Assembly: GCF_020687785.1 (NCBI RefSeq)
Contig: NZ_JAJEWI010000008.1
Span: 372,001-436,000, forward strand
Reading direction: 5' to 3'
DNA from: Sphingopyxis yananensis
GTDB taxonomy: Bacteria > Pseudomonadota > Alphaproteobacteria > Sphingomonadales > Sphingomonadaceae
DNA: 64,000 nt
This document shows positions 1 through 64,000 of this stretch, piece after piece. Below the pieces are notes generated by a model that searched no databases, was not told the origin of the DNA, and saw only the letters and a program-made list of their open reading frames with translations. A program made the position numbers and the translations under genes. Positions within the stretch are counted from its first letter, which is position 1. Every line of letters starts with the position of its first letter.

Positions 1-2393
1 TCACCCTGCACGCCAGCGCGCAGGTTGAACAAGGCATAGCTGTCGACCTTGCGGCGGTATTGGTCCGAAGGCGCAAGAGCGGTATAGGACGAACCAACGA
101 ACGAACCGTCGACACGAACCGTGCCTTCCAACGCATCGCTCAGCGACCAGACATAGTCAGCCGATCCGCTCAGGTTCCACTTGGGAACATGGGCCAGACG
201 ATCGCCCTTACGGCCCGCGGCCACAACAACCGTGCTCACCTGATCTTCGGTCAACTTTGCATCGGTGTAGCCAAGGTTCGCACCCAGCGACAGGCCCGAA
301 TAAGGACGCGCCGTCAATTCGACTTCCAAACCACGAACGCGAGCAGCGCCGACGTTGGAAATCAGACCGAACGAGCTGCTGGCACCGGCCGTTCGGCCCG
401 AAACCTGCATATTGTCCCAATCAATTTGGTAACCGGTGACGTTGAAGTAAACGCCGCGCAGCGGCTGGCTCTTCACGCCCAGCTCATAGTTCCACAGGCT
501 GTCCGAAGTATAGGCAGCCAAAGCGGCATCCAGACCAACAGCTTGGTTCACGCCGCCCGGACGGAAGCCCTGCGCAGCCTGAGCATAGATCATCAAGTCG
601 CGGCTGAATTCATAGGACAAGTTGAACTTGTGAACAAAGCCGTCTTCTTGGGTCGACGATTCAACAAAAGGCGATGCCACCGATGCATAGTGCATCTGAC
701 CTTGGGTCACGATGCCGCCAACGGTTTTGTCATAATCATACCAACGAACGCCATAGGTCGCCGTCAGCTTGTCGAAGAACTTATAGTTCAGTTCAGCGAA
801 CAATGCCTTTTGCTTCTGACGGTCGTTCACGACGCGATCATAATAGATGTTTTCGGCTTCAAATGGCAGCAATTCGCCCGTCAAAGGATCGCCAGCCAAC
901 AAGGTCGAGCGCACGGTCGATTTGCGATCTTCCAAGAAGCCGCCAACGGTCCAGCCGAAGGGACCGTTGCCGGTCGAGCTGATGCGGATTTCGTTGGTCC
1001 AGTTCTTCACGCTTTGCGGCTGATACAGGCTAGACGTTTGAATCGCTGTAAATGGCAGCAATTCGCCCGTCAAAGGATCGCCAGCCAACAAGGTCGAGCG
1101 CACGGTCGATTTGCGATCTTCCAAGAAGCCGCCAACGGTCCAGCCGAAGGGACCGTTGCCGGTCGAGCTGATGCGGATTTCGTTGGTCCAGTTCTTCACG
1201 CTTTGCGGCTGATACAGGCTAGACGTTTGAATCGCTGTCGTTTCCGTCAGATAGTCACTGTAACCAATGGGGGTTCCGCAAAGGGCGGGATCCGCACCGG
1301 GATCGAGTTTGTCCAAGCATTTATTATAAGGGTCGGTTACATATTTTTGGTAGCCAGCTGCATCAGCACGACCATCGAAATTGTTCGACACGTCGTTTAC
1401 GACGATACGATCACGATCGAAATAGGTCGAAACAGCGGTAACCGACACGGTGTCGAAATCATAACGCAGCGTACCGCTATAGATACGGTTTTTGTCATAG
1501 TTGCCCGATGCCGAGCGACCATTGGAAACATGCTGCTTGCCCGCTTCCACCAAATTGCCAGCGCCGTCAAAGCGACCGAAGTTCCAGCGCGAGCTGTCGG
1601 TTGCAACTTTGGTGAAATAAGCACCCAGATCCAGCGTCAAACGATCGGTTGGGGTAAAGCGCAGCAGCGCACGGCCGCTATAGCTATAACCATCGTTGAT
1701 GTTCTTGGTGTTATAAACTTCATTGTCGATATAACCAGCAAATTGCTGATAACCGCCAACCACGCGCAGCGCCAACACATCCTTGACGATCGGCAGGTTG
1801 ATCATGCCGTCCGCCGATGCGCCCAGCGAACCACCTTCGACCGCCGAAACGCCCATCGCGACAGCGCCTTCAACGCGGTCGGCCTTGGGCTTTTCATAGA
1901 TGATGCGAACGGTGCCGCCCATCGAACCCGAACCATAAAGCGTGCCTTGCGGACCACGCAGAATTTCCGCGCGCTCTACGTCAAAGATACGAAAATCTGG
2001 GGTGCTGCCAGCGGCGTCACTGGTTGTGCCAACCGAACCCGAAACCGGCGATTCGTCATAATACATGCCAACGGTTGGTTCACCTGCGCCAACGATACCA
2101 CGCAAAATCACGCGGCGGTTACCCGGGCCGCTGTCCACGATACGCAGGCTAGGTGTGTTGCTGGTCAGGTCGGTAAAGCTGGTCGTACCAGCTTTGGTCA
2201 GCGAGTCACCGGTTACGGCAGAAATGGCCAGCGGTGTATCCTGAAGGCGCGTGTCGCGCTTCAATGCTGTAACAACAATTTCGCCATCATCTTGGGCCAT
2301 GGCGGGCACGGCCATAACCATAGACACTGCCGATGCCAGCAATGCTGCACGCATAGTCGCCCCAGTGCGCCCAGCTCGAAACTTCATGCTCAT
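1..2393 (-). CDS. TonB-dependent outer-membrane receptor (3' end cut by window)
   Basis: TonB-dependent receptors take up large or scarce substrates across the outer membrane using TonB-ExbBD energy. Read on the minus strand, the protein starts with a signal peptide ending near VPAMAQ, then a TonB-box-like stretch (DGEIVVTALKRD), a plug domain with LRG and RGPQGTLYGSGSMGGTVRI, and long beta-barrel sequence. The ATG at 2393 has AGGGGAG about nine bases upstream; a second ATG two codons on is possible. At least 797 residues lie in the window and the C terminus is missing. Residues 386-448 are repeated exactly as 449-511 because of a tandem DNA duplication. The gene diverges from an exported aminopeptidase and neighbours a sulfatase module, but the substrate cannot be told from the sequence. 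Family is certain; ligand is unknown. Confidence 0.95.
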   Translation of the reverse strand, partial: MSMKFRAGRTGATMRAALLASAVSMVMAVPAMAQDDGEIVVTALKRDTRLQDTPLAISAVTGDSLTKAGTTSFTDLTSNTPSLRIVDSGPGNRRVILRGIVGAGEPTVGMYYDESPVSGSVGTTSDAAGSTPDFRIFDVERAEILRGPQGTLYGSGSMGGTVRIIYEKPKADRVEGAVAMGVSAVEGGSLGASADGMINLPIVKDVLALRVVGGYQQFAGYIDNEVYNTKNINDGYSYSGRALLRFTPTDRLTLDLGAYFTKVATDSSRWNFGRFDGAGNLVEAGKQHVSNGRSASGNYDKNRIYSGTLRYDFDTVSVTAVSTYFDRDRIVVNDVSNNFDGRADAAGYQKYVTDPYNKCLDKLDPGADPALCGTPIGYSDYLTETTAIQTSSLYQPQSVKNWTNEIRISSTGNGPFGWTVGGFLEDRKSTVRSTLLAGDPLTGELLPFTAIQTSSLYQPQSVKNWTNEIRISSTGNGPFGWTVGGFLEDRKSTVRSTLLAGDPLTGELLPFEAENIYYDRVVNDRQKQKALFAELNYKFFDKLTATYGVRWYDYDKTVGGIVTQGQMHYASVASPFVESSTQEDGFVHKFNLSYEFSRDLMIYAQAAQGFRPGGVNQAVGLDAALAAYTSDSLWNYELGVKSQPLRGVYFNVTGYQIDWDNMQVSGRTAGASSSFGLISNVGAARVRGLEVELTARPYSGLSLGANLGYTDAKLTEDQVSTVVVAAGRKGDRLAHVPKWNLSGSADYVWSLSDALEGTVRVDGSFVGSSYTALAPSDQYRRKVDSYALFNLRAGVQG
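861..1238. repeat. Perfect 2 x 189-bp tandem duplication inside the receptor gene
   Basis: Unit 1 is 861-1049 and unit 2 is 1050-1238; I see no difference between them over 189 bp (63 codons). The reading frame stays open, so 63 residues are duplicated. Each unit encodes a putative strand (WTNEIRIS), a short turn (TGNGPFG), a second strand (WTVGGFLEDRK) and a loop, that is, one beta-hairpin of the barrel. Confidence 0.95.
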
Positions 2394-2717
2394 CTAAATA
2401 AGCTCCCCTTGTTAACTGATGTTCCCCACGAACGTCATTTCTTTATTTTTTTCAAAGCTATCATCGCCGCACTCGAAGGTGTTTGGTAATTTTTGGCTTT
2501 TCAGAAATGTTGTTCGGAGAATTGGGAGCTTTCCCGAATTTTATTCGGGCATTCCATGATCATCAAATTATTTGATGAATGAACAATTGTGGCCGGTAAT
2601 TATATTAGCCGTTAAATCACAAATATTTACTGGAATAGAGAATCAGCATTCATGGCATGAACCCTTTTTGTTGCAACATCGTTGCATCTCCTCACTTTGC
2701 GCCGTAAAGTTTTGGCT
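2394..2717. promoter_or_regulatory. Divergent intergenic region with two adjacent palindromes
   Basis: This AT-rich stretch of about 320 bp lies between the receptor (minus) and the aminopeptidase (plus) and must hold both promoters. It contains two perfect inverted repeats: CCCGAAT-TTT-ATTCGGG at 2533-2549 and TCATCAAA-TTA-TTTGATGA at 2560-2578. Either could be an operator. I see no convincing gene here. Confidence 0.55.
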
Positions 2718-4619
2718 ATGCGCCATAAAATCATCACGCTCCTGCTTTCCAGCACGCTTTCGCTCAGTGCCCCTGTTTTGGCGGCACCCTCATCCGAATC
2801 GCCTGCACCCGAAGAAATTGCGCCGGTTCTGATCGGTGCGGATGCCATTGATATATGGACCCATGCCCAGCCGCATGTCGCCCGCGTGACCCATATTTCT
2901 TTGGATTTGGATGTGGATTTTACGGCTCAAAATGTTGGCGGGAAAGCGGTGCTGGATCTGTGGACAGCGCCAGGTGCCCAGCAGATTATTCTGGACTCGG
3001 AAAATCTGGCCATATCGTCGATTACCGACGACAAAGGCCGCGCCTTGCCCTTTGCGATTGGCGCATCCGACCCGCGCCTCGGCGCCCCCGTCACGGTTAC
3101 CCTAAACGGGGCGAAGCGCATCATCATTCATTATCGCTCTGCGGCCGGCGCATCCGCGCTGCAATGGTTGCCGCCTGCTATGACCGCAGGCAAAAGCAAA
3201 CCCTATTTGTTCAGCCAAGGTCAGGCGATCCACAATCGCAGTTGGGTTCCCACCCAAGACAGCCCCGGCATTCGCCAAACATGGGATGCCAAATTAACGG
3301 TTCCGGCGGATCTGGTCGCCGTGATGAGCGCCGAAAAGCTGAGCGGCGACAAAGGCGAACGGCTGAAGGACGGCCGCCGCCGCTTTGCGTTCAAAATGGA
3401 CAAAGCCGTTCCGCCTTATCTGATCGCTTTTGCGGTTGGCGATCTGCATTTCCAATCCTTGGGCCCGCGTTCTGGCGTTTGGGCGGAGGCGGAAATGCTA
3501 CAAGCCTCCGCCTATGAATTTGCGGATATTGAGGCGATGATTGACGCCGCATCCGCGCTTTATGGCCCCTATCGCTGGGGCCGCTATGACATGTTGGTCC
3601 TGCCGCCCGCCTTTCCTTATGGCGGCATGGAAAATCCCATGCTGACCTTCTTGACGCCGACCTTGATTACCGGCGATCGGTCCAACACCGATGTGGTCGC
3701 CCATGAATTGGCACATAGCTGGTCCGGCAATTTGGTGACCAATGCCACATGGTCCGACGGGTGGCTGAACGAAGGCTTCACCACTTACTTCGAAAACCGC
3801 ATTATGGAGGCGCTTTATGGCAAGGAACGCGCCGCCTTATATACGGATTTGGATTGGGACGATATGTCCCGTGTCATCGCCGCCAATGGCGGACAAACTG
3901 GCCCCAAAACCCGCCTGAACGGCACGCCCGGTGATGGCTTGGTAGATTATACCAAGGGCAGCAATTTCCTGCGGATGCTCGAGGTCAAATTGGGCCGTGC
4001 GCGCTGGGATGCTTATTTAAAATCCTATTTCGACCGCTATGCCTTCCAACCCCAAACCACCGCCGGATTCTTGGCCGATTTGCGGCAGCAGGTCCTGCAA
4101 AATGACCCTGCCTTGGAACTGTCCTTGCAACTCGATCGCTGGGCCTATGGTGCTGGCCTGCCCGACAATGCCGTCCATGTAAAAAGCAGCACCTTGGCCG
4201 CCGTCGACCAACAATTGGCCGCCTTCGCGGCCGGTGGGCCCGCCAGCGCGGTGAATGTCAAGGGTTGGAACACCCAGCAATGGCAGCGTTTCCTAAACGG
4301 TCTGCCCCGCCAATTGCCCGCCGCCCGTCTGGCAGAATTGGACAACGCCTTGCACCTGTCCACATCCAACAATGCCTATGCGCGTTCGGCATGGCTGCAA
4401 TTGGCCATCAACAATCGCTATGATGCCGCGCTGCCATCCTTGCGGCAATTTACCACCAGCGTCGGGCGCGGCCTGTTCATCAAGCCATTGTTCACCGGAT
4501 TGATGGCGCAAGGCGACTGGGGCAAAGCTATTGCGGCAGACCTGTTCCGCGAAGCACGGCCCACCTATCACCCATCGGTGGCCAACAGCGTCGAAGCCAT
4601 CATCGCGGGCGAAGAATAA
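2718..4619 (+). CDS. Exported M1-family zinc aminopeptidase (leukotriene A4 hydrolase-like)
   Basis: M1 peptidases remove N-terminal residues from peptides. The 633-residue protein has an N-terminal signal peptide (hydrophobic core LLLSSTLSLSAPVLA), so it probably works in the periplasm. The family signature is complete: exopeptidase motif GGMEN (E305), zinc site HELAH (H329, H333) and the third ligand E352 in WLNEG, 18 residues later. Length and the C-terminal helical region fit the LTA4 hydrolase branch. An upstream ATG at 2682 is in frame but would put a charged stretch before the signal peptide, so 2718 is preferred. It may process peptides brought in or released at the envelope; a link to the divergent receptor is inference. 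Confidence 0.93.
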   Translation: MRHKIITLLLSSTLSLSAPVLAAPSSESPAPEEIAPVLIGADAIDIWTHAQPHVARVTHISLDLDVDFTAQNVGGKAVLDLWTAPGAQQIILDSENLAISSITDDKGRALPFAIGASDPRLGAPVTVTLNGAKRIIIHYRSAAGASALQWLPPAMTAGKSKPYLFSQGQAIHNRSWVPTQDSPGIRQTWDAKLTVPADLVAVMSAEKLSGDKGERLKDGRRRFAFKMDKAVPPYLIAFAVGDLHFQSLGPRSGVWAEAEMLQASAYEFADIEAMIDAASALYGPYRWGRYDMLVLPPAFPYGGMENPMLTFLTPTLITGDRSNTDVVAHELAHSWSGNLVTNATWSDGWLNEGFTTYFENRIMEALYGKERAALYTDLDWDDMSRVIAANGGQTGPKTRLNGTPGDGLVDYTKGSNFLRMLEVKLGRARWDAYLKSYFDRYAFQPQTTAGFLADLRQQVLQNDPALELSLQLDRWAYGAGLPDNAVHVKSSTLAAVDQQLAAFAAGGPASAVNVKGWNTQQWQRFLNGLPRQLPAARLAELDNALHLSTSNNAYARSAWLQLAINNRYDAALPSLRQFTTSVGRGLFIKPLFTGLMAQGDWGKAIAADLFREARPTYHPSVANSVEAIIAGEE

Positions 4620-4628
4620 GCCATTGCC

Positions 4629-4662
4629 GGCATCAAGGACGCGAAAAACGAACCTTGATGCC
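4629..4662. terminator. Hairpin between convergent aminopeptidase and sulfatase genes
   Basis: Perfect 10-bp arms GGCATCAAGG (4629-4638) and CCTTGATGCC (4653-4662) with a 14-nt loop. It sits just after the aminopeptidase stop and before the 3' end of the opposing sulfatase. There is no T-run, so it may stabilise 3' ends rather than terminate alone. Confidence 0.45.
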
Positions 4663-4706
4663 CACATTCATCACAAAATGGATACAGCCTCCACGCCTCC
4701 CGTGGC

Positions 4707-6359
4707 TCAGTTGGTCCAGTAAATATAATCCTGCCCATCTTGCCACGGCGCATTGGATGGAACATCCAGCCGCACCGGTGCTTCGATCAAGCCGGGCCAC
4801 AAGGGCTGGGCCATGTCGCGGTTCTGCTGATCGATCATGGCCTGCAGCGCCGCCACCTTATCAGGCTGGGCCTGCGCCAAATTCCGCCTTTCCTGCGGAT
4901 CATCCGCCAGATTATAGAGGCGCTGCGATACAGGGCGTTTGGTGACATGCAATTTCCAATCCCCCTGACGCACAGCCCGATAATCGCCGGACCGCCAGAA
5001 CATCGCCTGCCGCTTGGGCGGCCCAGCCAGCACATTCTCGCTGTCCATCACGCGGTCCGTGGGCAGTTTTGCCCCCGCCGCCCCCGCAATCACAGCGAAC
5101 AGATCCAGATGACCTGCCAAATCTGACCGCCGCGTGCCTGCGGCAATTTGCGCGGGCCAGCGCATGAACAAGGGGGTGCGGATACCGCCATCATAAAATG
5201 TGGCCTTCCACCCGCGATAGGGCATATTCAGCCCCTCTATGCCCGTATACCAAGCGCCGCCATTGTCGCTGGTAAAAATAATCAGCGTATTATCGTCCAA
5301 TCCCAATTGCTTCACCTTGGCCATAAGGTCGCCGATACGCCGATCCATTTGGGCAATCATCGCCCCATAAACGCGGGTCTTATGGTCCTTTATATCCGAC
5401 AAAGCGTCATAATCCGCCTTGGTCGCCTGCAAGGGCGTATGCGGGGCATTAAACGCCAGATATAGGAAAAATGGTCGATTGCGATTCGCCTCAATCGCCT
5501 TCATCGCTTCCTCGGCCAGATAATCGGTCATATGTCCCCGCGCCGCGAAACGGGCGCTGCCATTAAAACTGACCGCGTGCCGCAAATTGGGCCATAAATA
5601 GCGATCAATAGGATCCCACGGCAGTCTGGCGTTCACCGCCTGTGGATCATCCACCGGCAGGAACATCGCGGCCCCCGCCAAAACCGCCAAGCTTTCGTCA
5701 AATCCTTGGGAATGGGGCTGCAAGGCTTGTGCCTCTCCTAGATGCCATTTTCCGATATGCACATTATGATAGCCTGCGGGTTTTAACGCCTCGGCAATCG
5801 TTACTTCGGATGCCGGCACCCCCATGTCGGCATAATCCAGCATGTCATCGGTCACGCGCTCGCCATGGTAAATGGTTTTCAGCGGTCCGACACCCGTGCC
5901 ATGGCCCACCGCCCGGGCAAAGCTGACGGGAACCGCCGTAAATTCAAACCCAAAGCGTGTGGGGTATCGCCCCGTCATCATGGCCGCACGGGATGGCGAA
6001 CAAGTGCCATTGGCAGCATAGGCGCTGGTAAAATTCACGCCTTCTTGGGCGATACGGTCAATATTCGGGGTCTGGACGCGGCCCCCCGCCACACCGCCGC
6101 CGTTCAAACTAATGTCATTCCATCCCAAATCATCCGCCACGATCAAGATGATATTGGGCCGTCGCTTGCCATCTTGGCGCGCGTCACCTTGACTGGGTGT
6201 TGCAGGCCCCGTCTGCCACGCAATGTCGCGGTTTGGCCCAACGGGGTCGCGCCAATCGCTGATCCAGCCCGGAATTTTATGTTTATTCTGATCAAAGGCC
6301 ACATAGCCCCCACCCAGCAGCAGCAAAACTGCTGCCAACCATATGGATTTTTGTCCCAT
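4707..6359 (-). CDS. Membrane-anchored type I sulfatase (formylglycine-dependent)
   Basis: Hydrolyses sulfate esters. The 550-residue protein opens with one hydrophobic segment (residues 6-22) without an obvious cleavage site, so it is probably exported and either cleaved or tethered. The alkaline-phosphatase-fold sulfatase motifs are present: metal-binding ADDLGW (D76, D77), the modification motif CSPSR with the cysteine to be converted to formylglycine at C120, GKWHLG, and SDNGG. The ATG at 6359 has AGGAGGGG six bases upstream; the longer frame to 6380 starts with TTG and lacks this support. A TetR gene is divergent and a formylglycine-generating enzyme lies 0.8 kb beyond it. The natural substrate (sulfated sugar, aryl or alkyl sulfate) cannot be read from sequence. 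Confidence 0.92.
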   Translation of the reverse strand: MGQKSIWLAAVLLLLGGGYVAFDQNKHKIPGWISDWRDPVGPNRDIAWQTGPATPSQGDARQDGKRRPNIILIVADDLGWNDISLNGGGVAGGRVQTPNIDRIAQEGVNFTSAYAANGTCSPSRAAMMTGRYPTRFGFEFTAVPVSFARAVGHGTGVGPLKTIYHGERVTDDMLDYADMGVPASEVTIAEALKPAGYHNVHIGKWHLGEAQALQPHSQGFDESLAVLAGAAMFLPVDDPQAVNARLPWDPIDRYLWPNLRHAVSFNGSARFAARGHMTDYLAEEAMKAIEANRNRPFFLYLAFNAPHTPLQATKADYDALSDIKDHKTRVYGAMIAQMDRRIGDLMAKVKQLGLDDNTLIIFTSDNGGAWYTGIEGLNMPYRGWKATFYDGGIRTPLFMRWPAQIAAGTRRSDLAGHLDLFAVIAGAAGAKLPTDRVMDSENVLAGPPKRQAMFWRSGDYRAVRQGDWKLHVTKRPVSQRLYNLADDPQERRNLAQAQPDKVAALQAMIDQQNRDMAQPLWPGLIEAPVRLDVPSNAPWQDGQDYIYWTN

Positions 6360-6402
6360 ATCTGTCCCCTCCTGCCCCAAAAAAGGATTTTTTAATTTTT
6401 AT

Positions 6403-6419
6403 TGGCACTATATGTGCCA
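6403..6419. promoter_or_regulatory. Palindromic operator candidate for the TetR regulator
   Basis: TGGCAC-TATAT-GTGCCA, perfect 6-bp arms with a 5-bp spacer, in the 131-bp gap between the sulfatase and the divergent TetR gene. Its position about 45 bp from the sulfatase start and about 70 bp from the TetR start fits control of both promoters. Binding by this TetR protein is inference. Confidence 0.55.
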
Positions 6420-6490
6420 CTATATTATTAAACACGCAAGATGACCTACTAGCCATTGACCAGCAGGGCCTGCTACGCCAGCAGGGCGGG

Positions 6491-7105
6491 ATGACAAGCA
6501 TGACGACCACGCCACCATTGGACCCAGCACTCACCGACGGTCGGCGTCAGCGCAGTCGGTCCAGCCGTCAACGCATTATCGATGCTATGATGTCCTTGAT
6601 GGCCAATGGGGAAATGAGCCCCAGCGCCGCCCGTGTCGCCGAAGAAGCAAAGGTTGGCTTGCGCACGGTCTTTCGGCATTTTGACGATATGGATGCCATT
6701 TATGCGGAAATATCCGCCATTTTGGCGAAACAATTGCTGCCCATCGCCATGGCCCCTTATCGTCACAGCGATTGGCGCGACAATGTGCGCGAATTGGCCC
6801 AGCGGCGCGTTCAAATCTTTGAAACGATGCTGCCCTTTCGCTTGGCAGCCAATGTTCGGCGTTATTCCTCGCCTTTTCTGATGGGCCAATATGCACAAAT
6901 TGTGAATTTGGAACGCGAGCTTTTGTTGCGACAAATCCCCGATCATGTGCGCAGTCATCGCCTGCGGACCGAAGCCATTTGCGCCGCACTGGCCTTTCAA
7001 AATTGGTCGTTGCTGCGCCATGATCAACAATTGACAGCCGAAGATGCCAGCACAACAACCATGTTGATGGTGGATTGCTTGATGCAATCCATATCGGAAC
7101 CATAA
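6491..7105 (+). CDS. TetR/AcrR-family transcriptional regulator
   Basis: A 204-residue one-component regulator. Residues 23-70 form the TetR helix-turn-helix (IIDAMMSLM, then AARVAEEAKVGLRTVFRHF with the usual RHF ending of the recognition helix). The C-terminal ligand domain is not assignable. It is transcribed away from the sulfatase and ends 32 bases before the formylglycine-generating enzyme gene, so it is probably co-transcribed with that gene and controls the whole module. An ATG at 6500 has GGGCGGG at a better distance than the ATG at 6491, so the true start may be three codons later. Confidence 0.88.
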   Translation: MTSMTTTPPLDPALTDGRRQRSRSSRQRIIDAMMSLMANGEMSPSAARVAEEAKVGLRTVFRHFDDMDAIYAEISAILAKQLLPIAMAPYRHSDWRDNVRELAQRRVQIFETMLPFRLAANVRRYSSPFLMGQYAQIVNLERELLLRQIPDHVRSHRLRTEAICAALAFQNWSLLRHDQQLTAEDASTTTMLMVDCLMQSISEP

Positions 7106-7137
7106 ATAGCCAAAAATTCGTCGGGGGAGGCGCATCA

Positions 7138-8124
7138 ATGTCTTGGGGGCAGAACAGAAAAACATGGCTGATGATGGGGACCGCCCTTTGTTTTGGGCTG
7201 ACGGCCTGTAGCGGCGGCGACACATCAGAATCACAAGCCGACACACGCCGCACAGCGACCAACGATGCAGCCCCGTGCCCTGCCCTAGACCCTGTGGAAT
7301 TTCGCTGGATCGCGGGCGGCACCTTGACCAAAGGCGATGACGCCCAATTGCCCGAAGAAAGCGGCCCCGCACGGGTCAAGCTGGCCGGTTTTTGGCTGGG
7401 CACCCATGAAGTCACACATAGCGAATTTTCCGAATTCATCCGCGCCACAGGCTATATCACCGTCGCGGAACGCAGCCCACCGCCCATGGCCGACGCCGCT
7501 GCCGACATGCAACAGCCCGGTTCAGCGGTGTTTACCATACCCGTCGATGGCAACCCCAATTGGTGGCGCTGGGTGGTGGGGGCGAATTGGCGGCAACCTA
7601 GCGGCCCCGCCGACAATCACCAGCCAGACCCCCGCGAACCCGTGGTTCAAATCGCTTATGACGATGCCTTGGCTTATGCAAAATGGCGCGGCATGGCGCT
7701 GCCCAGCGAAGATCAATGGGAATGGGCGGCGCGCAGCGGCGGGGCCAACCCCGACGCCCCGCCCAGCAAAGCCGCCAATGTCTATCAAGGCAGCTTTCCA
7801 TTTAACGACAAAGGCAGCGACGGCTTCACCGGCCGCGCGCCCGTCGGATGCTTTCCCGCCGATAAAAATGGCATTTACGATCTGATTGGCAATGTCTGGG
7901 AATGGACGGTGGATGTTGCAGATCGGGCAGATGCGGCATCCCCAGCGGCGGAACGACAAAATGTCATCAAGGGAGGCAGCTTTCTATGCGCGTCCAATTA
8001 TTGCGCCCGATACCGCCCCGCAGCGCGGCAATTTCAGGAACGTAGCTTGGGCACCGACCATATTGGTTTCCGTTTAATCGACCCGACGCGCCCGCCCCCG
8101 CCCCAGTCGCCGCCGACGCCGTAA
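7138..8124 (+). CDS. Lipoprotein formylglycine-generating enzyme (sulfatase maturase, SUMF1/FGE family)
   Basis: FGE oxidises the cysteine of a CxPxR motif in type I sulfatases to formylglycine, using O2 and copper. The 328-residue protein has a lipoprotein signal (GLTAC, lipidated C24), so it should be anchored in the envelope. The family core is clear: GTHEVTHSEF, ALPSEDQWEWAARSG, NVWEWT, then GGSFLCASNYCARYRPAAR with two cysteines, C284 and C289, at the positions of the catalytic pair of human and bacterial FGE. That separates it from redox-inactive relatives such as PvdO or EgtB. GGGGGAGG lies seven bases before the ATG. It sits between two sulfatase genes with CSPSR and CAPTR motifs, its likely substrates. 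Its 3' end overlaps the opposing sulfatase by 51 bp. Confidence 0.9.
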   Translation: MSWGQNRKTWLMMGTALCFGLTACSGGDTSESQADTRRTATNDAAPCPALDPVEFRWIAGGTLTKGDDAQLPEESGPARVKLAGFWLGTHEVTHSEFSEFIRATGYITVAERSPPPMADAAADMQQPGSAVFTIPVDGNPNWWRWVVGANWRQPSGPADNHQPDPREPVVQIAYDDALAYAKWRGMALPSEDQWEWAARSGGANPDAPPSKAANVYQGSFPFNDKGSDGFTGRAPVGCFPADKNGIYDLIGNVWEWTVDVADRADAASPAAERQNVIKGGSFLCASNYCARYRPAARQFQERSLGTDHIGFRLIDPTRPPPPQSPPTP

Positions 8125-10077
8125 GACCAGAACCGTCGCAGCCCCCGCCGCAATCAACAGCAGCAGCGCCCCCGCAAAAATCCATGGCCGCGCACCCTGC
8201 CGCCGCATGGCATATAGGTTGATCTGGTCGTCGGCATTATAGCCCTCCGGCATATCCAACACGCCATTGACTTTGGCATAAGCACGATAATCAGCCAGCA
8301 TGGCTTGGTAGATATGCGGTTCTTTGGCGATCAAATTTTGGGTTTCACCGGGGTCCTGCATCAAATTATACAAGGCCCACATCCCGTTTCCGGTGGGCGG
8401 CAAATTGCGGACCAGCTTATAATCCCCGCGAAACAATGCGCTGTTCCCCGACAATTCATATCCCAATGGATTATCGCCATGGACGCTGGATGTGCCGCCT
8501 TGCAGCATCGGGACCAATGTGCGGCCGGTGACCGCTTCGACGCTGCGCCCCTGCCACGCGCCGCCATGCACGGGCACGCCGGCCAAGTCCGCGATCGTCG
8601 GCAACAGGTCGGTCACATGGGCAAAGCCTTTGGCAATGACCCCCTGCCCCATCGACGCGCGCTGGGCCGCGCCCGCCCAATGCACAATCAAAGGCACGCG
8701 CAACCCGCCCTCTGCCGCGCTAAACTTATACCCCCGCAGCGGTGACGCCGCCGCCGATGCCCAGCTTGGCCCAATGGCGATCATACTGCCGCGCCGCCCA
8801 ATATTGTTCAGGCTATTGTCCAATTGGGCATTTAAAAACAGGCGGTTTCGCAGGCGGCTATAAGGGTCTGTCGGCTCTGCCCCATTGTCCGACAGGAAAA
8901 TGATGATGCTATTGTCATATTCGCCAATCGCCTTCAAATGCGCGATTAAACGGCCAATTTCACGGTCCATCGCCGTGGCCATGGCGGCATAGGCTTGCAT
9001 TTCCCGCGATGCTCGATCCCGCTGCGAATCGCTCAGCTGCGCCCAATTGCGCGTCGTCGCCATATGCACGGGGGTGATATTCGCTGGCACCAAGCCCAAT
9101 TCCGCCGCCCGTTTGGCCCGCGCCGCGCGTAGCTTGTCCCACCCGTCCAGATAATGCCCGCGATAACGGGCCAAGTCAGCATCGGGGGCCTGTATCGGTA
9201 TATGGTTCGCCAGAAAATTGACCGACGCGAAAAATGGCTTGGCGGGCCCGTCTTGGCGACCTTGGTCAATATATTCGATCATCTTGTCGACCAAAAATCG
9301 CGAGGAATAATAATTTTTCGGCAAGGTCGCAGGACGGCCATTTTCCAACCACGCCGCATGGCGCGACAGGCCGGTGATCGGTTTTTGTTCAAAATTATCA
9401 GCGCCCGCATCATCCAGCGAAAAGGCCCGATCATATCCGCGTGCATGGGGCAAGCGTTTCGCGTCGCTGCCCAAATGCCATTTTCCGGTGAAATAGGTTC
9501 GATATCCCGACGCCCGCAACATATCCGCCAGCGTCACCACCCGCAGGTTCATCACCGTGTCATAACCGGCCTTGCCCACATGTTCGTCGGGAATGGTTTC
9601 CGCCATATTCCCCAAACCATTGCGGTGGTTCATCACGCCTGTTTGCAGCATGGCGCGCGTCGGGGCGCAGGATCCCGCCACATGGAAATTGGAAAAACGC
9701 ACGCCATTATAGGCCAATTGATCAAGATTGGGGGTAGCGATTTCCGCGCCAAAGGCCCCGACATCGCTATAGCCCCAATCATCGGCCACCAACAAAATGA
9801 CATTGGGTGCGCGCGCGCTTCCTGTCCGGCTCTGCCCGTCAGTCTTGATTTGGGCGGTGACCGCGATGGGCAAGACCAAATATAGGCCCAGCACAAGCGC
9901 GACTATCCGTCGCATCATCGCCAAAATATATTGCTGCATCATAGACAAGCGGGAGGCAGCGCGCTGATCCGCCCTTCGGACCTGATCTGCCCGATAGCAT
10001 TGATCTGCATTGCGGTGTAGATCTGCGTTATGGCGCAGATCATATTCGCTCGGCTTTGCGCGCGCTGCCATCACCAT
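8074..10077 (-). CDS. Second membrane-anchored type I sulfatase, with C-terminal TM anchor
   Basis: A 667-residue sulfatase with PNVILLVADDWGYSD (metal ligands), CAPTR with the formylglycine cysteine at C137, GKWHLGS and LSDNGAEP. The N terminus is unusual: GGAGG precedes an ATG at 10077 (a further ATG is at 10071), followed by a polar stretch with hexapeptide repeats and only then a hydrophobic segment (residues 58-74). If translation instead began at 9942 the protein would start directly before that segment, but no ribosome-binding site is visible there. A second hydrophobic helix near residues 632-652 is followed by an arginine-rich tail, so the C terminus should be cytoplasmic and the catalytic domain periplasmic. 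It diverges from a dehydratase gene. Substrate unknown. Confidence 0.9.
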   Translation of the reverse strand: MVMAARAKPSEYDLRHNADLHRNADQCYRADQVRRADQRAASRLSMMQQYILAMMRRIVALVLGLYLVLPIAVTAQIKTDGQSRTGSARAPNVILLVADDWGYSDVGAFGAEIATPNLDQLAYNGVRFSNFHVAGSCAPTRAMLQTGVMNHRNGLGNMAETIPDEHVGKAGYDTVMNLRVVTLADMLRASGYRTYFTGKWHLGSDAKRLPHARGYDRAFSLDDAGADNFEQKPITGLSRHAAWLENGRPATLPKNYYSSRFLVDKMIEYIDQGRQDGPAKPFFASVNFLANHIPIQAPDADLARYRGHYLDGWDKLRAARAKRAAELGLVPANITPVHMATTRNWAQLSDSQRDRASREMQAYAAMATAMDREIGRLIAHLKAIGEYDNSIIIFLSDNGAEPTDPYSRLRNRLFLNAQLDNSLNNIGRRGSMIAIGPSWASAAASPLRGYKFSAAEGGLRVPLIVHWAGAAQRASMGQGVIAKGFAHVTDLLPTIADLAGVPVHGGAWQGRSVEAVTGRTLVPMLQGGTSSVHGDNPLGYELSGNSALFRGDYKLVRNLPPTGNGMWALYNLMQDPGETQNLIAKEPHIYQAMLADYRAYAKVNGVLDMPEGYNADDQINLYAMRRQGARPWIFAGALLLLIAAGAATVLVLRRRRRLGRGRARRVD
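9966..10055. repeat. Five-unit 18-bp repeat encoding ADQxxR hexapeptides
   Basis: GATC(T/C)GC-headed units begin at 9966, 9984, 10002, 10020 and 10038, exactly 18 bp apart; the last is degenerate. On the minus strand they encode YDLRHN-ADLHRN-ADQCYR-ADQVRR-ADQRAA at the N terminus of the second sulfatase, between the ribosome-binding site and the signal anchor. Confidence 0.75.
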
Positions 10078-10199
10078 TCCCCCCTCCGTCGGGAATCAAT
10101 TGACACTTGCTATGCCATATCATTCCGTCAAGCAATGTCTTTCCGCCATAATGCAAGTGGCAGGTGACAAAGGCTTGGGGAACGTGCTTATTCCAACGC

Positions 10200-11060
10200 A
10201 TGACATGGGAGAATTGGATCGGGCGCAGCGCACAATTTCGTGACCTGTTGACCCCTGCCGCACTGGCGCGCTTTTGCGCGACCTTGGATCATCTTTGGGA
10301 CATGCAAGGCAACGCGCCTGCCGCACCACAAGGCATTCATTGGTGCCTATGCCTGCCGGACGCGCCAACCGCGCAATTGGGCACAGACGGCCACCCTCGC
10401 CGCGATGACAGCCCCGACAGCTTCATGCCGCCGCTGCCCCTGCCGCGCCGCATGTGGGCGGCCAGCAACGTGCATTTTCACGCCCCCATTTCGGCGGGCG
10501 CAGCCATTGACCGCACATCCACCATTGCATCGATCACCGAAAAAAATGGTTCCACCGGCCAGCTATTCTTTGTCGAGGTCGCGAATGACACGATGGCCGA
10601 TGGCGCCTTGGCCGTACGGGAAACCCAAAGCATCGTGTTCCGCGCTCCGGCCCCGATCATCAAGCCTGTGCCGACCATTCCGGCTGCCCCAGCCTCAGCC
10701 CCCGACCTGTCATCATGGCAGTGGCAGCGCAAAGTGACGCCCTATGCCGCCATGCTGTTCCGTTACAGCGCGCTGACCTTCAACAGCCACCGCATTCATT
10801 ATGACACGCCCTATGCCCAGCACGAGGAAGGCTATCCCGATTTGGTGGTGCATGGCCCGTTAACGGCGACCTTGTTGCTGGACCTTGCCCAGCGCCAATT
10901 GGGCATTAACGCGCTGAAGCATTTTCAAATGCGCGCCATATCGCCAGCCTTTGTAAACCAAGACCTATATTTGGTTGGCAAGCCAGCAGAGGACGGCGGC
11001 TGGACGCTCGCCGCCCTCGGCCCCGATGGCCGCACCATTATGACAGCCAAAGCAGGATAG
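10200..11060 (+). CDS. MaoC/HTD2-type acyl-CoA dehydratase (mesaconyl-C4-CoA hydratase-like)
   Basis: Hot-dog-fold hydratase of the FAS1-like dehydratase group, which adds water to or removes it from 2-enoyl- or methylfumaryl-CoA-type substrates. The 286-residue protein has the two-domain layout of the family: N-terminal MTWENWIGRS and WAASNVHFHAPI, and a C-terminal catalytic hot-dog containing FNSHRIHYDTPYA and PDLVVHGPLTATLL. The ATG at 10200 is chosen because MTWENWIGRS matches the usual N terminus of the family; a GTG at 10164 is in frame, and neither has a good ribosome-binding site. It diverges from the second sulfatase across 122 bp, so it may share regulation with it. The exact substrate is not known. 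Confidence 0.83.
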   Translation: MTWENWIGRSAQFRDLLTPAALARFCATLDHLWDMQGNAPAAPQGIHWCLCLPDAPTAQLGTDGHPRRDDSPDSFMPPLPLPRRMWAASNVHFHAPISAGAAIDRTSTIASITEKNGSTGQLFFVEVANDTMADGALAVRETQSIVFRAPAPIIKPVPTIPAAPASAPDLSSWQWQRKVTPYAAMLFRYSALTFNSHRIHYDTPYAQHEEGYPDLVVHGPLTATLLLDLAQRQLGINALKHFQMRAISPAFVNQDLYLVGKPAEDGGWTLAALGPDGRTIMTAKAG

Positions 11061-11072
11061 GTTGTTGCCGGA

Positions 11073-11864
11073 TCAACGCTCGCTGTAATGCGGCGGGCGT
11101 TTTTCCAAAAAGGCGGTGATTGCTTCCTTATAATCCTCGGTCGCGGACAAGATCACCTGCTGCCGATCCTCTATGGCCATCGCCGCGTCCAAACTTTGCG
11201 CATCAATATTCAGCGACAAAGCCTGTTTCGACAAGCGCAGTCCATAAGGGCTGGTGGCCAGCATTTCCGCCGCCAGTTCCAATCCGCGATCAAGCAGCGC
11301 CTCCGGCTCGACAATCTCACTAATCAAGCCAGCCGACAGCGCACGCGGCGCGACAACAAACCGCCCTGTCAGGATCATTTCCGACGCCAGACTAGCGCCA
11401 ACAAGGCGCGGCAGAAAATAGCTGGACGCCATATCACAGCCACCAAGGCCGATGCGGATATAAGCAGCGTTGCAGCGGAAATCCGGCGTGCCATATCGTA
11501 CGTCCGATGCCAGCAACAACGACAAACCACCCCCCGCTGCCGCCCCTTGGGCCAAGGCGATGATGGGCTGGGGACAGGCGCGCATTTTGCGGTAAATATT
11601 GCCGATCTGCGTCTGGGTTCGCAAGGTGCGCAGCACAGGCGTTTCGTCGCTGTCACGGTCTTCTTGAATATCCAGCCCCGCGCAAAAACCGCGGCCCTCG
11701 CCCCGCAAAATGACCACGCGCACGTCGGGTCGGTCCACCAGGCCGCCGAAATAATCGTTCAATTCCGCGACCAAGCCGGTGTTCAGCGCATTCATCCGCT
11801 GGGGCCGATTCAGCGTGGCAATTTCAATATCGCCGCGCCGCTCGATGATCAGTTCGCCGCTCAT
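11073..11864 (-). CDS. Enoyl-CoA hydratase/isomerase family protein (crotonase)
   Basis: A 263-residue crotonase-fold enzyme acting on acyl-CoA thioesters. The oxyanion-hole segments are clear: GRGFCAGLDI and GAAAGGGLSLLLASD. A glycine replaces the usual catalytic glutamate in IGLGGCD, so simple enoyl-CoA hydration is doubtful and an isomerase or other crotonase reaction is possible. The start overlaps the stop of the upstream SDR gene by four bases, so it is the last gene of a three-gene operon. It converges with the dehydratase gene, leaving 12 bp between stops. Confidence 0.88.
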   Translation of the reverse strand: MSGELIIERRGDIEIATLNRPQRMNALNTGLVAELNDYFGGLVDRPDVRVVILRGEGRGFCAGLDIQEDRDSDETPVLRTLRTQTQIGNIYRKMRACPQPIIALAQGAAAGGGLSLLLASDVRYGTPDFRCNAAYIRIGLGGCDMASSYFLPRLVGASLASEMILTGRFVVAPRALSAGLISEIVEPEALLDRGLELAAEMLATSPYGLRLSKQALSLNIDAQSLDAAMAIEDRQQVILSATEDYKEAITAFLEKRPPHYSER

Positions 11865-12646
11865 AGGCTTTGTCCATCATCCACGGTGATGACCGCGCCC
11901 GTTACGCCAGCGGCGGCATCCGAACATAGGAAGAGCAAGGGCGCATGCAGGTCGCTGGGTGGACGCAAACGCTGACGTGGGAAGCCGGATACCATTTTGC
12001 GGCCTGCTTCGCTTTCAAACAGGTCAGACGTCATTTCCGATTCAAAATAGCCAGGCTGAATGACATTGACGTTAATGCCGCGCCGCGCCCATTCGCGGGC
12101 CAAGGCTTTGCCCAAATGGCGCGCGGCTGCCTTGGTCGCCCCATAGACGGAAGTTGCGGGAAACACCTTTTCCGCCGTAATCGACCCGATGATGACAATG
12201 CGGCCATGTTGTTTCTTGCGGCTGCCATCGGCGTCCAGACGCTTGGCCCCTTCATTGACGGTCAAGAACACGCCGCGCACATTGGCGCTCAACAAATGGT
12301 CCACATCATCGCCTGTTAAGGCCATCGCCAGCTTTTCCGTGGCCACGCCCGCATTGGCGACAATCGTGTCCACCGTGCCGAAATGCGCCTCTGCCGCTGC
12401 ATAGGCCGCGATGGTCGATGCCTCATCGGTGACGTCCATGCTGACCGCCAAAGCTTGGCCGCCCGCCGCCGCAATTTCCGCCACTTGCTCGGCCAATTTG
12501 TCGGCGCGGCGTGCCGCCAACACCACCTTGGCCCCCGCAGCGGCCAACGCCTTGGCAAATCCGGCGCCCAACCCCGATGATGCACCCGTCACCAAAGCCA
12601 CACGGCCTGTCAGGTCAAAATTCGCTTGTCCGGTCATGCTGTTCAT
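11861..12646 (-). CDS. Short-chain dehydrogenase/reductase
   Basis: A 261-residue NAD(P)-dependent classical SDR. The cofactor motif is TGASSGLG (residues 20-27), NAG at 98-100, and the catalytic set is S155, Y168 and K172 (YGATK). It could act as a 3-hydroxyacyl-CoA dehydrogenase given its crotonase neighbour, but the family has very broad substrates. Its start overlaps the stop of the nitronate monooxygenase-like gene (ATGA), and GAGGATGCAGG precedes the ATG. Confidence 0.9.
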   Translation of the reverse strand: MNSMTGQANFDLTGRVALVTGASSGLGAGFAKALAAAGAKVVLAARRADKLAEQVAEIAAAGGQALAVSMDVTDEASTIAAYAAAEAHFGTVDTIVANAGVATEKLAMALTGDDVDHLLSANVRGVFLTVNEGAKRLDADGSRKKQHGRIVIIGSITAEKVFPATSVYGATKAAARHLGKALAREWARRGINVNVIQPGYFESEMTSDLFESEAGRKMVSGFPRQRLRPPSDLHAPLLFLCSDAAAGVTGAVITVDDGQSL

Positions 12647-13584
12647 CCTGCATCCTCTGTCATAATATCTTCAAATCGCGCCAATCGTGCGCGCCAATCG
12701 CATCGGAAATCCAAGGCTTCAAATTCGCTGGTCAAGCGCCGAACCAATTGGTCCACCTCTTCAACTTCGTCGATCAAGCCGACACTTTGCCCCGCGCTCC
12801 ATATGTCGCGCCACGCCTGCACCCCGTCGGGCATGGCGGTGCGCTCTTTGGGCAATTTGCGATGGTCCAGCCCGACGGCGGCAATCGAAGGCTCCATCCA
12901 ATTGGCGGGAACCCCGTTCATCGCCGATGCAATCACAATATCATCGACGCCGCTTTGCGCGATCATGTCTCGGTGTCCCGCGACCACCCCCGATTCTGGT
13001 GTGGCGATAAAGCGCGTGCCCATACAGGCAATGTCCCCGCCCAGCGCCAAGGCCGCCGCGATGCCCGATGCATCCGCAATGCCGCCTGCGACAATGATCG
13101 GCCCGTCATACATCCGCCGCACAGCGGGAACAAAGGCCATGGGCGTTAAAAACCCCGTATGCCCGCCCGCCCCCGCACAGGTCAGCATCAAACCGTCAAC
13201 GCCCGCTTCCAACGCCTTTTCGGCGTGGCGCATGGTGGTGACATCCTGAATCAATTTGCCGCCCCAACCATGCACACGCTTGATCAGTTCGGTCGGCGCG
13301 CCAAGGCTGCACAGCACCAAAGGCGCATGATGTTTTTCCAGCAATGCCAGCTTGGCAGGCCCTATATCCTCTGTGGCAATACGCGCGGGCAAATTCACAA
13401 TCGGCGGTGCACCGGCTATGTCCGCCAGCCGGTCCATATAACGCTCGAATTCCGCCATATTGGTATAGGTTCCGCCCTGCCATCCCGCGACGACACCCGC
13501 GCGCGAACAGGCGGCTGCCAGTTCGGGGGATGACGCAAAGCTCATGGGGGCGCACATCAGCGGCAATGCCAGATTGGCAAACAT
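12643..13584 (-). CDS. Nitronate monooxygenase-like flavoprotein (NPD family)
   Basis: FMN-dependent TIM-barrel protein of the 2-nitropropane dioxygenase family, 313 residues. Family features include an N-terminal PLMCAPMSF, GAGGHTG in the substrate region, and the phosphate-binding stretch IIVAGGIADASGIAAALALG followed by CMGTRF. Many family members in acyl-CoA gene clusters are not true nitronate oxidases but reduce or oxidise CoA-linked intermediates, and this one heads an operon with an SDR and a crotonase. GAGGAG lies eight bases before the ATG. A LiuR-like palindrome lies about 64 bp upstream. Confidence 0.87.
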   Translation of the reverse strand: MFANLALPLMCAPMSFASSPELAAACSRAGVVAGWQGGTYTNMAEFERYMDRLADIAGAPPIVNLPARIATEDIGPAKLALLEKHHAPLVLCSLGAPTELIKRVHGWGGKLIQDVTTMRHAEKALEAGVDGLMLTCAGAGGHTGFLTPMAFVPAVRRMYDGPIIVAGGIADASGIAAALALGGDIACMGTRFIATPESGVVAGHRDMIAQSGVDDIVIASAMNGVPANWMEPSIAAVGLDHRKLPKERTAMPDGVQAWRDIWSAGQSVGLIDEVEEVDQLVRRLTSEFEALDFRCDWRARLARFEDIMTEDAG

Positions 13585-13647
13585 AGGCGGCTCTCCTCAT
13601 CCTGCTGCGACGCGTCGAAAGCGCATCTATTGCCTGCGATAAAGACC

Positions 13648-13663
13648 TTTACGTTTACGTCAA
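13648..13663. promoter_or_regulatory. LiuR-like operator upstream of the NPD-SDR-crotonase operon
   Basis: TTTACGTTTACGTCAA (minus strand TTGACGTAAACGTAAA) resembles the site described for the MerR-family regulator LiuR of branched-chain amino acid and acyl-CoA catabolism in proteobacteria. It is well placed 64-79 bp before the operon start. No LiuR gene is in the window. Confidence 0.5.
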
Positions 13664-13772
13664 CTGAAAGCCGATATTTTTCAGCGGATAAACGGCACAG
13701 CGCAACTTTTCACCGCCATCCTGCGGAACTTTGGGCGCTTTTCGGGATTGAAGGGGGCGCAAGGAGTTTGAA

Positions 13773-13994
13773 ATGACCAAGAAAAGCACATGCCTTTGCG
13801 CGGACCCCCGCACGCAACCGCAGCCATGCCAGCCAGACTCTGCTCGTCCATCGTCAGATCGGAAAATCGACGCGGGCACGGATAGCAAGTCCAGCCCCGC
13901 ATTTTTTGGCGGCGCCCATCGCCCCCTGCCATCGGATGGCCAAAGCCCCCGCAAAATTGACGCACAAGAATTTTGGCGTCGCTTGGACCTCTAG
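13773..13994 (+). CDS. Small hypothetical protein with three cysteines near its N terminus
   Basis: A 73-residue frame not recognised as any family. In favour: a textbook AAGGAG six bases before the ATG, sphingomonad-like codon use, and a terminator 28 bp after the stop. It has cysteines at 7, 9 and 19, a proline- and serine-rich middle, and a conserved-looking end IDAQEFWRRLDL that could form an amphipathic helix. No signal peptide or membrane segment. Opposing frames overlap it but lack ribosome-binding sites. Confidence 0.5.
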   Translation: MTKKSTCLCADPRTQPQPCQPDSARPSSDRKIDAGTDSKSSPAFFGGAHRPLPSDGQSPRKIDAQEFWRRLDL

Positions 13995-14021
13995 CCCCCT
14001 AGACCTTTCCCCTCTCCCCAT

Positions 14022-14058
14022 AAAAAAGAGCGCACCCCAAATAGGGCGCACTCTTTTT
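14022..14058. terminator. Bidirectional rho-independent terminator
   Basis: A6-GAGCGCACCC, loop CAAATA, GGGCGCACTC-T6. The stem has two mismatches, and there is an A-run on one side and a T-run on the other, so it can serve both the small plus-strand gene and the minus-strand CsgG-like gene. Confidence 0.85.
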
Positions 14059-14107
14059 TGTTTCTGTCGTTGCCGCGCACAGGCTGCGCGGCAAAAATGC
14101 TGTTATA

Positions 14108-14863
14108 TCAGCGAGCGCGCGGCGCGGCCGCCGCTGCATTGGCTGGCAATCCGCCCATTTGGGTGACCAGCTTGGTATAAGCGTCCAAATAAGCCAGCAC
14201 GATCACCTGACCAATTTCAGTATTTTCATAACCGCCACCAGCAACGCCAGCAAATGCACCAAAGAAACCGCCAGCACCGCCGCCAAAGCTCAGGTCGCTC
14301 TTGCGGCTATAGCCTTCGGTCAGAGCTTCTTCTTCGGTGGTGCGGGCATTGACGATGGACAGCGTGACATTCGCTTCCTTTTTCTTGACGTTAATACCGC
14401 CAGCCAAAGCACCAAAGGTTCCGCCGACCAAACCGCCCAGCGCGCCGCCAAGGCCGCGGCCACCGCTGTTGCGGTTGGAACTAATCAGGTCAGGCTGCAA
14501 GAAATAATCCGCTGCACGAACCTGTCCCTTGCCCAGATTCGAACCGCTTTGCAATTCACCGCTATCGGCCATTGCGCGTTCCAAATTGCGGCTTTGCATG
14601 CTGCGGCCACGGTTGACGATGGTAAAGCAACCCGATTGTTGCACCATCACGCGCAGCAAGGCTTCGGGGCTGCCCAATTCATACGCGCGCCACCATTGAT
14701 TGTCGGGTTCGACAATCGCAATGCTGCCCAATTTGCGGGTGCATTTCGGAATTTCAGCGGTCGCGCGTTCTTGGGCTTTGCGGCCCGACGATTGCGCCAT
14801 GCTGGGCGTGGCTGTAGCGCACAAAGAAGCTGCCAAAGCAGCGAAAAAGAATTTGCTTTTCAT
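14108..14863 (-). CDS. CsgG/HfaB-family secreted protein
   Basis: CsgG-type proteins are outer-membrane secretion or anchoring factors, for curli in enterobacteria and for holdfast anchoring (HfaB) in Caulobacter. The 251-residue protein has a cleavable signal peptide ending at PSMAQ rather than a lipobox, then the CsgG-like alpha/beta fold: IAIVEPDNQWWRAYELGSP, CFTIVNRGR, AADYFLQPDLI. A glycine-rich segment (RGLGGALGGLVGGTFGALAG) and a second one (FGGGAGGFFGAFAG) are unusual and may insert into membrane. The ATG at 14863 is chosen for the signal peptide; upstream in-frame codons encode no plausible leader. No curli or holdfast genes lie nearby, so the role is open. Confidence 0.75.
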   Translation of the reverse strand: MKSKFFFAALAASLCATATPSMAQSSGRKAQERATAEIPKCTRKLGSIAIVEPDNQWWRAYELGSPEALLRVMVQQSGCFTIVNRGRSMQSRNLERAMADSGELQSGSNLGKGQVRAADYFLQPDLISSNRNSGGRGLGGALGGLVGGTFGALAGGINVKKKEANVTLSIVNARTTEEEALTEGYSRKSDLSFGGGAGGFFGAFAGVAGGGYENTEIGQVIVLAYLDAYTKLVTQMGGLPANAAAAAPRAR

Positions 14864-15029
14864 ATCCAAAATCCAAAATCCCCCCACGCCTTTCCGAATT
14901 ATTTTGGAAAGCATTCTCGCTCGCGGGGCCGTGCCAAACAAGGTTACGACCTATAAGCCACAAGCTATAGGGTGCAGTTTTGCCATTATCAATTTCTTTT
15001 AAGACTGTTTTTATTGTGACAATTTTATG

Positions 15030-15938
15030 TCATCGTTGGGGGATATCAGACATATTCAATTGCTTCGCTTCGCTATAAATTCGTTGCAATATCGGGTCTG
15101 TCTCTGCCGCGCGGGTTAGCGCCAAAAAATTCACAGGCTCCAAATCAGGCATGTCGGGCAGGACGACCAATTCACCCCTGCTCACTTCTGATCGGACCAT
15201 AGGTTCCGGAAACACCCCCACACCGCCGCCCGCTTTGGCAATATCCACCATCATACGTGCATTGTTCGACAGATTTAACAGTGCGTCGGACATGCGAAGC
15301 TGGGCCAGGCCCGCACGCATTCGCTGATATATGGGGGAATGGCTGGCCAGCGACCAAAAGGGCACCGCCGCCCCCGTTCCAGCGCGATAGGCCGCGAAAT
15401 CCTGTACCACATCCGCCCGCGCCAACCACAGCAATTTCACCGCCCCGATGGGATGGGACATCAACGCCGGATGGGCCACCGGACCCACCGCGAAAACCAA
15501 ATCCGTATGGCCAGCCAGCAATTGCTGAATCAACCGCGCCGTCAGATCAATCTCCACCTCCAGTCCAACCAAAGGCATATCCTGTTTCACACGGACGATG
15601 AAGGACGGCAAAATGGTGGCGGCCGCAATTTCGCCCGCACCGATCCGCACCACGCCCCGCGCCTCACCAAATCCGCCGCTGCCCAGCAAAGCGGCCTCCA
15701 TTTGGCGCAGCAAGGGTTCGCATTCGCGCACCAATTTGCGTGCGGCGGGTGTCAGGGACATCAGGCGCCCATCGCGCCGAAACAAAGCGGTTCCAACCCG
15801 CGCTTCCAATTCGCGCATCCGCGCCGAAACCGCTGGCTGTGTCGCATGCAACCGCTCCGCCGCCGCCGCGAATGTTCCCAAACGGTCAATCCAGAACAAT
15901 GTTTCCAAATGATAAAGCGCGATACGATTAATAGACAT
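15030..15938 (-). CDS. LysR-family transcriptional regulator
   Basis: A 302-residue LysR-type regulator: winged helix at residues 8-66 (TFAAAAERLHATQPAVSARMRELEARVG is the helix-turn-helix region) and a periplasmic-binding-like effector domain after residue 90. It diverges from the CoA-transferase genes, the normal arrangement for a LysR regulator and its target. No Shine-Dalgarno sequence is visible before the ATG, and a palindrome abuts the start, suggesting a leaderless or tightly autoregulated transcript. Confidence 0.9.
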   Translation of the reverse strand: MSINRIALYHLETLFWIDRLGTFAAAAERLHATQPAVSARMRELEARVGTALFRRDGRLMSLTPAARKLVRECEPLLRQMEAALLGSGGFGEARGVVRIGAGEIAAATILPSFIVRVKQDMPLVGLEVEIDLTARLIQQLLAGHTDLVFAVGPVAHPALMSHPIGAVKLLWLARADVVQDFAAYRAGTGAAVPFWSLASHSPIYQRMRAGLAQLRMSDALLNLSNNARMMVDIAKAGGGVGVFPEPMVRSEVSRGELVVLPDMPDLEPVNFLALTRAAETDPILQRIYSEAKQLNMSDIPQR

Positions 15939-15939
15939 T

Positions 15940-15953
15940 ATTTATGAATAAAT
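15940..15953. promoter_or_regulatory. Palindrome at the LysR start (LysR-box candidate)
   Basis: ATTTAT-GA-ATAAAT, perfect 6-bp arms, one base upstream of the LysR start codon and about 100 bp before the CoA-transferase start. It has the AT-rich, T-N11-A-like look of a LysR site. Inference from position and symmetry only. Confidence 0.4.
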
Positions 15954-16055
15954 GAAAAAATACCAAATTGGAATTGATCTATCATTCCTCACACAGTGGC
16001 TACCAATAGGATGACAACAAACAGCCCGAAAGATTTTGGGAGAGGAGCTACAGGC

Positions 16056-16772
16056 ATGGCCAATAAGGAATTTCCTAATGCAGCAGCCGCCCTTGACGGG
16101 CTGCTGTTTGACGGCATGCAGATTTGCGCTGGCGGCTTTGGCCTGTGCGGCATTCCCGAACGCTTGATCGACGCCATTCAGGCATCGGGCGTGAAAGACC
16201 TCACCATTGCCAGCAACAATGCGGGCATTGATGGCGAAGGGCTGGGCAAGCTGCTGCGCACCCGCCAAGTGAAGAAAATGATTTCATCTTATGTCGGCGA
16301 GAATAAAGAATTTGAACGGCAATATCTGTCCGGCGAGCTGGAAGTCGAATTCTGTCCGCAAGGCACGCTCGCCGAACGTTGCCGCGCTGGCGGCGCTGGC
16401 ATCCCCGGTTTTTACACCAAAACCGGTGTTGGCACCTTGGTGGCCGAGGACAAGGAAGTGAAGGAGTTCGACGGTCAGGATTATATATTGGAACGCGGTA
16501 TCTTCGCGGACATTGCCATTATCAAAGGCTGGAAAGCCGACACCAGCGGCAACCTCATTTTCCGCAAGACAGCACGAAACTTCAACCAACCGATGGCCAC
16601 CGCCGCGAAAATCTGTATCGCCGAAGTGGAAGAAATCGTGCCCGTCGGCAGCTTAGACCCCGATAACATCCATTTGCCCGGCATCTATGTGAAGCGCCTG
16701 ATCCTTGGCGCGCCATATGACAAGAAAATCGAATTCCGCACCGTGCGAGCACAAGAGCAGGAGAGCGCATAA
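16056..16772 (+). CDS. scoA: 3-oxoacid CoA-transferase, subunit A
   Basis: Transfers CoA between succinyl-CoA and a 3-oxoacid such as acetoacetate. The 238-residue alpha subunit shows [10 protein letters not shown] near residue 30, CPQGTLAER and [20 protein letters not shown] lies eight bases before the ATG at 16056; the in-frame GTG at 15996 is less likely. The stop overlaps the subunit B start by one base (TAATG). Family members also act on 3-oxoadipate; the sequence suits the acetoacetate (ScoA) type better. Probably controlled by the divergent LysR protein. Confidence 0.9.
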
Positions 16773-17407
16773 TGGCTTGGACCCGCGATGAAATGGCCGC
16801 CCGCGCCGCACAGGAATTGCAAGATGGCTATTATGTCAATCTTGGCATCGGCATCCCGACCTTGGTGGCCAACCATATTCCCGCTGGCATGGATGTCACC
16901 CTGCAATCGGAAAATGGCATGTTGGGCATCGGCCCCTTCCCCCTTGAGGGCGAGGAAGACCCCGACTTGATCAACGCTGGCAAGCAAACAATCAGCGAAT
17001 TGCCCCAGTCCGTTTATTTCAGCTCATCCGACAGCTTCGCGATGATTCGCGGCGGTCATATCGACCTGACCGTCTTGGGCGCGATGGAAGTCGCCGAAAA
17101 TGGCGACATCGCGAACTGGATGATCCCCGGCAAGATGATTAAAGGCATGGGCGGCGCGATGGACCTTGTCGCTGGCGTGAAAAAAATCATCGTCGTGATG
17201 GATCATAACGCCAAGGATGGCAGCCCGAAATTCATTCCCGCCTGCACCCTGCCGCTGACCGGCAAAAATGTGGTGGATATGATTGTGACCGATCTTGCGG
17301 TGTTCAAGCGCGACGATCATAATTCGCCCTTCCGCCTCGTCGAAACCGCGCCGAGCGTGAGCGCCAAGGAAGTCGCGGAAAAGACCACGGCGCATTATAT
17401 CGTCTAA
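16772..17407 (+). CDS. scoB: 3-oxoacid CoA-transferase, subunit B
   Basis: The 211-residue beta subunit, carrying the catalytic glutamate that forms the CoA thioester intermediate: SENG motif with E47. Other hallmarks are [28 protein letters not shown] and [10 protein letters not shown]. Translationally coupled to subunit A and followed by a strong terminator, so the two genes form a complete operon that would feed ketone bodies or leucine-derived acetoacetate into central metabolism. Confidence 0.93.
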
Positions 17408-17427
17408 GCCAACAAGCTCAACGGTAC

Positions 17428-17464
17428 AAAAAAGGCGGCATGGATTTCCCCAGCCGCCTTTTTT
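17428..17464 (+). terminator. Rho-independent terminator after scoB
   Basis: AAGGCGGC, 13-nt loop, GCCGCCTT followed by Ts; an A-run on the other side lets it serve the converging crtZ as well. Confidence 0.92.
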
Positions 17465-17485
17465 CGTGCCCGCCCACTTGGCGGT

Positions 17486-18004
17486 TTAATCCGCAATCGC
17501 ATCCCGCACGACGGCAATGCCCGCCTCGCGCTGCTTCTTTAATTCCGCTTTCAATTTGGCGGGATCACGGGCGAAGACGAAACCAAAGCTAACCCCGCCT
17601 TCCTTGCCAATGGTCGCATGATGCAGCTTATGGGCTTGCACCAACCTTTTGGCATAGCCTTTGCGCGGCACCCATTTGAAATAGCGTTGATGCACCAACC
17701 CATCATGCACCAGCGTGTATATGATACCGTAAAACAGGATACCAAGGCCAATCCATGTCGCAGGCTCCCACGCCGATGCGCCCATGATCATCGGGCTGCC
17801 CACCACAAAGGCCGAAATGCTCATCCCCGCTCCAAAAATGGCGAATAGGTCATTCTTTTCCAACAGCTTGTCATGCGGCTCATGATGGTCGCGGTGCCAC
17901 CCCCAACCAAAGCCATGCATGATATATTTGTGGCTGGACCAAGCGACAAATTCCATAGCGATGGTGGACGCCAGCACGGTGAGGATGATGGAAAGCAAAG
18001 ACAT
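17486..18004 (-). CDS. crtZ: Beta-carotene 3-hydroxylase (CrtZ)
   Basis: Non-haem diiron enzyme of the inner membrane that hydroxylates the beta-ionone rings of beta-carotene to give zeaxanthin. The 172-residue protein has all histidine clusters of the fatty-acid-hydroxylase superfamily: HKYIMH (H25, H30), HRDHHEPH (H37-H44), HDGLVHQR and HKLHH. Hydrophobic segments lie at residues 3-22, 52-72 and 82-100. It stands alone, away from other carotenoid genes, as is often the case for crtZ in sphingomonads, where it leads to yellow xanthophylls such as nostoxanthin. Confidence 0.93.
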   Translation of the reverse strand: MSLLSIILTVLASTIAMEFVAWSSHKYIMHGFGWGWHRDHHEPHDKLLEKNDLFAIFGAGMSISAFVVGSPMIMGASAWEPATWIGLGILFYGIIYTLVHDGLVHQRYFKWVPRKGYAKRLVQAHKLHHATIGKEGGVSFGFVFARDPAKLKAELKKQREAGIAVVRDAIAD

Positions 18005-18144
18005 GCCGACAGTTTAGCCGATATCGCCGATGCTGCGAAGAAAAAGCACAGCCCTTCGAAAATTCCGACGAACCGACGAACAATTATTACATAGTTGCCA
18101 ACAGAAAGGGTTGAAAAGTTGTGCAGCAAGCGTAAGTGGACGGC

Positions 18145-19575
18145 ATGACAAAAGCCCGCACTTTATATGAGAAAATCTGGGATGCGCATGTTGTTGAACA
18201 GCGCCCAGACGGAACATGCCTGATCTTTATCGACCGTCATCTGGTCCATGAAGTCACCAGTCCGCAAGCCTTTGCTGGCCTACGCGCGGCTGGCCGCAAA
18301 GTGCGCCGCCCCGATCTAACGCTGGCGGTGCCCGATCATAATGTGCCTACCACCGCCCGCCGCGATGCGGCTGGCAATAAATTGCCGATCACCGACGCCG
18401 AAAGCGCCGCGCAATTGGCCGCATTGGCCAAAAATGCGCCAGATTTCGGCATCCGCTATATCGAAGAAACCGCCTTGGAACAGGGCATCGTTCATGTGGT
18501 CGGGCCGGAACAAGGCTTTTCCCTGCCGGGTGCGACGATTGTGTGCGGCGATAGCCACACCGCCTGTCATGGCGGCATCGGCGCGCTGGCCTTTGGTATC
18601 GGCACATCCGAAGTGGAACATGTGCTGGCCACGCAAACCTTGTTGCTGCAACCCGCCAAAACGATGGAAGTGCGCGTCGAAGGCGAAGTCGGCCCCGCCG
18701 TGTCGGCCAAGGACATCATCTTGCACATTACCGGCGTCATTGGCGCGGCTGGCGGCACCGGCCATGTCATTGAATATACCGGCAGCGCGATCCGCAGCCT
18801 GTCGATCGAAGGCCGCCTGACCATCAGCAATATGGCCATCGAAGGCGGCGCGCGCGCTGGCCTGATTGCGCCGGACGATGTGACCTTTGCCTATCTCAAG
18901 GATCGCCCCTATGCACCAAAGGGTGATGATTGGGACGCAGCGGTGGCCTATTGGAAAAGCTTGGCGACCGACGCCGGCGCAACTTATGACAAGACCGTCA
19001 TCATCAACGCCGCGGACATTGCGCCCAGCGTCACTTGGGGCACCAGCCCCGAAGATGTGGTGCCCATTACGGGCATGGTGCCTGACCCCGCCAGCTTTGC
19101 CGATCCGTCCAAACAGATCGCCGCTGCCAAGTCGTTGGAATATATGGGCCTGACCCCCGGCACCAAATTGTCGGACGTCGAAGTGCAAAATATCTTCATC
19201 GGCAGCTGCACCAACAGCCGCATCGAAGATATGCGCGCCGCCGCCGCTATTTTGAAAGGCCGTAAAAAGGCGGACAATGTCAAATGGGCGATTGTCGTCC
19301 CCGGTTCAGGCCTTGTAAAAGCACAGGCCGAAGCCGAAGGGCTGGACAAAATCTTTATCGACGCGGGGCTGGAATGGCGCGAACCGGGCTGTTCGGCCTG
19401 CCTTGCCATGAACCCTGACAAGGTGCCCGCTGGCGAACGCTGCGCATCGACCAGCAACCGCAATTTCGTGGGCCGCCAAGGTCCGGGTGCCCGCACCCAC
19501 CTCGTCAGCCCTGCCATGGCCGCTGCCGCCGCCGTTACCGGCAAATTGACTGATGTTCGGGAGTTGATGGCATGA
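18145..19575 (+). CDS. leuC: 3-isopropylmalate dehydratase large subunit
   Basis: With LeuD it isomerises 2- to 3-isopropylmalate in leucine synthesis. The 476-residue subunit of the aconitase family has VPDHNVPT, the substrate region [20 protein letters not shown], and the Fe-S cysteines in IGSCTNSR and GCSACLAMN. The ATG at 18145 ([15 protein letters not shown]) matches the family N terminus; the GTG three codons earlier is in frame but less likely. It overlaps leuD by four bases. Confidence 0.96.
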
Positions 19576-20165
19576 ATCCGCTGAATCAAGTCGAAGGCCG
19601 CGCCATTCCGCTAGGCCTCAAAAACTGCGACACCGATGTCATCATTCCGGCACATTGGCTCAAAACCGTCAGCCGCGAGGGGTTGGGCAAGGGCGCGTTT
19701 GAAACCCTGCGCACCGACCCTGACAATCTGTTCGACAGCGCGGAATTTCAAGGTTCGCCCATTTTGATCGGCGGCGACAATTTTGGTTGCGGCTCCAGCC
19801 GCGAACATGCTGCTTGGGCCATTGGCGACCTTGGCATTCGCGTGGTCATTGCACCCAGCTATTCGGACATTTTCTCCGGCAACGCCGTTAAGAATGGTAT
19901 TTTGCCGCTGGTCTTGCCCCAAGAAGCGGTGGACCGTTTGATGGAGGTCGCGCAGACCGACCCGATTTCCGTCGATTTGGAAGCGCAAACGGTAACCACG
20001 CCGTTCCAAGATCGTTTCCGCTTTGAAATCGACCCGTTCCGCAAAATGTGCCTGCTCGGCGGATTGGATGAAATTTCCATCACCGAGCAAAGCGATGCCG
20101 CCATTGCAGCACATGAAGAAAAAATATCATCAAATCAGCCGTGGATGATTCCCGCCGCGCAATAA
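19572..20165 (+). CDS. leuD: 3-isopropylmalate dehydratase small subunit
   Basis: A 197-residue swivelling domain subunit with [14 protein letters not shown] near the N terminus and the conserved [22 protein letters not shown] overlap with leuC indicates translational coupling. A quinone reductase gene begins 47 bp after the stop, separated by a strong hairpin. Confidence 0.96.
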
Positions 20166-20173
20166 ATGGCCTA

Positions 20174-20210
20174 GTCTCTCCTCAGTTGCATAATAAAACT
20201 GAGGAGAGAC
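20174..20210 (+). promoter_or_regulatory. 14-bp hairpin burying the ribosome-binding site of the quinone reductase gene
   Basis: GTCTCTCCTCAGTT (20174-20187), 9-nt loop, AACTGAGGAGAGAC (20197-20210): perfect arms. The right arm contains the GAGGAG Shine-Dalgarno of the gene starting at 20213, and the left arm is the matching anti-Shine-Dalgarno. No T-run follows, so this is not a classical terminator. It should repress translation unless opened. Confidence 0.75.
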
Positions 20211-20212
20211 AG

Positions 20213-21208
20213 ATGAAGGCCCTATTATCCACCGCCACTGGCGGACCAGATACGCTGGTTTTGGGCGACCTGCCCCGCCCCACTGCTGGCAAGGGCCAGA
20301 TCGTCATCGACACCAAAGCCTGTGCGGTGAATTTTCCTGACGTCTTGATTATCGAAGACAAATATCAATTTCGTCCCGAACGGCCCTTTGCCCCCGGCGG
20401 CGAAGTGGCGGGCATTGTTAGCGAAATTGGCGAAGGCGTGACCGAATTTCAGGTCGGCGACCGCGTCATTGCGGCGTGCGGCAATGGCGGCATGTCCGAA
20501 GCCGTGGCGGTGTCGGTCCATGGGGCCTATCATTTGCCCGATGGCCGTGACTTTGCCGAGGGGGCATCGCTGCTGATGACCTATGGCACCAGCTATCACG
20601 CGCTGGTGGATCGCGGCCATATCAAGGCTGGTGACACATTATTGGTGCTGGGCGCATCGGGCGGCGTTGGTATCGCCGCCGTCGAAATTGGCAAAGCGCT
20701 GGGCGCACGCGTGATCGCGGGCGTATCCAGCGAAGCCAAAGCGCAAATTGCACGCGATGCTGGCGCCGATGATGTTATTGTCTATGGCAGCGCCCCTGTC
20801 GACAAAGCGGCCTCAAAGGCGCTGTCTGACGCGTTTAAGGCCGCCGTCGGCCCCAATGGGGCCAATGTCATTTATGACGCGGTGGGCGGTGCTTATGCCG
20901 AACCGGCACTGCGCAGCATCGCGTGGGAAGGGCGCTATTTGGTTGTCGGCTTCCCCGCTGGCATCCCCAGCCTGCCGCTAAACCTGACTTTGCTGAAAAG
21001 CTGTGATGTCGCTGGCGTTTTCTGGGGCGCTTTCGCCGCCCGCGAGCCTGTTCGCAACCGTGCCAATATCGCCAAGCTGTTCGACATGTGGGCCGCCGGA
21101 AAAATCAGCCCCCGCGTCACCGAACGTTTTGCGCTGGCCGATGGCGGCAAAGCCATTGCCAAATTGGGCGACCGAACATCGGTCGGAAAATTGGTCGTTC
21201 TGCCTTGA
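20213..21208 (+). CDS. NADPH:quinone oxidoreductase-like MDR protein
   Basis: A 331-residue medium-chain dehydrogenase/reductase without zinc ligands, quinone oxidoreductase type. The N-terminal GroES-like domain has NFPDVLII and PFAPGGEVAGIV, and the Rossmann domain has LGASGGVG and the acidic/charged region after VIAGVSS. These enzymes reduce quinones or enoyl thioesters with NADPH. GAGGAG precedes the ATG but lies within a hairpin stem. The in-frame frame open from 20141 crosses the leuD end and lacks such a signal. The TGA overlaps the TTG of the next small gene. Confidence 0.9.
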   Translation: MKALLSTATGGPDTLVLGDLPRPTAGKGQIVIDTKACAVNFPDVLIIEDKYQFRPERPFAPGGEVAGIVSEIGEGVTEFQVGDRVIAACGNGGMSEAVAVSVHGAYHLPDGRDFAEGASLLMTYGTSYHALVDRGHIKAGDTLLVLGASGGVGIAAVEIGKALGARVIAGVSSEAKAQIARDAGADDVIVYGSAPVDKAASKALSDAFKAAVGPNGANVIYDAVGGAYAEPALRSIAWEGRYLVVGFPAGIPSLPLNLTLLKSCDVAGVFWGAFAAREPVRNRANIAKLFDMWAAGKISPRVTERFALADGGKAIAKLGDRTSVGKLVVLP

Positions 21209-21486
21209 AATATCGTCCGGCCCCCGAACTGACCACCGCATTGCTGGCCATCGCCCGTGACACTCGGCGGATGGAGGTGCGCGTCACGCCGGGGGCGGGA
21301 CGAGACGAAGTGAAATTGGTGGATGGGGCGGTGCATGTGCGCGTGACCGCCCCGCCCGCTGATGGCGCGGCCAATGAAGCCGTCATCAAATTATTGGCGG
21401 CGGCGCTGGGCCGCCCTAAACGGGACATCAGCCTGCTGCGCGGTGACACGGCCCGCATCAAATTAATCGGTATCGCCGCGCCGTAA
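21205..21486 (+). CDS. DUF167 family protein (YggU-like)
   Basis: Small conserved protein of unknown function, 93 residues if it starts at the TTG at 21205, which overlaps the previous stop by four bases. The family core is plain: VRVTPGAGRDEV, HVRVTAPPADGAANEAV, and LLRGDTARIKLIGI. An ATG at 21271 would start just at the core and leave 71 residues; it lacks a well-spaced ribosome-binding site. Confidence 0.8.
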   Translation: MKYRPAPELTTALLAIARDTRRMEVRVTPGAGRDEVKLVDGAVHVRVTAPPADGAANEAVIKLLAAALGRPKRDISLLRGDTARIKLIGIAAP

Positions 21487-21587
21487 ATCTGCGCTCCGCA
21501 TATAATCATCATAGCCCTGTTAACCATATCCGCTTATGCTTTTCGGACCGTAAGTTTTCGGTTATTCTCATGCTTTGGGGGGAAGCT

Positions 21588-21875
21588 ATGACGAAACGCA
21601 ATCCAAAGCGCCGCGCCGCGCCCAATCCCTTGGCGGGATCGCGCACCCGCCGTGCGCGCCTGGTTTCGGAATTTGAACAGGAACTAGGCGTCGATCATGA
21701 TGAACGCGCCGATGCGGCCTATCGCGCGCGCCGCTGGTTGATCATCAAGACCATCATTGTATGGGCGGTGGCGCTGATCCTATTCGCCATTGCCTGTTTC
21801 AAATTATATGAGATGGGCCAAAATGTCGAAAAGCCCTTTACCAATATCGACCCCGTGGGTGACATCATGAGGTGA
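21588..21875 (+). CDS. Small single-pass membrane protein of unknown function
   Basis: A 95-residue protein with GGGGGGAA seven bases before the ATG. It has a basic N terminus (KRNPKRRAAPN and SRTRRARL), an acidic stretch (FEQELGVDHDERAD) and one membrane helix at about residues 54-74 (IIKTIIVWAVALILFAIACF). It is followed by a terminator. Family not recognised. Confidence 0.65.
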   Translation: MTKRNPKRRAAPNPLAGSRTRRARLVSEFEQELGVDHDERADAAYRARRWLIIKTIIVWAVALILFAIACFKLYEMGQNVEKPFTNIDPVGDIMR

Positions 21876-21931
21876 GCACCGCTTTTCATGATCGGTCAAA
21901 CACCGCGTTTTTTTAAAGATAGATCCCCATG

Positions 21932-21968
21932 AAAAAGGGCGCTTCGAAACCGAAACGCCCTTTTTTTT
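21932..21968. terminator. Rho-independent terminator between converging genes
   Basis: A5-GGGCG, inner TTCG/CGAA pairing with one mismatch, CGCCC-T8. Works for the small membrane protein gene (plus) and, through the A-run, for sdhA (minus), marking sdhA as the end of its operon. Confidence 0.92.
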
Positions 21969-21994
21969 ATAGTATAGAGCCAATTGGCCGATGC

Positions 21995-23797
21995 TTAATA
22001 TACGCGGGCCTTTGGCTTCACATATTCCGCCTCGTCGGTCATCGTATATTCGTGAACCGGACGGTAATCGAGGCGAACGCCGCCGCCCTTGCCGCCCCAG
22101 CCGTCGAACCAGCTAACCGTGTGTTTCATCCAGTCAGCATCATTCCGGTTCGGGAAGTCTTCATGGGCGTGCGCACCACGGCTTTCCTTGCGGTTATAGG
22201 CCGAATGCATGGTTACCGATGCCTGCGAGATCAGGTTGTCGAGTTCCAGCGTTTCCACCAGATCGGTATTCCAGATCAAGCTACGGTCGGTAATGCCGAT
22301 GTCTTGCATACGCTCATAGGTTGCGGCCAGTTTGACCTTGCCTTCTGCCATCAGCTCGTCCGTGCGGAACACAGCGGCGTGCTGCGACATAGCGCGCTGC
22401 ATTTCGGTGCGCACTTCGGCGGTGGGCGAGCCACCCTTGGCGTTGCGGAAATGGTCCAAACGGGTCAGGGCCAGATCGGCGCTATCCTTGGGCAGCGGAC
22501 GCTGCGCACCGTTCGGCGTCAAAATTTCCTTCAGGCGATGACCGGTTGCGCGGCCAAATACCACCAAGTCGATCAGGCTGTTGGAACCCAAACGGTTTGC
22601 ACCATGAACCGATACGCAAGCTGCTTCGCCAACCGCGAACAGACCTGGGATCACATGCTCAGGGTTGCCATCCTTCAACGTCACGACTTCGCCATGATAG
22701 TTACAAGGAATGCCGCCCATATTATAGTGAACGGTCGGAACCACGGGCAGCGGTTGACGGGTCAGGTCCACCCCGGCGAAAATCTTGCCGCTTTCGGTGA
22801 TACCGGGCAGACGTTCTGCCAATACCGCCGGATCAATATGATCGAGGTGCAGATAGATATGGTCCTTGTGCGGGCCAACGCCGCGACCTTCGCGAATTTC
22901 CAACGCCATCGAACGCGACACAACGTCACGCGATGCCAAGTCCTTGGCCGAAGGAGCATAGCGTTCCATGAAACGCTCGCCTTCCGAGTTGGTCAAATAA
23001 CCACCTTCGCCGCGTGCGCCTTCGGTGATCAGCACGCCCGCGCCGTAAATGCCGGTCGGGTGGAACTGAACAAATTCCATGTCCTGCAAAGGCAGGCCAG
23101 CCCGCAGCACCATGCCGCCGCCGTCGCCGGTGCAGGTATGGGCCGAAGTGGCGGTGTAGTAAGAACGGCCATAGCCGCCCGTTGCCAGCACCACAGCTTG
23201 GCTGCGGAAACGGTGGATCGAACCATCTTCCATGCACAGCGCAATCACGCCGCGGCATTCCCCATCTTCCATAATCAGGTCGAGGGCGAAATATTCGATG
23301 AAGAAGTCCGACTGATATTTCAGCGACTGCTGATACAAAGCATGCAGCATGGCATGACCGGTACGGTCAGCCGCGGCGCAGGTGCGCTGTACCGGCGGGC
23401 CTTCGCCCATATTTTGCATATGGCCGCCGAAGGGACGCTGATAAATGGTGCCGTCTTGGTTACGGCTGAACGGAACGCCAGCATGTTCCAGTTCGTAAAC
23501 AGCATTGGGGGCTTCGCGCACCATATATTCAATGGCGTCTTGGTCACCCAACCAGTCCGACCCCTTCACGGTGTCGTACATATGCCATTTCCAATGGTCT
23601 GGCGAATTGTTGCCCAGCGATGCCGCAATGCCGCCCTGCGCCGCAACGGTGTGGCTGCGGGTTGGGAATACTTTGGTGATGCAAGCGGTCTTGAGGCCAG
23701 CTTCGGCGCTACCCATGGTAGCGCGCAAGCCGGAACCACCAGCGCCTACGACAACAGTGTCATAGATATGGTCGATAATTTTATAGGATTCGGTCAT
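21995..23797 (-). CDS. sdhA: Succinate dehydrogenase flavoprotein subunit
   Basis: Catalytic subunit of complex II, oxidising succinate to fumarate; 600 residues. The FAD site [19 protein letters not shown] is followed by [12 protein letters not shown], whose histidine carries the covalent FAD. Also present are [19 protein letters not shown] and [16 protein letters not shown]. Its ATG overlaps the sdhD stop (ATGA). The iron-sulfur subunit gene sdhB does not follow; a terminator does. Confidence 0.97.
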
Positions 23798-24183
23798 GCC
23801 GCGGGACCCCCAGCGAATACGATACGTGCAATGGCAAACAAGCCATAAGCCGCGCCGCCAAACACAAAGAAGTTCAATGCAACCAGCGCCAAAATGCGCG
23901 TTGCACCATGGACATAGTCTTCAATCAAAACTTGAAGACCCGAACGAGCGTGCCAGAATACACTGACCACCATCAATGCCAGCGCCAGCGCGACCAGCGG
24001 GGTCGAAGCCCAGCGATGCACCGCGCCAAATTCGCCCAGCGGCAAACGCACAAGAGAGATGACCAAAAATCCGACAAGGAAAATATTGCCCAGCGCAGTA
24101 ACACGCTGTTGCAGCCAATGATGCGCGCCGTGATGAGCCGAACCCAAACCACGAACGCGGCCAAGACCTGTTCCGTTACCCAT
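23794..24183 (-). CDS. sdhD: Succinate dehydrogenase membrane anchor subunit D
   Basis: A 129-residue anchor with three membrane helices ([57 protein letters not shown]). The motif [15 protein letters not shown] holds the haem/quinone-proximal histidine and the conserved DYVH. It starts three bases after sdhC ends and overlaps sdhA by four. Confidence 0.93.
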
Positions 24184-24185
24184 GA

Positions 24186-24620
24186 TTATGCTCCCAGCAA
24201 CAAATAGGCCCAAGTTGCGGCGGTTGCGGCAGCGCCAGCAAACAACACCACAGTGGACCACAGCTTGTTGGTTTTCAGTTCATAACCCGCGCCGGTGTCC
24301 AGCAACAGGTGACGCAAACCCGAAAACAGGTGCTGAAAAAATGCCCAAGTCAGGCCCACCAAAACAATCTTACCCAAGATGTTGGTGATCGGGCTAAGGC
24401 CCGCGCCTGTGGGGTCGTGCCAAACGCAAGCCACAAAGGCTGCATAAGCATCGGGGCCAGCCGCAATCGCGCCAAGCCATGTCAGGAACATTATCGTTCC
24501 AACGATTGCAAGCCCATCACCCGTAATGCGGTGAAGGATCGAGACCGTCATATGCGGTCCCCATTTATATACTTGCATGTGCGGAGAGCGCGGGCGCGCA
24601 CCCATTTCCTTGCCAGCCAT
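24186..24620 (-). CDS. sdhC: Succinate dehydrogenase cytochrome b556 subunit
   Basis: A 144-residue membrane anchor. It has RPRSPHMQVYKW with the conserved SPH and the SILHRITG quinone-binding segment, then three hydrophobic helices; the haem ligand histidine lies in FQHLFSGLRHLLLD. The ATG at 24620 (MAGKEMGARPRSPH) is the family-like start. First gene of the sdhCDA operon. Confidence 0.95.
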   Translation of the reverse strand: MAGKEMGARPRSPHMQVYKWGPHMTVSILHRITGDGLAIVGTIMFLTWLGAIAAGPDAYAAFVACVWHDPTGAGLSPITNILGKIVLVGLTWAFFQHLFSGLRHLLLDTGAGYELKTNKLWSTVVLFAGAAATAATWAYLLLGA

Positions 24621-24761
24621 ATCAGCCCCGTCTTCTTTTACTATCCGGTCTATGGGGGTCGGTTTAGCGCCAAACGCGGGATATGCAATTGCCAAGGGGC
24701 AAGAATCTTGGCCTATCGGGCATGGCGGCAACACAGGAAGCCGCCATGCAAGCCCATGTCT

Positions 24762-24989
24762 TTATTTCTTCGAGCGGTTGGCAAACAACAGCGCCGCCAG
24801 CACGGCGGCCGAACCGACGCCGATTCCAGCAGCCGCTTTCCAGCCCAAAGCCCGCTTATTCCCGTCATTTTTCAGGGCTTCTTCGCTGGCGTCTGCTGCT
24901 TCTTTCTGGGCACGAGATTCGCGGGCTGCGCGCAGCACCTCATTTTCCTCGACCTCTGTACCAGCCTGATTTTTCTGAACGTCCGACAT
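24762..24989 (-). CDS. Small C-terminal-anchored membrane protein, unknown function
   Basis: A 75-residue protein with a long charged N-terminal region (EVEENEVLRAARESRAQKEA), a single hydrophobic helix at about 51-69 (AAGIGVGSAAVLAALLF) and a basic end NRSKK. The topology suggests a tail-anchored inner-membrane protein. It lies 141 bp upstream of sdhC on the same strand; function not recognised. Confidence 0.6.
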   Translation of the reverse strand: MSDVQKNQAGTEVEENEVLRAARESRAQKEAADASEEALKNDGNKRALGWKAAAGIGVGSAAVLAALLFANRSKK

Positions 24990-25073
24990 GTTAATTTTTC
25001 ATCCCAAATACACGAGACCAATACCCAAGCTTCCTATAGCCTGTCTGATTTCGGCCTGATGAACAAAGACTTT

Positions 25074-26189
25074 TTACGCCAATGCCGATTCCATCGGCAC
25101 ATATTCCATGCCCAAAGCATCCGCGACTGCGCGATAGGTGATATGGCCATTCCACACATTCAACCCGTCCGCCAAATGGCTGTTGCGGCGCATGGCTTCT
25201 TGCCAACCCAGTTCGGCGATGCGCAGAGCATGGGGCAAGGTCACATTGTTCAGCGCATAGGTGCTGGTTCGCGCCACCGCGCCGGGCATATTGCCCACGC
25301 AATAATGAACAATATCGTCGACGATATAGGTTGGGTCCGCATGGGTGGTCGCATGGCTGGTTTCAAAACAGCCGCCTTGGTCAATGGCCACGTCGACCAG
25401 CACCGATCCCGCGCGCATCGTTTTCAACATAGCCCGTGTGACCAATTTGGGGGCCGCGCCGCCGGGAATCAGCACCGCGCCAATGACCAAATCCGCTTCG
25501 GCGACACATTCCGCCAAATTTGCTTGATCGGAAAAACGAGTTTTCGCGCGCCCTTCAAAATGATTGGCGACCCGTTCCAATACATCAGGGTCACGATCCA
25601 AAATCGACACATCGGCGCCCAAGCCGACGGCCATTTGGGCCGCATTAAAGCCCACCACGCCGCCGCCGATCACACAGACTTTGGCCGGCGCAACACCGGG
25701 CACGCCGCCCAGCAACACACCGCGCCCACCATGCACCTTTTGCAAGGCGGTCGCACCCGCCTGAATAGACATACGTCCGGCCACTTGGCTCATGGGTTTC
25801 AACAATGGCAATCCGCCATGCTCACCCGTTACCGTTTCATAGGCAATGGCCACCACGCCCGCCGCCAGCAAGTCCCGCACCTGATCTGGATCGGGTGCCA
25901 GATGCAAATAAGCGTAAAGAATCTGACCCTGCCGCAACATGGCGCGTTCGCTGGCCTGCGGTTCCTTGACCTTGACCACCATATCCGCCGCGCCATAAAC
26001 ATCAGCGGCGGAGGCGACGATTTTCGCCCCAGCGGCAACATAATGATCATCAACCGCGCCAATGCCCGCGCCTGCGCCGCTTTCCACCAAGACAATATGA
26101 CCACGGACCGTCAATTCGCGGACACTTTCGGGCGTCAAACCGACACGATGTTCATGATTCTTAACTTCTCGCGGCGTACCGATGATCAT
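25074..26189 (-). CDS. ald: Alanine dehydrogenase
   Basis: NAD-dependent oxidative deamination of L-alanine to pyruvate and ammonia. The 371-residue protein shows the N-terminal signature MIIGTPREVKNHEHRVGLTP with the pyruvate-binding arginine, VKVKEPQ, and the NAD-binding VCVIGGGVVGFNAAQMAVGL. GAGGAG lies eight bases before the ATG at 26189. No Lrp-type regulator is divergent, unlike in many alphaproteobacteria. It may serve alanine catabolism or balance NADH. Confidence 0.96.
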   Translation of the reverse strand: MIIGTPREVKNHEHRVGLTPESVRELTVRGHIVLVESGAGAGIGAVDDHYVAAGAKIVASAADVYGAADMVVKVKEPQASERAMLRQGQILYAYLHLAPDPDQVRDLLAAGVVAIAYETVTGEHGGLPLLKPMSQVAGRMSIQAGATALQKVHGGRGVLLGGVPGVAPAKVCVIGGGVVGFNAAQMAVGLGADVSILDRDPDVLERVANHFEGRAKTRFSDQANLAECVAEADLVIGAVLIPGGAAPKLVTRAMLKTMRAGSVLVDVAIDQGGCFETSHATTHADPTYIVDDIVHYCVGNMPGAVARTSTYALNNVTLPHALRIAELGWQEAMRRNSHLADGLNVWNGHITYRAVADALGMEYVPMESALA

Positions 26190-26337
26190 ATTGAAACTCC
26201 TCACTCTGGCCTGTGCCACGGGGTTTTCCGCCCTTACGTCCCTATTCAGAACATATTGTCACGACGAAAATAAATGCGTCGGCCAAAGACCTGTGTGACG
26301 AAAGCAACCGTCTGGCGAATTTTTCAAGGATAATCGC

Positions 26338-26421
26338 ATGGCCACCATCCCTGTCATGCACAAATATATCCGATTTCCCGAACCGATCATCCAGCTTTGC
26401 ACCTTGGGTGAATATCGGTAA
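26338..26421 (+). CDS. Possible short ORF (27 codons) ahead of the beta-lactamase gene
   Basis: ATG with AAGGA seven bases upstream, encoding MATIPVMHKYIRFPEPI and ten further residues to LGEYR-stop. It ends 30 bp before the beta-lactamase start. It could be a leader peptide or a small protein, or chance. The remaining intergenic sequence from 26190 must carry the ald and beta-lactamase promoters. Confidence 0.3.
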   Translation: MATIPVMHKYIRFPEPIIQLCTLGEYR

Positions 26422-26451
26422 ACCGACAGGCCCCAGCGCAAGGCATGTCCA

Positions 26452-27501
26452 ATGACCATCAAAAACCCTGTTTATCTTAGTTTGTTACCGCCCGTTCTGC
26501 CGTCGCCCCCAATGGCTCGCAAGGCCCCTTCCCGCCAAGCGTGGCGGGATGCCATGCTATTCGCGGCTGCCATGTCTATGCTCGCCCCGTCCCCGAGCCA
26601 TGCCAGCGAAGCCCCTGCGGCCACCGGACAAAATATCGCCACGCTCACCGACATGACGCGCCTCGCGCAACGCTGCGCGGGTCAAGACGGCGTGGAAAGC
26701 TGGGACATGGCTGTCCATCCCGCGAAGATTCATGGCCGCACCTATTATGTCGGCACTTGCGGTATTGCCGCCATCTTGATCGACACTGACGACGGATTGG
26801 TATTGATCGACGCCGCCACCCAAAAAGGCGGCCCCGCTGTCGCGGCCAGCATCCGGGCCTTAGGTTTTGACCCCGCGAACATCCGCCTGCTGCTCACCAC
26901 CCATGAACATATGGACCATGCGGGCGGACTGGCTTTGATACAAAAGCTCAGCGGCGCGCCCATGCTCGCCATGGCCGACGCCCATAGCGCCTTGTCCACC
27001 GGAAAGCCCGACACCGACGATCCCCAACATGACATGCTGCCGGATATGGATGCCCTGCGTGTCGACGGGGCGTTGCAAGACGGCGTGCCGCTGACCTTTG
27101 GCCAGATTGGCCTGACCCCTTATTCCACGCCGGTTCACACCAAGGGCAGCACAAGCTATGTCTGGCAAAGCTGCGTTGGGGAGGATGACGCAGTTGCCGC
27201 CAACACCCCCGACGCCCGCAACAACTGCGTCACCATCGCCTTTATGGACAGCCTGTCGACGCCCGCCCCTGCTGGCTATTCCTTCCGCCAAAAACCAGAC
27301 CAGCGCCGCCGTATCGAAGCGGGCCTAGCCAAGGCCGCGCAAATATCTTGTACCCTCTTGATTACACCGCACCCTTCTGCCAGCGCGCTGATGGAACGAA
27401 TGGCGGGGCAGAATGCTTTGGTGCAAGAGGGCGCCTGCGCGCATTATGTTGCCACCGCCAAAGTCAATTTTGAAAACCGCCTCGCGAAAGAACCCGAATG
27501 A
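26452..27501 (+). CDS. Subclass B3-like metallo-beta-lactamase
   Basis: Zinc-dependent hydrolase of the B3 beta-lactamase group, 349 residues, with an N-terminal export segment (hydrophobic around residues 34-47, ending near SHASEA). All expected ligands are present: HEHMDH (H151, H153, D155, H156), H229 in PVHTKGST and H307 in ITPHPS. B3-like context is also seen in NNCVTIAFMDSL and APAGYSF. The ATG at 26452 has AAGG eight bases upstream; later ATGs would shorten the leader. The stop overlaps prmA by four bases. Sequence supports the family strongly; whether beta-lactams are real substrates is not shown. Confidence 0.87.
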   Translation: MTIKNPVYLSLLPPVLPSPPMARKAPSRQAWRDAMLFAAAMSMLAPSPSHASEAPAATGQNIATLTDMTRLAQRCAGQDGVESWDMAVHPAKIHGRTYYVGTCGIAAILIDTDDGLVLIDAATQKGGPAVAASIRALGFDPANIRLLLTTHEHMDHAGGLALIQKLSGAPMLAMADAHSALSTGKPDTDDPQHDMLPDMDALRVDGALQDGVPLTFGQIGLTPYSTPVHTKGSTSYVWQSCVGEDDAVAANTPDARNNCVTIAFMDSLSTPAPAGYSFRQKPDQRRRIEAGLAKAAQISCTLLITPHPSASALMERMAGQNALVQEGACAHYVATAKVNFENRLAKEPE

Positions 27502-28469
27502 GCTGGATCATCTCCCTTCCCTGCACCCGCCAAGAGGCAGAGGCGCTCAGCGGTGAAATTCCCGAACTGGAAATGCTAGACAATGCGCCGGTCATTGTGA
27601 CCCGCGAAATCGACGAAGATGCCGATGAATGGCAAGTCGACGCCTATGTCGATGACAAGCCATCGGTGTTACTGGTCCGCACCCTACAAGCGCTGATTCC
27701 CAGCGCGAAAAAGGCCAAGGCCAGCGTTGAACAATTGCCCGAGGAAGATTGGGTCACTCTGTCCCAACAAGGGTTGGAGCCTGTGCAGGCGGGCCGCTTT
27801 TATGTCCACACCAGCAGCTATGCCGACACGGTGCCCTATGGCGCGACCGCCTTTTTGATCGACGCCAGCGAAGCCTTTGGAACGGGCGGCCACGACACCA
27901 CCGCTGGTTGTCTGGCGATGCTCGACCGTCATTACGAATCCAGCCACCGCCCGCGCAACATCATCGATATCGGCACTGGCACCGGATTACTGGCTTTTGC
28001 CGCGCACAGTCTGTGGAACCGCGCGCGCATTATGGCGTCGGATATCGACCCTGCCAGCATCCGCGTGACGCGCGACAATGCCAAAATCAACCATATGCCG
28101 CTGGGCAGCGGTGCGGGTTATATTTCGCTGGCCGTGGCCGCTGGCACCAACCACCCCGGCATCATGCGCCGCGCACCCTATGATTTGGTGATCGCCAATA
28201 TTTTGGCGGGCCCGCTGATCAATTTGGCGGCCGATATTGCCGCCATCACCGCGCCGGGTGGCCATGTCATTTTGGCGGGTTTAATTGCGCGGCAAATGAA
28301 GGATGTTGTGGCCGCTTATCATGGCCATGGCTTCCGCCTTGTTGCGCGGGGCGGCAGCGAAGAATGGCCCTGCCTGATGCTGGTGAAGCGCCGCCGCTAT
28401 GGCTATCGCCGCAAGGAACGGGCGTTTCATCGCCCCAGCCCATCCGACGCCAGCTTCGGCAGTTGGTAA
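27498..28469 (+). CDS. prmA: Ribosomal protein L11 methyltransferase
   Basis: SAM-dependent methylation of L11 lysines and N terminus. The 323-residue protein has an N-terminal L11-recognition domain, then a Rossmann methyltransferase with EAFGTGGHDTTAGCL, IDIGTGTGLLAFAA and the family motif DLVIANILAGPL. ATGA overlap with the beta-lactamase gene means the two are translated in tandem. The C-terminal tail after residue 297 is basic (KRRRYGYRRKERAFHR) and longer than usual. Confidence 0.93.
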   Translation: MSWIISLPCTRQEAEALSGEIPELEMLDNAPVIVTREIDEDADEWQVDAYVDDKPSVLLVRTLQALIPSAKKAKASVEQLPEEDWVTLSQQGLEPVQAGRFYVHTSSYADTVPYGATAFLIDASEAFGTGGHDTTAGCLAMLDRHYESSHRPRNIIDIGTGTGLLAFAAHSLWNRARIMASDIDPASIRVTRDNAKINHMPLGSGAGYISLAVAAGTNHPGIMRRAPYDLVIANILAGPLINLAADIAAITAPGGHVILAGLIARQMKDVVAAYHGHGFRLVARGGSEEWPCLMLVKRRRYGYRRKERAFHRPSPSDASFGSW

Positions 28470-28477
28470 TCAAAATG

Positions 28478-28505
28478 GCCCGCGCTGTGACGACATAGCG
28501 CGGGC
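28478..28505. terminator. Terminator hairpin between prmA and ligA
   Basis: GCCCGCGCT, 10-nt loop, AGCGCGGGC, followed on the plus strand by TGACTTTT. It lies between converging genes and probably serves both. Confidence 0.75.
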
Positions 28506-28511
28506 TGACTT

Positions 28512-31050
<2,539 letters not shown>

Positions 31051-31051
<1 letters not shown>

Positions 31052-32736
31052 CAAGCCGCAACCTCAAGCAATCGTTCCGCCTGCGCACGCGCTTCCACTG
31101 TCACTTCCGTGCCCGAAAGCATCCGCGCAATTTCCTCACGCCGATCCGCGTCGCTGAGGCGGCGCACGCTTGTGCGTGTCACCGTGCCTTGGCTGGATTT
31201 CGCAATCATATAATGGGTGCCGCCCTTGGCCGCGACTTGCGGGCTGTGCGTCACCGCCAGCAATTGTGTGTTGCCCGTCGCCAGCCGCGCCAAACGATCG
31301 CCAATCGCGCTCGCCACCGCGCCGCCAACACCGCGATCAATTTCATCAAAAATAATCGTTTCCGCGCCGCCTTGCTGGGCCAACGATACCTTTAACGCCA
31401 AAATAAAGCGCGACAATTCACCGCCCGACGCAATCTTGCCCAGCGGCCCAAAGGGTGCACCGGGGTTGGTCGAAATCAAAAATTCCACACGGTCGATACC
31501 CTCGGCGCTCCACCGATCGGCGTTTTGTTGTTCAACCAAGGTTTTGATTCGCGCCGCATCCAATTTCAGCGGTTTCAACTCCGCCTCCACGGATTTATCC
31601 AATCGCGCAGCAGCCTTGGCGCGCTGGGCGGACAATTTGGTCGCGGCATGGGTATAGGCCGCCGCCGTGCGCGCCAATTCTTCTTCCAAGCGTTGCAGTC
31701 CCGCATTGCCGCCATCAATGGCGTCCAGCTTGGCGATTTGCTGTTCCAACAAATCGGCCAAATCATCCGGCTGCACATGATGTTTGCGCGCCGCCGCGCG
31801 CAATTCAAACAAGCGCCCTTCGGTTTCTTCGAGGCGGGCGGGTTCAAATTCGCTGGCCAATGCTGCGGCGTGCAATTTCGATTCCGCTTCATCGACGTCA
31901 ATGATGGCGCGGTCCAGGCAAGCCAAAGCCTCCGCCAGCAAATGATGGTCGCCAGCCAGTCGGTCCAGCCGCCGCGCCGCATCGCGCAATTGGGCGGGCG
32001 CCCCTTTATAGGCGTCAAAACTCTTCATAATATCGCCCAGATCACCGGCGATTTTTTCACCCTTTTGCATAGCGGACCGCTCTTCGGCCAATTCCGCTTC
32101 TTCGCCCGCCTGTGGGTTCAGCGCCCGCAATTCCTCAACGCTATGTTCCAACCACTCGCGGTCGCGCTCGGCGCTTTCCAGCGCAGCCCGCGCCTCTTGC
32201 AATTGGGCTTCCGCCTTGCGCCATGCCGCAAAGGCCTTGGCGACCGGCGCGACATCGGCTGTGGCATAAGCGTCCAGCAAAGCCCGATGGCCCGACGGGG
32301 CCAGCAAACCCCGATCATCATGCTGGCCATGAATTTCCACCAATTGCGCGCCCACTTCGCGCAGCAAAGCCGCCGAACAAGGTTGGTCATTGATGAAAGC
32401 ACGGCTGCCACCGTCCAATTTCAACGACCGGCGAATGATCAGCGGTTCACTATCGGGGGCTTCGGGGCCATCGAACTGAAAATCATGGTCGGCCAGCAAT
32501 TGCGCCAGCGCCGTGCCCGCACGGGGTGGGTCAAAGCTGGCGATGACTTGGGCCGCATCCGTACCTTGGCGCACCAAGCCCATGTCGGCGCGGTTGCCCA
32601 GCACCAAGCCCAGCGCATCCAGCAAAATGGATTTACCGGCCCCTGTTTCGCCGGTCAAAACGCCCAAACCCGCCTCAAACTCCAAGTCTAGGCGGTCGAT
32701 CAGGACAATATTGGCGATGGATAGCGCCTTTAACAT
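31051..32736 (-). CDS. recN: DNA repair protein RecN
   Basis: SMC-like ATPase for double-strand break repair, 561 residues. Walker A GETGAGKS with K35, long central coiled coil (about residues 150-360), and the C-terminal signature LSRFILALKVSL and Walker B IIFDEIDRGVGG. It lies downstream of bamD by 108 bp, an arrangement common in alphaproteobacteria, and is coupled to the ABM-like gene. Confidence 0.96.
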
Positions 32737-32844
32737 GTCCGGTCCCTAACAAAGAACAAAACAGGAATCTATTATTCTTTACAACTCATTTGAAAAGGCG
32801 AGAGACCAACCCCGCCTCATCAAGCCTTCACGCCATATTGCCGA

Positions 32845-33639
32845 CTAGGCCGAAGGCGCGTGCTTTTTCATCAGATCAAAAGCGCGCTTATACCAATCGC
32901 TACCCGGATAATTGGCACCCAATACGGCCGCCGATTTCTTGGCTTCGTCTGGAACGCCCAGCGCCAGATAGGATTCGGTCAAGCGATACAAAGCCTCTGG
33001 CGTGTGGCTAGTGGTCTGGAACTTGTCCACCACTTCGCGAAAGCGGATGGATGCCGCCAGCCAGTTGGACGACCGCTGGTAAAAACGGCCAATTTCCATT
33101 TCCTTGCCAGCCAAATGGTCTTGCACCAAATCCACCTTCAACCGTGCATCCGCTGCATAGCGGGTGTCGGGATAGCGGCGGATCACTTCGCCCAGCGCAT
33201 TGCTGGCTTGTTCGGTGATTTTCTGGTCACGGGTCACGTCGCTGATCTGCTCATAATAGCTGAGCGCGATCAGATAATAAGCATAAGGCGCGTCTTTATT
33301 GCCGGGGTGAATCGACAAGAAGCGCTGCGCCGATTCAATGGCCGGCGTATATTCGCGGTCCATATAATAAGAAAAGCTGCTCATCAGCTGCGCACGGCGC
33401 GCCCATGGCGAATAAGGGTGCTGACGCTCCACTTCATCGAACAAAGCGGCAGCCAGACGGTAATTGCCTTGATCCAATCGGTCCTGCGCGGCGCGGTACA
33501 GCGTGTTCACATCGCGGGCGACATAGCGCGTGTCGCGCTTCACACTGGCACCCCCGCCACATGCAGCCACAAGCGGCGTAATCACGAGAGTCGCGGCGAG
33601 CAGGCGCGTCACGGCGCGCGATGAAAGACGATTGGTCAT
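32845..33639 (-). CDS. bamD: Outer-membrane assembly lipoprotein BamD
   Basis: Essential TPR lipoprotein of the BAM complex that inserts beta-barrel proteins into the outer membrane. The 264-residue protein has a lipobox LVAAC (lipidated C27) followed by five tetratricopeptide-like repeats (for example YRAAQDRLDQGNYRLAAALF and YPDTRYAADARLKVDLVQDH). RecN follows on the same strand. Confidence 0.95.
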   Translation of the reverse strand: MTNRLSSRAVTRLLAATLVITPLVAACGGGASVKRDTRYVARDVNTLYRAAQDRLDQGNYRLAAALFDEVERQHPYSPWARRAQLMSSFSYYMDREYTPAIESAQRFLSIHPGNKDAPYAYYLIALSYYEQISDVTRDQKITEQASNALGEVIRRYPDTRYAADARLKVDLVQDHLAGKEMEIGRFYQRSSNWLAASIRFREVVDKFQTTSHTPEALYRLTESYLALGVPDEAKKSAAVLGANYPGSDWYKRAFDLMKKHAPSA

Positions 33640-33753
33640 GCGCGCGGTATAGCCACAGTCGGGATGAACGCAAAATAAATGATGCAGCTTTGCGCACCAT
33701 AATCATCATGATTTTTCAGGCTTGGGCCAACCGGCGTCATTTCCAATTCCCTT

Positions 33754-34485
33754 TTATGCGTCATCATCATCGCCCTCATCGCCATTTTCCGCAGAAACCG
33801 GCACATCTGCGGGCTTCACCACACAGCCAAGGGGCGCATCGGCGGGGGCCGCTATGCGCTTGGCGCTGCGGATCGCAATTTTGGGGGCCAACATCTGCCC
33901 CTGCATCACGCCCACACCGTCGGTAGGCGAAACGGGGGCTTGGAAAATCGCCTCTGCCACCGCAGAACCTTCGATCAATTCCCCGAAAACCGCAAAGCCC
34001 GCCGTGTCGCCATTGGTCCGCGCTGGGTCGGCGTCAAAGCCTTTAATGGACGATAATAAAATGAAAAAATCTGTCGTCGCGTCGCCGGGGTTCAGCCGCG
34101 CCATCGACAAAGCGCCCTTGCAATGGGTCAGCCCCGTTTCATTGGTGGGCTCATGCGCAATGGCGGGATAGTTCAGCCGCGCATCGCCGCGATTGCCCGC
34201 CTGAATAATTTGGTTGTGATCGCCCCAATTGCGGGTGGCACGATAAAATTGAAAGCCGTTCATGCGCTTCGAATCGACATAGCGCAGGAAATTGCCCGCC
34301 GTGATCGGCGCGCGCTGCGTTTCCAGCCGCACCACCATGCGCCCTGCATCGGTCAACAGTTCCACATAAATGCGGTTATCGGGAACAACAGCGGGTGCCT
34401 CTGGCACGGTCTGCGGCGCGGATGACGCAACGGGCTGCACAGCGGCAGCGGCCAGAGCGAGCATGGAAGCAAATGTCGTCAGCAT
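33754..34485 (-). CDS. Exported cyclophilin-type peptidyl-prolyl isomerase
   Basis: Catalyses proline isomerisation during folding, here in the periplasm. The 243-residue protein has a signal peptide (LTTFASMLALAAAAVQPVAS) and a cyclophilin domain with APITAGNFLRYVD, FYRATRNWGDHNQIIQAG, GALSMARLNPGDATTDFFIL and FAVFGELIEG. The catalytic arginine and the QxG and FF positions are kept, although several flanking residues differ from canonical cyclophilins. The C terminus is acidic (ENGDEGDDDDA). Confidence 0.88.
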   Translation of the reverse strand: MLTTFASMLALAAAAVQPVASSAPQTVPEAPAVVPDNRIYVELLTDAGRMVVRLETQRAPITAGNFLRYVDSKRMNGFQFYRATRNWGDHNQIIQAGNRGDARLNYPAIAHEPTNETGLTHCKGALSMARLNPGDATTDFFILLSSIKGFDADPARTNGDTAGFAVFGELIEGSAVAEAIFQAPVSPTDGVGVMQGQMLAPKIAIRSAKRIAAPADAPLGCVVKPADVPVSAENGDEGDDDDA

Positions 34486-34618
34486 CTTGGCAACATAAAC
34501 GCAATTTCCATCCGATTGAAATGGGGCAAATGACCTGTGCCAACAGAATTTGCCATGGCGCTGTTGCCATAGGTCCCCCGAGCCCTATTCCTATCGCGAA
34601 AATCAGGAGAATATGTTG

Positions 34619-35074
34619 ATGGAAATTCGCCCCGCCACCTATGATGATATCGACGCTTTGGCTGTGCTATTCGATGCCTACCGCCAATTTTATGGACAGC
34701 CGTGTGATATGGCAGGCGCGGCAACCTTTCTGCGTGCGCGTTTGGACCATCAGCAATCGACGATTTTCGTGGCAGCAGTGGGGGCAGCGGCATCAGAAAC
34801 ACTCATCGGCTTTACCCAACTCTATCCCAGCTTTTCTTCCACCCGCATGGCCCCGATCTTCATCCTGAATGATTTGTTCGTGACACCAGATGCCCGCCAA
34901 CAAGGCACCGCCTCGGCCCTTCTTCGCGCCGCAGCAGATTTCGCCCGCACCCAAGGCGCGCTGCGCCTCACCCTATCCACAGCGCATGACAATCTGGCCG
35001 CACAGGCTCTCTATGAGCGTGAGGGCTGGACCCGCGACACAGCATTTCGCACCTACAACCTCCCCCTCGCCTGA
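34619..35074 (+). CDS. GNAT-family N-acetyltransferase
   Basis: Transfers an acyl group from CoA to an amine. The 151-residue protein carries the acetyl-CoA-binding motif A (LNDLFVTPDARQQGTASALL) and a C-terminal ALYEREGWTRD typical of the fold. Three closely spaced start codons exist; the ATG at 34619 has AGGAG nine bases upstream, whereas the one at 34613 has only three. Substrate unknown. It converges with pnp across a shared terminator. Confidence 0.88.
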   Translation: MEIRPATYDDIDALAVLFDAYRQFYGQPCDMAGAATFLRARLDHQQSTIFVAAVGAAASETLIGFTQLYPSFSSTRMAPIFILNDLFVTPDARQQGTASALLRAAADFARTQGALRLTLSTAHDNLAAQALYEREGWTRDTAFRTYNLPLA

Positions 35075-35088
35075 ACCACCGAGCAACC

Positions 35089-35120
35089 AAAAAGGGCCCC
35101 GCAATCGCGAGGCCCTTCTT
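35089..35120. terminator. Bidirectional terminator between the GNAT gene and pnp
   Basis: A5-GGGCC, 12-nt loop, GGCCCTTCTT. The A-rich side terminates pnp on the minus strand, the T-rich side the acetyltransferase. Confidence 0.85.
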
Positions 35121-35140
35121 ATTCATCCGTATCGGAAGGA

Positions 35141-37444
35141 TTAGTCCTTCAGGAAATCAGGCACATGGCCTTGATCGTCCGGACCGTCATTGCGTTCGCG
35201 GCGTGGGCCACGATCGCCGCCTTCACGGCGCGGGCCACGACCACGGTCGCCACCACGGCCACCACGGCCACCATCGCCATCACGGCGTGGGCCACGGTCG
35301 CCGCGCGGTTCGCGGGGTTCGCGCGCCGGACGGGTGTCTTCCAATTCTTCGCCGGTTTCTTGGTCAACAACGCGCATGGACAGGCGAACCTTGCCACGCT
35401 GGTCGATTTCCAAAACCTTGACCTTCACGTCTTGGCCTTCGGTCAGAACGTCCGCGACCTTTTCGACGCGCTCATTCTTGATTTCCGACACATGAACCAA
35501 GCCGTCCTTGCCGCCCATGAAGTTCACAAAAGCGCCGAAATCAACGAGGTTTACAACCTTACCGTCGTAAATCTTGCCAACTTCTGCTTCTTCGACGATG
35601 CCCGAAATCCACTTACGAGCCGCTTCAATTTGGCTGAGATCGCTCGACGAGATTTTGATCAAACCTTCGTCATCGATATCAACCTTGGCGCCGGTGGTTG
35701 CCACGATTTCGCGGATGACCTTACCGCCCGTGCCGATGATGTCGCGGATCTTAGACTTGTCGATCTGCATCGTTTCGATGCGCGGTGCGTGAGCCGACAG
35801 TTCTTGGCGGGTTTCGCCCAAAGCCTTGTTCATTTCACCAAGGATGTGCGCGCGGCCTTCCTTGGCTTGGTTCAGCGCCTTTTCGAAGATTTCGCGGGTG
35901 ATGCCAGCGATCTTAATGTCCATCTGCATCGTGGTGATGCCTTCGGACGTACCGGCTACCTTGAAGTCCATGTCGCCGAGGTGATCTTCATCGCCCAAGA
36001 TGTCCGACAGGATGGCATATTCGCCGCCTTCGAGGATCAGACCCATGGCGATACCCGAAACCGGACGCTTAATGGGAACGCCCGCATCCATCAGCGACAG
36101 CGAACCGCCGCAAACCGTCGCCATCGACGACGAGCCGTTCGACTCGGTGATGTCGCTGGTCAAACGGATGGTGTAAGGGAATTCATCCTTGGTTGGCAGC
36201 ACAGGGTGCAGCGCACGCCATGCCAGCTTACCATGGCCGATTTCACGGCGGCCAGGCGCACCGAAGCGGCCCACTTCACCCACCGAATAGGGGGGGAAGT
36301 TATAGTGCAGCATGAAGTTTTCGTAACGCAGACCGCCCAAACCGTCGATCATTTGCTCTGCGTCCTTGGTGCCCAAGGTGCAGGTCGAGATCGATTGGGT
36401 TTCACCGCGCGTGAACAGCGACGAACCATGGGCGCGTGGCAGGAAGTGCGTTTCTGCTACGATCGGACGGATTTGCGTGGTGGTACGACCGTCGATGCGG
36501 GTGCCATCCTTCAAGATCGCACGGCGAACGATTTCCGATTCCAGCTTCTTGGTCAGCTTGATGCCAGCCATCACGTCTTGTGGCGACAGGCCATCAGCGG
36601 TGAACTGGGCCTTGGCCTTGTCACGAGCAGCGTTCAGCGCGTTCGAACGGGCCGATTTGTCGGTCAGCTTATAAGCCGCTGCGATATCCGCGCCGATCAA
36701 ATCCTTCAGCTTGGCCTTCAGGTCAGCGTTGCCATCGCTAGCCGCCATTTCCCAAGGTTCCTTGGCGGCTTGTTCGGCCAGATTGATGATCGCCTTGATC
36801 ACATCACGGCAAGCGTCATGCGCGAACAGGACCGCGCCCAGCATGATGTCTTCGGACAACTCATTGGCTTCCGATTCCACCATCATCACCGCGTCATGCG
36901 TTGCGGCCACAACCAAGTCCAGATCGCCAGCAGCAACCTGTTCATCGGTCGGGTTCAGCACATATTCGCCGTCCACATAACCGACACGGGCTGCCCCGAT
37001 GGGGCCCATGAACGGTACGCCCGAAATGGTCAAAGCAGCGGACGCCGCAACCAAAGCCAGAATATCCGGCTCATTATGACCGTCATAGCTCAGCACATGA
37101 GCAATGGTGTTGATTTCGTTATAGAAACCTTCTGGGAACAGCGGGCGGATCGGACGGTCGATCAAACGCGATACCAGCGTTTCCTTTTCCGTCGCGCCGC
37201 GTTCGCGCTTGAAGAAGCCACCGGGGATGCGGCCCGCAGCCGAATATTTTTCCTGATAGTGTACGGTCAGCGGGAAGAAATCTTGGCCGTCTTTCACCGA
37301 TTTCGCTGCGGTCACGGCGCACAATACCACCGTTTCGCCCAGCGTTGCCATCACAGCACCATCGGCTTGACGAGCAACCTTGCCCGTTTCGAGGGTCAGC
37401 GTTTCGCCGCCCCATTCGATCGACACTTTCTTTACATCGAACAT
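35141..37444 (-). CDS. pnp: Polynucleotide phosphorylase
   Basis: 3'-5' phosphorolytic exoribonuclease of the degradosome, 767 residues. Order: two RNase PH domains around an all-alpha linker ([17 protein letters not shown] in the first, [14 protein letters not shown] and [17 protein letters not shown] in the second), a KH domain ([14 protein letters not shown]) and S1 domain ([20 protein letters not shown]). The C-terminal tail is strikingly rich in RGG/RGP/DRG repeats for about 60 residues before the acidic end [19 protein letters not shown] lies six bases before the ATG. It follows rpsO by about 200 bp, the classical order. Confidence 0.98.
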
Positions 37445-37610
37445 ATATTTTCCTTCGCCCGCTCAGCCCTATGCTGGGCGGGGCCTCTGTTCCGGGCAAT
37501 CCGGCCCGGGCGGGTCGGGGCGCAAATTCCGCCCCTTAAATTGTTGGAAAACTGACGCCGAATTGCAGCAGTTCTCCAGCCGATATGCCCCATGAAATTC
37601 ACATAGGGGT

Positions 37611-37640
37611 AAAACAAAAGCGGCCCCGAAACGGAGCCGC
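37611..37640 (-). terminator. Terminator after rpsO
   Basis: On the minus strand GCGGCTCCG-TTT-CGGGGCCGC followed by TTTTGTTTT. It sits between rpsO and pnp, so pnp is read by run-through or from its own promoter in the remaining 170 bp. Confidence 0.85.
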
Positions 37641-37651
37641 CTTCGCTTGAA

Positions 37652-37921
37652 TTACTTACGAAGACCAAGCTTCGCAATCAGGTCTTGATAGCGACCCAGA
37701 TCCTTCTTCTTCAGATAGTCCAGCAAGCTACGACGCTTGTTGACCATCATCAGCAGACCACGGCGGCTATGGTTATCCTTGTGGTGCGACTTGAAGTGAC
37801 CGGTCAGGGTGTTGATACGGTCGGTCAAGATAGCAACTTGGACTTCAGGCGAACCGGTGTCACCAGCTTCGCGGGCGAATTCGGTGATCAGTTCGGCTTT
37901 ACGTTCTGCAGTAATCGACAT
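37652..37921 (-). CDS. rpsO: 30S ribosomal protein S15
   Basis: Early-assembling small-subunit protein that binds the 16S central domain; 89 residues, the family length. Hallmarks: [48 protein letters not shown]. It lies 24 bp after truB and upstream of pnp. Confidence 0.98.
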
Positions 37922-37945
37922 GGATAACTTTCCTCGACATCCATT

Positions 37946-38854
37946 TTACAAGTTAAACCCCCGCACGACTTTCAGCGAACCCGCTGTGGCTTCTATCAAG
38001 GCGATGGGGCAATTTTCATCGTCCCGACCCCAATAAAGCCCATCATCCGTGGGAACTCCGGTCCAGATGCGACCCTGTCGGATCGCCATTACCGCCTCCG
38101 GAGAGAGGTCAAGAGCCGGGATGTCGACCAGCCCAACCTCCAGCGGTAATATCACATCTGATGGGTCTGCGCCTTGGCCCAAAGCGTTCAATTTGTCCAG
38201 CGAAATCGCTTGTTTTACGGTGAAAGGCCCCGCTTTCACGCGGCGTAACATGGTCACATGTCCCACGCTGCCCACGGCCAGCGCGATGTCGCGAGCCAGA
38301 CTGCGAATATAGGTTCCCTTGGACACATGGGCGATAAAGCTGGCATATGTCAGCGGCTTATCCATATGTTCCAGCGTGCCATCATCCAGAAAATCCAGCG
38401 CATAGACTGTAACATCCCGCGCTTTCATTTCCACCACTTCGCCCTTGCGCGCCAAATCATAGGCCCGCTCGCCATCAATTTTGATGGCGGAATACATGGG
38501 TGGAATTTGCGCAATCGGGCCACGAAACTGGTCCAAAACAGCCGCAATCTGATGATGCGTGGGCCGAACATCGCTGGTCGCGACCACCGCCCCTTCGGCA
38601 TCCAGCCCATCCGTCTGGGTACCGAATTCCACCGTGAAATGGTAAATTTTGCTGGCATCCAGCATATGGCCGGTCAGCTTGGTTGCCTCGCCCAGCGCAA
38701 TCGGCAACACGCCGGTTGCCAGCGGGTCCAGCGTGCCGCCATGCCCGACCTTGACCTTGCCCAGCCCCGCCTCGCGGCAATTGCGCTTGACCGCCGCCAC
38801 GGCTTGCGTTGACCCTAGCCCCAAGGGCTTGTCCAATATGATCCAACCATTCAT
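37946..38854 (-). CDS. truB: tRNA pseudouridine(55) synthase
   Basis: Makes the T-loop pseudouridine 55 in tRNAs. The 302-residue protein has the catalytic aspartate D43 in GGTLDPLATGVLP, YEFGTQTD-like (VEFGTQTDGLD), PPMYSAIKIDGERAYDLAR and SKGTYIRSLARDIA. The C-terminal region is the short PUA-like part. It is followed by rpsO; upstream lies a flavin monooxygenase rather than rbfA. Confidence 0.97.
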   Translation of the reverse strand: MNGWIILDKPLGLGSTQAVAAVKRNCREAGLGKVKVGHGGTLDPLATGVLPIALGEATKLTGHMLDASKIYHFTVEFGTQTDGLDAEGAVVATSDVRPTHHQIAAVLDQFRGPIAQIPPMYSAIKIDGERAYDLARKGEVVEMKARDVTVYALDFLDDGTLEHMDKPLTYASFIAHVSKGTYIRSLARDIALAVGSVGHVTMLRRVKAGPFTVKQAISLDKLNALGQGADPSDVILPLEVGLVDIPALDLSPEAVMAIRQGRIWTGVPTDDGLYWGRDDENCPIALIEATAGSLKVVRGFNL

Positions 38855-38905
38855 GGATTCGCCGCTAGGGCCTCATCCCCCCAACTGTCAAATCAGCGCC
38901 AATTG

Positions 38906-40075
38906 TCAAACTAGGGGATGCGCGACCGGCAGGCCCAATTTCATCCGCCCCGTCATTTCGCGGGCCACGTCCCAATCCCAAAATGTGTGGGTACTGACGG
39001 TGTTCAAATCCCGCCAAATCCGCTGCAACGCTTGGCTTTCATGAAAGCTCGACGCCCCCGATGCCGCCATCATGCCGTTCACCGTGTCGCGGCACAGCTT
39101 GGAAATAAAGGCCGTCTGCCCCTTTACGAACAAGCGATCTTCTTGGGTAAAGCGGTGCTCCCCCACCCGCTCGTCAATCCAGCTATATAGATCGCGGGCT
39201 AGGCGCGACGCTGCATCTGCCGCAATGCTATATTCGCCCAAGGTCAGATGGGCGACTGGCTGTTCCTTGACCACCGTTCCGGTAAAATTGCGCACCCGCC
39301 GCGTCATAATATCTGCAAAAGCATCATAGGCTCCGCGCAGCGTTCCGGTCAGCACAGGCAGGATGGTGCAATAGGCCGACATTAAAAAAGGAATATGAAA
39401 TAATGAATTATCATGATGGGATGACCCTTCGGTCCGTCCAGCGTGCATTTCCAGCGACGGCAAGCTGCGGTGGTCCGGCACGAATAATTTATCGGCCTGA
39501 TAATCATTGCTGCCTGTCCCCGCCATGCCCGCAAAATGCCACACGTCCAATATTTCAACGTCTGAAGCGGGCATCAAAAAGCCACGCGGGCCATCAGCTG
39601 TCATGCCGCTCATCATCACCCAATCGGCGTGCATGATGCCTGATCCCCATGTCGCCCGTCCGCTCACTTCCCAACCGCCATCGACTTTGCGGGCCTGCAT
39701 ATTGGGGGCTGTTGCGCCGGGCATCAGCACAAAGCCTCGGGGGCCCAGCAATTCTTCCTGCGTTTGCAGCGGGAATTTGCTGACATAAATATTATGGCTG
39801 ATGTAAAATGCAGTAATCCAACCCGTCGACGGACAAGCCGCGCTAATGGTCTCCACCACATCCATCATGGTGGCCAGTGGCGCTTCTAAACCACCCCAAC
39901 GCTTGGGTGCCAGCATTTGGAAAATTTGCGCGTCGATCAATTCCTGAATGGACTCATCGGCAGGACGCCGATTTTCCGCTGTGGCGGCGGCCCGCTCTTT
40001 GATTTTGGGCGCCAATTGCTGGGCGCGTTCGATCAAGATTTTCTGGTCTGGCGATATCTGCTGATTTCCGGACAT
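38906..40075 (-). CDS. Acyl-CoA dehydrogenase-fold flavin monooxygenase (group D, HsaA/DszC-like)
   Basis: Two-component FMNH2- or FADH2-dependent monooxygenases with this fold hydroxylate phenols, steroids or sulfur heterocycles. The 389-residue protein has an N-terminal helical domain (LAPKIKERAAATAENRRPAD), the LAPKRWGGLEAPLATMMD segment, CPSTGWITAFY, a middle beta-domain (GGWEVSGRATWGSGI) and FAGMAGTGSNDYQ, then the C-terminal helical bundle with SSFHESQALQRIWRDLNTVS. It lacks the catalytic glutamate layout of true acyl-CoA dehydrogenases. A flavin reductase partner is not adjacent. A strong GGGGAGAGGGAG precedes the ATG. A palindrome lies 71 bp upstream. Substrate unknown. Confidence 0.8.
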   Translation of the reverse strand: MSGNQQISPDQKILIERAQQLAPKIKERAAATAENRRPADESIQELIDAQIFQMLAPKRWGGLEAPLATMMDVVETISAACPSTGWITAFYISHNIYVSKFPLQTQEELLGPRGFVLMPGATAPNMQARKVDGGWEVSGRATWGSGIMHADWVMMSGMTADGPRGFLMPASDVEILDVWHFAGMAGTGSNDYQADKLFVPDHRSLPSLEMHAGRTEGSSHHDNSLFHIPFLMSAYCTILPVLTGTLRGAYDAFADIMTRRVRNFTGTVVKEQPVAHLTLGEYSIAADAASRLARDLYSWIDERVGEHRFTQEDRLFVKGQTAFISKLCRDTVNGMMAASGASSFHESQALQRIWRDLNTVSTHTFWDWDVAREMTGRMKLGLPVAHPLV

Positions 40076-40145
40076 TTGTCTCTCCCTCTCCCCAGCAAGG
40101 CTAGGGATGAAGAGCGGCCTGTGTCCAGAAAAACCGTAAACTTAA

Positions 40146-40162
40146 TTGACGATTTTCGTCAA
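40146..40162. promoter_or_regulatory. Palindrome upstream of the flavin monooxygenase
   Basis: TTGACGA-TTT-TCGTCAA, perfect 7-bp arms, between the thymidine kinase stop and the monooxygenase start. Likely an operator for an unlinked regulator; there is too little flanking T-run in the direction of tdk for a terminator. Confidence 0.45.
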
Positions 40163-40210
40163 AAACGCCCAGTGCAGAACCTCATTCCATCAAATTTTGC
40201 CAAGACGGCA

Positions 40211-40816
40211 TCACCCGTTATCGGATTGCGCCAAGGCGGCATCGCGGCGGCGCTCGACAAAATGGCGGCGGCACAATGCGATATAGCGATCATTCCCGCC
40301 AATTTCCGTTTGCGCTCCATCGACCACTGCACGGCCCACTGCATCGACGCGCATATTCATTGTGGCTTTGCGGCCACATTCGCACACCGCCTTTAATTCC
40401 ACCAACGCATCCGCCAAGCCCAACAGCGCCGCAGACCCTTCGAACAGTTGTCCGGCAAAATCGGTCCGCAAACCATAGCAAAGCACGGGAATATTGGCAT
40501 CATCGGCCAGTCGCGCCAATTGCCACACCTGCGCACGCGACAAAAATTGCGCTTCGTCGACCAAAATGCACGCAATCATACGGCTGGCCAATTGGCCTTG
40601 CACATCGGCCCATAAATCCGTGGCCGCATCAAATTGGTGCGCATCCGCACATAAGCCAATTCGGCTGCTGATTTGGCCCACGCCATAGCGATCATCAACC
40701 GCCGCCGTCCACAAGATCGTATCCATGCCGCGCTCGCGGTAATTAAAATCCGCCTGCAACAAGGTTGTCGATTTGCCAGCGTTCATACTGGCATAATAGA
40801 AATAAAGCTTGGCCAT
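40211..40816 (-). CDS. tdk: Thymidine kinase (type II)
   Basis: Phosphorylates thymidine in nucleoside salvage. The 201-residue protein has the P-loop SMNAGKST, Walker B-like ILVDEAQFL, the lasso region and zinc ligands CECG and CRRH. It stands between the rbfA terminator and the monooxygenase, so it has its own promoter in 40817-40870. Confidence 0.96.
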
Positions 40817-40872
40817 AACGCCCTGTGACGGCTTTGCCGCCGCCGCGCAACGGGTCGCAGCGGGGGCCCAAT

Positions 40873-40897
40873 GAAAAAGACGCCCCGCAGGGCGTCT
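40873..40897 (-). terminator. Terminator after rbfA
   Basis: On the minus strand A-GACGCCC-TGCG-GGGCGTC-TTTTTC; perfect 7-8 bp stem with a T-run. It closes the rimP-nusA-ylxR-infB-rbfA operon. Confidence 0.93.
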
Positions 40898-40972
40898 CAG
40901 TCATGCCGCATCATATGGCCAATATTCACCCGCCCTTGCCCGTCAGCAGCGGCGTAGCATCGCTATCAGCCT

Positions 40973-41380
40973 TCAGCCTTCTTCGTCTTCGCGGGCCAGA
41001 TCGCGCGCCACCTTGGGATCGCGCAGCAATTTCTCGATATGGCTGGCTTCGTCAAAGCTCTCGTCCACCAAAAATTTCAGCTTGGCGGCATATTTCATAC
41101 GAATACGGCTGGCGACTTCGCGCTGCAAATAAGCCGTATTGGTGCGCAGTGATTTTAAGACCGCCTCTTCGTCGCGGCCCAGCAAGGATTTCACAAAAAC
41201 GGTCGCATGACGCAAGTCAGGGGACATCCGCACTTCGGTGATGCTGACAGGATGCTTTGCCAGCACATCGTCATGCACATCGCCGCGCTGAATAATCTCG
41301 CTCAGAATATGGCGCACCTGTTCACCCACGCGCAACACGCGAACCGATGGGCCTTGGTTTTGATCCTGATTTTTCATCAT
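40973..41380 (-). CDS. rbfA: Ribosome-binding factor A
   Basis: KH-like factor for late 30S maturation and cold adaptation. The 135-residue protein has [31 protein letters not shown] and the C-terminal [17 protein letters not shown]. It follows infB by 140 bp containing a hairpin. Confidence 0.95.
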
Positions 41381-41466
41381 CTATCTCGCTTCCGCTAAAC
41401 GGAAGGGGCCAGCCGTGGTCGCTGACAAATCCATTGATGTTCGCCGAACCCACTTTCGGCAAGCAA

Positions 41467-41491
41467 GGCCGCGCCCATAATAGGCGCGGCC
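41467..41491. terminator. GC-rich hairpin between infB and rbfA
   Basis: GGCCGCGCC, 7-nt loop, GGCGCGGCC, perfect 9-bp arms, 29 bp after the infB stop. On the minus strand only TTGCTTG follows, so termination is probably partial and rbfA expression may be reduced by it. Confidence 0.6.
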
Positions 41492-41519
41492 CTTTTGCTC
41501 ATCCTGTTGGGATGATAAT

Positions 41520-44411
41520 TTACAGCGTGCGGGCGCGTTCTTCGACCTCGAACACTTCCAGATGATCGCCTGGTTTGATGTCGTTGGTATCGGCCAACAC
41601 CACACCACATTCCAGACCGGCGCGCACTTCGGCAACATCGTCCTTGAAACGGCGTAGCGACGAAATGGTCGTGGCCGAAACAATCACATCGTTGCGGGTC
41701 AGACGGGCATGCAGACCCTTGCGGATCGAACCTTCCAAGACCAGCAAACCAGCGGCCTTGTCGCGCTTGCCCGCTGGGAAGACGTCCTTGACTTCGGCGC
41801 GGCCCACCACGGTTTCGATACGTTCTGGCCCCAGTTCGCCCGCCATTTCCTTCGCGACTTCTTCGGTCAGGTGATAAATGACGTCATAATACATGAAGCG
41901 CACTTTTTCGCGATTTGCGATTTCACGCGCCTTGGCATTGGGACGAACGTTAAAGCCAATGATGGGCGCGTTGGATGCAGCCGCCAGCGACACGTCGCTT
42001 TCGGTAATCGCACCAGCACCTGAATTCAACACACGAACGCGGATTTCGTCGGTCGACAAACGGTTCAATGCATTGACGATGGCTTCCACCGACCCTTGCA
42101 CGTCGCCCTTGATCACCACCGGATATTCGATCAGCTTTTGCTTATCAGCCAAGGCCGAGAACATGCCTTCCAAGCTGACAGGCGCCTGCGCCGTGCGCTT
42201 ACGCAAGGCTTGTTCCTGACGATAAGCGGCTACTTCACGTGCGCGGGCTTCATTTTCAACAACCGTCAGCGTGTCACCGGCCATCGGCACACCGCCAAGG
42301 CCCAACACTTCGACTGGCATCGAAGGTCCAGCGGCTTTGATCTGCTTGCCCTTGTCGTCAATCAGCGCACGAACACGGCCACTTTCCGCACCGCAAACAA
42401 AGATGTCGCCAACCTTCAACGTACCACGGCGAACCAAGATGGTCGCCACAGGGCCGCGACCCTTGTCCAGCTTGGCTTCCACAACCGTACCTTCGGCGGC
42501 GCGGTCAGGATTGGCCTTCAATTCCATGATTTCGGCTTGCAGCGCAATGGCTTCCAACAGCTTATCAAGGCCGGTTTTCTTCAGAGCCGATACTTCGACA
42601 TTCTGAATGTCGCCGCCCATTTCTTCGACAACCAATTCATGTTCTAACAGACGTTCACGAACGCGCTGCGGATTGGCTTCGGGCTTGTCGACCTTGTTGA
42701 TCGCAACAATGATCGGCACACCAGCGGCCTTGGCATGGTTGATGGCTTCAATCGACTGAGGCTTCAGGCCATCATCAGCAGCCACCACCAAAATCACAAT
42801 GTCGGTCACATTCGCACCGCGTTGGCGCATTTCCGTGAACGCTTCGTGGCCCGGTGTATCAAGGAAGGTCACGATGCTGCCATCGGGTGTTTTCACCTGA
42901 TAAGCACCAATATGCTGGGTGATACCACCCGCTTCACCCGATTGCACATTGGCACCGCGCAAAGCGTCGAGCAGCGAGGTTTTGCCGTGGTCGACGTGGC
43001 CCATGATGGTCACAACCGGCGCACGGGCCTTCAACGCGTCATTGGCATCAACGTCTTCGTCCACACGAATATCCACGTCAGCTTCGCTCACGCGCTTGAA
43101 TTCGTGGCCGAATTCCGTGACCAGCAATTCTGCCGTGTCCTGATCAATATCTTGGTTGATGGTCACCATCACGCCCATTTTGAACAGGGCCTTGACCAGA
43201 TCCGCACCCTTTTCGGCCATACGGTTGGCAAGTTCCTGAACAGTGATGGTGTCTGGCACAACCACTTCACGCACTTGCTTTTCACGCGGGCCAGTCGGCG
43301 CACGATGCGAACGCTTTTCCTTTTCGCGGGCGCGCTTCAGCGCGGCCAAGCTGCGTGCCCGTGCACCCTCATCGTCGTTCAACGCACGGGTTACGGTCAG
43401 CTTGCCCGACTGGCGGCGATTGTCACCAGCGCGGTTTTTGGGTTCAGCCCGCTTTGGTTCTGGGCGCTTCGGCGCTTCGACAGGCGTAAAGCGGCGGGGC
43501 GCTGGGCTGGATGTCGTGCTGGCTGGACGCGCAGCGCCCTTGGCTTCGCCGCCAGCCGCAGGTGCCTTGGCAGCAGCCTTGTCCGCCGCAGCGGCCGCCT
43601 TGGCCGCAGCCTTGGCAACTTCTGCTTCGGCCGCAGCAGCCTTTGCAGCCGCCGCTTCGGCTTCGGCTTGCGCCTGTGCTTCTTCGGCATTGGCCTTGCG
43701 GGCTTCGGAACGCGCGCGCTCTTCTTCTTGGGCGCGCAAACGGTCCGCTTCTTCGCGGCGACGAGCGTCTTCCAAGGCGGCCAAACGGGCTTCTTCTGCT
43801 TCGCGCAGGAATTTGGCTTGCAGTTCCTGACGGGTCATCAGGCTGTCTTGCGGACGTGCAGCGCGGGGTTGGTTCTGCGACCGACCAGCATTGCCACGCG
43901 AACCAGGGCCCTTATTGGCGGCTACGCGCGGCGCGGGAGCATTGGCCTTGGCGGCTGGCTTGGCGGGCGCAGTCTTGGGCGCAGCAACCGGTGCTGGCGC
44001 TTCCACTGGTGCCGGTGCAGGCTCAGCGACCTCTGCTTTTGCGGCAGGTGCTGGCGCAGCTTCTGCGGCGGGGGCCGGTGCAGGCTGCGCGGGTGCTTCA
44101 ACCGCCGCTTCGACGACAGGCGTCGGTGCAGGTTGCGGCGCGACCGGTGCGGGTGCGGGTTCCGGAGCGGCTGGCGCGGCCACGGGCGCTGCGACTTCCG
44201 CAGGCGTAGCCACTGGTGCTTCCGCTTCGGCTGGCGCGTCAACAGGGGCAGCCTCACCCGGGCGGACGATGACACGGCGGCGCTTCACCTCCACTTCCAC
44301 CGTGTTACGGCGGCCATGGCTGAATTGTTGCTGCACCTGTCCGGCCTCGACCGTCCGCTTCAGGCCCAGGGGCTTGCGGCTAAGAGTCGGCTTGTCCTGT
44401 TCGTCACTCAT
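41520..44411 (-). CDS. infB: Translation initiation factor IF-2
   Basis: GTPase that places initiator tRNA on the 30S subunit; 963 residues. The long N-terminal half is low-complexity Ala/Pro/Glu repeats and a charged coiled coil ([20 protein letters not shown]). The GTPase core has G1 GHVDHGKT, G3 DTPGHEAF and G4 NKVDKPEA, followed by domains II-IV. The ATG at 44411 ([19 protein letters not shown]) matches alphaproteobacterial IF-2; a TTG at 44432 overlapping the previous stop is in frame and cannot be excluded. Confidence 0.97.
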
Positions 44412-44428
44412 CGAAACTATATTATCCT

Positions 44429-45214
44429 TCAATTTGCGTCCAAAACGGCAGTATCCGTCGTTATGGACGCCACCCCTGCCCCTGCTTCGCGAGATTCTGA
44501 CCCCGCTAGGTGGGAATCGTCGATCGGGCCACGGCTTGCCGCGTCCCTACTCCATCCGGTAAAAAACTGCCAGCGGTTCAAATGCGCTGACACCCGCTCT
44601 GCGGCCCGGGCATTGGTCACGGCGATATGTACCGCATTTTCACGCCCTAATGCCATAGATAGTGCACCTCGGTCCACAGGCAAGGACTGACCAGCAAGAT
44701 CACTGCCCTCTGCATCCGAACCGACGCGCCATGCTTGCGCCAATTTGCGGCGACCATCTTCACCCGCATCCGCGGCATGAAGCAGCAAAGAAACCTGACC
44801 GCGCCGTGCCGCTTCCTCGATCCGGTCATTGCCCGTGATCAAAGTTCCAGCCCGTGACTCCAGCCCCAAACGGTCCAAGGTCGCCCGCTGAAGCTGGGCT
44901 TCGATACGGGCTACAATATCCTCTGGGATCGTAATCTGGCTGTCTTGCAAAGCGCGGATAATGCCGCCCTTCAGCTTGCCCTTAACGCGCGCGGCTTCCA
45001 GATCAGCGCCGTTCACGCCAATCCATGCCCCGCGCCCAGGCGCTTTCCCATGAACATCAGCGGCAATGACGCCGTCCGGCCCGAGCGCAAGGCGCACGAG
45101 CCGGTCCGCTGGCGCCACTTCGCCAGTCACCACACAACGCCGTTCAGGCTGCGGCTTGCCGCGCCCCTTTGCGCGGTCTGTCTGGCTTAACGGGTCATTG
45201 TGCGGGGTCCGCAT
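44429..45214 (-). CDS. ylxR: YlxR (DUF448) RNA-binding protein with C-terminal L7Ae-like domain
   Basis: Conserved nusA-infB operon protein, 261 residues. The N-terminal YlxR domain shows ERRCVVTGEV and GRGAWIGV; the second half (LDRLGLESRAGTLITGNDRI, VSLLLHAADAGEDGRRKL) resembles an L7Ae/L30e RNA-binding domain, the usual alphaproteobacterial fusion. GGGGAGG lies six bases before the ATG at 45214, which is inside the end of nusA, giving a 20-bp overlap. A poorly structured serine- and alanine-rich tail follows. Confidence 0.9.
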   Translation of the reverse strand: MRTPHNDPLSQTDRAKGRGKPQPERRCVVTGEVAPADRLVRLALGPDGVIAADVHGKAPGRGAWIGVNGADLEAARVKGKLKGGIIRALQDSQITIPEDIVARIEAQLQRATLDRLGLESRAGTLITGNDRIEEAARRGQVSLLLHAADAGEDGRRKLAQAWRVGSDAEGSDLAGQSLPVDRGALSMALGRENAVHIAVTNARAAERVSAHLNRWQFFTGWSRDAASRGPIDDSHLAGSESREAGAGVASITTDTAVLDAN

Positions 45215-46808
45215 CGGCGGCCTCCCCGGAATTTGCAGCATCGGCTTCATCTTCGAACCAATGCGCACGAGCGGCCATGATGATTTCATTGCCTTGTTCG
45301 TCAGTCAGACCATATTCGCCCAATACACCGCCACGATCATCCACGCGGTCACGTGGACCACGGCGGTTGTCGGTGCGCTTCTTGGCGATCAGTTCGTCGG
45401 TCGCAAGGTCAGCCAAATCGTCCAGCGTCTTGATACCCGCTTTGCCCAGCACAACCAGCATGCCTTCGGTCAAGTGCGGCAGGTCGGCCAGCGCGTCTTC
45501 GACGCCCAAGGCACGGCGTTCTTCACGCGATGCATCTTCGCGGCGTTCCAACGCTTCGCTGGCGCGGCTTTGCAATTCCTGCGCCAATTCGTCGTCAAAG
45601 CCTTCAATCGACGCCAATTCTTCCAAAGCCACATAGGCGACTTCGTCCAGCTCGCTAAAGCCTTCGGCGACCAACAATTGGGCCAGCGTTTCGTCAACGT
45701 CCAGTTCCTCTTGGAACATGGTCGAACGTTCAACAAATTCCTTCTGACGCTTTTCGCTGGCGTCTGCTTCGGTCATGATGTCGATCTGCTTGCCGGTCAA
45801 TTGGCTGGCCAGACGGACGTTTTGACCACGGCGGCCAATGGCCAATGACAATTGGTCATCCGGCACCACCACTTCGATGCGGCCATCATCTTCGTCGATC
45901 ACAACGCGCTGAACGGTTGCGGGCTGAAGCGCGTTCACCACAAAGGTTGCCGTATCTTCCGACCAAGGAATGATGTCGATCTTTTCGCCCTGCATTTCTT
46001 GAACAACAGCCTGAACGCGGCTGCCCTTCATACCAACGCAGGCACCAACCGGATCGATCGAGCCATCATAGCTGATCACACCAATTTTGGCACGCGAACC
46101 AGGGTCACGCGCAGCCGCCTTGATTTCGATGATACCATCGTAAATTTCGGGCACTTCTTGCGCGAATAATTTGCGCATGAAATCGGGGTGCGCACGGCTC
46201 AGGAAAATTTGCGGCCCGCGTGCTTCGCTGCGCACCGACAAGATCAAGGCGCGAACACGGTCACCGACGCGCATCAATTCACGGGGAATTTGCTGGTCGC
46301 GGCGGATCACGCCTTCGGCGCGGCCCAAGTTCACCACAATATGGCCGAACTCTACCGACTTCACCACGCCAGTGATGATTTCACCGGTGCGGTCCTTAAA
46401 TTCGGCAAATTGACGCTGACGGTCTGCTTCGCGAACCTTTTGGAAAATCACTTGCTTGGCGGATTGGGCGTCAATGCGGCCCAAATCAACGGGCGGCAGC
46501 GGGTCGACGATATAGTCGCCAATGGCCGCACCCTTTTGCAGCTTTTGCGCTGCACTCAGGTCCACCTGTTTAAAATAATCGTCAACCTGCTCAACCACTT
46601 CCACGACGCGCCACAAGCGCAGGTCGCCGGATGCGGGATCCAGTTTCGCACGAATATCATTTTCTGCGCCATAACGGGCACGCGCAGCGCGCTGAATGGC
46701 TTCCTCGATCGCCTCGATGACGATCGCTTTGTCGATCATCTTCTCGCTGGCAACCGAATTAGCAATGGCAAGCAACTCGGCCTTATTGGCGGAAATGGCA
46801 GTGGCCAT
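45195..46808 (-). CDS. nusA: Transcription termination/antitermination factor NusA
   Basis: RNA polymerase-associated elongation factor; 537 residues. N-terminal NusA domain, S1 domain (TGEIITGVVKSVEFGHIVVN), two KH domains (GSRVQAVVQEMQGEKIDII and LAIGRRGQNVRLASQLTG), and two acidic C-terminal repeats (about residues 360-500). It overlaps rimP by one base and ylxR by twenty. Confidence 0.97.
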   Translation of the reverse strand: MATAISANKAELLAIANSVASEKMIDKAIVIEAIEEAIQRAARARYGAENDIRAKLDPASGDLRLWRVVEVVEQVDDYFKQVDLSAAQKLQKGAAIGDYIVDPLPPVDLGRIDAQSAKQVIFQKVREADRQRQFAEFKDRTGEIITGVVKSVEFGHIVVNLGRAEGVIRRDQQIPRELMRVGDRVRALILSVRSEARGPQIFLSRAHPDFMRKLFAQEVPEIYDGIIEIKAAARDPGSRAKIGVISYDGSIDPVGACVGMKGSRVQAVVQEMQGEKIDIIPWSEDTATFVVNALQPATVQRVVIDEDDGRIEVVVPDDQLSLAIGRRGQNVRLASQLTGKQIDIMTEADASEKRQKEFVERSTMFQEELDVDETLAQLLVAEGFSELDEVAYVALEELASIEGFDDELAQELQSRASEALERREDASREERRALGVEDALADLPHLTEGMLVVLGKAGIKTLDDLADLATDELIAKKRTDNRRGPRDRVDDRGGVLGEYGLTDEQGNEIIMAARAHWFEDEADAANSGEAADADPAQ

Positions 46809-47365
46809 CAGTCCTGTCCTTCTTCTTCCATTTCGTCGGCGCCTTCTGCGGAAAGCGGGACGGTTGCGGCAATTAACTTATCCGTCAGCACCAGTTTCGC
46901 GGTGTCGATCGCATCAAATTCCAAATGATGCAAAACGCCGTCACGGTCGATCACCGTCACCACATTATCATCATCAATACCAACCAGTTCGCCGTTAAAA
47001 CGCTGACGTCCGTTCAGCTTTTCTTTCAACGCAATTTTGGCCTCAAACCCAGCCCATTCGGAAAAATCCACATGGCGCGTCAGCGGGCGGTCAATACCGG
47101 GGGACGACACTTCCAAACGGTAATTGCCCTCTATCGGGTCATTGCCCGCTTCTTCCAGCGCATCCAAATGCACCGAAATGCGGCGCGACAATTCGGCACA
47201 TTGTTCAATGTGCAATTGGCGCGTTGCGGGGTCTTCCGCCATAATTTGCAGGGTCGGTTCGCTATCACCGCCAAAAAATGCCACGCGCACCAAGGACAAG
47301 CCCATGCTGTCAACTTCAGGGGCGATAACCGCATTCAGGGTTTCAAAATCGACCAACAAATCCAT
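46808..47365 (-). CDS. rimP: Ribosome maturation factor RimP
   Basis: Needed for 30S assembly; 185 residues. Hallmarks: GLSLVRVAFFGG, LEVSSPGIDRPLTR, and a C-terminal Sm-like domain. First gene of the translation operon; its stop overlaps the nusA start (TGATG). A short acidic tail (EGADEMEEEGQD) extends past the family core. Confidence 0.95.
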   Translation of the reverse strand: MDLLVDFETLNAVIAPEVDSMGLSLVRVAFFGGDSEPTLQIMAEDPATRQLHIEQCAELSRRISVHLDALEEAGNDPIEGNYRLEVSSPGIDRPLTRHVDFSEWAGFEAKIALKEKLNGRQRFNGELVGIDDDNVVTVIDRDGVLHHLEFDAIDTAKLVLTDKLIAATVPLSAEGADEMEEEGQD

Positions 47366-47458
47366 TCCCTATCGCAAGACGGAACCAAAATAGGCTTTTG
47401 CCCACCGTGGCAGTCACCGCGGCGTCCCATCTGGATAACCATGTCTAGGAGTGAGGTT

Positions 47459-47487
47459 GCTATAGAGACTTTCCCCGCAATCATCAA
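47459..47487 (-). promoter_or_regulatory. Probable housekeeping promoter of the rimP operon
   Basis: On the minus strand TTGATG, 17-bp spacer, TATAGC, about 95 bp before the rimP start. This 331-bp gap (47366-47696) also holds the HerA-gene terminator; I see no tRNA or other gene in it, although a metY-type tRNA is found here in some bacteria. Confidence 0.6.
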
Positions 47488-47639
47488 GCCAAAAGCAAAA
47501 GCTTATCAACCCACGCATTTCGGCGCGCTGCGGCGCGGGCTGCCACTTATCCGGCCGCCCCTCCGCCTCCACTACCGTTCGCGCACGCTTCTGATACTCC
47601 GACTCAGCCCGTCGTTCATCGCACCCCATTTTTGCGACT

Positions 47640-47673
47640 AAAAAAGGGGGCTGCATCGTCCAACGCACCCCCC
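47640..47673 (-). terminator. Terminator after the HerA-type gene
   Basis: On the minus strand GGGGG-g-TGC, loop, GCA-g-CCCCC followed by T6. One internal G-G mismatch. It separates the ATPase gene from the rimP operon. Confidence 0.85.
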
Positions 47674-47696
47674 GTTTATCCGGCTCAGAACAATGT

Positions 47697-49361
47697 TTAG
47701 CGGCCTTGGCTGCGCCAACGCTTGACCACTCGTTCCAGCATATTCGCCTCTCCGCCGCTATGCGTCCACAATTGCGAGAATAGCGGATCGCTGGAGGCTG
47801 GACGTTTATCTTCTTCCAGATCGTCAAAATTAACGCGCACCGGAATGGACACACCCTCGCCGCACACAATGGCTTCGCGGTTGCGCAGCGCCGGAATGCT
47901 GTCGACAAATCCGCGCGCCCCTTCGGGCATCGCCGCCTTGACGAACAATTGGTCGCGCTCGTTGTTCAAACGCATGGTCAATATCGTGCCGCATTGCGAC
48001 AATACGCCTTCGGCCAAATCGGATGGACGCTGGGTAATCAACCCCAAGGACACGCCATATTTCCGGCCTTCCTTGGCGATACGCTCCAATATTTTCCGGA
48101 CCGCCTGCCCCTGCCCCACATCTTTCGCGGGAATATAGCGATGGGCTTCTTCGCAAACCAACAAAATGGGGTGCTGCTGTTCCCCGCGCGACCAAATGGC
48201 ATAGTCAAATGTCAAGCGCGACAAGACCGCCACCACCACCGACGTAATATCGCTGGGCACACCTGACACGTCGATAATCGAAATGGGTCGCCCTTCGGCG
48301 GGCAGGCGGAAAATTTTGCCGATAAAATTCGACATCGTATCCGCCACCAACATGCCCGAAAACATGAAATTATAACGCGGATCCGCCCGCATTTCTTCGA
48401 TCTTGCTTTTAATCCGCATATAAGGCGTGCTGTTGGTCGCCTTGTCCAGCTTGCCCATTTCATTGGTCAAAATGGCCAACAAGTCGGACAGCAAATAAGG
48501 GATCGGGCTGTCGACCGTGATTTTGGTCATGCCTTGCGCCAAGCGGCTTTTCTGGCGCGCTTGCAGCAAACATTTGGCCAAGACGTCGCAATCGCTCTGC
48601 CGCTCTTCGCCCTGAACGGTGACGAACACTTCGCAATGTTCTTCGAAATTCATCAACCAATATGGCATCGCCAAATTGTCGACGTCGAACAAAGCGCCGG
48701 TGCCCTTAAAGGCCGAGGCATATTCACCGTGCGGATCGATCATCACGATATGCCCTTGGGGGGCCAGTTCGCATATGCGGTGTAGCACCAAGGCCGCACT
48801 GGTCGATTTCCCCGTACCGGTCGACCCGAGCAGCGCGAAATGCTTGCCCAGCATGGCGTCGATATAGAGCGATGCTCTAATGTCCTTGGTCGGGAATACG
48901 GTGCCAATTTCCACATGGGCGCGTTCATCGGCGGCATAGATTTGCTTTAAGTCTTGGCTGGTCGCCGCATAAACCTTGGTGCCCGGAATGGGGAAACGCG
49001 TCACCCCGCGCCGGAATTTGTTAATCACGCCAGTTTCCCGATTTTCGTCCCCCTCGCCCAGAAAATCCATCAGGGCGATGACCTTGCCGTTCACACCATC
49101 CTTAATTTCCTGATCCCTGATAGTGCCCAGCAACAAAAAGGCCCCAACGCGCAATTTCACTTGCGACCCCACTTGGCCCGCCATGGCGAGCGCCTGATCG
49201 GGATCATTCATGAAGGGTGCCATCAAGGCCGCATCCATCAACAAACGGGCTGACGATCCGGAAACCGCAATCACTTCGCCCACCAACAGACGTTCCATCA
49301 CATCATCGTTGGACGACCCCGCATCTTGCACAGCCATCGACTGTCCGCCGAAATTTTCCAT
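47697..49361 (-). CDS. HerA-like hexameric ATPase (DUF87/HAS-barrel)
   Basis: HerA proteins are FtsK-related DNA translocases that work with NurA nucleases in archaea and with varied partners in bacteria. The 554-residue protein has an N-terminal HAS-barrel (residues 20-115), Walker A GSTGTGKSTS with K185, MIDPHGEY, Walker B ILLVCEEAHRY, and arginine-finger region RIAKEGRKYGVSLGLITQRP. No nuclease, SIR2 or NurA gene is adjacent, so a defence role is not indicated; standalone copies are common in alphaproteobacteria. Function in this organism is unknown. Confidence 0.88.
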   Translation of the reverse strand: MENFGGQSMAVQDAGSSNDDVMERLLVGEVIAVSGSSARLLMDAALMAPFMNDPDQALAMAGQVGSQVKLRVGAFLLLGTIRDQEIKDGVNGKVIALMDFLGEGDENRETGVINKFRRGVTRFPIPGTKVYAATSQDLKQIYAADERAHVEIGTVFPTKDIRASLYIDAMLGKHFALLGSTGTGKSTSAALVLHRICELAPQGHIVMIDPHGEYASAFKGTGALFDVDNLAMPYWLMNFEEHCEVFVTVQGEERQSDCDVLAKCLLQARQKSRLAQGMTKITVDSPIPYLLSDLLAILTNEMGKLDKATNSTPYMRIKSKIEEMRADPRYNFMFSGMLVADTMSNFIGKIFRLPAEGRPISIIDVSGVPSDITSVVVAVLSRLTFDYAIWSRGEQQHPILLVCEEAHRYIPAKDVGQGQAVRKILERIAKEGRKYGVSLGLITQRPSDLAEGVLSQCGTILTMRLNNERDQLFVKAAMPEGARGFVDSIPALRNREAIVCGEGVSIPVRVNFDDLEEDKRPASSDPLFSQLWTHSGGEANMLERVVKRWRSQGR

Positions 49362-49494
49362 AATCGCCCCGCCTTCATATGTTGCTGGCAGGCCCCACGG
49401 GTCATACCAAAATCACCACCCACATAACCCCATAGGGTAAACAAAGGGTTGGCCCCAGCCACCACAGGAGCCACCATAGGATAAAATCTATGCC

Positions 49495-50280
49495 CTATCG
49501 CCGCCGAAACAAGGCCGACGCCCCAAAGCCCATGACCAACGACAAAGCGACCGCGCTGAGCCCATATAGAAAGCCATTTTCTTCGGCCGATTCAGCAACA
49601 AATCGTTCAAAGCCCGCTTTACGAATTTCGACATCGCGCGATGCAACGGCCAACACGCGCCCCTTGCTGATCAAGAAAGTTTCGGCGCGGTACGTCCCTT
49701 CGGGCACGCGTGCGGGCACGGCCAAACGAGCGCGATAAAGGACCCCCTCGCTGATCTCTACGGCCGAGGAATTTTCATAATAAAGGCCCAGCCTTTTATA
49801 CAGGTCGATCAAGCCCGCTTCCATACGGCCCAAATTCTCTGCTTCGCCAAATCCGGTCGGCGACATGGACAGGTTGCTAAGGCCCAATTCAAAAATCGCC
49901 GCCGTTCGCTCATCGACCAATTTGTCGATGGGCCGCGACGAACCAATCGCATAATAAGCAGGGGCACTGCGCAAACGCAGGCTTTGGGCATTCACCCAAA
50001 TACCCGCGACCCGGCTTTTTTCGCGCAGCACCATGGGTCGCACAGGCCCTTTCAGTACCACCACAATATCGGCGCGGTCGTCTGGCAAACGCTGATCGGG
50101 ATAAAGAATCGCCCCGAACAACAGCAACTCTTCGCCAGTAAAACTATATTGAATTTCAATGTTGCGGCTGGATACATCGGGCACCAAGCGCGGGTCTTGC
50201 TGGTCAGCCGCCACGGGGGCCGCTGCACATAGCGCCGCCATCATGGCCCCTGCCATGCCGATGCCCCGCCACATCATCAT
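49495..50280 (-). CDS. TIGR02186-type membrane protein linked to TauE/SafE
   Basis: A 261-residue protein with a signal peptide (MAGAMMAALCAAAPVAA), a periplasmic beta-rich domain (SSRNIEIQYSFTGEELLLFG, DIVVVLKGP) and one C-terminal membrane helix (FLYGLSAVALSLVMGFGASA). Proteins of this type are found next to a TauE/SafE transporter across alphaproteobacteria, and here the two overlap by four bases. The function is not known; a periplasmic partner of the transporter is likely. Confidence 0.8.
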   Translation of the reverse strand: MMMWRGIGMAGAMMAALCAAAPVAADQQDPRLVPDVSSRNIEIQYSFTGEELLLFGAILYPDQRLPDDRADIVVVLKGPVRPMVLREKSRVAGIWVNAQSLRLRSAPAYYAIGSSRPIDKLVDERTAAIFELGLSNLSMSPTGFGEAENLGRMEAGLIDLYKRLGLYYENSSAVEISEGVLYRARLAVPARVPEGTYRAETFLISKGRVLAVASRDVEIRKAGFERFVAESAEENGFLYGLSAVALSLVMGFGASALFRRR

Positions 50281-51185
50281 TGCACCGTGTAAATTTCAGC
50301 AGGGCGAATGAACAAACCCACCGCCATTTGCAGCGCCACCAGCAACACCACCGCCGCCAAGGCCATGCGCAAATATTCTGGCTTGGCCCGCTGGGCAAAA
50401 CGCGCGCCAATTTGGGCACCGACCACACTGCCCAGCAGCAACAATCCCGCCAGCACAATGTCCACGGCGCCCGTGGTCATGCTGTGGACCATGGTGGTGG
50501 CAATAGTCACAAACAAGATTTGATATAAGGATGTGCCAACCACCACTTGGGTGCTCATGCCCAGCAAATAGAGCATGGCTGGCACCATGATGAACCCGCC
50601 GCCGACGCCCAATAACATGGTCAAAATACCAACCACCGCGCCCAAAATCAGCGGAGCGAGCGGAGATATATACAGACCCGACCGGTAAAAACGCCACCGC
50701 AGCGGCAGGCTGGCCACCAAGGGGTGATGCCGCCGTTTGCGTGCTGGCGGAGGAACGCCCGCCTTGTTGGCACGAAACACACCCCATGCTTCTTTGGCCA
50801 TCAAGCTGCCAACCGAACCAAGCAACACGACATATAAGATCGCAATAGCGGTATCGATCTGACCCACGCTGGCCAATAACTCGAAAATCAGCGCCCCCAG
50901 CATCGACCCTATGATTCCGCCGACGACCAAAATGCCGCCCATGCGCAAATCCACGCCGCCGCGTTCCAAATGCGCCATCACGCCCGAAACACTGGCGCCC
51001 GTCACCTGCGTCGCAGCCGATGCCGCCGCGACCGTTGGGGGAATGCCATAGAAAATCAGCAAAGGCGTGGTCAGAAAACCGCCGCCCACCCCAAACATGC
51101 CCGACAGCAAGCCGACGCCGCCGCCCAGCATGATGATCACCAAGGCATTAACCGATAAATTGGCAACGGGAAGGTAAAGGTCCAT
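50277..51185 (-). CDS. TauE/SafE-family anion exporter
   Basis: Predicted inner-membrane exporter of sulfite, sulfoacetate or related organosulfur anions. The 302-residue protein has about eight hydrophobic helices and the duplicated family motif GGGVGLLSGMFGVGGGFLTTP and GILTMLLGVGGGFIMVPA. Given sulfatases elsewhere in the window it could export sulfur oxyanions, but this is only an association at 40 kb distance. First gene of a two-gene operon. Confidence 0.9.
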   Translation of the reverse strand: MDLYLPVANLSVNALVIIMLGGGVGLLSGMFGVGGGFLTTPLLIFYGIPPTVAAASAATQVTGASVSGVMAHLERGGVDLRMGGILVVGGIIGSMLGALIFELLASVGQIDTAIAILYVVLLGSVGSLMAKEAWGVFRANKAGVPPPARKRRHHPLVASLPLRWRFYRSGLYISPLAPLILGAVVGILTMLLGVGGGFIMVPAMLYLLGMSTQVVVGTSLYQILFVTIATTMVHSMTTGAVDIVLAGLLLLGSVVGAQIGARFAQRAKPEYLRMALAAVVLLVALQMAVGLFIRPAEIYTVQ

Positions 51186-51334
51186 GAGCCTCTATCGCTG
51201 AACGACACCCCAAATCAGGGGCCATTTGCTGCTAATAGCCCATAAATATCATCGGGGGAACGCACCGCGCCGTTGCCCAACGAATATATTTGCACCTCTG
51301 GTACAAATTTCCGTCGCCGAACAAACCGCACTCC

Positions 51335-52552
51335 CTAAAAATCAGCGCCTAGGGTCAAGGCCGCCCCATTTTTCGGCTGGGCATTGCCCGCCACGCGGTG
51401 CCGCCAATCCAAGGACACTCGCATTCCTTTACCGAATTTCGGCAGCGGCAGCGTGATGCGCGGCCCTATGTCCAGCCGCGATACATCGGGCTGGGAGGCC
51501 CCCGCCACCACCACACCCAAGCGCAGCGACTGGGCCTCATTCCGCAGACGGACGGCCCGATCAACCACCACCGCGCCGTCCACAAAAGCGTCGCGTTTCT
51601 GCACCCCAACGACGCCCGCCTGACCATAAGTATCAAGCCGGAACTTCGCAGGCAGCGATTGCCCACTGACGCCCCCGACGATCATAGCCGCCATCGCAGA
51701 GCGTCCTTCACGCCCCAATTTCTGTCGCCGTTCTATCGCCAAGCGGACCGGAAGCGCCGCGACGGGCTTGGCGCTAATGCCAATCGCCGCCTCGCTTTGG
51801 GCCACATGGCCCAAGGCCACGCTGCCCCGACCATAAAGCTGCCATATCTGCGCCCCGTCCAGTTCATAAGCGACGCGCAGTCCCGCCTGACTTCCCCCCA
51901 ATTCCCCAGCCACTGGCAAATTGTTGGGGCGGTTCGCCAAATTGTCGCGCAAGAAAACCCATGCTGACGCCGAAAGCCGATCCACCTTGAACGCCGCGCC
52001 GTCCCCATCGGCAGGCACAGAGCGGACCGGCGGCGGTATCATCATTGCGGGCGGCGCAGCGGCGTTCGCAGGGCGGGACGTCAAAGACATTCCATGCGCC
52101 TGTGTCGGCTTTGCCGCGACAGGTTGTGCCAAAACCATCGCGGGTGCAGCGTCCATTACGGCTCCGGCCTTCCCAGCGGCGTCACCGCCGCTCCCCACTT
52201 CCAACAGGCCAAAGCGCTCGACCACGGCAGCTTGTCGGCCCCTAGCGTGCACAAAAGGCCCCAGCGCCCGCTGACCGCCATAGCTAGCCGCCCAATTTCT
52301 GGCGTCGTAACGCGGCACACCCGTCGCATGGGCGGGCGGCACGGTATGCGGCGCTGGCAGCGTCCTTTGGTGGGGCACTTGCTCCAATGGCCGCTCAGCC
52401 AGCGCCCGCGCACTGACATCGTCGAACCAAAAAGCCGGAACCAATGGGAATAAAGCCCGCAACCCCACCCAGCCCAGCAAGAATATCGCCAAAAACCGCA
52501 AGGCTGGCGCTTGCCGCCACCACGACCCGCGTGAACCATAAGTCGGGGTCAT
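51335..52552 (-). CDS. Predicted outer-membrane barrel protein paired with a GT2 glycosyltransferase
   Basis: A 405-residue protein not recognised with certainty. It has a hydrophobic N-terminal segment (residues 18-40), a long Ala/Pro-rich linker (about 50-195) and a region of alternating amphipathic strands (QAGLRVAYELD, IWQLYGRGSVALG, LPVRLAIERRQ, LRLGVVVAGAS, MRVSLDWRHRV). It ends GAALTLGADF, with a terminal phenylalanine and alternation typical of BAM-inserted barrels. It overlaps the glycosyltransferase by four bases. By context it resembles the C-terminal barrel of NfrA (phage N4 adsorption protein A), the partner of NfrB; this is inference. It could be the exit pore for a glycan. Confidence 0.55.
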   Translation of the reverse strand: MTPTYGSRGSWWRQAPALRFLAIFLLGWVGLRALFPLVPAFWFDDVSARALAERPLEQVPHQRTLPAPHTVPPAHATGVPRYDARNWAASYGGQRALGPFVHARGRQAAVVERFGLLEVGSGGDAAGKAGAVMDAAPAMVLAQPVAAKPTQAHGMSLTSRPANAAAPPAMMIPPPVRSVPADGDGAAFKVDRLSASAWVFLRDNLANRPNNLPVAGELGGSQAGLRVAYELDGAQIWQLYGRGSVALGHVAQSEAAIGISAKPVAALPVRLAIERRQKLGREGRSAMAAMIVGGVSGQSLPAKFRLDTYGQAGVVGVQKRDAFVDGAVVVDRAVRLRNEAQSLRLGVVVAGASQPDVSRLDIGPRITLPLPKFGKGMRVSLDWRHRVAGNAQPKNGAALTLGADF

Positions 52553-54000
52553 ATATGCTCACCCATCGGGGCCAGCCCAGATTTTTTGCCATGATGGGTC
52601 TTGGCCCACACCACCTGACCCGACCGGATCATGCGGATGTAATTGCGCACCGCCTGCCATGACGCGCTGATCGCCACCATATTGGCCACCAAAGCGCGCG
52701 GCAGGGCGCACAGCCCTTGGCGCCAGCCATGTACTTGCGCCGTAAAAATCATCCGCCACGCCAACCGCCACACCAATAACACAGCGTTCACCGTCAACAA
52801 GGCCGTCATGGCGCTCCCCCATCCCGCATCGTTCCACGCCAGAAATTCGCGGCCCGCCAAATGCAGCAGCAACAAAGCCAAGGCGACATATCCCGCCAAA
52901 ATAACCACCGCTGCCAACGGCCCCCGCCGATCACGCCACAGCATCCAATGCCCCAGCAGCGTCGCCAATTTTCCCGATCGCGCGGTTACGGCGGGCAAAG
53001 GCGGCCAGCCCAAATGCCCCCACCCCGCCAAGGCAATGCCAGTGACCCAGCGCGCCTTTTGCCGCACCGACGCTTTTAATTGATTGGGAAATTCGCCCCG
53101 CGACACGATGGGTGATCCATCCGGCCCCCGCGCATCGACAAAGGCGGCGGACAAGCCATAGGTGCCAATTAAAATGCCAATCTCATAATCCTCGGTCAGG
53201 CTGTCGGGCCGAAACGGCAGGCCATCCCGCTCCATCGCCAGCAAAGTCACCGCGTCGCGGGACAAAGCACAGCCCACACCAGCGGACGGAATGGGCAGGC
53301 CCAAGGCCGAACGCAGGGGCAATTCCTTGCGGTGCGCCTCGGCAAATTCATCGGCATAATGGCCCGACACCCACAGACCGCCATCCGGAATAATCGCCTG
53401 AACGGGAATTTGCACCATCGAATGCGCCGCCAACATACGGCGGTAAACGGCCAATTCCAACGGGTGAACAATGTCCTCGGCATCATGCAAAATCACCCCA
53501 GCATATCGCTGACCCGTGGTCCGTTCATCAACGCCCAAAGCCGTCCACATTTGGTTTAAATTATGACCCTTGGTTGTCGGCCCGTCGCGGTCGGCCACCA
53601 CCAGACGCAGGCGCGAGTCGGCAGACACCAAATGCGACACCGACAAAATCGTCCGTTCATCATTGGGGTAGCAGCCCAGATAAATGCAAAAATCTTCGCC
53701 GTCCCACGCAGCCAACATACGCGCCAAGGTGTCGGCCAGAATCTCATGCTCATCCCATGCAGGTAAGAAAATCGCCAAGGCACCATCCGGTACGCCGCGT
53801 CCGCTGAGCAAGCCACCGGGAAGATCATCCGTCCCGACATGAACCGCCATCGCCCGCCGTTTCCGGCGCGTGCCCAGCCACATAAGATCGAACAGCAAAT
53901 CGTCCAAGCCGATCAGCAAAATTCCGATGGCCGCAAACAACAATAGCTCCCGCGCTGTCATCCAGACGAGACTGTCCATCGCCGTGGATATATATTCCAC
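52549..54000 (-). CDS. Membrane GT2 glycosyltransferase, synthase type (NfrB-like)
   Basis: Processive-type family 2 glycosyltransferase, 483 residues. One N-terminal membrane helix (residues 18-41), catalytic domain with PAWDEHEIL, VVADRDGPTTKGHNLN, HDAED (D173, D176), TEDYE (D271) and the acceptor-site RQKARW (a QxxRW variant, R317-W318), then at least two C-terminal helices (VVILAGYVALALLLLHLA and ALLTVNAVLLVWRLAW). GTG start at 54000 with GGAGGGG eight bases upstream. It looks like NfrB without the C-terminal MshEN c-di-GMP domain. Likely makes and extrudes a polysaccharide with the barrel protein encoded next. Confidence 0.82.
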   Translation of the reverse strand: MEYISTAMDSLVWMTARELLLFAAIGILLIGLDDLLFDLMWLGTRRKRRAMAVHVGTDDLPGGLLSGRGVPDGALAIFLPAWDEHEILADTLARMLAAWDGEDFCIYLGCYPNDERTILSVSHLVSADSRLRLVVADRDGPTTKGHNLNQMWTALGVDERTTGQRYAGVILHDAEDIVHPLELAVYRRMLAAHSMVQIPVQAIIPDGGLWVSGHYADEFAEAHRKELPLRSALGLPIPSAGVGCALSRDAVTLLAMERDGLPFRPDSLTEDYEIGILIGTYGLSAAFVDARGPDGSPIVSRGEFPNQLKASVRQKARWVTGIALAGWGHLGWPPLPAVTARSGKLATLLGHWMLWRDRRGPLAAVVILAGYVALALLLLHLAGREFLAWNDAGWGSAMTALLTVNAVLLVWRLAWRMIFTAQVHGWRQGLCALPRALVANMVAISASWQAVRNYIRMIRSGQVVWAKTHHGKKSGLAPMGEHI

Positions 54001-54065
54001 TGCTTGCCCCTCCCCCCATATTCGGCTTTATAAAACCGGATAAGCGAACAGGATGTGACCTATCA

Positions 54066-54086
54066 ACATGATTGTAAAGATCATGT
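54066..54086. promoter_or_regulatory. Palindrome upstream of nhaA
   Basis: ACATGAT-TGTAAAG-ATCATGT, perfect 7-bp arms, 58 bp before the nhaA start and in the gap to the divergent GT2 operon; outer GTGAC (54055-54059) and GTCAC (54085-54089) are also complementary. Possible operator. Confidence 0.4.
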
Positions 54087-54143
54087 CACCCGTTACAAAA
54101 TGATCCGAATTCGCGTCATTATACGAAAATAGAGACAGGATAT

Positions 54144-55442
54144 ATGGTCAGCATTTCAGCACCTCGCTCGGCGCTCAGGTCGTTTCTTGCCAGCGAAATG
54201 GCCAGCGGGATGATTTTGATAATCGCTGCCATTTTGGCCATAATCATGGCCAATTCTGCCTTCAGCGAATCCTATCTGGCCTTTGTTCATGCCGACATTG
54301 GACCCATGCTGTCGGACAAGCTGGGCAGCATGTCCTTATTGCTGTGGGTCAATGATGGGCTGATGGCGATTTTCTTTTTGCTGGTCGGGCTGGAGATTAA
54401 GCGCGAATTTGTCGATGGCCGCTTGGCGAGTTGGGACAGGCGCCGTTTGCCAATGATGGCCGCCGCCGCTGGTATGGCGGTTCCGGCGATCATATACACG
54501 CTGATCGCCGGTCAAAACCCTGCGCTTATTCAAGGTTGGGCTATTCCTGCGGCGACGGATATCGCCTTTGCTATGGGGGTATTGGCGTTGCTGGGGTCCC
54601 GCGCGCCGACATCCTTGAAACTGTTTCTGGTCACGGTCGCGATTGTGGACGATATGGGCGCCGTTGCCATTATCGCAATATTTTACACCGCCAAAATGAA
54701 TATGATGGCCTTGGCGGCGGCAGCGATGATTTGGGCGGTCATGCTGGTGCTGGGCAAATGCCGGGTCAAAAGCCTGACCGTTTATCTGCTTCTCTTTGCT
54801 TGCCTATGGTATGCCACCTTGCTGTCGGGGGTTCATGCCACCATCGCAGGCGTCTTGGCGGCCATGGCGGTACCCGTGGAAACCACCCCAGGCGCACCAG
54901 ACAGCAGCACGTCGCCCTTGCACCGTCTGGAACATGGCTTGCACGCGTTGGTCGGCTTTTTCATCGTGCCCCTTTTTGGCTTTACCAATGCGGGCGTTTC
55001 GCTGGGCGGCTTGACCATGGACCATATCCTATCCCCCTTGCCATTGGGCATCGCAGCGGGTCTGTTTTTCGGCAAGCAAATTGGGATTTTTGGGGCCATC
55101 TGGCTGAGTGTGAAGTGCGGCATTGCAGGGATGTTGCGCGGCGCGACATGGTTGCAAATCTATGGGATTGCGGCCCTGTGCGGCATCGGTTTCACGATGA
55201 GCCTGTTTATCAGCGGCCTTGCCTTTGCCCATAATGCCTTGTTTCAAGACGAAGCCAAAGTCGGCATTTTGATGGGTTCGGTCCTATCGGCGCTGGTCGG
55301 TTTCTTGGTCTTGCGCTTTGCCCCATTGGCCGATGACCATCATCAAGAAGAAGCTGAAGCCGACGCCGAAATCACATTGGACGGCGATGTCGCTGACATT
55401 TCGGACAGGCTGGCGATGACATATAAAGGAGCCAGCGCATGA
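54144..55442 (+). CDS. nhaA: Na+/H+ antiporter NhaA
   Basis: Electrogenic sodium/proton antiporter of the inner membrane for pH and salt homeostasis; 432 residues with 11-12 helices. Key acidic residues are in PAATDIAFAMGVLALLGSR and VAIVDDMGAVAII, matching the ion site of the E. coli protein. The C-terminal cytoplasmic tail is acidic (HHQEEAEADAEITLDGD). ACAGGA precedes the ATG. The stop overlaps the next gene by four bases. Confidence 0.96.
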   Translation: MVSISAPRSALRSFLASEMASGMILIIAAILAIIMANSAFSESYLAFVHADIGPMLSDKLGSMSLLLWVNDGLMAIFFLLVGLEIKREFVDGRLASWDRRRLPMMAAAAGMAVPAIIYTLIAGQNPALIQGWAIPAATDIAFAMGVLALLGSRAPTSLKLFLVTVAIVDDMGAVAIIAIFYTAKMNMMALAAAAMIWAVMLVLGKCRVKSLTVYLLLFACLWYATLLSGVHATIAGVLAAMAVPVETTPGAPDSSTSPLHRLEHGLHALVGFFIVPLFGFTNAGVSLGGLTMDHILSPLPLGIAAGLFFGKQIGIFGAIWLSVKCGIAGMLRGATWLQIYGIAALCGIGFTMSLFISGLAFAHNALFQDEAKVGILMGSVLSALVGFLVLRFAPLADDHHQEEAEADAEITLDGDVADISDRLAMTYKGASA

Positions 55443-56797
55443 TCCGTCCCGCCATGCTTTCCATCCTGTGTAGCAGCGCCTTGTGGATATCCGGCTGCGC
55501 CAACACCCCCGTCCCAAGCGCCAGCGTGAGTAACAACGATGGTGCAAACATGACGGGGACAGCAGCGGCGTCATCGGTCAACGCACAGGCGGTCAACCAA
55601 TTGGCCGCTGATTTTGTGCGCCTGTCCCTTGAAGCGGGGGCCCATGAAGCGGGCTATATCGACGCCTATTATGGCGACCCCGCCTTACGCCAAGCGGCCG
55701 AAGCGGCCCCGCGTAGCAAGGCAGAGCTCACCCAAGCCGCCATCCATTTGCGCCGTACGGCGCAGCAATTACAACAGCAAAGCCGAGACAGCATGGAACA
55801 GCGCCGCTTGGCCGCGCTGTCCGCGCAAATTTACGCCGCAGAGACGCGCCTGCGCATGATGCAAGGCGAAACATTTCGCTTTGCGGATGAGGCAGAGCGG
55901 TTGTTCGGCGTCCGCCCCATTTTGCACCCGCTCAGCGATTATGAGGCCCCCTTGGCGGCGCTGGACAAAATGTTGGCTGGCGGCGGGCCACTGCCCCAGC
56001 GTGTCGAGGAATTTTCGGCCCGTTTCACCATTGCTAAAGACCGGCTGCAAAGCGTTTTTGACAAAGCCATTGCCTTGTGCCGCGCCAAAAGCATGGCTCA
56101 TATTGCGATGCCGGACGGCGAAAGCTTCCTACTTAACTTTGTGACCGACAAAAGCTGGAGCGGATATAATTATTACCAAGGCAATTTTCACAGCAAGATA
56201 GAGGTCAACACGGATTTCCCCATCCGCCTGCCACGTGCCATCGATCTGGGGTGCCACGAAGGTTATCCGGGCCATCATTTGCTGAACATGAAATTGGAAG
56301 AAAAGCTGGTACGCGGACAAGGCTGGCAGGAATTTAGCGTCTATCCGCTCTACAGCCCGCTCAGCCTGATTGCCGAAGGATCAGCCAATTATGGCATAGA
56401 CTTGGCATTTCCCGCCAAACAACAGGTCGAGCGGGATGTGCTGATGCCGCTGGCGGGTTTGCCGCCCGCACATGATGATCTTTATTGGCGGGTCCAAGAT
56501 GCCATGACCGCGATCAGCGGTGCGCGTCTGACCATTGCCCAGCTATATTTGGACGGCGAAATTGATCGCGCCACCGCCGTCGCGCTCAGCCAGAAATATT
56601 TGCTGCTAACGCCCCAGCGGGCCGACCAATCCATTCGCTTTACCGAACAATATCGCAGCTATGTCATCAACTATGGTTTGGGCGAAGCCATGGTGCGCGC
56701 CTTTGTCGAGGCCGATGGTGCGGATGAAAAAACGCGCTGGCATCGTATGGAAAAATTGATCAGCGAACCGACCCTGCCGTCCGACTTGCTCCGCTGA
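55439..56797 (+). CDS. DUF885-family lipoprotein, putative metallopeptidase
   Basis: A 452-residue protein with lipobox ISGC (C20), so envelope-anchored. The DUF885 family has a zinc-peptidase-like motif; here CHEGYPGHH with HE and HH, and EGSANYG downstream as possible third ligand. Helical throughout, as in M32-like folds. AAAGGAG lies seven bases before the ATG, inside the end of nhaA. The enzyme substrate is not known. Confidence 0.78.
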   Translation: MIRPAMLSILCSSALWISGCANTPVPSASVSNNDGANMTGTAAASSVNAQAVNQLAADFVRLSLEAGAHEAGYIDAYYGDPALRQAAEAAPRSKAELTQAAIHLRRTAQQLQQQSRDSMEQRRLAALSAQIYAAETRLRMMQGETFRFADEAERLFGVRPILHPLSDYEAPLAALDKMLAGGGPLPQRVEEFSARFTIAKDRLQSVFDKAIALCRAKSMAHIAMPDGESFLLNFVTDKSWSGYNYYQGNFHSKIEVNTDFPIRLPRAIDLGCHEGYPGHHLLNMKLEEKLVRGQGWQEFSVYPLYSPLSLIAEGSANYGIDLAFPAKQQVERDVLMPLAGLPPAHDDLYWRVQDAMTAISGARLTIAQLYLDGEIDRATAVALSQKYLLLTPQRADQSIRFTEQYRSYVINYGLGEAMVRAFVEADGADEKTRWHRMEKLISEPTLPSDLLR

Positions 56798-56805
56798 ACA
56801 AAATG

Positions 56806-56839
56806 GGGCGGAAAGACGACCCAGATCGTCTTTCCGCCC
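56806..56839. terminator. 14-bp perfect hairpin after the DUF885 gene
   Basis: GGGCGGAAAGACGA, 6-nt loop, TCGTCTTTCCGCCC, starting nine bases after the stop. The 3' flank is C-rich rather than T-rich, so it may act as a 3'-end stabiliser or an imperfect terminator between converging genes. Confidence 0.55.
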
Positions 56840-56897
56840 TCCCCCTCCCGTCCGAGAACAAGTCCGCGTGCGGGTTTTTCGGTTCATTATTGGCGCG

Positions 56898-57911
56898 TTA
56901 TGCGATATCCACCACAATCTTGCCGAAATGGCGGCCCGATATTTGATGGGAAAATGCCCCCGCCAAATCTGCCAAGGCGAAATGGCAGTCCACCACCGGC
57001 TTCAAGCCATTGGCGTTAATCGCGGCGATCATGTCCAATTGATGCTGGCGGCTGCCAACTGTTAACCCTTGAACGCGCAAATTTTTGGCCATCAGCATGG
57101 CCGTCTGAACGGGTCCAGCGAACCCAGCCAGCACGCCGATCAGGGCGATATGCCCCCCAACCCGCGTTGCCACCATGCTTTGGTCCAATGTGCCCGCGCC
57201 GCCAATTTCCACAACATGGTCGACGCCGCGACCGCCCGTATAGTCCAACGCCTTGACGCCCCACGCCGCCTGCTCGCGATAGTTGATCAGATGGTCCGCC
57301 CCCATAGCGCGCAAACGTTCCAGCTTTTCATCCGACGAGCTGGTCGCAATGACCGTAGCGCCCGCCATCTTGGCCAATTGCAACGCAAATATCGATACGC
57401 CGCCGCTGCCTTGTATCAACACCGTTGACCCCGGCCGCACATTGCCATCCACAAAGAGCGCGCGCCACGCCGTGACTCCAGCACAGGTCAATGTGGCGGC
57501 CTGCGCTGCATTATATCCTGTCGGGGCATGGGTGAAATAATGGGCCGGAACGGTCACGGATTGGCGGGCATAGCCATCCATCCCATCCCCCGGAACGCGG
57601 GTGAAGGCGCTGCTGGACGCGGCCCCATCATGCCAATCCGGAAAGAAGAGCGAGACGACCAAATCACCGACTTGAAAGTCGACAACTCCCTCGCCCACCG
57701 CCTCTACCACGCCGGCACCATCTGACATGGGGATGCGCCCATCTTGGGTTGGGATCATGCCCGCCACAACCGCATAGTCATGATAATTCAGCGATGAAGC
57801 CATCAACTTCACCCGAATCTCCCCTGCCTTGGGTTCCCCCGCGTCCGGCAATTCGACATAGGTCAAATTGTCCAGCGACGCAGGGGCGCGCAGCCTGATG
57901 CCTTTCATCAT
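56898..57911 (-). CDS. Alcohol dehydrogenase-like MDR oxidoreductase (zinc-lacking)
   Basis: A 337-residue NAD(P)-dependent medium-chain reductase. GroES-like domain with LNYHDYAVV and MSDGAGVVEAVGEGV, Rossmann domain with IQGSGGVSIFALQLA. The cysteine and histidine zinc ligands of true alcohol dehydrogenases are absent (HDY in place of the CxH motif), so quinone or enone reduction is more likely. The ATG overlaps the stop of the upstream amidohydrolase. Confidence 0.88.
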   Translation of the reverse strand: MMKGIRLRAPASLDNLTYVELPDAGEPKAGEIRVKLMASSLNYHDYAVVAGMIPTQDGRIPMSDGAGVVEAVGEGVVDFQVGDLVVSLFFPDWHDGAASSSAFTRVPGDGMDGYARQSVTVPAHYFTHAPTGYNAAQAATLTCAGVTAWRALFVDGNVRPGSTVLIQGSGGVSIFALQLAKMAGATVIATSSSDEKLERLRAMGADHLINYREQAAWGVKALDYTGGRGVDHVVEIGGAGTLDQSMVATRVGGHIALIGVLAGFAGPVQTAMLMAKNLRVQGLTVGSRQHQLDMIAAINANGLKPVVDCHFALADLAGAFSHQISGRHFGKIVVDIA

Positions 57912-59647
57912 TCCGCCGCCAAAGCATAGTCCGCGCGCTGCGGCCCACGGATGACTCCGCCAGGGAAAACGCCTTGCAACGCACCATCACGAAATGTGAC
58001 CTGACCCGATTTGATGGTTGCGACATAGCCATCCGCTTTTTGCAGCAAACGCTTGCCGCCCGCTGGCAAGTCAAAGGCCATCCACGGCTTGCCCAATTTC
58101 AGGCCATCCATGTCAATGACGTTCAGATCCGCCAGATATCCCGCCGCCAACAAGCCGCGATCTTCCAGTCCATAGAGCAGCGCCGTATCGCGGCACTGAC
58201 GCTTCACCGCAACTTCGAGGGAAATACGGGCTTTTTTCCGGTCACGAACCCAATGTTGCAACATGAAGGTCGGCGAAGCCGCATCGCAAATGGTGCCGCA
58301 ATGCGCGCCGCCGTCCGACAGGCTGTTCACCGTATCATCGGCGGCCTGCAAATCTTCCAAAAAGTCCAAATTGCCATCGCGATAGTTCAAAATCGGGAAA
58401 TAAATAAATCCTTTGCCATCATCCTTCATCAACAGATCATAAGCATATTCGGCGGGCGTGACGCCTGTCTTGACGCTGCGCGATGCAACGCTTTCTTCGG
58501 CTGTTGGCTCATAGTTAAAGTCAGGGTCCATTTCGAACTGCATCGGCCAACCTTCCGCTACCGATTGCAGAAATTCCAAAATGTCGCTTTTCGGCCAAAT
58601 GCTGGCTTCGCTGGTCATGCGGCGGCGTACCTCGGGGTCGCGCAAACGCTCTAGCTTTTGCGCCCAGTCCAAATGCGCCAATTCCCGCCACGCTGGTTTA
58701 TACAAGAAGGGATGAACGGTGCCCTGCCATGCCATGACAACACCATTTCCGCGCAGCGCAATTTGCGCCACAATATTGGCGCCATTATCATTTTGCGCCC
58801 GCATTTCGGAAATTTGTTCTTCCAGCGGCAATTCTTTGACATTGGATTGTAGCGCAGCAAAGGTCACCGGCAAGCCCGTTTCACGGCTAAGGTCGCCCAT
58901 CCATTGAAACTCATTCCACTCGCGCTTCATATCGCTGGCCATTTCAAATACGCCATATCCCACACGGCCCATACCGCGCCCAATGGCGACCAACTCTTCG
59001 GCGGTGGCGGTGGTGCCCGGTACCAATTCGCCATCAATGGATTTGTGCAGCACTGTGCGGCTGGTTGAAAAGCCCAGCGCCCCTGCCCGCACGCCTTCTT
59101 CGACAATGCGCGACATTTCCGCAATATCTTCGTCGGTCGGAATGGCCCCCGGTTTTTCACGGTCGCCCAGCACATAGGCCCGCACCGCGCCATGTGGCAC
59201 ATGGCAAGCCACGTCGACCGTGCGCGGCAGACGTTCCAGCGCATCCATATATTCGGGAAAACTTTCCCAATCCCACTTCATCCCTTCGGCCAAGGCCGTG
59301 CCGGGGATATCCTCTACGCCTTCCATCAGGCTGATCAGCCATTCGTGGCGATCAGGCCGAGCGGGGGCAAAGCCGACACCGCAGTTGCCCATCACCACTG
59401 TTGTCACGCCATGCCATGACGAAGGGGCCATTTCCTGATCCCATGTGGCCTGACCATCATAATGGGTATGCACGTCCACAAAGCCGGGGGTCACAATCTT
59501 GCCCTGCGCGTTCAGCTCTTGGGTGCCATTACCAATATTTCCGCCAATGGCCGTGATACGATCACCATCAATCGCAATATCCGCAACAAAGGGCGCGCCG
59601 CCCGTGCCGTCGACAATCGTGCCGCCACGAATCACCAGATCATGCAT
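57908..59647 (-). CDS. Amidohydrolase, N-acyl-D-amino-acid deacylase type
   Basis: Metal-dependent hydrolase of the D-aminoacylase group, 579 residues. N-terminal beta-sandwich (LVIRGGTIVDGTGGAPFVAD), metal site VDVHTHYDGQ (H60, H62), NCGVGFAPARP, and the C-terminal sandwich LAAGYLADLNVIDMD. The size and GGTIVDG start fit the D-aminoacylase/DAA family common in sphingomonads, many of which have unknown substrates. Coupled by four-base overlap to the MDR gene. Confidence 0.88.
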   Translation of the reverse strand: MHDLVIRGGTIVDGTGGAPFVADIAIDGDRITAIGGNIGNGTQELNAQGKIVTPGFVDVHTHYDGQATWDQEMAPSSWHGVTTVVMGNCGVGFAPARPDRHEWLISLMEGVEDIPGTALAEGMKWDWESFPEYMDALERLPRTVDVACHVPHGAVRAYVLGDREKPGAIPTDEDIAEMSRIVEEGVRAGALGFSTSRTVLHKSIDGELVPGTTATAEELVAIGRGMGRVGYGVFEMASDMKREWNEFQWMGDLSRETGLPVTFAALQSNVKELPLEEQISEMRAQNDNGANIVAQIALRGNGVVMAWQGTVHPFLYKPAWRELAHLDWAQKLERLRDPEVRRRMTSEASIWPKSDILEFLQSVAEGWPMQFEMDPDFNYEPTAEESVASRSVKTGVTPAEYAYDLLMKDDGKGFIYFPILNYRDGNLDFLEDLQAADDTVNSLSDGGAHCGTICDAASPTFMLQHWVRDRKKARISLEVAVKRQCRDTALLYGLEDRGLLAAGYLADLNVIDMDGLKLGKPWMAFDLPAGGKRLLQKADGYVATIKSGQVTFRDGALQGVFPGGVIRGPQRADYALAAE

Positions 59648-59780
59648 CCAGATTCTCCCATTTTTTTCGTTTTCTAATGAAACTTATCAAATGATAGATA
59701 TTTGCCAAGCGCCTTTCGTCACCAGCGATGTTTTCCGGCCATCATTGACCCCGCCCCCCGTTCCGGTGCAGAGCATCGGC

Positions 59781-60092
59781 ATGAGCAGCAATGATGAAGA
59801 CTATGTCTATGACGAGGCCAGCGGCGAATGGTTGCCGGCCAGTGAAGTTCAGGCACGCCAAGACGCCGCCGCCGCAGGCCCTGTGGTGCGCGATGCCGTG
59901 GGCAATATTTTGCAAGACGGCGACAGCGTTTCGTTGATCAAAGATTTAACGGTCAAAGGCGCAGGGCAAACCCTGAAGGTCGGCACGGTGATCAAGTCCA
60001 TTCGTTTGACCGGCGACGATCAGGAAATCGACTGCCGCCACGATGGAATCAAGGGCTTGGTCCTGCGCGCTGAATTTGTGCGCAAACGCTGA
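59781..60092 (+). CDS. PhnA-domain protein lacking the zinc ribbon
   Basis: A 103-residue protein whose C-terminal part (VRDAVGNILQDGDSVSLIKD, LKVGTVIKSIRLTGD, GIKGLVLRAEFVRK) matches the PhnA domain, a small beta-barrel of unknown function despite its name. The N-terminal zinc ribbon of E. coli YjdM/PhnA is missing; instead there is an acidic DEDYVYDEASGEWLPASEV. The ATG at 59781 fits homologues better than the in-frame ATG at 59691. Confidence 0.75.
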   Translation: MSSNDEDYVYDEASGEWLPASEVQARQDAAAAGPVVRDAVGNILQDGDSVSLIKDLTVKGAGQTLKVGTVIKSIRLTGDDQEIDCRHDGIKGLVLRAEFVRKR

Positions 60093-60159
60093 ACCAGTGC
60101 GTTATCTTTCCTTGTGGCTCTAGCTTCATTTCGCTGGTGGCCACAAGAAAGGTGGTAAT

Positions 60160-60684
60160 TCAGGACGGACGCGGGCTAGAGGGCGGGTTTTCACTGCCCC
60201 ATTTTGGTCGCGCGGCATCCATACCACCGACGATCTTGTCCCAATAGGCGCTGGTTGCGCCCTTCATTTTCATATCAAAATGGTCAACGGTGCGAAATTC
60301 CAATACCTCCACCCCTTCCGCGCCGGGGCGATAGCTATAGGGCACATCTTTGCCGACAAAAAATCCGTCGCCAGCCTGCAAAATCTCGTTGCCCAATTTC
60401 AGCGACCCGGCCAAAATATAATATAAGCAATCGGCATCATGGCTGTGGATCGGCAACGGAAAGTCGCTTTTGAACCAAGCATAGGTCAGGCTCATATGCG
60501 GGGTGGAAAATAACACCCGCGTTTCATTGCCTTCGTGCAATCCCGCCTCTACCCAGCGGCCCACCCCTTCGGCGACCACAGGCGTCATCGCCGCCAGCAC
60601 CATCGCCCCCGTTTCATGCAAATGCGGTGCGTCCCCTTTGCGGAACACGCGAAATGTTTCGTTCGCTTGCGGTTCGGCTGTCAT
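60160..60684 (-). CDS. Cupin-domain protein
   Basis: A 174-residue single-cupin protein. Metal-binding motif 1 is PIHSHDADCLYYILAG and motif 2 is GDGFFVGKDVPYSYRPG. Cupins range from dioxygenases to isomerases and sensors; nothing here picks one. GGGAGATGG precedes the ATG. It lies 51 bp downstream of the acyl-CoA dehydrogenase on the same strand. Confidence 0.78.
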   Translation of the reverse strand: MTAEPQANETFRVFRKGDAPHLHETGAMVLAAMTPVVAEGVGRWVEAGLHEGNETRVLFSTPHMSLTYAWFKSDFPLPIHSHDADCLYYILAGSLKLGNEILQAGDGFFVGKDVPYSYRPGAEGVEVLEFRTVDHFDMKMKGATSAYWDKIVGGMDAARPKWGSENPPSSPRPS

Positions 60685-60735
60685 TGTCCATCTCCCATAT
60701 AAAAAGGGCCGCAACATCGTGCGGCCCCCTTAAGA

Positions 60736-62031
60736 TCAGATTTTACCCAAGGTCTCGCGGCGCGGACCCAAATAGCCGAACAGATAAGCACCAACTTTGC
60801 GCATCTGAATTTCCTCCGCCCCTTCGGTGATCCGGTAACGGCGGTGGTGGCGATAAATATGTTCAAATGGCTTGTGGCGGGAATAACCCATGCCGCCATG
60901 CACTTGCATGGCGCGGTCCGCCGCTTCGCAGCACAAGCGGTTCGCCCAATAATTGCACATGCTGACCTTGTCCGACAAATTCCGCTCCACTTCCTTGTGC
61001 GGCATATTGTCCATATCCCACGCGGTTTTGCGGATCAGCAAGCGCAGCATTTCGGCCTGTGTCGCCAATTCCACCAGCGGGAATTGAATGGCCTGATTGC
61101 GGGCCAGTGCCTCACCAAATGGTTTGCGTTCACGGGCATAGCGCACGCTTTCCTCGATGCAATAAACCGCCGCGCCCAGCGACGATGCCGCCTGACGAAT
61201 GCGGTTTTGATGCACAAAGCTTTGGGCAATCGACAAGCCGCCATCCACCGGCCCCAAACGCGCGCTGTCCGGCACCCAGACATTGGTAAAGCTGACGCGC
61301 GGATGGTCCGTGGGCATGTTAAACGTCCACAGATATTCTTCGATCTGCAACCCTTCGCTGGGGTTTGGAACCAGCAAGCAGGTGATCCCTTTGGCGTCGC
61401 CATCCTTGCCGCTGGTGCGGCAGAATGTGGCGCAATGCGTCGCCACATGCATACCCGTGGTCCACATCTTCTCGCCATTGATCAGCCAGCCATCAACCCC
61501 ATCGCGCGTTTCGCGCACCGCGTGGGTTTCCATATGGGTGGCATCCGACCCATGATTGGGTTCGGTCAGGCCAAAGGCGGTGCGGCGTGTGCCTTCAAAT
61601 CCGCCCAAGATGAACTCGCTCTTTTGTTCATCGCTGGTGGCAAATTGCTCGAACATTTCCACAAAGGGGAAATTGCCGACAATGCTATGCTCATTTTGTA
61701 GATCATTGTGGAGGCCTAAGCCCTTGGCGGCAAAATGTTCGCGGATCACCGCCATCCACAAATTGCTGCCGTCCTTGCCGCCATATTTCTTGGGGGCAGA
61801 AAAACGAAAATGCCCTGCAGCATCGGCCTTTTTACGAGCTTGGCGCAGCAAATCTTCCCATTCATGGCGTGGCAGGCCCTGATTGTCCCAGTCCGTCCGC
61901 GCATGTTCACGGCGGTGGTCAAAGAAGCGTATATTATCGTCCGCTTCTTCCAATGGCTTAATCTCGGCTGCGATAAACGCATCCAATTCGTTCAAATAGG
62001 CCTGTAAATCGGCTGGTATCGAAAAATCCAC
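60736..62031 (-). CDS. Acyl-CoA dehydrogenase
   Basis: FAD-dependent alpha,beta-dehydrogenation of an acyl-CoA; 431 residues. Signatures: FGLTEPNHGSDATHMET, INGEKMWTTGMH, NRIRQAASSLGAA, RKPFGEALARNQAIQF and the C-terminal QVHGGMGYSRHKPFEHIYR. GTG start at 62031 with AGGAGAGG six bases upstream. In an operon with the kinase-like gene that follows ACAD10/11-type pairing: in those systems a phosphotransferase acts on 4-hydroxyacyl-CoA for the dehydrogenase partner. This pairing is suggestive, not proof. Confidence 0.92.
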   Translation of the reverse strand: MDFSIPADLQAYLNELDAFIAAEIKPLEEADDNIRFFDHRREHARTDWDNQGLPRHEWEDLLRQARKKADAAGHFRFSAPKKYGGKDGSNLWMAVIREHFAAKGLGLHNDLQNEHSIVGNFPFVEMFEQFATSDEQKSEFILGGFEGTRRTAFGLTEPNHGSDATHMETHAVRETRDGVDGWLINGEKMWTTGMHVATHCATFCRTSGKDGDAKGITCLLVPNPSEGLQIEEYLWTFNMPTDHPRVSFTNVWVPDSARLGPVDGGLSIAQSFVHQNRIRQAASSLGAAVYCIEESVRYARERKPFGEALARNQAIQFPLVELATQAEMLRLLIRKTAWDMDNMPHKEVERNLSDKVSMCNYWANRLCCEAADRAMQVHGGMGYSRHKPFEHIYRHHRRYRITEGAEEIQMRKVGAYLFGYLGPRRETLGKI

Positions 62032-62061
62032 GACGAACCTCTCCTCTTTATTTTTCTTTTA

Positions 62062-63393
62062 TTATTGTTCCCATTTGGCGCGGGCAGCGGCCAAGGCGGG
62101 GTATTTCGCGCTGTCCACGCTACATTTGTCGATCACCTGTCGGCGTAGCTGCGCCAAAAGCCCCGCTTCACTTAAATCGCGGGTGCCGTCCAAAATCGCG
62201 TCTGCCAATCCCTTGTCTTCCGCGCGGATGCCCGCATCCAAATCGCGCATCAAAATACCCAGCGCATTCATGGCGACCACGGCTTGAAATTTGTCATGGC
62301 CTTGGGCTTTGGGCTTGATGTCCATTTCAATCCATTCCCGCACAGCCTCGATCATTTCGCGGTTGCTGGGTTCGCCATGCGGCGCGGGCGTTGTCGGCGC
62401 ACTGGCGGGCATGGCGCGGGCGCGTTCTGCATCCGGTGCGCCGCCTTCCAGCAGCATCAGCAAATCCAGTTCCTGTTCGGCGGTGCGGCGACCAATCACC
62501 ACCCGTTCGACCGTGCGGTCCGCGCCATTGCGCCATACACGGCCCATATCCAAGCAGCCCAGCGCCCACCACAAGGTGCGATACACCAACCAAAAATGAA
62601 ACCGTTTGGGGTCGACCTTTTCGCCGCCTGCGGCTTCATAGGCCGCGAAATAATCATCCAAACTGCCCACACCAAAGGCAGGCTTGTCCAACATGCCAAA
62701 GCGCCACACCGTCATACAGCCAAAGGCCAAATCTTCATGGCCATCGCCCAAATGGCATAATTCCCAGTCCAGCACGGCGGCCAGCCCTTGGTCATCGACC
62801 ATCACATTGCCCATGCGATAATCGCCGTGCACCAAGACAGGCGGAACGGCGGCGGGCAGATTATCCTCGCACCATTTAATCGCCAGCGCGATCACGGGAC
62901 GGTCCCCGCCATAGCTAATGAAATTGGCTTTTAGCGCGGCCAATCCGTCTGCCGCCCGCATCTCTGGAATATCTTGCGGTATCGCATCGCGGGGCAAGGC
63001 GTGAATATGCGCCAATTCGCGCCCCAAATCGGCGATCAACGATGGTGGCGGGGCTGGCAAAATTTTTGCTGGCGAAACCTCGGCCATCACGCGGCGCATG
63101 ACATAGCCGGTGCCCATTTGGTCGCTGTCAGCCAAGACCGCCACCACTTCGGGGGCCATCACCCCATGGTCATAAGCGGCGCGAACCAAAGCCGCCTCGG
63201 TGGGATGTTTATAGGGGCGGTTGGCCATATATTCGGCCGACGGAGCGCGGCGCAAAACATAGTCGCCGCCCGCCCAAGAAAAGGCCCAACTCTCCATATT
63301 CGCGCCGCCCGACAAGCGCGCCAACCCGTCTACTTGCCCCGCACCCACATGGCGGGCCATCACTTGGCTCAAGGATTCTGTCCATTCAGCCAT
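62062..63393 (-). CDS. APH-family phosphotransferase (ACAD10/11 kinase-like)
   Basis: Kinase-fold protein of the aminoglycoside phosphotransferase family, 443 residues. Catalytic loop VLVHGDYRMGNVM and metal-binding VLDWELCHLGD are intact. The closest functional group is the kinase part of ACAD10/11, which phosphorylates 4-hydroxyacyl-CoAs, rather than drug resistance enzymes. The C-terminal 120 residues form an extra helical domain seen in this subfamily. It lies 30 bp upstream of the acyl-CoA dehydrogenase in the same operon. Confidence 0.85.
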   Translation of the reverse strand: MAEWTESLSQVMARHVGAGQVDGLARLSGGANMESWAFSWAGGDYVLRRAPSAEYMANRPYKHPTEAALVRAAYDHGVMAPEVVAVLADSDQMGTGYVMRRVMAEVSPAKILPAPPPSLIADLGRELAHIHALPRDAIPQDIPEMRAADGLAALKANFISYGGDRPVIALAIKWCEDNLPAAVPPVLVHGDYRMGNVMVDDQGLAAVLDWELCHLGDGHEDLAFGCMTVWRFGMLDKPAFGVGSLDDYFAAYEAAGGEKVDPKRFHFWLVYRTLWWALGCLDMGRVWRNGADRTVERVVIGRRTAEQELDLLMLLEGGAPDAERARAMPASAPTTPAPHGEPSNREMIEAVREWIEMDIKPKAQGHDKFQAVVAMNALGILMRDLDAGIRAEDKGLADAILDGTRDLSEAGLLAQLRRQVIDKCSVDSAKYPALAAARAKWEQ

Positions 63394-63497
63394 GCTGCTG
63401 ACCCATCTGATGAAAAGCCACGAATCGTCTCCCTTATATAATCCTAAGCACCCTAAGTAATTTTTATATGAAGCGATACGGATGTCCGTCCGCTCTC

Positions 63498-64000
63498 TCA
63501 GGATTTTTGTTCTCGGCCTCTTTCCATCACGGCGCGGCGGCGCTGTTCGACATCCTCGGCGCTGACCGCACTGTTGCGGGCAGCGGATATGCGGCGCTCA
63601 TATTCCATGGCCTCATTCAGGCTCATCCCATATCCGTCATTGATCAATTTCTTATAATCTTGGGCCATGGCGGGGTCGATGCTGGCGGCGTCCCGCGCCA
63701 ATTGCTGGGCACGCGCCACCAACTGATCCGCTGGCACCACTTCGCTGACCAACCCCCAGTCACAGGCCGTTTCGGCGTCCAAAAAATTACCGGTCAGGGA
63801 CAATTGCTTGGCCCGGCCAATGCCAATGATACGGGACAATCGGGCCGACAAACCCCAGCCTGGCAAAATGCCAACACGGCCATGCGTATCGGCAAAACGG
63901 GCATTGGGGGATGCGATCAGAAAATCACAAGCCAAGGCCACTTCAAAGCCGCCCGTTATCGCCACGCCGTTAATCGCCCCAATAACAGGCTGTGGGCAGG
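63498..64000 (-). CDS. Enoyl-CoA hydratase-type crotonase (5' end beyond window)
   Basis: C-terminal 166 residues of a crotonase. PVIGAINGVAITGGFEVALA is the oxyanion-hole region; the equivalent of the second catalytic position lies in RVGILPGWGLSARL, with G and P where catalytic glutamates often sit. It ends 104 bp before the kinase gene on the same strand and probably belongs to the same acyl-CoA catabolic operon. Confidence 0.9.
   Translation of the reverse strand, partial: CPQPVIGAINGVAITGGFEVALACDFLIASPNARFADTHGRVGILPGWGLSARLSRIIGIGRAKQLSLTGNFLDAETACDWGLVSEVVPADQLVARAQQLARDAASIDPAMAQDYKKLINDGYGMSLNEAMEYERRISAARNSAVSAEDVEQRRRAVMERGREQKS

Follow-up and report, generated by a model that had tools for sequence, protein, structure and literature searches.

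The locus described here raises the question of where bacteria convert the active-site cysteine of their sulfatases into formylglycine (FGly), and of what a pair of tethered sulfatases beside a putative repressor gene serves. The window, the whole stretch of Sphingopyxis yananensis DNA that was analysed (64,000 nucleotides), holds four genes between positions 4707 and 10077: two sulfatases, a TetR-like regulator and a lipobox-bearing FGE (Table 1). Profile matches, motifs and the lipobox confirm the two type I sulfatases and the lipobox-bearing FGE of the first-pass annotation, with a TetR-like gene between; its interpretation as a whole is partly supported. The FGE and sulfatase B genes are convergent and overlap by 51 bp. 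Genes, motifs, predicted anchors and palindrome, and the conservation of the set, were read from the sequence. We consider it probable that these genes act under repressor control as a desulfation unit of the cell envelope, in which FGly would be formed in the periplasm by the lipoprotein FGE.

Table 1. Features of the locus, in coordinates of the window
Feature	Position	Strand	Remarks
TonB receptor	3-2393	-	outside 4707-10077, 2.3 kb from A
Sulfatase A, S1 Cys type, predicted N-terminal signal anchor	4707-6359	-	PF00884, E 5e-56
CSPSR motif of sulfatase A	5988-6002		
Palindrome TGGCACTATATGTGCCA, proposed operator	6403-6419	.	between A and TetR-FGE
TetR-like regulator, first gene of the TetR-FGE pair	6491-7105	+	PF00440 at 21.7 bits, cut-off 24
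Lipoprotein FGE (predicted)	7138-8124	+	PF03781, E 2e-56; human FGE structure 2aii, E 5e-48
Lipobox LTAC of FGE, residues 21-24	7198-7209	+	predicted lipid-bearing Cys24, +2 residue Ser
Cys pair C284-x4-C289 of FGE	7987-8004	+	aligns with the Cys pair of the human FGE structure (GGSYMCHRSYC)
Sulfatase B, S1 Cys type, predicted signal sequence	8074-10071	-	PF00884, E 7e-57
Predicted C-terminal membrane helix of sulfatase B	8122-8172	-	residues 634-650, mean Kyte-Doolittle 2.54
CAPTR motif of sulfatase B	9655-9669		
Second palindrome TGACACTTGCTATGCCA	10101-10117	.	24 bp ahead of the B reading frame (10077)

Both sulfatases combine the PF00884 domain with the C-x-P-x-R motif, the two features by which S1 sulfatases are recognized. 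The metal and sulfate ligands of S1 sulfatases (DD, K/H of GKWH, H, DN and K) were found in A and B and are conserved in the alignments with 9hh3 and 1hdh. In a PDB sequence comparison, the nearest solved sequences to A were 9hh3 and 6prm, and residues 89-608 of the 667-aa frame of B aligned with 1hdh (E 2e-122). Sulfatase A most likely starts at 6359, and B at either 10071, which has a GGAGGGGGG run 7-15 nt upstream of it, or 9915-9942. An N-terminal hydrophobic anchor was called in 21 of 21 A-type proteins and the C-terminal helix in 16 of 20 B-type proteins among those listed, the window's own included in each count. The catalytic domain of A is predicted to be periplasmic. Together with the lipobox, these anchors and the helix support, as a prediction, the envelope tethering that had been proposed for the locus.

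The PF03781 domain of the window FGE is full-length (191.7 bits against a cut-off of 23.3; profile positions 7-254 of 255). Its Cys pair, C-x4-C in the context GG[ST]xxCxxxxC, is intact and invariant across the 15 exported FGEs aligned. The N-terminus shows a basic n-region and a hydrophobic stretch followed by the lipobox. Among the 30 FGE loci listed, the window included, a home-made rule, slightly revised after that count, assigned a lipobox to 29. This rule, used in place of SignalP, also picked the start codons; in its revised form, on controls of our own choosing, it called 1 of 23 cytosolic window genes exported and missed 1 of 7 exported proteins. An AlphaFold model of the window FGE was set aside (mean pLDDT 69, residues 280-288 below 50). 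The own genome encodes two further FGEs that have the Cys pair and lack a signal sequence, so that sole dependence on the lipoprotein FGE cannot be assumed there. Thus, of the claim that the sulfatases have their own maturase, the linkage of the FGE gene stands, and exclusivity is weakened by the two signal-less FGEs.

The TetR-like gene scored under the PF00440 cut-off; its length and the palindrome are compatible with a TetR protein, and it adjoins other module genes in relatives too. Loci that have the TetR gene, 33 in number, contained 51 sites of the palindrome pattern, TGRCAY-N5-RTGYCA, whereas the 143 loci lacking it contained 3 in 2.1 Mb. In 32 TetR loci, the reversed pattern had no site as against 51, and 43 of the 51 sites lay near an ORF start, versus 13.6% of random positions. 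Where the locus encodes a TetR homologue, 17 of 51 regions upstream of A or B contained the palindrome; where it does not, none of 15 did. The strict pattern was missing from the other 34 of the 51, and the 17 matches are partly circular, since the degenerate pattern was fixed after largely the same regions had been viewed. Sites at other genes are less circular: in relatives, the palindrome also precedes GST, hydrolase, oxidoreductase, DUF1330 and TonB-receptor genes. The own genome has 12 sites, one of them ahead of a DsbA-like/hydrolase pair; nine look unrelated, seven within reading frames and two before unrelated genes. No enrichment was detected in the 64-kb window alone. A palindrome common to the module promoters supports, as a prediction, the regulatory role first proposed for the TetR-like protein.

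The gene set is conserved, as a search prompted by the first-pass annotation demonstrated: 12 of 199 family genomes have sulfatase A, sulfatase B, TetR and FGE clustered inside 10 kb, a count of relatives that are not phylogenetically independent, some loci being close kin of one another. The set was also found in other genera, which indicates more than chance. A plasmid origin was considered and rejected; the plasmid collection gave no near DNA match to the module, and the FGE protein matches there were all less than 60% identical. The earlier remark that this does not look like a polysaccharide utilisation locus is supported: no SusD and no glycosidase scored over its cut-off among the 18 flanking proteins scanned, and the combination of a SusC/SusD pair with glycosidases or lyases was not found there. 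One GH43 match, below its cut-off, lies approximately 9 kb past the window edge (L001:9919-10500).

We infer the following mechanism. The TetR-like protein would occupy the A/TetR-FGE and B promoters at the 17-bp palindrome until released by an inducer, probably a sulfate ester or its product. Sulfatases A and B would be exported unfolded via Sec and stay anchored in the inner membrane, their catalytic domains facing the periplasm. At that face of the membrane the FGE, itself exported as a lipoprotein, would turn the active-site Cys of A and B into FGly, much as animal FGE works in the ER, and the desulfated product would then enter the cell. Since in relatives the palindrome precedes glutathione- and hydrolase-type genes, a small hydrophobic or aromatic sulfate ester would fit better as the substrate than a polysaccharide. 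The palindrome may serve as a ready reporter in the search for the natural sulfate ester.

Several features of the locus allow other readings of its regulation and substrate. Sulfatase B is related to the arylsulfatase of Pseudomonas aeruginosa, and pseudomonad arylsulfatase operons are of the sulfur-scavenging kind; the unit might be on in sulfate starvation and free sulfate from many esters, rather than provide a carbon source. We regard this as doubtful, because the regulator is of TetR type and has a palindrome of its own, behind which relatives carry GST, hydrolase, oxidoreductase and DUF1330 genes; these features suggest a catabolic set devoted to a specific substrate. It is highly improbable that the palindrome is a sigma-54-like promoter or a general site instead of the operator of TetR: TGGCAC-N5-TGC resembles the -24/-12 consensus of sigma-54, but both half sites vary symmetrically, TGACAC...GTGTCA occurs too, and the sites track the TetR gene. 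The first-pass annotation had the neighbouring TonB receptor import the ester for A and B. The receptor is 2.3 kb from A, and in other genera a different TonB receptor adjoins A with the palindrome (two sites upstream in L046, one in L045). However, in the window an M1 peptidase gene on the opposite strand lies between the receptor and A, two secreted amidohydrolases are encoded after the receptor, the palindrome is absent from it, and in local alignments it shares only 24-35% identity with the TonB receptors of the compared loci, including those of the module. That this receptor imports the ester for A and B is therefore distinctly unlikely.

The site of maturation can be judged from the distribution of FGEs. 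One alternative is that A and B acquire FGly while still in the cytoplasm, ahead of export or in its course, from the other FGEs of the own genome, and that the lipoprotein FGE is redundant or directed at another target. The two signal-less FGEs would be suited to this, and the sulfatase beside a cytosolic FGE is of Sec type in 14 of 22 pairs from the family set and 6 of 14 from the named set. We nevertheless consider cytoplasmic maturation unlikely: the linked FGE is the lipoprotein one in 12 genomes, and in nine relatives a lipoprotein FGE was the sole FGE detected, five of them having a single PF03781 match and four one further match lacking the Cys pair. No anSME match scored over the cut-off in any of 22 genomes, and none was seen at E 0.001 in the nine relatives. 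We therefore favor periplasmic maturation by the lipoprotein FGE.

Exported FGEs form large clades and are spread over several phyla, and a tree of 164 FGEs showed 9 changes of FGE address, compared with 53-58 among the five shuffles listed. For FGEs with the Cys pair (FGE-domain matches lacking it were removed first, 93 to 89 and 80 to 75) and with a Cys-type sulfatase within 1.5 kb (49 of 89 and 35 of 75 left out for want of one, together with one family FGE called Tat), the FGE and sulfatase addresses corresponded significantly in the named set (23/26 versus 6/14, p 0.007) and not significantly in the family set (14/17 versus 14/22, p 0.29). A strict rule, in which exported FGEs serve only Sec sulfatases and cytosolic FGEs only others, was rejected on this family result and on exceptions in genomes. 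The lone-lipoprotein-FGE genomes G137, G192 and G042 also hold Cys-type sulfatases with no visible signal, and Tat-like signals, read by eye, were present on two Cys-type sulfatases in G047 and on one in G074, a genome that has another FGE-type match as well. Co-variation of the FGE lipobox with the membrane helix of B (raw counts 18/3 versus 6/17, p 9e-5) was unsupported once relatedness was counted, as the tree test held only 3-4 independent pairs, none in the expected direction.

These results lead us to think it rather likely that in many bacteria FGly is installed on the far side of the cytoplasmic membrane. The enzymes would be exported FGEs, frequently tethered by a lipid or to the membrane, which belong to a few large clades distributed across Alpha-, Beta- and Gammaproteobacteria, Cyanobacteria, Bacteroidota and others. 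They would act on Sec-exported sulfatases after translocation, in some genomes as the sole FGly-forming enzyme; bacteria would have their own equivalent of the ER system, in the present case placed in a TetR regulon. PMC4505483 locates prokaryotic FGE in the reducing cytosol, and another paper describes Cys-type sulfatases as typically cytosolic. The window FGE, with its predicted lipobox, does not fit the published picture of a cytosolic prokaryotic FGE without signal sequence. Among the papers listed in literature searches on FGE address and on substrate, none was seen to describe a catalytic FGE as an exported lipoprotein, which is weak evidence of absence as most subscription journals lay outside the scope. 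A conserved lipoprotein FGE that is the sole one found in some genomes makes the place where bacteria form FGly directly testable, and bears on copper-dependent FGE chemistry in an oxidising compartment and on the making of active sulfatases in the periplasm.

The components of the unit can be compared with known systems. Pseudomonas aeruginosa PAS/AtsA (1HDH) is cytosolic; sulfatase B, which matches it over the residues given above, adds a predicted signal sequence and C-terminal membrane helix. The nearest solved sequences to sulfatase A are S1_19 carrageenan sulfatases (9hh3, labelled S1-19, and 6prm), whereas A is predicted to be membrane anchored and its scanned flanking proteins include no SusD or glycosidase over the cut-off. 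The sft/ats locus of Pseudomonas putida, with its TonB receptor SftP, resembles the system first proposed here in joining TonB uptake to a sulfatase for sulfate esters; it probably differs in regulator type, exported FGE and membrane anchoring. The cytosolic FGEs of Streptomyces coelicolor and Mycobacterium tuberculosis share PF03781, the C-x4-C pair and the expected aerobic FGly formation with the window FGE, which, unlike the cytosolic FGEs of PMC4505483, is predicted to be exported. PorK/GldK and OCTIN likewise carry an FGE-like domain on an exported protein or a lipoprotein; PMC5915273 states that FGE-domain proteins with extra domains lack the catalytic Cys, whereas the window FGE keeps both. 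The human SUMF1/FGE of the ER is alike in family and Cys pair and, by prediction, in being non-cytosolic and serving Sec-exported Cys-type sulfatases; in contrast, the window FGE is a predicted bacterial lipoprotein whose gene is linked to those of two sulfatases.

The module combines sulfatase A, a TetR-like gene, a formylglycine-generating enzyme (FGE, PF03781) and sulfatase B (table below), and the window containing it is C3:372001-436000 of the 3.2-Mb genome. A short intergenic region separates the divergent A and TetR-like genes, the FGE starts after a gap of 32 bp from the TetR-like gene, and the convergent FGE and B genes share a 51-bp overlap. The expected active-site motifs of both sulfatases and the Cys pair (C-x4-C) of the FGE are intact. 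The closest solved sequences are the P. aeruginosa arylsulfatase (1HDH, E 2e-122) for B and the S1_19 sulfatase 9hh3 (E 1e-75) for A, a sequence closeness that says little about substrate. Among named loci (best 80 of at least 574 confirmed), the FGE is nearest to those of Sphingopyxis, Erythrobacter and other Sphingomonadales, so a sphingomonad is a very likely source. Ahead of its hydrophobic stretch, B has a long predicted N-terminus with repeated RADQ/NADQ-like units.

Features of the module and compared loci (window positions unless a locus is named)
Feature	Position	Strand	Remark
Sulfatase A	4707-6359	-	block member
TetR-like gene	6491-7105	+	block member
FGE	7138-8124	+	block member
Sulfatase B	8074-10071	-	block member
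Predicted B N-terminus before hydrophobic stretch	9942-10071	-	
Palindrome, A/TetR region	6403-6419		TGGCACTATATGTGCCA
Palindrome, B upstream region	10101-10117		TGACACTTGCTATGCCA
TonB receptor, then two secreted amidohydrolases	3-2393 and L001 15199-18622	-	L001, own-genome locus reaching beyond the window edge
Duplication in TonB receptor gene	861-1238	-	
Two palindromes upstream of TonB receptor	L046 12494-12535		genome G151
Second sulfatase block	L002 9956-16854		own genome C1, about 270-277 kb
Recurrent small proteins	L042 8050-9137; L046 3659-4129, 7534-8223		

Searches of 199 family genomes (E-value cut-offs 1e-30 for FGE, 1e-60 for A and for B, 1e-12 for TetR) gave matches to FGE in 77, B in 56, A in 29 and TetR in 33. 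The gene set recognized by the first-pass annotation is present in other genomes, with all four genes inside 10 kb in 12 of the 199 (G000, G042, G122, G012, G137, G192, G106, G001, G095, G157, G150, G085). G180 has all four inside 12 kb, three of the four occur together in G181, G198, G151, G185, G047 and G167, and two named Sphingopyxis loci (L192, L194) have an FGE flanked by A and B. Small, partly membrane-type proteins recur near the module; the four that were scanned had no Pfam match (clusters c9, c10, c11, c15).

Tethering of the catalytic parts in the periplasm, as proposed, is a well-supported prediction, since its signals recur across the listed relatives, window included. With one common rule for signal calls applied to the best match per genome, a lipobox was present in 29 of 30 FGE loci and a plain signal in the other; all 21 A proteins listed have an uncleaved-looking N-terminal anchor, and 16 of the 20 B proteins listed have a C-terminal membrane helix. 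The translated N-terminus of the FGE, MSWGQNRKTWLMMGTALCFGLTAC-S, is a lipoprotein signal. In E. coli, Ser at position +2 sends a lipoprotein to the outer membrane; this rule, from which sphingomonads may differ, suggests the same address here. Four B relatives (L101, L105, L106, L110) lack the C-terminal helix and are paired with FGEs lacking a lipobox; in a test that took the tree into account, co-variation of the two features had no support.

The genome encodes three FGEs and nine sulfatases, and the other two FGEs (loci L002, L003) have no signal sequence. At L002, a second sulfatase-FGE-sulfatase-TonB receptor-like block contains one Tat-like sulfatase. Among 22 module-type genomes, the lipoprotein FGE is the sole PF03781 match in five (G181, G137, G192, G185, G167), and four more (G042, G180, G142, G047) have one further match each, without the Cys pair. 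No radical-SAM sulfatase maturase passed the cut-off in the 22; sub-threshold matches occurred in four, none among these nine. Therefore, the lipoprotein FGE is the only formylglycine maker of known kind found in the nine genomes. As for the remaining 13, G000, G198 and G150 have further true FGEs, G020 has a signal-less FGE in place of the lipoprotein one, and the others have further PF03781 matches, their sequences read in part at most, of which the split ones look EgtB-like. Among the nine, G137, G192 and G042 each encode one Cys-type sulfatase without a visible signal, and G047 encodes two with Tat-like signals, as does G074, outside the nine, for one (Tat-like signals judged by eye). These exceptions count against a strict rule; they are not fatal, since some Cys-type sulfatases are matured without FGE in E. 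coli.

Many Cys-pair FGEs among the best 80 of at least 574 confirmed named loci carry a signal peptide, lipobox or signal anchor, in Alpha-, Beta- and Gammaproteobacteria, Cyanobacteria, Bacteroidota and Myxococcota, while others, e.g. from Nocardia and Mycobacterium, have no signal. By the pattern used, the Cys pair is absent from five of these 80, three being lipoprotein FGE-like proteins of Algoriphagus (L217, L220, L222), which may differ in function or carry a variant motif. A FastTree phylogeny covered 164 FGEs, of which 84 were called exported and 80 were not; the exported label changed nine times on it versus 53-58 in the five shuffles listed. This shows that the trait runs in large clades by inheritance; the tree does not give the number of origins. 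In the family set, the nearest Cys-type sulfatase within 1.5 kb was Sec-type for 14/17 exported versus 14/22 cytosolic FGEs (p 0.29), and in the named set (best 80 of at least 574) for 23/26 versus 6/14 (p 0.007), so that pairing of exported FGEs with Sec-type Cys sulfatases is suggestive only.

The palindrome TGRCAY-N5-RTGYCA is the proposed operator of the TetR-like regulator. Since the 64-kb window showed no enrichment (six sites with up to two mismatches, 5.2 expected), the case rests on relatives. The palindrome lies in 17/51 A/B upstream regions when the locus contains a TetR homologue versus 0/15 when it does not, a comparison that is partly circular, as the degenerate form was fixed after sites were seen at largely the same regions. 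Less circular are the counts over whole loci: 32 TetR loci contain 51 sites versus none for the reversed pattern, 43 of them with an ORF start nearby (13.6% for random positions), and over all loci checked there were 51 sites in 33 TetR loci versus three in 143 loci without TetR (2.1 Mb). Whole genomes had 2-15 sites with TetR (n=12; reversed control 0-3) and 0-9 without (n=12; control 0-4). G042 has only four sites and G122 five, in each case with two of them at the module. Genes behind the palindrome in relatives encode an alpha/beta hydrolase, GST, MBL-fold hydrolase, oxidoreductase, DUF1330 proteins and a TonB receptor (two sites). The own genome has 12 sites (control 1). Two are at the module, and a third lies where a DsbA-like (2-hydroxychromene-2-carboxylate isomerase-like) gene begins, with an alpha/beta hydrolase next. 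The remaining nine look unrelated: seven fall within reading frames, including one located 235 bp ahead of another sulfatase.

The neighbouring TonB receptor, initially assigned to the system as importer, more likely goes together with the two secreted amidohydrolases that follow, probably as a separate uptake unit. Its gene contains an in-frame 189-bp tandem duplication (63 residues, copies 99-100% identical), either a recent event or an assembly artefact. The best candidate importer for the pathway is the TonB receptor adjoining sulfatase A in L046, preceded by two palindromes 25 bp apart. In the simplest reading, the module would be a repressor-controlled gene set; a sulfate ester would be desulfated in the periplasm and the product handed to intracellular enzymes. 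The GST- and isomerase-type partners suggest that the substrate is a small hydrophobic or aromatic compound.

PMC4505483 places prokaryotic FGE in the reducing cytosol, and PMC3920027 describes Cys-type sulfatases as typically cytosolic. Our literature search, which covered few subscription journals, found no description of an exported catalytic FGE. Exported sulfatases are not new, since periplasmic Bacteroides sulfatases are described in PMC10154612, and exported FGE-fold proteins of other function, PorK and OCTIN, are already known. Against this background, the new element appears to be the exported catalytic FGE, not the exported sulfatases.
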